A stretch of 37,748 bases of DNA, taken from NCBI GenBank assembly GCA_902592345.1, contig CACJEE010000002.1, positions 1 through 37,748 of the forward strand, in the 5' to 3' direction. The translations under genes were made by a program, and so were the position numbers. This DNA comes from an uncultured Alphaproteobacteria bacterium. GTDB lineage: Bacteria; Pseudomonadota; Alphaproteobacteria; HIMB59; GCA-002718135. Numbering within the stretch: position 1 is the first letter of the stretch; every line of letters begins with the position of its first letter. Shown here piece after piece: positions 1-37,748 of this stretch. The notes beneath the pieces were generated by a model. It did not search any database. It saw only the letters and a list, made by a program, of their open reading frames with translations, and was not told the origin of the DNA.

Positions 1-1362
1 ACTTCAATAAATAAAGAAAACCCTAGTAAAGTTGAATCTAAGGTAAGATCAAAAAACTTTGATGAAATTTACGCAAATTTTGCCAAACAAAAGGCAGAAG
101 AACAAGCTTCTCGTTGTTCTCAATGTGGAGTTCCCTTTTGCCAGGTTCACTGTCCTCTTCATAATAATATTCCTGACTGGTTAAAGCTTACAGCAGAAAA
201 CAGATTAGAGGAAGCATACCATGTTTCTAGCTCAACTAACAACATGCCTGAAATATGTGGGAGAATATGTCCACAAGATCGATTATGCGAAGGCAATTGT
301 GTAATCGAACAATCAGGCCATGGTACTGTAACAATTGGTTCAATTGAAAAATATATTACCGACACAGCTTGGGATAAAGGATGGATAAAAAAAATTGAAC
401 CAACTATTAATAGAGATAAATCTGTTGGAGTAATTGGTGCTGGTCCAGCAGGTTTAGCAGCAGCTGAGGAATTAAGAAAACGTGGTTATAAAATTACAAT
501 TTACGACAGGTATGACAGGGCAGGAGGACTGCTTATTTATGGAATACCAAATTTTAAATTAGAGAAAGAAATTGTTATTAGAAGAACTAAACTTTTAGAA
601 GATAGTGGAGTTGAATTTAAGTTAAATTTTAATGTTGGTGAAGATAAAACTTTTGATGAGTTAAGAAAAATTCATGATGCAATTGTTATTGCTACTGGCG
701 TTTATAAATCAAGAGATATTAATCTTAACGAACAAAATTTTTCAAATGTAGTTCCTGCTTTAAAATATTTAACAGCAAGCAATAAAGTTGGATTAAAAGA
801 TCAGGTTGAAGAATTTGATAGTGGATTACTTAATGCAAATAATAAAAATGTTATCGTAGTAGGTGGTGGTGATACAGCGATGGATTGTGTTAGGACTGCT
901 GTTAGACAGGGAGCTAAAACAGTTAAATGTCTTTACCGTAGAGATAAAAATAATATGCCTGGCTCTCAAAGAGAAGTTGAAAATGCTATTGAAGAGGGTG
1001 TTGATTTTAAATGGCTAACACTTCCAACACTTTACCAAGGAAATGATAAATTAGAAGAAGTAAAAATCGTAAAAATGGAACTTGGTTCTCCAGATGAAAG
1101 TGGTCGAAGAAAACCTGAGATTAAAGAAAATAGTGAAGAGATTTTAAAATCAGACTTGGTTATTGAGGCTCTTGGTTTTGAGCCAGAAAATCTACCAGTG
1201 ATGTTTAATGAATCATCTCTTAATGTAACGAAGTGGGGCACACTTAAAGTAGACTATAAAAATTTAATGACATCTCTTAATGGTGTTTTTGCTGCGGGTG
1301 ATATTGTCAGGGGAGCAAGTTTAGTTGTCTGGGAGGAATTACAAAAAATGATTGTATTCTAG
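1..1362 (+). CDS. gltD: Glutamate synthase small (beta) subunit, 5' end outside the window and 3' end replaced
   Basis: The frame is open from base 1, so the true start lies upstream. The product is the NADPH-dependent glutamate synthase small chain, which passes electrons from NADPH through FAD and Fe-S centres to GltB for ammonia assimilation. Window codons 39, 42, 47 and 51 (CSQCGVPFCQVHC) and 86, 90, 96 and 100 (CGRICPQDRLCEGNC) are the N-terminal [4Fe-4S] cysteines. An FAD-binding GxGxxG (GVIGAGPAGLAA) starts at codon 143 and an NADPH-binding VIVVGGGDTAMD at about codon 284. The C-terminal FAD motif GVFAAGDIVRGASLVVW is present. From about base 1328 the sequence switches into kpsF, so the last nine residues (EELQKMIVF) are foreign and roughly 25 native residues are missing. 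The family is certain; activity of this form is doubtful. Confidence 0.93.
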   Translation, partial: TSINKENPSKVESKVRSKNFDEIYANFAKQKAEEQASRCSQCGVPFCQVHCPLHNNIPDWLKLTAENRLEEAYHVSSSTNNMPEICGRICPQDRLCEGNCVIEQSGHGTVTIGSIEKYITDTAWDKGWIKKIEPTINRDKSVGVIGAGPAGLAAAEELRKRGYKITIYDRYDRAGGLLIYGIPNFKLEKEIVIRRTKLLEDSGVEFKLNFNVGEDKTFDELRKIHDAIVIATGVYKSRDINLNEQNFSNVVPALKYLTASNKVGLKDQVEEFDSGLLNANNKNVIVVGGGDTAMDCVRTAVRQGAKTVKCLYRRDKNNMPGSQREVENAIEEGVDFKWLTLPTLYQGNDKLEEVKIVKMELGSPDESGRRKPEIKENSEEILKSDLVIEALGFEPENLPVMFNESSLNVTKWGTLKVDYKNLMTSLNGVFAAGDIVRGASLVVWEELQKMIVF

Positions 1363-2033
1363 CAATCTCTAACTCAGGAGAAACCTCTGAATTAAATAAT
1401 ATAATAAGTTACTCTAAAAGATTTGATATACCTTTAGTGAGTATTTCAAGTAATGCAAAAAGTTCATTAAATAAAAACTCAACAGTTGGGATAGTTTATA
1501 AAAAACCAATTGAAGCTTGTCCTCATAATCTTGCCCCCACAAGCTCAACCACAGTAATGTTAGTAATAGGGGATTGTATGGCAATGTCACTTTTAGAGCT
1601 CAAAGGTTTTAAAAGTAGTCAATTTAAAAGTTTTCATCCTGGAGGAAATTTAGGTAAGGATTTAAAAAGGGTTGATGAAATAATGCATACTGGTAGCGCT
1701 CTACCATTGTCAAAAGAAAATGAAAAGATGACAAAAGCATTATTAACAATGACAAAAAAAAGTTTTGGTTGTGTTGGGGTAGTAAATAATAATAAAAAAT
1801 TAATAGGAATAATTACAGACGGTGATTTGAGAAGAAATATGAATGACAATCTTTTTAATCTTAAAGCATTAAACCTTATGACAAAAAATCCCTCCACAGG
1901 AAATAAAGATATGCTTGTTGGTGAAGCTTTAAATTTAATGAATAGCAAAAAGATTACTAGTTTATTTATATGTGAAAAAAATAAACCTGTAGGCATTATT
2001 CATATTCATGATTTATTAAGGCTGAGTAGTTAA
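1328..2033 (+). pseudogene. kpsF: Arabinose-5-phosphate isomerase, 3' fragment (duplicate of the intact copy at 5889)
   Basis: This is the last three quarters of kpsF, corresponding to residues 85-318 of the complete copy. It lacks the start and the first part of the SIS domain, including the GVGKSAHIG loop, but keeps the rest of SIS and both CBS domains. Upstream it is fused out of frame to gltD, whose reading stops at 1362. A GTG at 1437 could in principle start a 198-residue product, but this is an ordinary valine codon in the complete gene. It is very unlikely to be an active enzyme. It has not decayed in any other way, which implies a very recent event or an artefact. Confidence 0.9.
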
Positions 2034-2034
2034 A

Positions 2035-2484
2035 TTGAATTTTTTACTTACAATAAATAAAAAACAGCTAATTATTTTTACTTCTTTTTTTATATTTTTA
2101 ATCTTATTTATTTTTATTTTTATTTTTTTAAATAATGAAAAATCAATTACAAAAATAAATAATATAACAACAAATAAATCAGATATAGTTAAACCAAAAT
2201 TTTCTATAAGTGGTAAAGAAAGTGAAATATTTATTACAGCTACAAACGGAAATTTTTTAAGCGAAGAAAAGATTCTTTTAGAAGATAATGTTAAATTTAA
2301 ATCTAAAGATTTTCAGTTAATATCTGATAATGTTATTTTTGACAGAAAAAATCTTATAGCTACAAGTGATAACGAATCTAAATTTTCATCCAAAAACACT
2401 TCTATAATTTCAGCAGGCTTTGATATAACTGAAAATGGTAATATAATTAATTTCAAAGGACAAACAATTTTGAAAATAAAATGA
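2035..2484 (+). CDS. lptC: LPS export system protein LptC (copy 1)
   Basis: This is a 149-residue bitopic inner-membrane protein. It starts with TTG one base after the kpsF stop. One hydrophobic anchor lies at about residues 10-31 and is followed by a periplasmic beta-jellyroll domain of the LptC (DUF1239) type. LptC links the LptBFG transporter to the LptA bridge. The sequence is identical to the copy at 6847. It overlaps lptA by 4 nt (ATGA), as the other copy does. In this location it could only be transcribed by read-through from gltD. Confidence 0.85.
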   Translation: MNFLLTINKKQLIIFTSFFIFLILFIFIFIFLNNEKSITKINNITTNKSDIVKPKFSISGKESEIFITATNGNFLSEEKILLEDNVKFKSKDFQLISDNVIFDRKNLIATSDNESKFSSKNTSIISAGFDITENGNIINFKGQTILKIK

Positions 2485-3254
2485 ATATTGCAAAGTTAAT
2501 AATTTTTTCTTTTATTTTACTATCATTTTCAACTTCTGGAATATCAAGAGAGATAGGCGAAACTGAGATCACCACAGATGATGGGATTGAAGTATTTCAA
2601 AATGAAAAATACTATTTATTAAAAAAAAACGTAACAATTGCTTCAGATGATTTTGAAATAACTTCAGATAGAGTAAAGGCAAATTTTGAAATAGATTTAT
2701 ATGATATTACTTCTCTTGAAACAAAAGGTAACTCAACTTTAAATGCTATAAAATATGGCATTTCTGGAAAAGGCGATGAGATATGGGTTGATATAATATC
2801 AGAGGTAATAATTGTTCTTGGCAAGGATTCATTTTTAAATCTGCAAGAAACAAAAATGCGCTCAAATGGATCAATTAAAGTAAATAATTCGTTAGGCAAC
2901 TTTGAATTAAAAGGTGCTAATTCTAATCTTCAAAATGATGAACTTGATATATATGGTGAATACATAAGTGGAGTTTTTTCAGAATTTGAAGGCAAAAAGG
3001 AGATAAAAAAACTTATTGTAGAGGATGAGAATTTATTAACGATTAATACTGAAAATCTTGAAATGAATGCTAAAAAAGCTGTATATGATGATCAAACAAA
3101 CATTATTGAATTGTTTTCAAAAGTAAAAATTGTAAAAGGGCAAGAAATAATTACTGGTGATTATGGTTATTTTGATACTATTAAAAATTCATATAAAGTA
3201 AAATCGGATAACACATCCAAAGTAAAGGTTACAATTAAAAACTCAAATGAATAA
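2481..3254 (+). CDS. lptA: LPS export protein LptA (copy 1)
   Basis: This is a 257-residue periplasmic OstA/LptA-family protein with an N-terminal signal peptide of about 22 residues (hydrophobic segment AKLIIFSFILLSFSTSG). The remainder is repetitive beta-strand sequence of the jellyroll type, for example KNVTIASDDFEITSDRVKANF-like repeats. LptA polymerises into the periplasmic bridge that carries LPS from LptC to LptD. It is longer than the E. coli protein (185 residues), as is common in Alphaproteobacteria. It is identical to the copy at 7293 and overlaps lptB by 8 nt. Confidence 0.85.
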   Translation: MNIAKLIIFSFILLSFSTSGISREIGETEITTDDGIEVFQNEKYYLLKKNVTIASDDFEITSDRVKANFEIDLYDITSLETKGNSTLNAIKYGISGKGDEIWVDIISEVIIVLGKDSFLNLQETKMRSNGSIKVNNSLGNFELKGANSNLQNDELDIYGEYISGVFSEFEGKKEIKKLIVEDENLLTINTENLEMNAKKAVYDDQTNIIELFSKVKIVKGQEIITGDYGYFDTIKNSYKVKSDNTSKVKVTIKNSNE

Positions 3255-3990
3255 ATTTCAACTTTTAGATGATGGATTAATAGTAAATAAAATTTCCAAA
3301 TCCTATGGAAATAAAAAAGTTGTTAGAGATATAAGCATATCAATAAATAGAGGTGAAATTGTTGGCTTACTTGGCCCAAATGGCGCAGGCAAAACTACAA
3401 CATTTTATATGATTGTGGGTTTGGTAAAGCCAGATACCGGCTCAATCGTTTTAGATAAGATTGAAATTTCTAAAATGCCTATTTATTCAAGAGGGCTTCA
3501 AGGTATTAGTTATTTACCACAAGAACCATCAATTTTTAGAGGTATGAATGTTGAAGATAACTTGCTAGCAATAATTGAAATTGTAGAAAAAGATCAAAAC
3601 AAGCAAAATATAATATTGCAAAGCTTGCTAAACGAATTTGATATTAATCATGTCAGAAAATCTAAATCAATAGTTCTTTCAGGAGGTGAAAGGCGTAGAT
3701 TAGAAATTGCAAGAACATTAGCTTCAAGACCAAAATACCTTCTTCTAGATGAGCCTTTAACTGGAATTGATCCAGTCTCAATAGAAGAGATAAAAATAAT
3801 AATAAAAAAATTAAAACAAAAAAATATTGGTGTGTTAATTACGGATCATAACGTAAGAGAAACACTAAAAATAGTTGATAAAGTTTATATTGTAAACGAA
3901 GGAATGATATTTTTCACTGGGAATCCTAATGAAGCCATCTCTGACGACAGAATAAAGAAATTTTATCTTGGTAGCGATTTTTCAATTTAA
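3247..3990 (+). CDS. lptB: LPS export ABC transporter ATP-binding protein LptB (copy 1)
   Basis: This 247-residue cytoplasmic ABC ATPase powers LPS extraction with LptF/LptG. It has a Walker A (GLLGPNGAGKTT, about residue 40), a signature motif (LSGGERRRLEIARTLA), a Walker B with D-loop (YLLLDEPLTGIDP) and a switch histidine (ITDHNVRETL). The GERRR signature and the TDHNVRETL motif are typical of LptB rather than of general ABC importers. It is identical to the copy at 8059. The next start (aroA) follows 2 nt after the stop. Confidence 0.95.
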   Translation: MNKFQLLDDGLIVNKISKSYGNKKVVRDISISINRGEIVGLLGPNGAGKTTTFYMIVGLVKPDTGSIVLDKIEISKMPIYSRGLQGISYLPQEPSIFRGMNVEDNLLAIIEIVEKDQNKQNIILQSLLNEFDINHVRKSKSIVLSGGERRRLEIARTLASRPKYLLLDEPLTGIDPVSIEEIKIIIKKLKQKNIGVLITDHNVRETLKIVDKVYIVNEGMIFFTGNPNEAISDDRIKKFYLGSDFSI

Positions 3991-3992
3991 CT

Positions 3993-4793
3993 ATGTTCAG
4001 TGAACAAACTAAGATTGGCATTAATGGTTCTATTGAAATTCCAGGTGACAAATCAATATCACATAGATCAATTATAATTCCTTCAATTTCAAGTGGCATT
4101 TGTGAAATTTCAAATATTTTAAAATCAGACGATGTTCTTCGCACCATGAATGCGTTTAAAGAAATGGGCGTCGAGATAAAAGAAGAAAACAAAAAAATAA
4201 TTATAAATGGAAAAGGTTTAGGGTCTCTTAAAAAGCCCAACAAAGAGATATATCTTGGAAATTCTGGTACGAGTGCGAGATTATTAACAGGTTTATTATC
4301 TTCTCAGAATTTTGAATCAGTTTTAACTGGAGATAAGTCCCTCTCGTCAAGACCAATGAAAAGAATTACAAATCCTTTATCTGAAATGGGTGCTGAGATT
4401 GTAGCTCAAAATGGAAAATTACCATTACATATCAAGGGTAAAGTTTTAAATAATTGCAAAATAGAAATTGACATACCATCAGCTCAAATTAAATCAGGTT
4501 TAATATTAGCGGCATTAAATACAGAGGGAACTAGTTATATTAATGAAAAACATATTACGAGAGATCATACTGAGATAATGCTTGAAACATTTGGTGCTGA
4601 TATTGAAACAAAAAAAAATGTGGATTCTTCTCAAATTATAATAAATGGTAAAAAAAACCTTACTCCAAAAAATATTGATGTGCCTGCCGATTTATCAAGC
4701 AGTGCATTTTTCATTGTTGCAGCATTAATAAACAAAAATTCAAATATCACTCTAGAAAATAACACTTGGCCTAATTACTACAGAATTCTGTAA
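3993..4793 (+). pseudogene. aroA: 3-phosphoshikimate 1-carboxyvinyltransferase, 5' fragment (duplicate)
   Basis: The first 256 residues are identical to the intact AroA at 8805. The frame then crosses the junction at 4761 and reads ten foreign residues antisense to the NDUFA9-like gene before stopping. It keeps the N-terminal substrate loops GDKSISHR and GNSGTSARLLTG but has lost the second half of the alpha/beta inside-out barrel, with the catalytic DE and ESDR motifs. EPSP synthase needs both domains, so this copy cannot be functional. Confidence 0.93.
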
Positions 4794-5213
4794 TTTATTT
4801 AATATTTGATCTTCTGTTTTTGAAATAATTTCATTACGAAAAGTTGATCTATTTTCAGTGCCTAGACCAGAGAAAAAAATGAATCTTTTAATTGAAGTTG
4901 ATCGTTTTAACTCATTTATTAGCTCAGAATTAAAATCTAAAATGGACCTTTTTAATTCTGATTTATTTGAAGACCAGGAAGTTTTTAAATTAATACAGAT
5001 ATCTACATTATTAAATAAAGTAAGTAGTTTTGTGTTTTTTAATGAGCTAAAGTGAAAAGGAACTATTTGACCAAATGAACCTAGAAGTCTTAAATTAGCT
5101 TCGTTTATTTGTTTTTGATAAGGAACAATAACTTTGAAACCCTCTTTTGCAAATCTTCTAATTAGATTTTTTCCTACGTATCCCGAGCCACCAAATATAA
5201 TTATTGATTTCAT
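4752..5213 (-). pseudogene. NDUFA9-like NAD(P)-binding complex I-associated protein, N-terminal half only
   Basis: The ATG at 5213 starts MKSIIIFGGSGYVGKNLIRR, a Rossmann GxxGxxG nucleotide-binding fold of the atypical short-chain dehydrogenase family seen in NDUFA9-like complex I subunits. The frame extends 18 codons further upstream, but those residues do not look like the family. The protein runs about 150 residues to RPSVIF, where relatives continue with G and a substrate domain (normal total about 320 residues). Here a TAG from the duplicated aroA sequence ends it. It is divergent from rnd with a 65-bp gap. In Alphaproteobacteria, as I recall, this gene often lies near gltBD and uppP. 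That fits the idea that the interval between gltD and this gene was lost. Confidence 0.75.
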
Positions 5214-5278
5214 GATTTTTATAGAATTTGATGCTATAACAACTAAATTATTTGAAATAAAGAACAAATAAATTGCAA

Positions 5279-5887
5279 ATGAAAATAAAATACTATGAAA
5301 ATGATTTACCTGAAAATATAGATTTAGGGGATATTATTGCTATTGATACAGAAACTATGGGATTAAATCCTTCAAGAGATAAGTTGTGCTTGATACAAAT
5401 TTCATCAGGAAATAAAACTTGTCATTTGGTTAAAATATTAGATTTAAGAAAAAAACCAAAAAATCTTATAAAGCTGCTTAAAAATAATAAAATTACAAAG
5501 ATTTTTCATTACGCTAGATTTGATGTTGCAATTATAAAACATGCTTTCAAAATAGACATCAAGAATATTTATTGCACAAAAATTGCATCCAAGCTTGTTA
5601 GAACTTATACTGATAAACATGGATACAAAGATCTTTGTAAAGAATTATTGAATGAAACAATTTCAAAAGCAGAACAATCATCAGATTGGGGTGGAAAACT
5701 TTCAAAAGATCAAAAAAAATATGCAGCAACTGATGTGTTGCATCTTCATAAAATAAAAAATAAATTAGATATTATGCTGAAGAGAGAAAAAAGAACACAA
5801 ATCGCTAATGCTTGTTTTGAATTTATAAACTATCGAACTGATCTAGATTTGCATGGTTGGCATGATGTAGATATATTTAAGCATTAA
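5279..5887 (+). CDS. rnd: Ribonuclease D-like 3'-5' exonuclease
   Basis: This is a DEDDy-family 3'-5' exoribonuclease of about 202 residues. It is the short alphaproteobacterial form that lacks the C-terminal HRDC domains of E. coli RNase D. The catalytic motifs are all visible: AIDTETMGL (D and E), FHYARFDVAII (D) and YAATDVLHLHKI (Y-x3-D). It probably trims the 3' ends of tRNA or other small RNAs. I chose the ATG at 5279; an in-frame TTG at 5273 would add two residues. It is the first gene of the long plus-strand cluster and kpsF follows at once. Confidence 0.88.
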   Translation: MKIKYYENDLPENIDLGDIIAIDTETMGLNPSRDKLCLIQISSGNKTCHLVKILDLRKKPKNLIKLLKNNKITKIFHYARFDVAIIKHAFKIDIKNIYCTKIASKLVRTYTDKHGYKDLCKELLNETISKAEQSSDWGGKLSKDQKKYAATDVLHLHKIKNKLDIMLKREKRTQIANACFEFINYRTDLDLHGWHDVDIFKH

Positions 5888-5888
5888 A

Positions 5889-6845
5889 ATGAACAAATCC
5901 AAAATTATTAACAGGGCAAAAAAAACTCTCTCTACAGAAGTAAAAGAGTTAAAAAATTTATCAAAAATTTTTAATAATAATTTTTATAAAGCTGTTATTC
6001 TTCTGAGCAAAGTTAAAGGTAGAGTAATAGTTACTGGTGTTGGAAAAAGTGCTCATATTGGGAATAAAATTTCAGCTACATTAGCTTCGACTGGAACACC
6101 CTCATATTTAATTCATGCAACAGAAGCAAGCCATGGTGATCTGGGAGGAATTACAAAAAATGATTGTATTCTAGCAATCTCTAACTCAGGAGAAACCTCT
6201 GAATTAAATAATATAATAAGTTACTCTAAAAGATTTGATATACCTTTAGTGAGTATTTCAAGTAATGCAAAAAGTTCATTAAATAAAAACTCAACAGTTG
6301 GGATAGTTTATAAAAAACCAATTGAAGCTTGTCCTCATAATCTTGCCCCCACAAGCTCAACCACAGTAATGTTAGTAATAGGGGATTGTATGGCAATGTC
6401 ACTTTTAGAGCTCAAAGGTTTTAAAAGTAGTCAATTTAAAAGTTTTCATCCTGGAGGAAATTTAGGTAAGGATTTAAAAAGGGTTGATGAAATAATGCAT
6501 ACTGGTAGCGCTCTACCATTGTCAAAAGAAAATGAAAAGATGACAAAAGCATTATTAACAATGACAAAAAAAAGTTTTGGTTGTGTTGGGGTAGTAAATA
6601 ATAATAAAAAATTAATAGGAATAATTACAGACGGTGATTTGAGAAGAAATATGAATGACAATCTTTTTAATCTTAAAGCATTAAACCTTATGACAAAAAA
6701 TCCCTCCACAGGAAATAAAGATATGCTTGTTGGTGAAGCTTTAAATTTAATGAATAGCAAAAAGATTACTAGTTTATTTATATGTGAAAAAAATAAACCT
6801 GTAGGCATTATTCATATTCATGATTTATTAAGGCTGAGTAGTTAA
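5889..6845 (+). CDS. kpsF: Arabinose-5-phosphate isomerase (intact copy)
   Basis: This 318-residue enzyme converts D-ribulose-5-phosphate to D-arabinose-5-phosphate, the first committed step of Kdo (LPS core) synthesis. It has a SIS sugar-isomerase domain at about residues 40-175, with the phosphate loop GVGKSAHIGNK, SHGDLGG and SNSGETSEL. Two CBS domains follow (about 205-318, ending GIIHIHDLLR). The length is normal for the family. The start ATG lies 1 nt after the rnd stop. Residues 85 onwards fall in the duplicated segment. It sits directly before lptC-lptA-lptB, so Kdo precursor supply and LPS export are co-transcribed. Confidence 0.96.
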   Translation: MNKSKIINRAKKTLSTEVKELKNLSKIFNNNFYKAVILLSKVKGRVIVTGVGKSAHIGNKISATLASTGTPSYLIHATEASHGDLGGITKNDCILAISNSGETSELNNIISYSKRFDIPLVSISSNAKSSLNKNSTVGIVYKKPIEACPHNLAPTSSTTVMLVIGDCMAMSLLELKGFKSSQFKSFHPGGNLGKDLKRVDEIMHTGSALPLSKENEKMTKALLTMTKKSFGCVGVVNNNKKLIGIITDGDLRRNMNDNLFNLKALNLMTKNPSTGNKDMLVGEALNLMNSKKITSLFICEKNKPVGIIHIHDLLRLSS

Positions 6846-6846
6846 A

Positions 6847-7296
6847 TTGAATTTTTTACTTACAATAAATAAAAAACAGCTAATTATTTTTACTTCTTTT
6901 TTTATATTTTTAATCTTATTTATTTTTATTTTTATTTTTTTAAATAATGAAAAATCAATTACAAAAATAAATAATATAACAACAAATAAATCAGATATAG
7001 TTAAACCAAAATTTTCTATAAGTGGTAAAGAAAGTGAAATATTTATTACAGCTACAAACGGAAATTTTTTAAGCGAAGAAAAGATTCTTTTAGAAGATAA
7101 TGTTAAATTTAAATCTAAAGATTTTCAGTTAATATCTGATAATGTTATTTTTGACAGAAAAAATCTTATAGCTACAAGTGATAACGAATCTAAATTTTCA
7201 TCCAAAAACACTTCTATAATTTCAGCAGGCTTTGATATAACTGAAAATGGTAATATAATTAATTTCAAAGGACAAACAATTTTGAAAATAAAATGA
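6847..7296 (+). CDS. lptC: LPS export system protein LptC (copy 2, native context)
   Basis: This 149-residue protein has a TTG start one base after the kpsF stop. It has one N-terminal membrane anchor (a phenylalanine/isoleucine-rich segment, about residues 10-31) and a periplasmic domain. The repeated pattern in the second half (EEKILLEDNVKFKSKDFQLISD) resembles the strands of the LptA/LptC jellyroll. It couples the LptBFG ATPase complex to the LptA bridge. Sequence conservation of LptC is low, so the assignment rests on topology plus position between kpsF and lptA. It has a 4-nt overlap with lptA. Confidence 0.87.
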   Translation: MNFLLTINKKQLIIFTSFFIFLILFIFIFIFLNNEKSITKINNITTNKSDIVKPKFSISGKESEIFITATNGNFLSEEKILLEDNVKFKSKDFQLISDNVIFDRKNLIATSDNESKFSSKNTSIISAGFDITENGNIINFKGQTILKIK

Positions 7297-8066
7297 ATAT
7301 TGCAAAGTTAATAATTTTTTCTTTTATTTTACTATCATTTTCAACTTCTGGAATATCAAGAGAGATAGGCGAAACTGAGATCACCACAGATGATGGGATT
7401 GAAGTATTTCAAAATGAAAAATACTATTTATTAAAAAAAAACGTAACAATTGCTTCAGATGATTTTGAAATAACTTCAGATAGAGTAAAGGCAAATTTTG
7501 AAATAGATTTATATGATATTACTTCTCTTGAAACAAAAGGTAACTCAACTTTAAATGCTATAAAATATGGCATTTCTGGAAAAGGCGATGAGATATGGGT
7601 TGATATAATATCAGAGGTAATAATTGTTCTTGGCAAGGATTCATTTTTAAATCTGCAAGAAACAAAAATGCGCTCAAATGGATCAATTAAAGTAAATAAT
7701 TCGTTAGGCAACTTTGAATTAAAAGGTGCTAATTCTAATCTTCAAAATGATGAACTTGATATATATGGTGAATACATAAGTGGAGTTTTTTCAGAATTTG
7801 AAGGCAAAAAGGAGATAAAAAAACTTATTGTAGAGGATGAGAATTTATTAACGATTAATACTGAAAATCTTGAAATGAATGCTAAAAAAGCTGTATATGA
7901 TGATCAAACAAACATTATTGAATTGTTTTCAAAAGTAAAAATTGTAAAAGGGCAAGAAATAATTACTGGTGATTATGGTTATTTTGATACTATTAAAAAT
8001 TCATATAAAGTAAAATCGGATAACACATCCAAAGTAAAGGTTACAATTAAAAACTCAAATGAATAA
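7293..8066 (+). CDS. lptA: LPS export protein LptA (copy 2, native context)
   Basis: This is a 257-residue exported OstA-family protein: signal peptide at residues 1-22, then beta-rich repeats that form the periplasmic LPS slide. About 110 residues beyond the first jellyroll suggest a longer protein than in enterobacteria. It is joined to lptC by an ATGA overlap and to lptB by an 8-nt overlap, which suggests translational coupling within the export operon. Confidence 0.87.
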   Translation: MNIAKLIIFSFILLSFSTSGISREIGETEITTDDGIEVFQNEKYYLLKKNVTIASDDFEITSDRVKANFEIDLYDITSLETKGNSTLNAIKYGISGKGDEIWVDIISEVIIVLGKDSFLNLQETKMRSNGSIKVNNSLGNFELKGANSNLQNDELDIYGEYISGVFSEFEGKKEIKKLIVEDENLLTINTENLEMNAKKAVYDDQTNIIELFSKVKIVKGQEIITGDYGYFDTIKNSYKVKSDNTSKVKVTIKNSNE

Positions 8067-8802
8067 ATTTCAACTTTTAGATGATGGATTAATAGTAAAT
8101 AAAATTTCCAAATCCTATGGAAATAAAAAAGTTGTTAGAGATATAAGCATATCAATAAATAGAGGTGAAATTGTTGGCTTACTTGGCCCAAATGGCGCAG
8201 GCAAAACTACAACATTTTATATGATTGTGGGTTTGGTAAAGCCAGATACCGGCTCAATCGTTTTAGATAAGATTGAAATTTCTAAAATGCCTATTTATTC
8301 AAGAGGGCTTCAAGGTATTAGTTATTTACCACAAGAACCATCAATTTTTAGAGGTATGAATGTTGAAGATAACTTGCTAGCAATAATTGAAATTGTAGAA
8401 AAAGATCAAAACAAGCAAAATATAATATTGCAAAGCTTGCTAAACGAATTTGATATTAATCATGTCAGAAAATCTAAATCAATAGTTCTTTCAGGAGGTG
8501 AAAGGCGTAGATTAGAAATTGCAAGAACATTAGCTTCAAGACCAAAATACCTTCTTCTAGATGAGCCTTTAACTGGAATTGATCCAGTCTCAATAGAAGA
8601 GATAAAAATAATAATAAAAAAATTAAAACAAAAAAATATTGGTGTGTTAATTACGGATCATAACGTAAGAGAAACACTAAAAATAGTTGATAAAGTTTAT
8701 ATTGTAAACGAAGGAATGATATTTTTCACTGGGAATCCTAATGAAGCCATCTCTGACGACAGAATAAAGAAATTTTATCTTGGTAGCGATTTTTCAATTT
8801 AA
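8059..8802 (+). CDS. lptB: LPS export ABC transporter ATP-binding protein LptB (copy 2, native context)
   Basis: This 247-residue ABC ATPase has a Walker A (GPNGAGKTT), a Q-loop (YLPQEPSIFRG), a signature (LSGGERRRLEIA), a Walker B (LLLDEPLTGIDP) and an H-loop (ITDHNVRETL). It energises LPS movement from the inner membrane. In many Alphaproteobacteria lptB is followed by rpoN, hpf/raiA and ptsN. Here aroA begins 2 nt after its stop. The permeases LptF and LptG are not in the window. Confidence 0.96.
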   Translation: MNKFQLLDDGLIVNKISKSYGNKKVVRDISISINRGEIVGLLGPNGAGKTTTFYMIVGLVKPDTGSIVLDKIEISKMPIYSRGLQGISYLPQEPSIFRGMNVEDNLLAIIEIVEKDQNKQNIILQSLLNEFDINHVRKSKSIVLSGGERRRLEIARTLASRPKYLLLDEPLTGIDPVSIEEIKIIIKKLKQKNIGVLITDHNVRETLKIVDKVYIVNEGMIFFTGNPNEAISDDRIKKFYLGSDFSI

Positions 8803-8804
8803 CT

Positions 8805-10103
8805 ATGTTCAGTGAACAAACTAAGATTGGCATTAATGGTTCTATTGAAATTCCAGGTGACAAATCAATATCACATAGATCAATTATAATTCCTTCAATT
8901 TCAAGTGGCATTTGTGAAATTTCAAATATTTTAAAATCAGACGATGTTCTTCGCACCATGAATGCGTTTAAAGAAATGGGCGTCGAGATAAAAGAAGAAA
9001 ACAAAAAAATAATTATAAATGGAAAAGGTTTAGGGTCTCTTAAAAAGCCCAACAAAGAGATATATCTTGGAAATTCTGGTACGAGTGCGAGATTATTAAC
9101 AGGTTTATTATCTTCTCAGAATTTTGAATCAGTTTTAACTGGAGATAAGTCCCTCTCGTCAAGACCAATGAAAAGAATTACAAATCCTTTATCTGAAATG
9201 GGTGCTGAGATTGTAGCTCAAAATGGAAAATTACCATTACATATCAAGGGTAAAGTTTTAAATAATTGCAAAATAGAAATTGACATACCATCAGCTCAAA
9301 TTAAATCAGGTTTAATATTAGCGGCATTAAATACAGAGGGAACTAGTTATATTAATGAAAAACATATTACGAGAGATCATACTGAGATAATGCTTGAAAC
9401 ATTTGGTGCTGATATTGAAACAAAAAAAAATGTGGATTCTTCTCAAATTATAATAAATGGTAAAAAAAACCTTACTCCAAAAAATATTGATGTGCCTGCC
9501 GATTTATCAAGCAGTGCATTTTTCATTGTTGCAGCATTAATAAACAAAAATTCAAATATCACTCTAGAAAATATAAATATTAATCCGACAAGAAGCGGAC
9601 TCTTAATTGCTCTAGAAAGGATGGGTGCAAACATAAACATATTTAATCAAAAAAATAGAGCTGGTGAAATTGTTGCGAACATAAATGTAAAATCTTCAGA
9701 ACTGAATGGATGTGAGTTAGATGAACAAATGGCTAAGTTAATGATAGATGAGTTCCCAATCTTGTCCATTGCAGCATCGCAAGCAAATTCGCCTAGTTAT
9801 TTTAAAGGTTTAGATGAATTAAGGATAAAAGAAAGTGATAGACTAGAATTAATAAATGATAATTTAAACAGATGTGGGCATTATAGTAAAATTAAAAATA
9901 ATGATCTATTCATTGATCCTACAAAAAATAAACAAATTATAAATTCTGCAATAAGAACAGATTTTGATCACAGAATAGCAATGTCTTTTGCTGTGTTAGG
10001 ATCAAAAATCGGAAAGCTTCAAATCAATGAATCAGATTCGATAAATACTAGTTTTCCATCTTTTAAAGAACAATTTAATAGAGCTGGTGGCAATTTAATT
10101 TGA
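8805..10103 (+). CDS. aroA: 3-phosphoshikimate 1-carboxyvinyltransferase (EPSP synthase), intact
   Basis: This 432-residue shikimate-pathway enzyme joins PEP to shikimate-3-phosphate. Family motifs run in order: GDKSISHRSII near the N-terminus, GNSGTSARLLTGLL, GDKSLSSRPM, the catalytic stretch DEFPILSIAA, then LDELRIKESDRL and DHRIAMSFAVLG. The length is normal for the bacterial enzyme. Residues 1-256 lie in the duplicated segment and the remainder is unique. The TGA stop overlaps the TTG start of cmk by 4 nt. Confidence 0.97.
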   Translation: MFSEQTKIGINGSIEIPGDKSISHRSIIIPSISSGICEISNILKSDDVLRTMNAFKEMGVEIKEENKKIIINGKGLGSLKKPNKEIYLGNSGTSARLLTGLLSSQNFESVLTGDKSLSSRPMKRITNPLSEMGAEIVAQNGKLPLHIKGKVLNNCKIEIDIPSAQIKSGLILAALNTEGTSYINEKHITRDHTEIMLETFGADIETKKNVDSSQIIINGKKNLTPKNIDVPADLSSSAFFIVAALINKNSNITLENININPTRSGLLIALERMGANINIFNQKNRAGEIVANINVKSSELNGCELDEQMAKLMIDEFPILSIAASQANSPSYFKGLDELRIKESDRLELINDNLNRCGHYSKIKNNDLFIDPTKNKQIINSAIRTDFDHRIAMSFAVLGSKIGKLQINESDSINTSFPSFKEQFNRAGGNLI

Positions 10104-10738
10104 AAAAAATTGTAATTACTATTGATGGACCTGCAGGATCTGGCAAGGGCCGTATTGCAAAATATATTGCTAAAAAGTATAATTTTATTCACATAGATTC
10201 AGGTCTTTTATATAGAAAAACTGCAAAATTATTAATTGAGAATAAAATCAATTTAAACAAACTAGATCAAATAAAACAAACACTAATCAAAAATAATAAT
10301 TTTTCTCTAAGAAATAATAATAATTTAAGAAACGAGCATATTGGAAAAATATCATCGATAATTGCAAAAATTAATTTCGTTAGAATTCATGTAAATAAAC
10401 AACAGATTTTTCATACAAAACAGAAAACAAAGAAAAAGGGGTTTGTTATTGATGGGAGAGATATTGGTTCTGTTGTTTTCAAAAATGCTGATCTCAAGCT
10501 ATTTATAGAAGTAAACCCTGCTGTTAGGGCTAAAAGAAGACATAAACAGTTGATTGATTTGGGTGAAAAGTCTATATACGCCGAAATTTTAAAGGAAATT
10601 AAATTGAGAGATAAACAAGATATAATTAGAAAAAACTCACCTTTAGTAGTGCCAAAAGGTGCACATATTATAGATAATTCTAACTCTTTTAGAAAAACAT
10701 TAATCAAAATAAACCAATTAATTGGACAAATAAAATAA
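10100..10738 (+). CDS. cmk: Cytidylate kinase
   Basis: This 212-residue (d)CMP kinase supplies CDP/dCDP from CMP/dCMP and ATP. It has an N-terminal P-loop ITIDGPAGSGKGRIAKYIAK, the CMP-binding segment VIDGRDIGSVVF at about residue 115, and a lid region RAKRRHKQL. The family normally has threonine or serine directly after GKG; here the residue is arginine (R18, codon CGT), which is odd for a position that contacts nucleotide phosphate and Mg. The start is TTG, overlapping aroA, and the stop overlaps the rpsA ATG by 1 nt. The aroA-cmk-rpsA order is classic for Proteobacteria. Confidence 0.92.
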   Translation: MKKIVITIDGPAGSGKGRIAKYIAKKYNFIHIDSGLLYRKTAKLLIENKINLNKLDQIKQTLIKNNNFSLRNNNNLRNEHIGKISSIIAKINFVRIHVNKQQIFHTKQKTKKKGFVIDGRDIGSVVFKNADLKLFIEVNPAVRAKRRHKQLIDLGEKSIYAEILKEIKLRDKQDIIRKNSPLVVPKGAHIIDNSNSFRKTLIKINQLIGQIK

Positions 10739-12438
10739 TGGAAAAAACTGAACAAAAAAAAATAACTAACTCTGACTATGAAGCGCTAATTAGTAAATCT
10801 TTAGAAAATAAATCTGTTCGTGAAAAAACAATTGTTAATGGAAATGTTATTTCGTTTGAAAATGATATAGTCACAATAGATGTTGGTTTAAAAAGTGAAG
10901 GTAGAATTCCATTATCTGAATTTACGAGACCTGGTCAAAAACCAGAAATAAATGTCGGAGATACATTTGAAGTTTATGTAGAAAACATTGATAATTCAAA
11001 TGGAGAAACTGTTTTATCAAGAGAGAAAGCTGTAAAACAAAAAGCATGGAATACTCTTCAAGACTCATTTGATAACAATAAAGTTGTTACTGGCACTCCC
11101 TTTAATAGAGTCAAAGGTGGCATGAGTGTTGATTTGAACGGTGTAGTTGCGTTTTTGCCTGGGAGTCAAATAGATACAAGACAAATAATAAAAGATACTA
11201 AAGAGCTTCTGAATAAACCTCTTGATCTTATGATATTGAAAATGGATAAGTTTAGAGGAAATATTGTTGTATCTAGAAAAGCAATATCAGAAGTAGAGCT
11301 TAAAGAACAAAAAAAGGAACTGCTAAGTTCAATTAATGAAGGTTCAATTATTGAAGGTAAAGTAAAAAATTTAACAGATTATGGAGCTTTCATTGATTTA
11401 GGTGGTATGGATGGGTTAGTCCATATTACAGATATATCTTGGACTAAAATCAACAACCCTTCTGATATTCTCACATTAGGTCAAGATATAAAAGTTAAAG
11501 TCTTAAAATTTGATGAAGAGTTATCAAGGCTTAGCCTGGGAATTAAGCAACTAGAAGAAAATCCATGGGATGATTTAGAGGAAAATATATCAATAGATAA
11601 CATTGTTTCTGCTAAAATTAATTCAATTAATGATACATTTTTGAATATTTTAGTTAATGAAAAATATGATGGTACTGTAACAATTAATGAACTTAGCTGG
11701 TTAAAAAAACCACCTCACCCATCAAAACTGTTTAATATTGATGATGAAATAAGTGTCAAAATAACAGAGATAGATGAAGAAAAAAGAAGGTTAATATGTA
11801 GTATTAAACAAACAAAAGAAAATCCATGGTCTAAATTGACAGATCAATTTAATGTTAATGACAGCTTTGAGACTGAGGTAGTAAATATTGTTGACTTTGG
11901 AATTTTTGTAAAAGTTCACGAAGAAATAGATGGGATGGTTCACGTATCTGATTTAAATTGGGATGAAAAAGAATGTGAAAAAATTTTAGCAGGTTATAAA
12001 AAAGGTGATAAAGTTAAGGTAAAAATATTAGAAATTAATATTGATAAAGAAAGAATTAGCTTAGGTATTAAGCAGTTATCTAATGATCCAATTCAAAACT
12101 ATATAGAAACGAATCCAATCAAATCTCAAGTTACTGGTAAAATTATTGAATTAAATGAAAAATTTTTAAAAGTTGAGCTCAATGATCAAATTTATGGTTT
12201 CATTAAAAAAATTAATTTATCAAGAGATAAAAATGAACAAAAAACTGATAGATTTGCTTTAGGGGAGCAAGTTGACTCAATTATAATCTCAGTTGATAAA
12301 AAAACTAGATCCCTTAACTTATCGATAAAAGAAATTGAAATTATCGATGAAAAAGAAGCTATGTCTAAATATGGTTCAAGTGACTCTGGAGCTTCTCTTG
12401 GGGATATTCTGGGGTCTGTTCTTAAGAAAAAAAAATAA
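10738..12438 (+). CDS. rpsA: 30S ribosomal protein S1
   Basis: This 566-residue protein is close to the E. coli length (557). It is built of six S1/OB-fold repeats, the best being repeat 3 (EGSIIEGKVKNLTDYGAFID and GMDGLVHITDISW). The C-terminal tail, GASLGDILGSVLKKKK, is typical of alphaproteobacterial S1. It binds mRNA leaders and unfolds them for initiation. That matters in this genome, where Shine-Dalgarno sequences are mostly weak and TTG/GTG starts are frequent. Confidence 0.97.
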   Translation: MEKTEQKKITNSDYEALISKSLENKSVREKTIVNGNVISFENDIVTIDVGLKSEGRIPLSEFTRPGQKPEINVGDTFEVYVENIDNSNGETVLSREKAVKQKAWNTLQDSFDNNKVVTGTPFNRVKGGMSVDLNGVVAFLPGSQIDTRQIIKDTKELLNKPLDLMILKMDKFRGNIVVSRKAISEVELKEQKKELLSSINEGSIIEGKVKNLTDYGAFIDLGGMDGLVHITDISWTKINNPSDILTLGQDIKVKVLKFDEELSRLSLGIKQLEENPWDDLEENISIDNIVSAKINSINDTFLNILVNEKYDGTVTINELSWLKKPPHPSKLFNIDDEISVKITEIDEEKRRLICSIKQTKENPWSKLTDQFNVNDSFETEVVNIVDFGIFVKVHEEIDGMVHVSDLNWDEKECEKILAGYKKGDKVKVKILEINIDKERISLGIKQLSNDPIQNYIETNPIKSQVTGKIIELNEKFLKVELNDQIYGFIKKINLSRDKNEQKTDRFALGEQVDSIIISVDKKTRSLNLSIKEIEIIDEKEAMSKYGSSDSGASLGDILGSVLKKKK

Positions 12439-12442
12439 ATAA

Positions 12443-12742
12443 ATGTTAAAATCTGAAATTATTGAAAAACTTCAGCAAAAACATAATAATCTAAGCACTT
12501 ACGATATTGAGTTAATCTTAAAAATATTTTTTAAAAAAATTATTTCAAGTTTAAAAGCTGGAAATGCAATTGAACTAAGAGGATTTGGCACAATTAAAAA
12601 AAAAATTAACAAAGAAAAACAGGTACGAAATCCAAAAAATAACCAGATTTTATTTAAAGATAAAACTTATAAAATTCATTTTAAAATTGGTAAAACTCTT
12701 CACAAAAAACTAAATCATATTAGTTCAGGGGATGACAAATAA
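12443..12742 (+). CDS. ihfB: Integration host factor beta subunit (HU/IHF family)
   Basis: This is a 99-residue HU/IHF-family DNA-bending protein. It has an N-terminal helical dimerisation part, the beta-arm entry ELRGFGTIKKK and the arm-tip RNPKNN, whose proline intercalates into DNA. The position directly after rpsA is the conserved place of ihfB (himD) in Proteobacteria, which favours IHF-beta over HU. It overlaps pyrF by 11 nt. Confidence 0.88.
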   Translation: MLKSEIIEKLQQKHNNLSTYDIELILKIFFKKIISSLKAGNAIELRGFGTIKKKINKEKQVRNPKNNQILFKDKTYKIHFKIGKTLHKKLNHISSGDDK

Positions 12743-13427
12743 AGTAATTGTTGCATTAGATAATAAAAATCTTACGCAGATAGTTTCTATAGTAAAAAAA
12801 ACTAAATCTGAGGCGTATGGATTTAAAATTGGCAAAGAATTTTTCTATAATTACGGAATAGAAGGTTATAAAAAGATTTATAAGCTTTCACCAAATATTT
12901 TCTTAGACCTTAAATTACATGATATACCAAATACAGTAGAGAAAGCTTTAAAAGCTATAGTGAAATTAAAACCTCTACTATCTACAATTCACATTAGCGG
13001 TGGTGATGAAATGCAAAAAGTATCAGCAAAACTAAAAAAAAACAAAACTAAAATTCTTGGAGTGACAATTCTTACCAGCTTAAATAGTTCTCAAACAAAA
13101 AAATATTATAACAATCAAAACGTAAATCAATTAGTAAAAAAATTTGCAATTAATGCTAAGAAAAATAATCTTGATGGAATAGTTTGTAGTCCTCTTGAGA
13201 TATCAACTGTAAGAAAAGAAGTTGGCAATAAAATGCTAATAGTGGTGCCAGGTATAAGGTTAGAAAAAAAGCAAATAAACAAAAAAGATGATCAAAAAAG
13301 AATTCTAACTCCAAAACAAGCAATTAATTTAGGAGCAGATTATTTAGTTATTGGCAGACCAATTGTAGAGTCAAATAACCCACTAAAAATACTTAAAGAA
13401 ATAAATAAGAGTATTATAGAGAAGTGA
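12732..13427 (+). CDS. pyrF: Orotidine-5'-phosphate decarboxylase
   Basis: This 231-residue TIM-barrel enzyme makes UMP from OMP, the last step of pyrimidine synthesis. The catalytic D-x-K-x2-D motif is visible as FLDLKLHDIPNTV at about residue 60. The phosphate-binding ends VVPGIRL and GADYLVIGRPIV are typical of the family. It overlaps ihfB by 11 nt upstream and trpF by 4 nt (GTGA) downstream. The pyrF-trpF pairing is common in Alphaproteobacteria. Confidence 0.96.
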   Translation: MTNKVIVALDNKNLTQIVSIVKKTKSEAYGFKIGKEFFYNYGIEGYKKIYKLSPNIFLDLKLHDIPNTVEKALKAIVKLKPLLSTIHISGGDEMQKVSAKLKKNKTKILGVTILTSLNSSQTKKYYNNQNVNQLVKKFAINAKKNNLDGIVCSPLEISTVRKEVGNKMLIVVPGIRLEKKQINKKDDQKRILTPKQAINLGADYLVIGRPIVESNNPLKILKEINKSIIEK

Positions 13428-14056
13428 TTTTCAAAATTTGTGGATTAAAAGAAAAAGACTCATTGATTTGCTGTGAGGCAAATAAAGTTGGTTTTTTTGG
13501 TTTGGTTTTCTATGAAAAAAGTCCAAGAAATATAAATCGTAACAAAGCTAAACAACTAGTTGAGTTTTCAAAAAACTTATCAATAAAACCAGTAGGAGTA
13601 TTTGTTAATCATGAAATTAATGATTTAAAAAATATTATTAGATTATTAAATTTAAAATATATCCAATTACATGGAGAAGAAAATCAATCATATATTAATG
13701 AAATAAAAAAAGAATTTAAACTAAAAATAATTAAAAAAATTTCAATTAAAAATCAAAGTGATTTAAATAAAATTAATGATATTGAAAATATTGATTTTTT
13801 GCTATTTGATTATAAACCAAAATCCAATGAACTTCCTGGGGGAAATTCTAAATCTTTTGATTGGAGTTTATTAAAAGGGGTTACAATTAAACTGCCTTGG
13901 TTTATTTCTGGAGGAATAAATGAATCAAATATAAAAAATATACAAAAAACAATAAATCCTAATGGTATTGATCTTTCATCAGGTGTAGAACGGTCATTAG
14001 GTATTAAAAGTAACAAAAAAATAAACAATTTATTTAGATTATTTTATGACAATTAA
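13424..14056 (+). CDS. trpF: Phosphoribosylanthranilate isomerase
   Basis: This 210-residue TIM-barrel enzyme catalyses step 3 of tryptophan synthesis, the Amadori rearrangement of PRA to CdRP. The catalytic cysteine lies in the N-terminal KICGLK and the general-acid aspartate in [23 protein letters not shown] and [15 protein letters not shown] match the family. The GTG start overlaps pyrF. It overlaps trpB by 11 nt, so trpF-trpB-trpA should be translated in a coupled way. trpC, trpD and trpE are not in the window. Confidence 0.96.
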
Positions 14057-15257
14057 AAATTCTTTCAAGAACCTCCCAAACGAAAAAGGGTACTTTGGTT
14101 CCTTCGGTGGGAGATATGTCTCAGAAACTCTGATGCCTTTAATTTTAGAGGTAGAAAAGGAGTATGAAAAAATAAAGAATGAAAGTGAGTTTAAAGAAAA
14201 ATTAAACCATTACATGGAAACATATATAGGAAGGCCTAGTCCTCTTTTTTTTGCAGAGAGAATTACCAAAGATTTAGGTGGTCCAAAAATTTATTTTAAA
14301 AGAGATGAATTAAATCACACTGGTGCACACAAAATTAATAATTGTATGGGTCAAATACTTTTAGCAAAAAAAATGGGTAAAAAGAGAATAATTGCCGAAA
14401 CTGGAGCAGGTCAACATGGTGTCGCAACAGCGACAGTGTGTGCATTATTTGGATTGCCATGCATAGTTTATATGGGTGAAAAAGATATTAAACGACAATC
14501 ACCAAATGTTTTTAGAATGAAGTTGTTAGGTGCTGAAATAAGAAGTGTTACAACAGGTTCAAAATCTTTAAAAGATGCTATGAATGAAGCACTACGCGAT
14601 TGGGTAACTAATGTAAGGGATACTTTTTATATTATTGGTACTGCTGCAGGACCACACCCTTATCCAGCTATGGTAAGAGATTTTCAATCTATAATAGGCG
14701 AGGAAGTAAGAGATCAAATTTTAAAAGCTGAAAAAAAACTTCCTGATTTATTAATAGCATGTATTGGAGGTGGATCAAATGCATTAGGCTTATTCCATGA
14801 ATTTCTTGATGAAAAGCAAATTGAAATGATCGCTGTAGAGGCTGCTGGTCACGGTATTGACTCTGATAAACATGCTGCAAGCTTAAGTGGTGGTAAGCCT
14901 GGGATTTTACATGGAAATAAAACTTATCTTTTACAATCAAATGATGGTCAAATAGATGAAGCTCATTCTATTTCAGCTGGTCTCGATTATCCAGGAATTG
15001 GACCTGAACACTCATATTTATTTGAACAAAAAAGAGTACAGTATATGTCTGCAACAGATAAAGAAGCAATTGAAGCATTTAAATACTGTTGCAACTTAGA
15101 AGGAATTATCCCAGCATTAGAACCATCTCATGCTCTTGCAGTTTTAAAAAAAATAGCAAAAAATTATAGTAAAGATAAAATCGTTGTGATGAATATGTGT
15201 GGAAGAGGAGATAAAGATATTTTTACAATAGCAGAAGAGCTAAATATTAAACTATAA
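14046..15257 (+). CDS. trpB: Tryptophan synthase beta chain
   Basis: This 403-residue PLP enzyme condenses indole with serine. The Schiff-base lysine is K96 in [22 protein letters not shown] and the phosphate-binding GGGSNALG follow, and GRGDKD lies near the C-terminus. The N-terminus [16 protein letters not shown] is the standard TrpB1 type that works with TrpA. It overlaps trpA by one base. Confidence 0.98.
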
Positions 15258-16051
15258 TGTCGGACAGAATTATAAAAGCATTTAAAAAAAAAGAAAAGAA
15301 GCTTGTTACTTTTACCACAGGTGGTGATCCAGATTTAGATACAAGTTTGGAAATTCTTAATACTATAATCAGCAATGGCATAGATATAATAGAAATTGGA
15401 ATGCCATTTTCTGATCCAATGGCTGATGGACCAATTATTCAAGAGTCAAGTGTTAGATCTATTGCTAATGGGACCAAAATTAATGATATTTTGGAAACCG
15501 TTAACAAGGTTAGAAAACTTAATAATGAAATTCCAATAATCCTTATGGGATATTATAATTCGATATTTAATATGGGCATTAAAAATTTTACTTCAAAGTG
15601 TGCTGATGTTGGTGTTGATGGACTAATTATTGTTGATCTTCAACCAGAAGAAGATTCAGAGCTCTATAAAGAAGCCAAAGAAAAACATATAGATCTTATT
15701 AGATTGGTGACACCAACAACTGATGAGGAGAGACTTAAAACTATACTAAATACTGCATCTGGATTTTTATATTATGTTACAATTACTGGGATTACAGGAC
15801 AAAATTCAGCAAATATACAACATTTAAAAAAGTCAATTCTAAAAATTAAATCATCAACTAAGCTGCCTATAGTTGCAGGTTTTGGAATAAAAAATAGAAG
15901 AGACGTCGAGGAAATAAGTGCTTTTACAGATGGAGTAGTTGTAGGCTCAAGTATAGTTAATATTATTAAAAACAACCTTAACGATAAAAATAATATGATT
16001 ACTGAGATTGATAAATTTACAAAAGATTTAAAAAAAGGTTTAAAAGAATGA
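15257..16051 (+). CDS. trpA: Tryptophan synthase alpha chain
   Basis: This 264-residue TIM-barrel subunit cleaves indole-3-glycerol phosphate and channels indole to TrpB. The catalytic glutamate and aspartate are both in EIGMPFSDPMADGPIIQ at about residues 49-65. ITGITGQ, GFGIKNRRDV and DGVVVGSSIV form the phosphate end of the barrel. The stop overlaps the accD start by 4 nt. Confidence 0.97.
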   Translation: MSDRIIKAFKKKEKKLVTFTTGGDPDLDTSLEILNTIISNGIDIIEIGMPFSDPMADGPIIQESSVRSIANGTKINDILETVNKVRKLNNEIPIILMGYYNSIFNMGIKNFTSKCADVGVDGLIIVDLQPEEDSELYKEAKEKHIDLIRLVTPTTDEERLKTILNTASGFLYYVTITGITGQNSANIQHLKKSILKIKSSTKLPIVAGFGIKNRRDVEEISAFTDGVVVGSSIVNIIKNNLNDKNNMITEIDKFTKDLKKGLKE

Positions 16052-16890
16052 ATTGGTTGACAAACTTTGTAAAACCAAAACTTTCAGCTCTTGTAAAAAG
16101 AAAAGATGTTCCTGAAAATCTATGGCAAAACTGTCCTTCTTGTGCAAATATGTTACATCATAAAGATCTCAAAGAAAATTTAAGAGTGTGTAATACTTGT
16201 GATTATCATTTTCGTATGTCAGCAGAAGATAGAATTAAGTTAATGTTTTCTAAAGAAGATACAAAAGAAATTGAATTAGATAAAATTAGTGATGATCCTC
16301 TAAATTTTTCAGATAAAAAAAAATATAAGGATAGATTAAAAGAATATCGAAAAAAAACAAAAAGAGAAGATGCGTTTATACTTCTTGATACAAAAATTGG
16401 TCAATCAAAAATAATTTGTGGTCTAATGAACTTTTCATTTATGGGTGGGTCTATGGGAAGAGCGGTTGGTGGTGCAATAGTAAAAGGTGCAAAAGCAGCA
16501 TTAGAGAAAAAATGTCCTTATGTTATTTTTACATCTTCAGGTGGCGCGAGAATGCAAGAAGGAATAATTAGCTTAATGCAAATGCCAAGAACAGTAGCAG
16601 CGGTTGAACTATTAAATGAAAATAAAATTCCCTACATAGTAATATTAACTGAGCCTACTACTGGAGGTGTAACAGCCTCATTCGCTATGTTAGGAGACAT
16701 AACTATTGCTGAACAAGGATCTACTATTGGATTTGCTGGCAAAAGAGTAATACAAGATACTATTCGAGAAGAACTGCCTATTGATTTTCAAAAAGCAGAA
16801 TATTTAAAAGAACATGGTATGGTTGACATTGTTTGTCACCGTAGAGATTTAAAAAATAATCTTGAAAATGTAATAAATCATATCACTTAA
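16048..16890 (+). CDS. accD: Acetyl-CoA carboxylase carboxyltransferase subunit beta
   Basis: This 280-residue subunit forms malonyl-CoA with AccA for fatty acid synthesis. The N-terminal zinc ribbon has four cysteines (CPSC about residue 28 and CNTC about residue 50). The crotonase-fold core has FMGGSMGRAVGGAIVKGA and SSGGARMQEG. The trpA-accD-folC order is conserved in Alphaproteobacteria. Confidence 0.97.
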   Translation: MNWLTNFVKPKLSALVKRKDVPENLWQNCPSCANMLHHKDLKENLRVCNTCDYHFRMSAEDRIKLMFSKEDTKEIELDKISDDPLNFSDKKKYKDRLKEYRKKTKREDAFILLDTKIGQSKIICGLMNFSFMGGSMGRAVGGAIVKGAKAALEKKCPYVIFTSSGGARMQEGIISLMQMPRTVAAVELLNENKIPYIVILTEPTTGGVTASFAMLGDITIAEQGSTIGFAGKRVIQDTIREELPIDFQKAEYLKEHGMVDIVCHRRDLKNNLENVINHIT

Positions 16891-16895
16891 TTTAA

Positions 16896-18155
16896 GTGGT
16901 TACCAAAACAGATAAATTACTTAAAGAATTTATTAATCTTCATCCAAAATATATTGATTTATCACTAAATAGACTTGACTATCTGCTTAAAAAGCTAGGA
17001 AATCCGCACAAAAATCTACCTCCGACTATTCATATTGCAGGAACTAATGGCAAAGGTTCAACATTGAGTTTTATTAAAAACATTCTGCAAAATAATAATT
17101 ATTCAGTTCATACTTATACTTCCCCTCATTTAGAAAAGTTTAATGAAAGAATAACAATTAATAATAAGCAAGTAAATTCAAAGACTCTATTAAGAAGTTT
17201 AGAGTATGTTAAAGAAGTAAATAAAAAAAAACCTATTACCTTTTTTGAAATAACAACAGCAGCAGCTTTTGTCCTATTTTCAAAATATAAAGCAGATTTT
17301 TTAATTCTTGAAACAGGCTTAGGTGGAAGATTGGATGCTACTAATATAATCCATAAGAAACTTATAAGTATAATTACTGCCATAGGTATAGATCATGAAG
17401 AATTTCTTGGAAAAACTTTAAAAAAAATAACTAAGGAAAAATTAGGGATTATTCAAAATAGTAAAAATATTATCATAGCTAAACAAAATAAAGAGGTGGA
17501 CAATTTTATTTATAATAAATTAAAAAATTTAAATAATGTTTATTATTTTAATCGTGATTATAGATTTAAAATAATAAATAAAAAGCAATTTATTTTTAAA
17601 TTTCAAAAAAATAAAAAAACTATAAGAAGGCCATCATTGCAAGGCTTACATCAAATTGAAAATGCATCAACCGCTTTAACTACTGCTATGCTTCTTAAAG
17701 AAAATAATTACCAAATAAAATTAAGTTTATTAGGAAAAAGTATTTATAATACAAAGTGGCCTGGAAGAATCGAAAAGGTAAAATTTAAAAATAAATACAT
17801 CATATTTGATGGTTCACATAATTTATCAGGGGCAGACAAACTTAATAAATACCTGAGCGAAACTAAAATACGCCCTAATGTAATTTTTGGAATGCTTAAC
17901 AATAAAAATATCTTTGAATTTTTATCAATACTTAAAAAAAATATAGATACTTTATATCCAATAAAAATACCTGATGAACAAAACGCCTATACACAAAAAG
18001 AAATTCATATAATTTCAAAAAAACTCAAATTAGACACAGTAATAATTAAAAATTTAACTACTATTAATAAATTATTAATGAAAAATCCTAATAAATATAT
18101 TTTAGTTACAGGCTCACTTTATTTGATAGGGAAGATTAGAAAAAATTATTTATAA
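16896..18155 (+). CDS. folC: Bifunctional folylpolyglutamate / dihydrofolate synthase
   Basis: This 419-residue Mur-ligase-family enzyme adds glutamate to dihydropteroate and folates. The ATP loop is AGTNGKGSTLSF at about residue 50. The Mur-type motifs LETGLGGRLDATN and IGIDHEEFLG, and the C-terminal-domain FDGSHNLSGA, follow. I took the GTG at 16896 as start, 5 nt after accD. It is the last gene of the plus-strand cluster. Its 3' end overlaps the convergent trxA by 6 nt, so there is no room for a classical terminator. Confidence 0.94.
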   Translation: MVTKTDKLLKEFINLHPKYIDLSLNRLDYLLKKLGNPHKNLPPTIHIAGTNGKGSTLSFIKNILQNNNYSVHTYTSPHLEKFNERITINNKQVNSKTLLRSLEYVKEVNKKKPITFFEITTAAAFVLFSKYKADFLILETGLGGRLDATNIIHKKLISIITAIGIDHEEFLGKTLKKITKEKLGIIQNSKNIIIAKQNKEVDNFIYNKLKNLNNVYYFNRDYRFKIINKKQFIFKFQKNKKTIRRPSLQGLHQIENASTALTTAMLLKENNYQIKLSLLGKSIYNTKWPGRIEKVKFKNKYIIFDGSHNLSGADKLNKYLSETKIRPNVIFGMLNNKNIFEFLSILKKNIDTLYPIKIPDEQNAYTQKEIHIISKKLKLDTVIIKNLTTINKLLMKNPNKYILVTGSLYLIGKIRKNYL

Positions 18156-18470
18156 ATTTGGTTCAAGCCAAGATTCAAGCATATTCTTTGGTAAACTTCC
18201 CACTTTAGTATCTACTAGCTTCCCATCTTTAAAAAGCATTAATGTTGGTATTCCCCTAACTCCAAATTTTTGAGGAGTTTGTGGATTTTCATCAACATTT
18301 AATTTTAATATTTTAACCTTATCTTTTTTAGCTTTACCTATATCTTCAAGAATAGGGCCAATTTGCTTACATGGGCCGCACCATTCTGCCCAAAAATCAA
18401 CTAATATAGGTATTGGGGAATTTTTAATTTCTTCATCAAAATTACTGTCAGTTATTGTGTATGTACTCAT
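18150..18470 (-). CDS. trxA: Thioredoxin 1
   Basis: This 106-residue thioredoxin has the active site FWAEWCGPCKQIGP (WCGPC at about residue 30) and the cis-proline GIPTLMLFKDG. It reduces protein disulfides. It could also serve ribonucleotide reductase alongside the glutaredoxin encoded at 29511. In many Alphaproteobacteria addA and addB (recombination helicase-nuclease) lie between trxA and the MurU-like gene; here only 37 nt separate them. Confidence 0.97.
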   Translation of the reverse strand: MSTYTITDSNFDEEIKNSPIPILVDFWAEWCGPCKQIGPILEDIGKAKKDKVKILKLNVDENPQTPQKFGVRGIPTLMLFKDGKLVDTKVGSLPKNMLESWLEPNL

Positions 18471-18507
18471 AATATCAAAGTAAGCACTTTAAGGGTTTAT
18501 TCAAGAC

Positions 18508-19200
18508 TCATTCATTTTTAAATTGATTAAGTGCATTTATATCTCCTATATGTATAATAGTAGAATTTGATACATAGGCTTCAAGATTTTTATTAGCTAT
18601 AAGTAAATCCCACAATACATTTAAAGAAAAACATTGATCATCTATTAATTTAAAAATATGTGGGTTAATTATTTGTAAACCTGTGTAATATAAATGTGGG
18701 TCATTTTTTTTCCATCTTTGCACTAACCCATTTTGTAATTTAAAATCACCCATAGATTTTTTTAAACCTTTAAAATTAATGTCTTTAGCAAGTAGTAACT
18801 TACATGTTTGTATTTCTTGATATTTTTTAATAAAGTTAAGTACATCTTTTTTATTTTCTTTTTTCCATAAAATATCTGCATTAGTAACTAAAAAATTATT
18901 ATCTCCTAACAAACTTAAAGCATTTTTAATCCCACCACCGGTATTTAATAATGTAGATTCATGAGTTAATTTTATTTTGCTATTTGAATAATATTTTTCA
19001 ACGAAATGTTTAATTTGCTTATGAAGATAATGGGTGTTTATTACTATGTCTTTACATCCCAAATCCATAAAGAAATCAATGTTATGACGAAGTAGTTCTT
19101 TGTTATTTATTTCTAATAAAGGTTTTGGTTTTGAGTCAGTCAAATTTTCCATTCGCTTTCCATATCCAGCAGCTAATATCATTAAATTAAAATTGATCAT
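18508..19200 (-). CDS. murU: Nucleotidyltransferase, probable N-acetylmuramate-1-phosphate uridylyltransferase
   Basis: This is a 230-residue sugar-phosphate nucleotidyltransferase. The N-terminal signature LAAGYGKRMENLTDSKPKPL binds the nucleotide, and the metal aspartate is in NADILW. The upstream gene is an AmgK-type kinase joined by an ATGA overlap. The pair matches the AmgK-MurU route that turns recycled MurNAc into UDP-MurNAc, bypassing de novo MurA/MurB. The closest alternative is a generic mannose-1-phosphate guanylyltransferase-like enzyme; the neighbour makes MurU the better call. Confidence 0.85.
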   Translation of the reverse strand: MINFNLMILAAGYGKRMENLTDSKPKPLLEINNKELLRHNIDFFMDLGCKDIVINTHYLHKQIKHFVEKYYSNSKIKLTHESTLLNTGGGIKNALSLLGDNNFLVTNADILWKKENKKDVLNFIKKYQEIQTCKLLLAKDINFKGLKKSMGDFKLQNGLVQRWKKNDPHLYYTGLQIINPHIFKLIDDQCFSLNVLWDLLIANKNLEAYVSNSTIIHIGDINALNQFKNE

Positions 19201-20120
19201 CTAAATATTATTTTTCCATATAATTTAGATAGTTTTTCATTTTGAAGATTATACAAACTTTTTTCTAGTCGTTTCAATGTTACACTTAGATATTTCGAGT
19301 AATTATTATTTTTATTTTTTTTATCCAAATTTATCCATCTCCCAATGATTCTTGATTGTCTTGCAGTATTAAGAAAATAATATTGAGTTAAAAATTCCTT
19401 AAAAGACAAATTTTGATTAGTTTTATTAAAATAATATTCTATTAATTCATCATTATCTTTGTCATCAAAATATATTCTTGGATTTTCAAGAAGGGAAAAA
19501 ACATCCCATCCAGAAAAGCCTATAAATGCATTTTGAAAGTCAAGAATTCCACATTTTAAATGGCCGTCTCTTTGTGATAAATGCATTAAATTGGATAATT
19601 CAAAGTCTTTGTGCACAAAAGAATCCCAGTTAAAATTTAAATTCTCAAACTCTGATTTCCAAATATCAAAAAATTCATCAACAACATCTTTGCCAATATT
19701 TTTTTTAGATAAATAAAAATCTGCAAATTCTGCGATCTCGACTGTAAAATACGAAAAGTCATACTTTTTAAAAAATTTATTTACTGTCGGTTTTTGGGCT
19801 TTTTGAATTTCAATTAAAGAATTTATAGCATCTATCAAAATATCTTTTGGATCAATAATATTTATTAATTTATCGTACCTAATATTACCAAAATCTTCCA
19901 TAATTATAATACAGTTAGTATCATCAGTATCAAATATTTTAGGAACAGATATATTAATCATTGATAAAAAATTGTTAATTTCCAAAAAAGATAAATAATC
20001 ATTATACTTATATGAAAAATCTACAATAATTTTGCCTTCATTATTATTTTTAAATCGATAAATTTTTTTATGTGATGCTCCACTTTCAATTTCATACACA
20101 TCATCAAAATTAAATTTCAT
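19197..20120 (-). CDS. amgK: Aminoglycoside phosphotransferase-family kinase, probable N-acetylmuramate/N-acetylglucosamine kinase
   Basis: This 307-residue APH/choline-kinase-fold protein has the catalytic loop FVHKDFELSNLM (HxD...N) and the metal-binding CGILDFQNAF at about residues 170-200. GWDVFSLLENPR fits the AmgK group. It probably phosphorylates MurNAc at C1 for cell-wall recycling. It lies between tsaE and murU, the usual alphaproteobacterial arrangement. It is probably not an antibiotic-modifying enzyme despite the family name. Confidence 0.85.
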   Translation of the reverse strand: MKFNFDDVYEIESGASHKKIYRFKNNNEGKIIVDFSYKYNDYLSFLEINNFLSMINISVPKIFDTDDTNCIIIMEDFGNIRYDKLINIIDPKDILIDAINSLIEIQKAQKPTVNKFFKKYDFSYFTVEIAEFADFYLSKKNIGKDVVDEFFDIWKSEFENLNFNWDSFVHKDFELSNLMHLSQRDGHLKCGILDFQNAFIGFSGWDVFSLLENPRIYFDDKDNDELIEYYFNKTNQNLSFKEFLTQYYFLNTARQSRIIGRWINLDKKNKNNNYSKYLSVTLKRLEKSLYNLQNEKLSKLYGKIIFR

Positions 20121-20124
20121 TTAA

Positions 20125-20568
20125 TTAAAATATTAAATTATGTTTTATAATTCTTGTATCCTCATCATCAATAACTAAATTGATAGAATAAAAATTATAA
20201 TCTTTTAACATATCTAAAATAATTTCAGGCCATTCAATAAAGGTTATAGAATTATTTAATTCTTCAAAAATATTTATTTCTGATAAATCTTTTCTTTTTG
20301 AAATGCGGTATAAATCGTAATGATAAATTTCAAAATTATTAACTTCATAGGTTAGTAATATAGGAAATGATGGGCTTTTGATAGAAATTGGTTTTTGTAA
20401 TTTATTTCTTTTGTAAATTGAATTAATTAGATTTCTTACAGCTGTAGTCTTACCTGATCCTAATTCACCAAATAAACAAATAATATCACCTAGTTTTAAA
20501 TTTAGAGATACATCTTCACAAAAACTTTCTAAACCTTTTAAATCTAATTTAAGAGTTTCTTCCTGCAA
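20125..20568 (-). CDS. tsaE: tRNA threonylcarbamoyladenosine biosynthesis ATPase TsaE
   Basis: This 147-residue P-loop ATPase works with TsaB/TsaD to make t6A37 on ANN-decoding tRNAs. The Walker A is GELGSGKTTAVRNLI at about residue 37, followed by SPSFPILLTYEV, IYHYDLYRI and ITFIEWPE, all hallmark blocks of the YjeE/TsaE family. It lies 2 nt after the metK stop and 4 nt before amgK. Confidence 0.95.
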   Translation of the reverse strand: MQEETLKLDLKGLESFCEDVSLNLKLGDIICLFGELGSGKTTAVRNLINSIYKRNKLQKPISIKSPSFPILLTYEVNNFEIYHYDLYRISKRKDLSEINIFEELNNSITFIEWPEIILDMLKDYNFYSINLVIDDEDTRIIKHNLIF

Positions 20569-20570
20569 AT

Positions 20571-21737
20571 TTAAGTTATGCTTTTTAAAGAATCTACTAA
20601 ATCAGTTTTTTCCCAAGTAAAATGCCCTTGATCACTTGGCTCTCTTCCAAAATGACCATAAGCTGATGTAGGAACATAAATTGCATTAGTTAATTTTAAA
20701 TGTTCTCTTATTCCTCTTGGACTAAGATCAAATAAATCTTGAACAGATTTTTCAATTTTTTGCTCATCAACTTTATTCGTCCCATTAGTGTTTACATAAA
20801 CCGATAAAGGTTTTGAAACTCCTATTGCATAAGAAAGTTGTATTGTGCATTGATCGGCAAGATCGGCGGCAACAATATTCTTTGCTAAATATCTGGCTGC
20901 ATAAGCTGCCGATCTATCAACTTTAGACGGATCTTTGCCAGAGAAAGCTCCTCCTCCATGAGGTGCAGCACCACCATAAGTATCAACAATGATTTTTCTA
21001 CCTGTTAAGCCAGAGTCACCATCAGGACCACCAATTACAAAGTTTCCAGTAGGATTAACATAAAATTCTTCTTCTTTGAGTCCCTCAAGTAACTCATGTG
21101 GAATACATTCATAAACATATGGTTTAACAATTTCTTTTACATCTGCAGGAGATAATCCTTCTTTATGTTGTGATGAAATTACTAAAGAAGTAACTTTAGT
21201 AGGTTTCCCATTTTCATAAAGCATAGTTACTTGGCTTTTTGAATCTGGCTCTAAACCAGAAGCTGATCCATCTTTTCTTGCTTGAGCCATCTTATACAAA
21301 ATTTGATGAGAATAGTGAATTGGAGCTGGCATTAAAGATTCTGTATCTCTACATGCAAAACCAAACATAATACCTTGGTCACCCGCTCCCTCTTCTTTAT
21401 CACTACCAGAGTCAACTCCCATGGCGATATCTGATGACTGCGGATGTAGATGATAATCTATTTCACAATTTTGCCAATGAAAACCATCTTGTTCATATCC
21501 GATATCCTTAATACAGTCTCTTACTTGAGATATGATTTGTTCTTTTGATATTGATGGCCCTCTTACTTCACCAGCTAAAACTACTTTATTAGTGGTAGTA
21601 AGTGTCTCGCATGCAACTCTAGTTTGTGGATCGCCTGAAGCTAAATAGCTATCAACAACCATGTCCGATATTCTGTCACAAACTTTATCTGGGTGGCCCT
21701 CAGATACTGATTCACTTGTAAATAAATATGATCTCAT
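20571..21737 (-). CDS. metK: S-adenosylmethionine synthetase
   Basis: This 388-residue enzyme makes SAM from methionine and ATP. The N-terminal [20 protein letters not shown] carries the methionine/ATP-binding histidine and aspartate. [12 protein letters not shown] and the P-loop [19 protein letters not shown] follow. It starts 9 nt after ahcY, with a strong Shine-Dalgarno (see 21742-21748). Pairing with ahcY puts SAM synthesis and SAH removal under one transcript. Confidence 0.98.
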
Positions 21738-21741
21738 TTTT

Positions 21742-21748
21742 CCCTCCT
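21742..21748 (-). promoter_or_regulatory. Strong ribosome binding site of metK
   Basis: AGGAGGG lies 4 nt upstream of the metK ATG and overlaps the ahcY stop codon. This suggests translational coupling. It is one of the few near-consensus Shine-Dalgarno sites in the window. Confidence 0.75.
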
Positions 21749-23036
21749 AGTACCTGTAAGTATCATCTTTAAATGGTCCTGCTTTACTAACGCCAATATA
21801 ATCAGCTTGTTTTTCATTTAACTCAGTTAATTTTGCTCCAACTTTTTTCAAATGTAATAAAGCAACTTTTTCATCTAATTTTTTTGGTAAAACATATACT
21901 TTATTTTCATAATTTTTATAATTTTCCCATAGTTCAATTTGTGCAATTACTTGATTAGAAAAAGAAGCGCTCATTACAAAGCTTGGATGTCCTGTAGCAT
22001 TCCCTAAATTAACTAAACGACCTTCAGATAATAATAATATTTTTTTTCCATCAGGAAATTCTACTTCTCTAACTTGAGGCTTAATCTCATCTGATTTATA
22101 ATTTTGCAATGCTTCAGTTTGAATTTCATTATCAAAGTGTCCAATATTACAAACTATCGCCCTGTCACGCATCTTTCTCATATGCTCTAGAGTTATTACA
22201 TCTAAATTTCCTGTAGCAGTAACGAAAATATCACCATAAGAAGCGGCATCATCCATTGTCACAACTTCATATCCTTCCATAGCTGCCTGCAAAGCATTAA
22301 TGGGATCAATTTCTGTTACACATACCCTTGCCCCTGCTCCTCTCAAACTTGCTGCAGATCCTTTTCCAACATCTCCATATCCAGCTACTACAGCCACTTT
22401 ACCAGCCATCATAACATCAGTTCCTCTTCTAATGCCATCAACTAAGCTTTCTTTACACCCATACAAATTATCAAATTTAGATTTCGTTACTGAATCATTT
22501 ACATTTATAGCAGGAACTTTTAATAACCCCTTTTTTTCCATGTCTTTTAATCGATGAACACCTGTTGTAGTTTCTTCCGATAAGCCTCTAATATCTTTTA
22601 AAAGTTCAGGAAATTTTTCATGTATTATTTGCGTTGCATCTCCACCATCATCTAAAATCATATTTGGCTTCCAACCATCTGGACCAGTTAAAGTTTGCTC
22701 TATACACCACCAAAACTCTTCATCTGACATTCCTTTCCAAGCAAATACAGGTATATTTTTTGATGCGATAGCAGCGGCAGCCTGATCTTGAGTTGAAAAT
22801 ATATTACAAGAACTCCATCTCACTGAAGCACCAAGATGAACTAATGTCTCAATTAATACAGCAGTTTGAATTGTCATATGCAAACAACCTACAATTCTAG
22901 CTCCATCGAGTGGTTTACTGTTCCCATATTCTTCTCTTAAGGCCATTAATCCTGGCATTTCTGTTTCAGCAATAGCGATTTCTTTTAATCCCCATTCTGC
23001 CAACTCTATATCTTTTACTTTATAATCTTGGCTCAT
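21747..23036 (-). CDS. ahcY: Adenosylhomocysteinase
   Basis: This 429-residue S-adenosyl-L-homocysteine hydrolase removes SAH, the inhibitory by-product of SAM-dependent methylation. The NAD-binding Rossmann motif is [21 protein letters not shown]. The conserved C-terminal dimer tail [12 protein letters not shown] is present. The length is near that of the human enzyme (432) rather than the roughly 465 residues of most bacterial forms, so the usual bacterial insertion appears to be absent. A GGGA Shine-Dalgarno lies at 23043-23046. Confidence 0.98.
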
Positions 23037-23069
23037 TTTTAGTCCCTATTTCTATTATATAATTTATAA

Positions 23070-24773
23070 TTAATTAAGTTTTGGAGAATGTCTTACAGGT
23101 AAAGTTATAAAAAAACAAGCACCTGAATACTCAATTTTATTAGATTTATTTAAAGAAATATTGCCATTCATGTGGATTATAATTTCTCTTGCTATAGACA
23201 GCCCAAGGCCAGAATGATTTTTTATATTTTCCTGCCTGTCACTATAAAATCTTTCAAATATTTTTTCTGAATCTTTTAAATCTATACCTTTACCTTGGTC
23301 ATAAAATCTGAAAACAATTGTTTTTTCATTAACCTTATCTAGTTCAATTAAAATTTTAGATTTTTTAGGTGATAGCGAAATACTATTTTCAATTAAGTTA
23401 ATAAAAACTTGCATTAATTTATTTTTATTTCCAAGTACTTGTAAATTTTCATCATTTTTTTTTATAAATATTTCAATTTGTTTTGCATTATTTGCAAACT
23501 TTTTTGGAATTTCATCAAAAAATTTATTTAAATCAATAAATTGATTTTTTTCTAATTCAATTTCAGCCTTTAGGCGCGTAAACTTAGATATATCTGTTAT
23601 TAATTGGTTCATTCTTCTCAAATCATTAAGAACATTTTTCATTAATATTTCTTTATCTGCTTTTGCTATTGAGTCTTTATCAATTAGCTCTATAGCAGAC
23701 TGTAGGCTAGTTAGTGGATTTTTTAATTCATGTGATACATCAGCACTAAATTTTTCTAATTCTTCAATTTGTGATTTAAGTCCAGTAGACATGTTCTGAA
23801 TCTCATTGGATAATATACCAATTTCATCTTTTCTGTTTGGATAAATTATTTTATCTTCACTAACTCTTTCTCTCTCTAAAATTGTTAATTTTGATAATTT
23901 TTTAATAGGGCTTATCAAGCTTTGTGAAAAAACAAGTGACATAAAAATCATAATAATTACAAATAAAATAAAAAAGCTAAGTATATTAAGGGAGACATAT
24001 CCTAAATTTGATGCCTGAGAAGAAATTGGATAATTTAAAATTATAACACCATATACTTTATTATTACTGATAATAGGTGATGTAAAATATTGGTATATGT
24101 TTCCATCCCTATCTTGAATTATATATTCCTTTGAAGCTCGTTCTTTAATGCTCTCAGAAACATAAAATATTTCTGATTTTTCTTTGGAAATTTGATCTGC
24201 AAATTCACTTTTAACAAAATAATCATAATAGTTTAAGAACAAGTTTAGATATTTTTGACTAAAATTATTAATAAAATTAAGATTATTTTTTTCTAAATCT
24301 CCTTCTTCTAAATCAGCTTCTTGTACACTTGATAAATCATATAAATCTAGAGTATCAACTAATCTGATCCAATCCTCATTATAAACTTTTATGATGAAAT
24401 CAGAATTTAAATAATTATTGAGTATATATTCTTGTGTGATCTTGGGCTCTAGAACTGGATCAGATAATTCAAAATTATTTTCATTATTACAGGTATCCAA
24501 ATTTTCAACTGTACAATTATCATTAAAAAGAGGGACCCTAATTATAGAATTTTTTTCAAGAAATGATTGAATGCCTTTTAGGTTTTGATTTGCATTTATT
24601 CTTTTTTTTACAATACCATCATCATTTTTAATTAGAAAAAAATTAAAAAAAATTAAAAAAACAAACCCTATAAAAGTTATCAGAAAATTTATAGCTAAAA
24701 TTTGAAGGGATAGAGGTAAATTATATAAAGCTAATTTATTATATTTATTCACGCCATGAATAACCTGATCCAT
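23070..24773 (-). CDS. chvG: Sensor histidine kinase ChvG
   Basis: This is a membrane histidine kinase partnering ChvI. With the ATG at 24773 it has 567 residues: TM1 about 23-48, a periplasmic sensor domain of about 215 residues, TM2 about 263-283, and HAMP. The dimerisation/phosphoacceptor motif is SADVSHELKNPLTSL (H about 348) and the ATPase has NLIENSISLS, DQGKGIDL and GLGLSIAREI. The ORF runs up to an ATG at 24806, but that would overlap chvI by 62 nt. A GTG at 24752, overlapping chvI by 8 nt, is also plausible. ChvG/ChvI control envelope and acid responses in Alphaproteobacteria. hprK and the PTS genes that often follow are absent; ahcY comes next. Confidence 0.9.
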   Translation of the reverse strand: MDQVIHGVNKYNKLALYNLPLSLQILAINFLITFIGFVFLIFFNFFLIKNDDGIVKKRINANQNLKGIQSFLEKNSIIRVPLFNDNCTVENLDTCNNENNFELSDPVLEPKITQEYILNNYLNSDFIIKVYNEDWIRLVDTLDLYDLSSVQEADLEEGDLEKNNLNFINNFSQKYLNLFLNYYDYFVKSEFADQISKEKSEIFYVSESIKERASKEYIIQDRDGNIYQYFTSPIISNNKVYGVIILNYPISSQASNLGYVSLNILSFFILFVIIMIFMSLVFSQSLISPIKKLSKLTILERERVSEDKIIYPNRKDEIGILSNEIQNMSTGLKSQIEELEKFSADVSHELKNPLTSLQSAIELIDKDSIAKADKEILMKNVLNDLRRMNQLITDISKFTRLKAEIELEKNQFIDLNKFFDEIPKKFANNAKQIEIFIKKNDENLQVLGNKNKLMQVFINLIENSISLSPKKSKILIELDKVNEKTIVFRFYDQGKGIDLKDSEKIFERFYSDRQENIKNHSGLGLSIAREIIIHMNGNISLNKSNKIEYSGACFFITLPVRHSPKLN

Positions 24774-25458
24774 ACCTTGTGCGAATTTGATCAAAATCTG
24801 TGTCATAAGATTTAAATTTTTTTCTTAATCTTTTAATATGACTATCAATTGTTCTATCATCAACATAGATGCTGTCGCCATACATAGCATCCATTAATTG
24901 GTTTCTATCTTTTACAACACCTGGATATTTTGCTAGTGATTTGATTAAATTAAATTCCGCTACTGTAAGTTCAATTACTTCATTTTTCCAAAAACATAAC
25001 TGTTTTAAATCATCTAATTCTAAATCTCCTTTTTTGAAAGTATGATTTGATTGATCTTTATTATGAGTTTCTGTTTTCCTATTTTCGTATATTCTTAAAA
25101 CCGTTCTAATTCTTTCATTAAGAAGTTTTTGTGAAAATGGTTTAGTTATATAATCTGCTGCTCCCATTCTTAAGCCAATAATTTCATCTTGTTCTTGATC
25201 TTTTGAGGTTAAAAAAATAACTGGCATTTTTTTTAATGTTTCAGATTTACTAGATCTAACTTTCGATAATAATTCATTACCATCCATCTTTGGCATTTTT
25301 ATATCAAATAATCCTAAATCGTAATGTTTAGTCTCAAGTGCCTGTAAAGCTTCTAGTCCATTATTAAATACGTCAACTTTAAAACCCTCAGATTCTAGAG
25401 CTATAGAAACAGATGTCCGAATCGAGTTTTCATCATCAACAAGAGCTATTGTGGTCAT
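24745..25458 (-). CDS. chvI: Response regulator ChvI (OmpR family)
   Basis: This 237-residue regulator has a receiver domain with acidic pocket DDEN at residues 8-11, phosphoacceptor D52 (LFDIKMPKMDG), T84/S85 and K106 (ITKPF). The C-terminal OmpR/PhoB winged helix (about 145-235) shows ELTVAEFNLIKSLAKYPG and VDDRTIDSHIKRLRKKF. The ending RTRYGSGYSW is characteristic of ChvI-type regulators. It is transcribed away from nrdA across the 292-bp intergenic region. Confidence 0.93.
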   Translation of the reverse strand: MTTIALVDDENSIRTSVSIALESEGFKVDVFNNGLEALQALETKHYDLGLFDIKMPKMDGNELLSKVRSSKSETLKKMPVIFLTSKDQEQDEIIGLRMGAADYITKPFSQKLLNERIRTVLRIYENRKTETHNKDQSNHTFKKGDLELDDLKQLCFWKNEVIELTVAEFNLIKSLAKYPGVVKDRNQLMDAMYGDSIYVDDRTIDSHIKRLRKKFKSYDTDFDQIRTRYGSGYSWRE

Positions 25459-25615
25459 AGTTTAGTTTAGTTACATTTTATGGCAAATTTAAGTTATTAT
25501 TTTAAAAAAAATTATATCTAAATTTTGATAAAGTGTGATTAAGGTTAATAACTAAATGCATTAATTTCAATTACTTGTTTGAATAAATTTATTTTCACTT
25601 AAATATAGAGTTTGA

Positions 25616-25644
25616 CATGAGCAATAAATATATTAATGTTCATG
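25616..25644. promoter_or_regulatory. Imperfect 29-nt palindrome, possible operator upstream of nrdA
   Basis: The sequence runs from CATGAGCA to GTTCATG around an AT-rich centre. 11 of 14 symmetric positions pair, counting one G-T. It overlaps the last two bases of TTGACA, a perfect -35 hexamer. A regulator dimer bound here would occlude the nrdA promoter if that hexamer is used. A matching -10 at 16-18 bp is only weak (TAATGT), so the promoter call is tentative. Confidence 0.4.
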
Positions 25645-25664
25645 TTTTGTTCTTATTGCGATAT

Positions 25665-25680
25665 TGACCAAATATTGTAT
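25665..25680 (+). promoter_or_regulatory. NrdR box 1 (distal, degenerate)
   Basis: TGACCAAATATTGTAT matches the better box 2 at 11 of 16 positions, including the AnATATTGT core. It starts exactly 31 nt upstream of box 2, about three helical turns. This is the spacing known for paired NrdR boxes before ribonucleotide reductase operons. Confidence 0.65.
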
Positions 25681-25695
25681 TGTCTCTTAACGGCG

Positions 25696-25711
25696 ACACT
25701 ACATATTGTGT
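25696..25711 (+). promoter_or_regulatory. NrdR box 2 (proximal)
   Basis: ACACTACATATTGTGT is a near-palindrome close to the NrdR consensus (ACACAATATATTGTGT-like), 39 nt before the nrdA ATG. NrdR represses RNR genes when dATP is high. nrdR itself is not in the window. Confidence 0.8.
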
Positions 25712-25750
25712 TTTTCGACAGTAAAATTTTTAAAAATGGATAATTTATAA

Positions 25751-28507
25751 ATGGCAGACAACTCACAGGTATCACAAATTATAGCAACAGAAAAAAATAT
25801 AAATTTATTAAGTCTCAATGTTGTTAGAAGGGACGGCTCCATTAGTTCTTTTAAATCAGATAAAATATCAGAAGCTATAAAAAAGGCTTTCTTAGCTCAA
25901 ACTAAAATTAGAAATAATAAAAATAAAGAAAAGGAACAAGAGGATAGTATTCATAAAACTGTTGAAGAATTAACCCATAAAGTTGTTTTAGCTCTTACAA
26001 GAAGGATAGCTGAAGGTGATATGATTCATATAGAAGATATTCAAGATCAAGTTGAGTTGGCATTGATGAGGGATGAACATCATAAAGTTGCAAGGGCTTA
26101 TGTTTTATATAGAGAACAAAGGGCCGCTTCTAGGTATCATACAAAAAAACTTAAAGAACAGGTGGGTGCAAAAGCATCTTCTATGGCAGTTACTAAAAGA
26201 AATGGTGAAAAAGAACCAATATCACTCGATAAAATTACAAATAGAGTTTCAGTTTTATCAACAGGATTAAATATAGACCCAATTGTAGTAGTGCAAAAAG
26301 CAGTTCCTGGCCTTTACAATGAAATTACTTCTGCAGAAATTGACATATATTTAGCTGAAACAGCTGCCTCTCTTACTGTTGAGCATCCTGATTATTCATA
26401 TCTTGCAGCAAGAATTAAAGCAAACTCACTCCACACGGATACACCTGGTTTTATAATTGCTACAAAGAATCTTTTCGATGATGGCCTGCTTAGAGAGGAT
26501 TATTATAATAAAGTTATGGCAAGTGCAGAAGATATCGAATCAATAATTGATTATGATAGGGATTATAATTTTGATTATTTTGCTTTTACCACTTTAACAA
26601 GAGCTTATCTGTTAAAATTTGAAAACAAAACTATCGAACGTCCGCAGGATTTATGGATGAGAGTAGCATTGACTGTCTCAGGTGATAAATTCAATTTTGA
26701 TAAGGTTAAAGAGACTTATGATAGTCTTTCTAATGGATATTATACGCATGCAACCCCTACTTTATTTAACAGCGGCCTTAAAATGCAACAATTGTCTTCT
26801 TGTTTTTTAATTAGTATGGAAGATGACTCAATAGAAGGAATATTCAACACAATTAAGGATTGTGCTCTAATCTCTAAAACTGCAGGTGGGATTGGAATGC
26901 ATGCACATAATATAAGAGGAAGTGGTAGTAGAATAAAATCTACTAATGGTAAATCTAATGGCCTAATCCCTTTCTTAAAAATATTTAATGAAACAGCAAA
27001 ATCAGTTGACCAAGGTGGGGGTAAAAGAAAGGGCTCTTTTGCTGTTTATCTCGAGCCGTGGCATGCTGATATAGAACAGTTTTTAGAACTAAGAAAAAAC
27101 ACTGGGGCTGAAGAATTTAGAGCAAGAGATTTATTTTATGCGCTTTGGATTCCTGATTTGTTTATGAAAAGAGTTGAGGAAGATGGAGATTGGACGCTAA
27201 TGAGCGAACATGAATGCCCAGGTCTGTCTGACAGCTATGGTGATGAATTCGTAAGTTTGTATGAAAAATATGAAAAAGAAATACCAAATTTAGAAAAAAT
27301 TAAAGCTAGAGAATTAATGTCAAAAATTATTGAAGCACAAATTGAAACCGGCCAACCATATATGCTTTATAAAGACTCTATTAATAATAAATCAAATCAA
27401 AAAAATATAGGTGTAATTAAGTCTTCAAATTTGTGTGCAGAAATAGTTGAATACTCTGATAAATCAGAAACATCAGTATGTAATCTTGCATCTATTGCAT
27501 TACCTAAATTTGTTAAAAGATCAAAAAATAAAAAAAATAAGGAGTACGACTTTAAAGCTCTTTATAAAACTGCAAAGTTAGCTACAAAAAACTTGGATGA
27601 AGTTATAGATATAAACTTTTATCCAACTGAAAAAACTGAAACATCAAATAATAAGCATAGGCCAATCGGTCTTGGCATACAAGGTCTAGCAGATGTATTT
27701 TTTGAACTTGAAATTGCTTATGACAGTGAAGAAGCTAAAAAAATCAATAAACTAATATTTGAAACAATTTATTTTGGTGCACTCGAGGCTTCCCATGAAC
27801 TTGCAAAAGAAAAAGGTGCATATTCTACATTTAAAGGGTCTCCATTATCTGAAGGCAAATTTCAATTTGATATGTGGAACATAAATCCTTCTGAAATGTG
27901 GGATTGGGAAACATTAAGAGAAAAAATAAAAAAAGATGGAGTTAGAAACTCACTTACGACAGCATGTATGCCAACCGCATCTACTGGAATAATTTTAGGT
28001 AATACTGAAACATTCCAAATTCAAACTTCTAACATATATAAAAGACAAACTTTATCTGGTGAGTTTTTATTAGTTAACAGACATCTTGTAAAAGCACTAT
28101 CCAAAAGAAATCTATGGAATAAAGAAATGAGAGATAAAATTATATTAGAAAATGGATCAGTTCAAAATATTTCAAATTTTCCTGAAGATCTCAAGGAAAC
28201 ATACAAGACTGTTTGGGAAACATCACAAAAATCAGTTATTGATATGGCTGCTGATAGAGCTCCGTTTATTGATCAAACACAATCAATGAATTTATGGTTA
28301 TCAACACCAACATTTGGAAAAGTTAATTCGATGCATATGTATGCATGGAAAAAAGGTCTAAAGACAGGAATGTATTATTTAAGGAGTAGATCAGCTGTTG
28401 ATGCAGTAAAAGTTACCGTATCTTCAGAAAAAGCAGCAAAAGAGGAGTTCGTTAAATCACAAATAAATAATAACGAGCCAGAAGAATGCCTAACATGCAG
28501 TGCATAA
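25751..28507 (+). CDS. nrdA: Class I ribonucleoside-diphosphate reductase alpha subunit
   Basis: This 918-residue catalytic subunit reduces NDPs to dNDPs. It has two N-terminal ATP-cone domains in tandem: residues about 17-125 (VRRDGSISSFKSDKISEAI) and about 140-235 (VTKRNGEKEPISLDKI). These probably give dATP-dependent activity control. Active-site motifs are QLSSCFLI (first redox Cys), NLCAEIVEYSDK (Asn, Cys, Glu), SVCNLASI (second redox Cys) and GMYYLRSRSA (radical-transfer tyrosine pair). The C-terminus ECLTCSA carries the CxxC that takes electrons from glutaredoxin/thioredoxin. It is first in an nrdA-nrdB-grx operon, preceded by NrdR boxes. Confidence 0.97.
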   Translation: MADNSQVSQIIATEKNINLLSLNVVRRDGSISSFKSDKISEAIKKAFLAQTKIRNNKNKEKEQEDSIHKTVEELTHKVVLALTRRIAEGDMIHIEDIQDQVELALMRDEHHKVARAYVLYREQRAASRYHTKKLKEQVGAKASSMAVTKRNGEKEPISLDKITNRVSVLSTGLNIDPIVVVQKAVPGLYNEITSAEIDIYLAETAASLTVEHPDYSYLAARIKANSLHTDTPGFIIATKNLFDDGLLREDYYNKVMASAEDIESIIDYDRDYNFDYFAFTTLTRAYLLKFENKTIERPQDLWMRVALTVSGDKFNFDKVKETYDSLSNGYYTHATPTLFNSGLKMQQLSSCFLISMEDDSIEGIFNTIKDCALISKTAGGIGMHAHNIRGSGSRIKSTNGKSNGLIPFLKIFNETAKSVDQGGGKRKGSFAVYLEPWHADIEQFLELRKNTGAEEFRARDLFYALWIPDLFMKRVEEDGDWTLMSEHECPGLSDSYGDEFVSLYEKYEKEIPNLEKIKARELMSKIIEAQIETGQPYMLYKDSINNKSNQKNIGVIKSSNLCAEIVEYSDKSETSVCNLASIALPKFVKRSKNKKNKEYDFKALYKTAKLATKNLDEVIDINFYPTEKTETSNNKHRPIGLGIQGLADVFFELEIAYDSEEAKKINKLIFETIYFGALEASHELAKEKGAYSTFKGSPLSEGKFQFDMWNINPSEMWDWETLREKIKKDGVRNSLTTACMPTASTGIILGNTETFQIQTSNIYKRQTLSGEFLLVNRHLVKALSKRNLWNKEMRDKIILENGSVQNISNFPEDLKETYKTVWETSQKSVIDMAADRAPFIDQTQSMNLWLSTPTFGKVNSMHMYAWKKGLKTGMYYLRSRSAVDAVKVTVSSEKAAKEEFVKSQINNNEPEECLTCSA

Positions 28508-28512
28508 AGGAG
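28507..28512 (+). promoter_or_regulatory. Strong ribosome binding site of nrdB
   Basis: AAGGAG overlaps the last base of the nrdA stop and lies 8 nt before the nrdB ATG. This fixes the nrdB start and indicates efficient re-initiation within the operon. Confidence 0.8.
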
Positions 28513-28520
28513 TATAAATA

Positions 28521-29510
28521 ATGATATCAAAAGGCGTTAAATCAATCTTTCCAATCAAACACCAAGATATTTGGGATAAATATAAACTTCATATACAAGC
28601 ATTTTGGACGCCTGAAGAAGTTTCACTACACGACGACTTAAGAGACCTTGAAACTTTAAATGATGGAGAAAAACACTTTATTAAACATGTACTAGCTTAT
28701 TTTGCTAATTCGGAAGCAATGATTAATGAAAATCTAGCAAGTAGATTTTATAAAGAAATTTTAATCCCTGAAGCTAGATGCTTTATTTCTATGCAAATGC
28801 TAAATGAGTCTATTCATGCAGAAATGTATGGTTTACAAATTGAAGCATATGTTAAAGACCAGACTGAAAAAGATCACTTATTTGATGCCATTCAGAATGT
28901 TCCTTGCATAAATCGTAAAGCTCAGTGGGTATCTAAGTGGCTTAACGGAAGTCAAAATTTATTAACAAGACTTATTGGTTTTGGCTTAGTTGAAGGTCTC
29001 TTCTTTGCAGGTTCATTTTGTGCAATTTATTATTTTAGAAAAAGGGGACTTTTACCTGGCTTAGCTCTATCAAACGATTGGATAGCAAGAGATGAAGGTA
29101 TGCATTTTAGTTTTTCAGCATTAATGTTTAAAACTCTAAGAGATAAGTATAATAATAATACTCTCACAGATGCAGATATTTCTGACTTATCATTAATCCC
29201 CAATGATGTTCCTCAATCACAATTTGAGGAAATCGTAAGAGAAGCTGTTTCATTTGAAAAAGAATTCGTTAGAGATGCACTTCCTGTCGACTTGATTGGT
29301 ATGAATCAGAACCTAATGTGTCAATATATTGAGGCTGTTGCTGATAGAATTGCAGACTTATTTGAATTTGAAAGGGTATTTAATACTGAAAATCCATTTG
29401 ATTTTATGAGAGCTTTAGATGTACAAAATGTAACAAACTTCTTTGAAAAAAGAGTGTCTGAATACCAAAGACCGACTGATAGAGCTCTTAGCTTTGACGA
29501 TGCTTTTTAA
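28521..29510 (+). CDS. nrdB: Class I ribonucleoside-diphosphate reductase beta subunit
   Basis: This 329-residue radical-generating subunit is more like eukaryotic R2 than E. coli NrdB (NENLASRF, EARCFISMQ, FFEKRVSEYQRP). By spacing to E. coli and mouse R2, the metal ligands are E65, E96, H99 (ESIHAEMYG), E158 (LVEGLFFAG), E192 and H195 (RDEGMH). The radical tyrosine is Y103, and W29 (FWTPEEV) matches the electron-transfer tryptophan. The first ligand is usually aspartate; here it is glutamate (ANSEAMINEN versus ASDGIVNEN in mouse). The tyrosine implies class Ia/Ib-type chemistry, while a Glu first ligand is also found in class Ic. Confidence 0.96.
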   Translation: MISKGVKSIFPIKHQDIWDKYKLHIQAFWTPEEVSLHDDLRDLETLNDGEKHFIKHVLAYFANSEAMINENLASRFYKEILIPEARCFISMQMLNESIHAEMYGLQIEAYVKDQTEKDHLFDAIQNVPCINRKAQWVSKWLNGSQNLLTRLIGFGLVEGLFFAGSFCAIYYFRKRGLLPGLALSNDWIARDEGMHFSFSALMFKTLRDKYNNNTLTDADISDLSLIPNDVPQSQFEEIVREAVSFEKEFVRDALPVDLIGMNQNLMCQYIEAVADRIADLFEFERVFNTENPFDFMRALDVQNVTNFFEKRVSEYQRPTDRALSFDDAF

Positions 29511-29750
29511 ATGGAAGTAGAAATATATTCTAAAACTAACTGTGTTTTTTGTGATAAAGCTAAAATGCGCTTATCTAAAGAAAATCCAAAAATACATATG
29601 TTAGATGAAGATTACACTAGAGAAGATTTTTTCAAAAAATTTCCTAATGCTCGGACTTTTCCGCAGATAATCATAAATGGTGAAAATATTGGTGGGTATC
29701 ATGAGCTTGAAAAATGGCTATCAATAAATTCATTTAATGAAGATTTTTAA
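29511..29750 (+). CDS. Glutaredoxin (CVFC), likely ribonucleotide reductase reductant
   Basis: This 79-residue glutaredoxin starts on the base after the nrdB stop. The active site is TNCVFCDKAK instead of the usual CPYC. The glutathione-binding TFPQIIINGENIGGYHEL is intact, with its cis-proline. Co-transcription with nrdA and nrdB indicates that its job is to re-reduce NrdA. Its 3' end overlaps the convergent polA stop by 4 nt. Confidence 0.92.
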   Translation: MEVEIYSKTNCVFCDKAKMRLSKENPKIHMLDEDYTREDFFKKFPNARTFPQIIINGENIGGYHELEKWLSINSFNEDF

Positions 29751-32488
29751 TGTGCGTCTCCCCAATTATCCCCAATTCCATAATCAACTATAAGTGGCAC
29801 TTGAAAATCTTTAAATTCTAAATGAGTATTTTCCATTACATATTTAATTTTCTCAACTGAAGTATCTTTTTTTGACTCCATAATTTCAAAAATTAACTCG
29901 TCATGTACCTGAAGAAGTATTTTAACTTCTAATTCTTCATTAATAATCATTTTATTTAATTCTATCATCGCTAATTTAATTATATCAGCAGCCGTACCTT
30001 GAATAGGGGCATTAATTGCTTGCCTCTCAGCAAATCCCCTAACTGCAAAATTTTTATCATTTATATTTTTTATATTACATCTTCTGCCAAACATTGTTTC
30101 CACATAAAAATTTGTTTTTGCAAATGCAATTTGATCATCCATATACTTTTTGATTTTTGGATATTTTTTAAAATAATTTTCTATATATATTTTTGCTTCA
30201 CTGTTAGTAACATCTAATTGTTTAGCTAGACCGTAGGGACTTATTCCATATAAAATTCCAAAATTTATGGCTTTTGCTTTTCTTCTCATTTCTGAATCAA
30301 GTTTTTTTGAACTAATCCCAAATATTTGAGAGGCTGTAGAGCTATGAATATCTTCATTGTTCTTAAAAGCTTCTATAAAATTATTATCACCAGAAATTTC
30401 AGCTGCAAGTCTTAATTCTATTTGTGAATAATCAAAGCTCATTAAAGTTTTTTTTGAATCACAAACAAAGGCTTTTCTTATTTTTCTACCATTATTAGTG
30501 CGTATGGGAATATTTTGAAGATTTGGATCATTAGAACTTAATCGACCTGTAAGAGTATTAGCTATACCATATGAGGTGTGAACTCTTGAGTAATCTTTAG
30601 TTGCCTGATTTTGCAAGGCATCAGTATAAGTAGATTTTAGTTTCGTTAATTCTCTCCATTCTAAAATTAAACTTGCAATCTCATATCCTTGTTCTGACAA
30701 ATTAGATAAAGTTGAAGAATCTGTTGAAAAAGTTCCAGTTTTAGTTTTTTTTCCTCCCTGGATACTTAAATCTATGAATAAGATTTCACCTAACTGTTTT
30801 GGTGATCCTATATTAAAATCTTTACCTGCTAATTTAAAAATTTTTTTTTCTAAAATGGAGCTTTCTTTTTCAAATTCTTTGCTTAATTTATTAAGATATT
30901 TAGTGTCTACTTTAATTCCAGTTATTTCAATCGAAGACAAAACATTAATCAATGGTAAGTCAATTTCATTATATACAAAATTACTTTTTTCATTTTTTAT
31001 TCTATTATTTAACAAATTATAAAGTTTTAGTGTAACAAGAGCATCTTCTGCAGCATATTCAAGTGCTTGATTTATATCTACATAATCAAATGTTATTTCT
31101 TTTTTCCCAGACCCAACAAGTTCTTTAAATTTAATATTTGTATGATTTAAATGCAAATATGCCAAGTCATCCATATTATGTTTTGTGATCCCATTATCGA
31201 TAGCATAAGACAACAACATTGTATCAGCTATTGAATTAAATTTAAGATTATACTTATCTAAAATTCTAAGATCATATTTTATGTTATGACCGATTTTTAA
31301 AATAGATTTATCATAACAAATTGATTGAAGTGCTTTAATTAATTCTACTTCATTAATTTGCCCTTTTATTCTTTTATTGTTTTCTAGATTTTTATGATTA
31401 ACAGGTATGTAGTATGCTGAATTTTCATCAATGGCTATTGAAACACCAACTAAAATTGCCTCTTCTATATTAAGAGAATTTGTTTCAGTGTCTATTGCGC
31501 AGAATCCCGTTTTTTTAATTAGATTAATTAATTTATCTAGATCTTCTAATTTTTTAATAAGATAATACTTTTTTTCTATTTGATTTTCTTGAGGTTTATC
31601 TTCTAAATTTTTCTTAATAAATGAATTATTTTTTAATCTTTCAGCTATACTCTTAAAACCTTGATTAGATAAAAATTGTGATAGATTCTCATTTATACCT
31701 ATTGAAGAATAAGTATGAATATTATCGATTGTCAGAGAGAGCTTTATATCTTTTTTTAATTTAACTAATTCAAGACTGACTAAAATTTCATCTTTATTAT
31801 CTAATATAATATTTCTTCTTTTTTCTTGGTTTATTTTATTAGCATTTTTAATTAAAGATTTAACATCACCAAATTCTTCTATTAGTTGCAAAGCAGTCTT
31901 AGGTCCTATGCCGGGAGCGCCAGGAATATTATCAACTTTGTCCCCTGTTAATGCCTGTATTTGGATTACTTTTTCTGGCGGTAAACCAAATTTTTCTATT
32001 ACCTGCTCAATACCAATACTTTTATTCTTCATTGGATCAAGCATCGTTACATTCTTATTAACTAATTGCATTAGATCTTTGTCAGAAGAAATTATTATAG
32101 ATTCAATTTTTTGTTTTTCAGCTAGTATACAATAACTGGCAATAATATCATCCGCTTCAAAACCCTCTATTTCAATTTGAGGAATGTTAAAAGCATCAAC
32201 ACACTCTCTAATTATTTCAAATTGTGGTATTAGGTCCTCGGGAGTATCTCCTCTATTAGCTTTGTAGTCTTTAAAAATTTTATTTCTAAAATTTTCTCTT
32301 GCTGCATCAAATACAACAATCATTTTGTCTTCTCTATAATCTTCAATAAGTTTTACTAGCATATTTGTAAAACCAAAAACTGCATTAATAGGTGTGCCGT
32401 CTGATCTATTCATGGGTGGCAAACCATAATAAGCTCTAAAGATATATGCCGATCCATCAATTAAGATTAATCTATTTTGTTTATTCAT
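29747..32488 (-). CDS. polA: DNA polymerase I
   Basis: This is 913 residues from the ATG at 32488. The frame continues upstream for 51 codons, but those residues are not family-like and would overlap the divergent ABC gene. The three domains are all present. The 5' nuclease is at about 1-290 (ILIDGSAYIFRAYYGLPP; VDNIPGAPGIGPKTA). The 3'-5' proofreading exonuclease is at about 310-500, with D333 and E335 in AIDTET, GHNIKYDLR and YAAEDALVTLKL, so it looks catalytically complete. The polymerase has motif A FDYSQIELR, motif B RRKAKAINFGILYG and motif C QVHDELIFE. It fills gaps in repair and removes RNA primers. Confidence 0.97.
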   Translation of the reverse strand: MNKQNRLILIDGSAYIFRAYYGLPPMNRSDGTPINAVFGFTNMLVKLIEDYREDKMIVVFDAARENFRNKIFKDYKANRGDTPEDLIPQFEIIRECVDAFNIPQIEIEGFEADDIIASYCILAEKQKIESIIISSDKDLMQLVNKNVTMLDPMKNKSIGIEQVIEKFGLPPEKVIQIQALTGDKVDNIPGAPGIGPKTALQLIEEFGDVKSLIKNANKINQEKRRNIILDNKDEILVSLELVKLKKDIKLSLTIDNIHTYSSIGINENLSQFLSNQGFKSIAERLKNNSFIKKNLEDKPQENQIEKKYYLIKKLEDLDKLINLIKKTGFCAIDTETNSLNIEEAILVGVSIAIDENSAYYIPVNHKNLENNKRIKGQINEVELIKALQSICYDKSILKIGHNIKYDLRILDKYNLKFNSIADTMLLSYAIDNGITKHNMDDLAYLHLNHTNIKFKELVGSGKKEITFDYVDINQALEYAAEDALVTLKLYNLLNNRIKNEKSNFVYNEIDLPLINVLSSIEITGIKVDTKYLNKLSKEFEKESSILEKKIFKLAGKDFNIGSPKQLGEILFIDLSIQGGKKTKTGTFSTDSSTLSNLSEQGYEIASLILEWRELTKLKSTYTDALQNQATKDYSRVHTSYGIANTLTGRLSSNDPNLQNIPIRTNNGRKIRKAFVCDSKKTLMSFDYSQIELRLAAEISGDNNFIEAFKNNEDIHSSTASQIFGISSKKLDSEMRRKAKAINFGILYGISPYGLAKQLDVTNSEAKIYIENYFKKYPKIKKYMDDQIAFAKTNFYVETMFGRRCNIKNINDKNFAVRGFAERQAINAPIQGTAADIIKLAMIELNKMIINEELEVKILLQVHDELIFEIMESKKDTSVEKIKYVMENTHLEFKDFQVPLIVDYGIGDNWGDAH

Positions 32489-32521
32489 ATAAAATTTAAA
32501 TATATAAACACTTTTATAATA

Positions 32522-33457
32522 ATGACAGATTATATTTATTCTATTGAGGCAAAAAACGTTAATAAGACTTATAAGAGAAAAAATCTTGAAGTTAACGCAC
32601 TTGAAAACTTTAATATTAAAATAAAAAAAGGAAGCATCCATGGATTGCTTGGACCAAATGGCGCAGGTAAATCTACATTCATTAATATTTTAGGTGGTTT
32701 AGTAAAAAAAAATAAAGGTAATATTAATATTTGTGGGATAGATATTGATAAAAATCAAAAACTTTCAAAATTTAAAATTGGTATTGTGCCCCAAGAACTA
32801 AATATCGATCCTTTTTTTACTCCTTTTGAACTACTGGAGTTACAAGCTGGATTATATGGTATTCCAAAAAAAAATAGAAAGACTGAAGAAATTTTAGATA
32901 ATGTTGGATTGCTTGATAACAAAAATGCATATGCAAGAACTTTATCAGGAGGCATGCGAAGAAGGTTGCTAGTTGCAAAAGCATTAGTGCATAGTCCTGA
33001 AATGCTAATATTAGATGAGCCTACTGCAGGTGTTGATGTGGAGTTGAGAAGTATGTTATGGAATTATATCAGAGATATAAATAATCAAGGCACCACTATA
33101 TGCCTGACGACGCACTATCTAGAGGAAGCAGAAAAATTATGTGAAAACATAACTATTTTAGATAAAGGGCAAGTAATAAAAAATGATAGTAAAATAAATT
33201 TGTTAAATATTATTTCGACAAAAACAGTTAGCTTTGATTTTGAAAGTAAACAAGAAATTCCAATAGAATTATTACAATTTAATCCTAAAGTAGAAAAAAA
33301 TAGACTAACATTATCATATGATAAGAGTAAAGTTTCCCTAAGTAGTATTATTAATATATTAAACAAGCACAATATAGTATTTTTAGAAATGAGCACATAT
33401 GAGAGTAACCTCGAAAATGTATTTACAAAATTAATTTCATCTAATGGAAATAACTAA
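32522..33457 (+). CDS. ABC-2 type transporter ATP-binding protein
   Basis: This is a 311-residue ABC ATPase of the YadG/CcmA/DrrA exporter group. It has a Walker A (GLLGPNGAGKST), a signature (LSGGMRRRLLVAKALV), a Walker B (MLILDEPTAGVD), an H-loop (LTTHYLEEAE) and a C-terminal DUF4162-like region. I chose the ATG at 32522 (MTDYIYSIEA); the longer start at 32477 would run into polA. The expected ABC-2 permease is not adjacent. The next gene, overlapping by 14 nt, is an O-antigen-ligase-type protein. The substrate is unknown; given the neighbour, an envelope glycan or lipid is possible. Confidence 0.88.
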   Translation: MTDYIYSIEAKNVNKTYKRKNLEVNALENFNIKIKKGSIHGLLGPNGAGKSTFINILGGLVKKNKGNINICGIDIDKNQKLSKFKIGIVPQELNIDPFFTPFELLELQAGLYGIPKKNRKTEEILDNVGLLDNKNAYARTLSGGMRRRLLVAKALVHSPEMLILDEPTAGVDVELRSMLWNYIRDINNQGTTICLTTHYLEEAEKLCENITILDKGQVIKNDSKINLLNIISTKTVSFDFESKQEIPIELLQFNPKVEKNRLTLSYDKSKVSLSSIINILNKHNIVFLEMSTYESNLENVFTKLISSNGNN

Positions 33458-34763
33458 AAAAATTTTTTGCTTTTTATTATTACTAGTTCCTATCTTCCTG
33501 ATAACTGGTCCAGCAATACCTGATATAATTATAACTTTTTCGGGAATTTTTTTTTTAATTTTAACATATTTTAAAAAATATGATTATCAAATATTAAATT
33601 TTAGTTGGTTTAAGATATCAATACTTTTTTGGATTTTTTTAATTTTTTCAAGTTTTTTTGCATTTAGTTTTATTAAATCTTTTGCTGAGGCATTAATATT
33701 TATTAGGTTAATATTAATTCCTGCCATAATTTTAATAATTTTATTTGAATATCAATTTGCTATAAAAATTCTTTTTGTCATTATATTTGGTTCTGTTATT
33801 TTTGTAATTTTTGATTGTTTGTTTCAATTTTTTAATTACGACGCTAAAACAGGTTTTGGGGAAGATATGTTTGGTTATGTACCAGATAATTCACCTCATT
33901 TTAGATTAACAGGACCTTTCAAAGATTTGGTCCCAGGTTCTTTTGTTTCTAGGTTTGCCTTTTTTGGATTGATAACAATTTATTTGTTTATAAAAAATGT
34001 AAATTTAAAAAATTTTTTAATAATTCTTTATCTTGGATTATCAGGGTTTATTACCTACATATCTGGTGAAAAAATGGCTTTTGCAACTTTTGGGTTAGGA
34101 TTGGTTGTTTTTATTCTATTTAGTAAAAAAAATAATTTTTATTATCTATTTTCAGTAATATTAATATTTTTTTTAATTTTTATTTCATCCAAATTTCATC
34201 CAGCTTTTGATTATAAAATAATCAACTCTTCTCCAATTCATAATGGATTAATATTAGAAAAAAAAATTGAATGTGAGAATAATTCAAATTTAAATTGTTC
34301 TGTTATAATTAAATCACAACCTAAATTTTTAGAAGTTTTGAAAAATTTTAATAATTCAGCATATGGAGAAATTTATTTACTTGCTCTAAATATGTACAAA
34401 GATAACTTATTATTTGGAATAGGTTTAAATAATTATAATGATTTATGCCAAACAGAAAAATATAAAAAACAATTGAAAAATATAGATTGTGTAACACATC
34501 CCCACAACTTTTACTTACAGTGGTTAATTGAAACGGGTCCAATTTGTTTATTCTTGTTCATACTCTATTTGTATTATATTTTTGTATCTATTAACAAAAA
34601 TCAAACAAGTGAAATAAGATTATTAGCTATAATAACTATGATAATTTTATTTTGGCCAATAATGTCAACAGGAAGCTTAACAAAAAATTGGTATGGTGTT
34701 AGTACATTTTACCTCTTAGGTATATGTATCTCTATTTATAAATTTAGGTTTGAAAATAAGTAA
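33444..34763 (+). CDS. O-antigen ligase (WaaL/Wzy_C) family membrane protein
   Basis: This 439-residue polytopic membrane protein has about 10-12 hydrophobic segments. A large extracytoplasmic loop lies at about residues 260-360. It contains four cysteines (ECENNSNLNC; DLCQ and DC, perhaps disulfide-bonded) and the family motif HPHNFYLQWLIETG, matching the H-x-H-N...E-x-G block of Wzy_C/WaaL proteins. The family either ligates polysaccharide to lipid A-core or polymerises repeat units; which one cannot be told from sequence. It overlaps the ABC ATPase gene and is convergent with the glycosyltransferase, 9 nt away. Confidence 0.85.
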   Translation: MEITKKIFCFLLLLVPIFLITGPAIPDIIITFSGIFFLILTYFKKYDYQILNFSWFKISILFWIFLIFSSFFAFSFIKSFAEALIFIRLILIPAIILIILFEYQFAIKILFVIIFGSVIFVIFDCLFQFFNYDAKTGFGEDMFGYVPDNSPHFRLTGPFKDLVPGSFVSRFAFFGLITIYLFIKNVNLKNFLIILYLGLSGFITYISGEKMAFATFGLGLVVFILFSKKNNFYYLFSVILIFFLIFISSKFHPAFDYKIINSSPIHNGLILEKKIECENNSNLNCSVIIKSQPKFLEVLKNFNNSAYGEIYLLALNMYKDNLLFGIGLNNYNDLCQTEKYKKQLKNIDCVTHPHNFYLQWLIETGPICLFLFILYLYYIFVSINKNQTSEIRLLAIITMIILFWPIMSTGSLTKNWYGVSTFYLLGICISIYKFRFENK

Positions 34764-34772
34764 TAAATATTT

Positions 34773-35805
34773 CTATAATAAAAATCTTGTTATAAAATTA
34801 GATTTTGTCATTAAAAAATATTTTTTAATTTTTTTTGATAAATATAAACCGATTAAGAAAAATATAATTACTGTATAAATTCTTCCATTACCTTTGCTAA
34901 ATAGACTGCCAGCATATATTAGAAAAAATATAAGGCTTAATTGTATAATTTTACGATTTAATGCAATCATTAATCCAATTATCATAAAGAATAATATAAC
35001 TAAAATTTTTCCTGAACCCATACCAAAGTATGTTCCTGCGTATGTCATAAATAAGAATGAATACAATATTGAAACTTGTGTTGGAAAATCATTTTTCAGA
35101 AATCTTTCTCTAAATAAAAAATAATAGCTTATAATACCATCTGCAAATGTAATTTTTTTACCTTGCTCAACAGTTCTTTCATAATAACTTATCCCATATT
35201 CAAAAATATTTATTTTTCTTTTAGCAATTTCACTACTCATTACTATTTCAAGACCAAAGCCATTAGTATTGAGATCTAAATCCTTTACTAAATCAGTATT
35301 AATTATTTTTGATCCAGTATGTAAATCTGAAAGTGATTGATTAAAAAGAAAATTAAATATCCAAGTATTTATTTTGACTGCTATTTTATTCAAAAAATAT
35401 CTTCTCATTTGTGTTTTTGAACCTAAATTTCTAGAACCATGTAGTACTTCTATATTCTGATTTTCTAAAACAACATTATACATTTCAAGCAAATCTATGG
35501 GCTCATACTCAAGATCAGAGTCTAAAAAAAATTGTATATTTACCTTCAGCTTTTTTAATACCTTCTTTTACTGCATAACCTTTACCAAAATTTTTTTGTA
35601 AAATAATTAGTTCAAACTCTTTTTTACTAAAAATTAATTCTAAATTATTTTTAAGCCAACTTAAACTGCCATCTTTAGATCCATCATCAACAAAAATATA
35701 CTTAATTTTAAGATGTTTAAAAGTATCTTTTAATTTGTGGCATAAAGAGTTTAATGAATTAATTTCATTATAAATTGGAACAACTATTGAAGCTTCGGGG
35801 TTCAT
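34773..35805 (-). pseudogene. Family 2 glycosyltransferase (dolichol-phosphate mannosyltransferase type), apparent frameshift
   Basis: Two adjoining frames make one gene of about 344 codons. The N-terminal part (35515-35805) has the GT2 nucleotide-sugar site: ASIVVPIYNEINSL and YIFVDDGSKDGS. The second part (34773-35492) continues with HGSRNLGSKTQ, SDLHTGSKIINTDL and about 80 residues of C-terminal membrane segments. The frames part at an 8-base A run (T run in the coding sense) at 35524-35531. Removing one base gives TIFLDSDLEYEP, the expected metal-binding DxD block. A sequencing error, transcriptional slippage or true inactivation are all possible. The start overlaps the regA stop by 1 nt. 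Confidence 0.85.
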
Positions 35806-36332
35806 TATTCTCTTGGCGCATGCTTGTTAAGTATTCTTTGCAATGTTCTTCTATGCATTCTTAGTCTTCTAGCTGTCTCAGAAACATTTCTCTTACATTG
35901 AAAAAAAACTCTTTGTATATGCTCCCATCTAATTCTATCAGCAGTCATAGGATTTTCTGGTGGGGGAGGTAGAACTTCTTTTGAGTTAGTTAGTGCATCA
36001 TAAATTTGATCTACTTCAGCTGGCTTAGGCAAATAATCAATTGCTCCTGTTTTTATTGCTGCCACTGCTGTAGCTATATTGCCATAACCTGTAAGCAATA
36101 GAGATCTAGTTAAGGGACTTTTATTTTGAATTTTTTTTATAAGCTCTAAACCAGATCCGTCTGAAAGTCTCATATCAACAATTGCATAGTCATACTTATT
36201 AGTTTCAATTATTTCAGATGCTGAAGAAAAAGATTCTGCTGAATTAACTTTAAATCCTTTTTTTTCCATAGATCTTGACAATCTCTCTCTAAAAGGGAGG
36301 TCATCATCTACCACAAGTAATGTTTTGTTCAT
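35805..36332 (-). CDS. regA: Redox response regulator RegA (ActR/PrrA)
   Basis: This 175-residue regulator has a receiver domain at about 1-120 with D9-D11, phosphoacceptor D53 (IVDMRLSDGSGLEL) and the lysine in YLPKPA. A proline-rich linker (PPPPENPM) and a short Fis-type helix-turn-helix (SETARRLRMHRRTLQRIL) follow. The strongly conserved C-terminus identifies it as RegA/ActR/PrrA, the global redox regulator of Alphaproteobacteria. The gene overlaps regB by 4 nt and the glycosyltransferase by 1 nt. Confidence 0.96.
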   Translation of the reverse strand: MNKTLLVVDDDLPFRERLSRSMEKKGFKVNSAESFSSASEIIETNKYDYAIVDMRLSDGSGLELIKKIQNKSPLTRSLLLTGYGNIATAVAAIKTGAIDYLPKPAEVDQIYDALTNSKEVLPPPPENPMTADRIRWEHIQRVFFQCKRNVSETARRLRMHRRTLQRILNKHAPRE

Positions 36333-37555
36333 TTTATTAAAATAGATCCTTTAAATAATATTTCAACTACTGCATTTCCTTTAGATGAATTATAGAAATT
36401 TATCTTTCCATCAACGTTTTCTATTAAATTTTTTGCTATAAATATTCCTAACCCCATACCTTTTCTAGATTTTGTAATATATGGTTCTCCTAGCTTATCA
36501 AGAATATCTCGTGAAAAACCTTTACCATCATCACTGATTTTGATTGATAATTCTTCTAAATCCCTAGAAATTACTATGGTAATTTCATTTTTTGCATGTT
36601 GTATTGCATTTTGTATAATGTTGCTAAACGCGTAGTTGATTTCATCTTTGTATAAAATAGACATTTCTCTACTTGTTTGCTCAAAAATAATTTTAAGTAC
36701 TTTATTTGTATTAAATTTTTCAAAACTTAGGTTTATTAAATCTTGAATTTTAATTTTTTCAAAAAAATTATCCTTTAGTAAATGTGGGCTTTTTGAAAGA
36801 CTTAATAAAATATCTCGGCATCTCTCTGCTTGAGATTTAAGTAGCATAACATCCTTAAATAGATTTTTATTTTTAATTAAAATTTTTTCTTTTAATAAAT
36901 CATTTAATATCAAAAAAATTGTATTTAGTGGTGTGCTTAATTCATGGGCTGCAGCAGCACTTAATGAACCTATTTCAGTAATTTTTTTTTGGTTATTTAG
37001 TTGGAGTTTTGTTTCTGCAAGAGCTTTGGATATCTTTCTAGAAGAATTAGCGAATAAGTATGTATAAGCAGCAATAAAAATTATTGTTATAATTAATGAT
37101 ATTAACAAACCATTATTATATAAATTTGGAATTATAAAATCATTACGCCAATTTAATGGAATAAAATAATATTTAAGTATTAAAACAAGAAATATTGAAT
37201 ATAAAGATAAAAAAACTGTCCACAATGATTTCAGATATGTTGCAGAAATAATTACCGGAGCCAAAACTAATATTGAAAATGGATTTAGTATGCCTCCATT
37301 TAGAAATAATAATACTCCAAGCTGAGATGTATCAAATAATAAAAATAAAAATACTTTCTTATCTGAAATATTATCCTTTTTTTGAAAAAAAAAAGCACCG
37401 AGATTAATTAATACTGACAGTAAAATTACTATCAAACATTCAGTAAATAATATTTTTATTTCTAGTATTTTTTCAACAAAAAATATTGCTGCAAATTGAC
37501 CAAATATTGCAGTCCATCTAATTTTTATTAAATTTGTAAGTAATATTGTGTTCAC
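36329..37555 (-). CDS. regB: Redox sensor histidine kinase RegB (ActS/PrrB)
   Basis: This 408-residue kinase has six predicted membrane segments in residues 1-170. The RegB quinone-binding heptapeptide GGILNPF is at 87-93, the phosphoacceptor H204 lies in AAAAHELSTPLN, and a cysteine at 246 in AERCRDIL matches the conserved redox-active cysteine. The ATPase domain shows the N-box NIIQNAIQHA, DDGKGF and GMGLGIFIAKNLI. The GTG at 37555 is the start, 12 nt after the gyrB stop. It phosphorylates RegA in response to respiratory redox state. Confidence 0.95.
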   Translation of the reverse strand: MNTILLTNLIKIRWTAIFGQFAAIFFVEKILEIKILFTECLIVILLSVLINLGAFFFQKKDNISDKKVFLFLLFDTSQLGVLLFLNGGILNPFSILVLAPVIISATYLKSLWTVFLSLYSIFLVLILKYYFIPLNWRNDFIIPNLYNNGLLISLIITIIFIAAYTYLFANSSRKISKALAETKLQLNNQKKITEIGSLSAAAAHELSTPLNTIFLILNDLLKEKILIKNKNLFKDVMLLKSQAERCRDILLSLSKSPHLLKDNFFEKIKIQDLINLSFEKFNTNKVLKIIFEQTSREMSILYKDEINYAFSNIIQNAIQHAKNEITIVISRDLEELSIKISDDGKGFSRDILDKLGEPYITKSRKGMGLGIFIAKNLIENVDGKINFYNSSKGNAVVEILFKGSILIK

Positions 37556-37567
37556 TAACTTAAAAAT

Positions 37568-37748
37568 TTAAATGTCTAGATTGGCAACTTTTAATGAATT
37601 TTCTTGAATAAAATGTTTTCTGCCATCAGTTAAATCACCCATTAAAGTTTCAAAAATCTGATTAGCATCATTTAATTCTTCAATTTTAACAGAAAGGAGC
37701 GATCTGTAATTTTTATCAAGAGTTGTTTCCCATAGTTGATCTGGATTC
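37568..37748 (-). CDS. gyrB: DNA gyrase subunit B, C-terminal 59 residues (rest outside the window)
   Basis: Minus-strand translation of the window edge gives a 59-residue tail beginning NPDQLWETTLDKNYRSLL. It includes IFETLMGDL and ends ENSLKVANLDI. This matches the extreme C-terminus of GyrB (compare E. coli QLWETTMNPESR, FTTLMGD, ENALKAANIDI). The ParE tail differs. The gene enters from the right and is followed by regB on the same strand. Confidence 0.9.
   Translation of the reverse strand, partial: NPDQLWETTLDKNYRSLLSVKIEELNDANQIFETLMGDLTDGRKHFIQENSLKVANLDI

Follow-up and report, generated by a model that had tools for sequence, protein, structure and literature searches.

A perfect 3.4-kb repeat between two cut genes at a contig end of an alphaproteobacterial draft genome: a probable amplification chimera

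Does a perfect duplication of several kilobases between two broken genes reflect a rearranged chromosome, or did it arise while the DNA was amplified and assembled? The question is raised by a stretch of 37,748 nucleotides (the window), which forms bases 1-37,748 of contig C2 (116,076 bp) in the draft genome of an uncultured alphaproteobacterium (1,331,731 bases, 62 contigs, 75.97% complete, 0.28% contaminated). An exact maximal repeat joins positions 1328-4761 and 6140-9573, 3,434 bp at an offset of 4,812 with 100% identity and no mismatch, just as an earlier sequence-only reading had described it, and no full-length copy other than these two was found in the draft genome. Three origins were offered there: a recent template-switch rearrangement in the cell, a deletion allele and a tandem-duplication allele joined by the assembler, and an amplification chimera. 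The evidence favours the last of them. The repeat is very probably an amplification chimera whose shared segment was written twice by the assembler, and not a biological feature, a verdict which is strongly supported but not proved.

Family models assign the genes of the region to gltD, an NDUFA9-like gene, an rnd-like gene, kpsF, lptC, lptA, lptB and aroA. According to self-comparison and these models, copy 1 of the repeat (1328-4761, plus strand) comprises the 3' part of kpsF, lptC, lptA, lptB and the 5' part of aroA. As had been claimed, it lies between two cut genes. On its left is a piece of gltD (1-1327, plus strand; TIGR01318), the gene of the glutamate synthase small subunit, cut on one side by the contig end and on the other by junction 1 (1327/1328); window base 1 is the end of contig C2 and lies 1.3 kb from this junction. 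On its right, beyond junction 2 (4761/4762), is the 5' half of the NDUFA9-like gene of the epimerase family (4762-5213, minus strand; PF01370), which is full-length with 298 aa in L044, the locus of the nearest relative. The cut protein (window 4752-5213, 153 aa) falls into a 90% cluster, P0121, of seven members. An rnd-like 3'-5' exonuclease of 204 aa (5273-5887, plus strand; PF01612) follows in its native position, as judged from its equal length in L044. It possesses the exonuclease domain only, and its score of 91.9 is below the NCBIfam ribonuclease D cut-off of 298.95. The start of the intact kpsF (5889-6139, plus strand; family models) leads into copy 2 (6140-9573, plus strand), for which self-comparison and the relatives' loci show the native operon context, an uninterrupted run of rnd, kpsF, lptC, lptA, lptB and aroA; the earlier statement that this copy sits in an intact operon therefore holds. 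The idea that the junctions hold a structural RNA or a tRNA was rejected, since Rfam models gave nothing at gathering score and the window has no tRNA; an inverted repeat at the joins was rejected likewise, none of at least 40 bp being present in the window.

The native order was taken from related genomes. The unique stretch 4762-6139 was used as query against 101 genomes of the genus including the own one and matched in 81, several of them only by short chance pieces; 14 loci were taken from the matching genomes, ten of them for the best scores and four in addition. L044 is 95-96% identical to the window over the aligned parts. In all 14 loci gltD and the markers of the rnd-kpsF side are on opposite strands, with L057 holding gltD and the NDUFA9-like gene only and L050 only 170 bp of gltD, whereas in the window both are on the same strand. 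The gltD piece aligns to L044 from 4319 down to 2987 on the opposite strand; about 22 codons of its 5' end are missing off the contig (window position 1 corresponds to L044 4319, the gene start to 4385). The gene after gltD in L044 is gltB; uppP, which the earlier reading had put there with a question mark, does not follow it.

Because gltD is flipped relative to the relatives, junction 1 is an inverted join over about 3.3 kb and not a forward skip. Its partners are positions 2987 and 6276 of L044 on opposite strands, and a 6-bp overlap, TCTGGG (1328-1333, plus strand), is common to gltD and kpsF. The continuation of gltD across this point was taken from L044, since the own genome is without the native one. 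Junction 2 is a direct backward join with a 6-bp overlap, AAAATA (4756-4761, plus strand), common to aroA and the NDUFA9-like gene; for the same reason its NDUFA9-like side was taken from the relatives L044 and L045. The two template switches proposed earlier are thus half right: the forward step from gltD into kpsF is contradicted by the orientation of gltD in all 14 loci, and the same-strand step from aroA back into the NDUFA9-like gene fits. Junction 2 alone is the join expected if a unit of 4,812 bp were repeated in tandem. A tandem duplication of two complete units head to tail was nevertheless rejected, as the first unit is cut at the inverted join inside kpsF.

De Bruijn assemblers join sequences by words far longer than 6 bp. 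Overlaps of this length cannot carry an assembler join, so both joins probably existed in the sequenced molecules. This speaks against a pure assembler misjoin made without any chimeric molecule, as does the absence of any N run from the window, whose letters are A, C, G and T only; such a misjoin would fit the neighbouring contig end and unassembled sequence, and is very unlikely. Among random joins in the relative's locus (about 200,000 pairs per orientation), overlaps of at least 6 bp are equally rare for inverted and direct pairs, at 0.42% each. That both joins have such overlaps, against 0.4% of random joins, favours an amplification chimera.

Chimeras of this kind are described for multiple displacement amplification (MDA). 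For MDA of one E. coli cell, Lasken and Stockwell (2007, PMC1855051) give 475 chimeras, 406 of them inverted, and 337 of these 406 joined sites within 10 kb; complementary overlaps of at least 2 bp, and up to 21, were seen in 76.8%. The typical chimera is an inverted join of sites less than 10 kb apart that share a short complementary stretch. Direct joins made up 69 of the 475, and those within 10 kb 11 of the 475 (PMC1855051). Junction 1 resembles the inverted class as it appears there: it is inverted, spans less than 10 kb, has a short overlap and has lost sequence nearby, and the 6 bp at each join lie within the range of 2-21 nt. Unlike these inverted chimeras, the window has a second join 3.4 kb further on which is direct, a rare type, and this counts against the assignment.

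The same overlaps fit a real and recent rearrangement in the cell, in which an inverted template switch of the FoSTeS/MMBIR type would have disrupted both gltD and the NDUFA9-like gene and given kpsF-aroA a second copy. Microhomology is found at both joins and the switches cover a few kilobases, as is familiar for FoSTeS/MMBIR, and molecules with these joins seem to have existed. FoSTeS/MMBIR would, however, require the joins to lie in a living chromosome. The structure is absent from the 14 relatives' loci. All 14 relatives searched for the kpsF-aroA segment have it, either at a single place or as fragments of one copy, and none shows a second copy: 11 gave a single full or nearly full match, and in the other three it is split into two neighbouring pieces of one copy (G059), distributed over two contigs (G080) or cut by a contig end (G019).

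The public proteins agree with this. Of the best 120 GltD relatives of at least 8,000 scored, none aligned beyond query residue 363, where the chimeric tail starts, and 119 continued for at least 20 residues of their own; the closest GltD among the matches listed is intact and 98.6% identical to the window piece. With the intact NDUFA9-like protein of L044 as query, all of the best 120 relatives of 1,585 had 297-298 aa, a result to which the full-length query itself contributes by favouring full-length matches, and one intact public protein among these best 120 of 1,585 is 99.3% identical to the window fragment over 150 residues. It had been argued that uninterrupted gltD and NDUFA9-like genes in related assemblies of the same population would mark the structure as an artefact; such genes were found in other species of the genus and as near-identical public proteins. 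These intact proteins, and the single kpsF-aroA in 14 of 14 relatives, favour an amplification chimera. An exact search for junction 1 in the genome contig collection, which may omit the own record, gave no match. All relatives compared belong to other species, which counts against certainty of an artefact and leaves room for a private real rearrangement. Such a rearrangement also gives no reason for the missing flanks described below and for the contig end beside the join, an argument weakened by the gaps that a draft of 76% completeness has in any case. Taken together, it is highly improbable; if true, a template-switch event would have been caught in one alphaproteobacterium with a small genome.

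What the draft lacks is informative as well. With L044 as probe, the own genome contains gltB up to native position 2013, at the end of contig C29. This contig (L061 1-3623) breaks off within gltB, leaving a gap of 973 bp to the native start of the gltD piece. Native 2014-2986 (973 bp) was not found in the own draft by this probe; native 2987-4319, the gltD piece, is found in the draft in C2 only and flipped; native 4320-4891 (572 bp) was again not found, and the remainder of C2 follows. The probe matched seven of seven relatives: G066 (the probe source) and five more align almost end to end, and in G051 the match starts at a contig end. Since the flanks are absent from the own draft and present in the relatives, the native stretch of 2.9 kb did not enter the assembly, and the part carried by the chimera is all that is left. 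The inversion of gltD relative to 14 of 14 loci, the nearby contig end, the absent native flanks and the end of C29 in gltB all favour an amplification chimera.

A possible course of events can be outlined for the amplification chimera. The DNA of one cell would have been amplified with phi29, by MDA or its relative WGA-X, and then assembled from short reads. A strand copying gltD may have become detached, its 3' end TCTGGG re-annealing to kpsF DNA of opposite polarity about 3.3 kb away, and would have been extended through lptCAB into aroA, giving the inverted junction 1. A second switch at AAAATA, on the same or another molecule, would have led from aroA about 4.8 kb back into the NDUFA9-like gene and produced the direct junction 2. 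As the native gltB-gltD-NDUFA9 stretch of 2.9 kb was not assembled, the gltD piece would come from the chimera alone. In an assembly graph built from short reads, a 3.4-kb repeat collapses into a single segment. The segment from kpsF to aroA would then have two entries, gltD and the start of kpsF, and two exits, the NDUFA9-like gene and the rest of aroA. Because the first exit returns to the second entry, a single path uses all entries and exits, and this path is the observed contig with the segment placed twice. If both copies were written from one graph node, their perfect identity is uninformative about age. No published source for such loop resolution in SPAdes was found among the matches listed.

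The perfect identity bears also on a third rival, by which the sequence would be a consensus of several strains from a metagenome bin or a mixed culture with their alleles joined. Three of the 14 named related loci are plainly from metagenome bins, which is in its favour. However, a simple deletion allele cannot give the inverted junction 1, the copies are without strain difference over 3,434 bp and the contamination estimate is 0.28%, so that this explanation is very improbable. The other 11 of the 14 names are of single-cell style, ten of them beginning with AG- or AH- and one being a SAG. The AG- and AH- names are presumably those of single cells from one facility; four of these ten records are titled 'MAG:', which counts against the single-cell reading. 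The own genome may likewise come from a single cell and may have been made by the GORG-Tropics workflow. For the latter, Section 5 of PMC11247762 gives a benchmark in which misassemblies average 1.5 per 100 kb, which by our arithmetic corresponds to about 0.6 per window of 37,748 nucleotides. The benchmark, the MDA chimera figures (PMC1855051) and the 11 of 14 names of single-cell style favour an amplification chimera.

If the contig is taken at face value, gltD and the NDUFA9-like gene would falsely seem to be lost and lptCAB to be duplicated. The locus may serve as a warning case: where a perfect multi-kilobase duplication lies between cut genes at the contig end of a possibly single-cell draft, an amplification chimera should be suspected first.

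A search of 16 stretches of the own genome (320,951 bases, at least 90% identity) gave no further repeat longer than 28 bp. Chimeras of this kind are therefore infrequent in its contigs, which counts against the preferred reading. Self-comparison of 34 stretches of the relatives (582,654 bases) gave two repeats of at least 40 bp. At the start of contig C3 of the related genome G067 (L099), bases 1-66 are an exact inverted copy of 1157-1222, 1.1 kb inside; this has the look of a further amplification chimera, of the fold-back kind and again at the end of a contig, and favours the same origin for the repeat in the window. The second, in contig C1 of G060 (L108), is a direct repeat of 118 bp (9189-9306 and 9297-9414, spacing 108 bp, 100% identical) and probably an ordinary tandem repeat.
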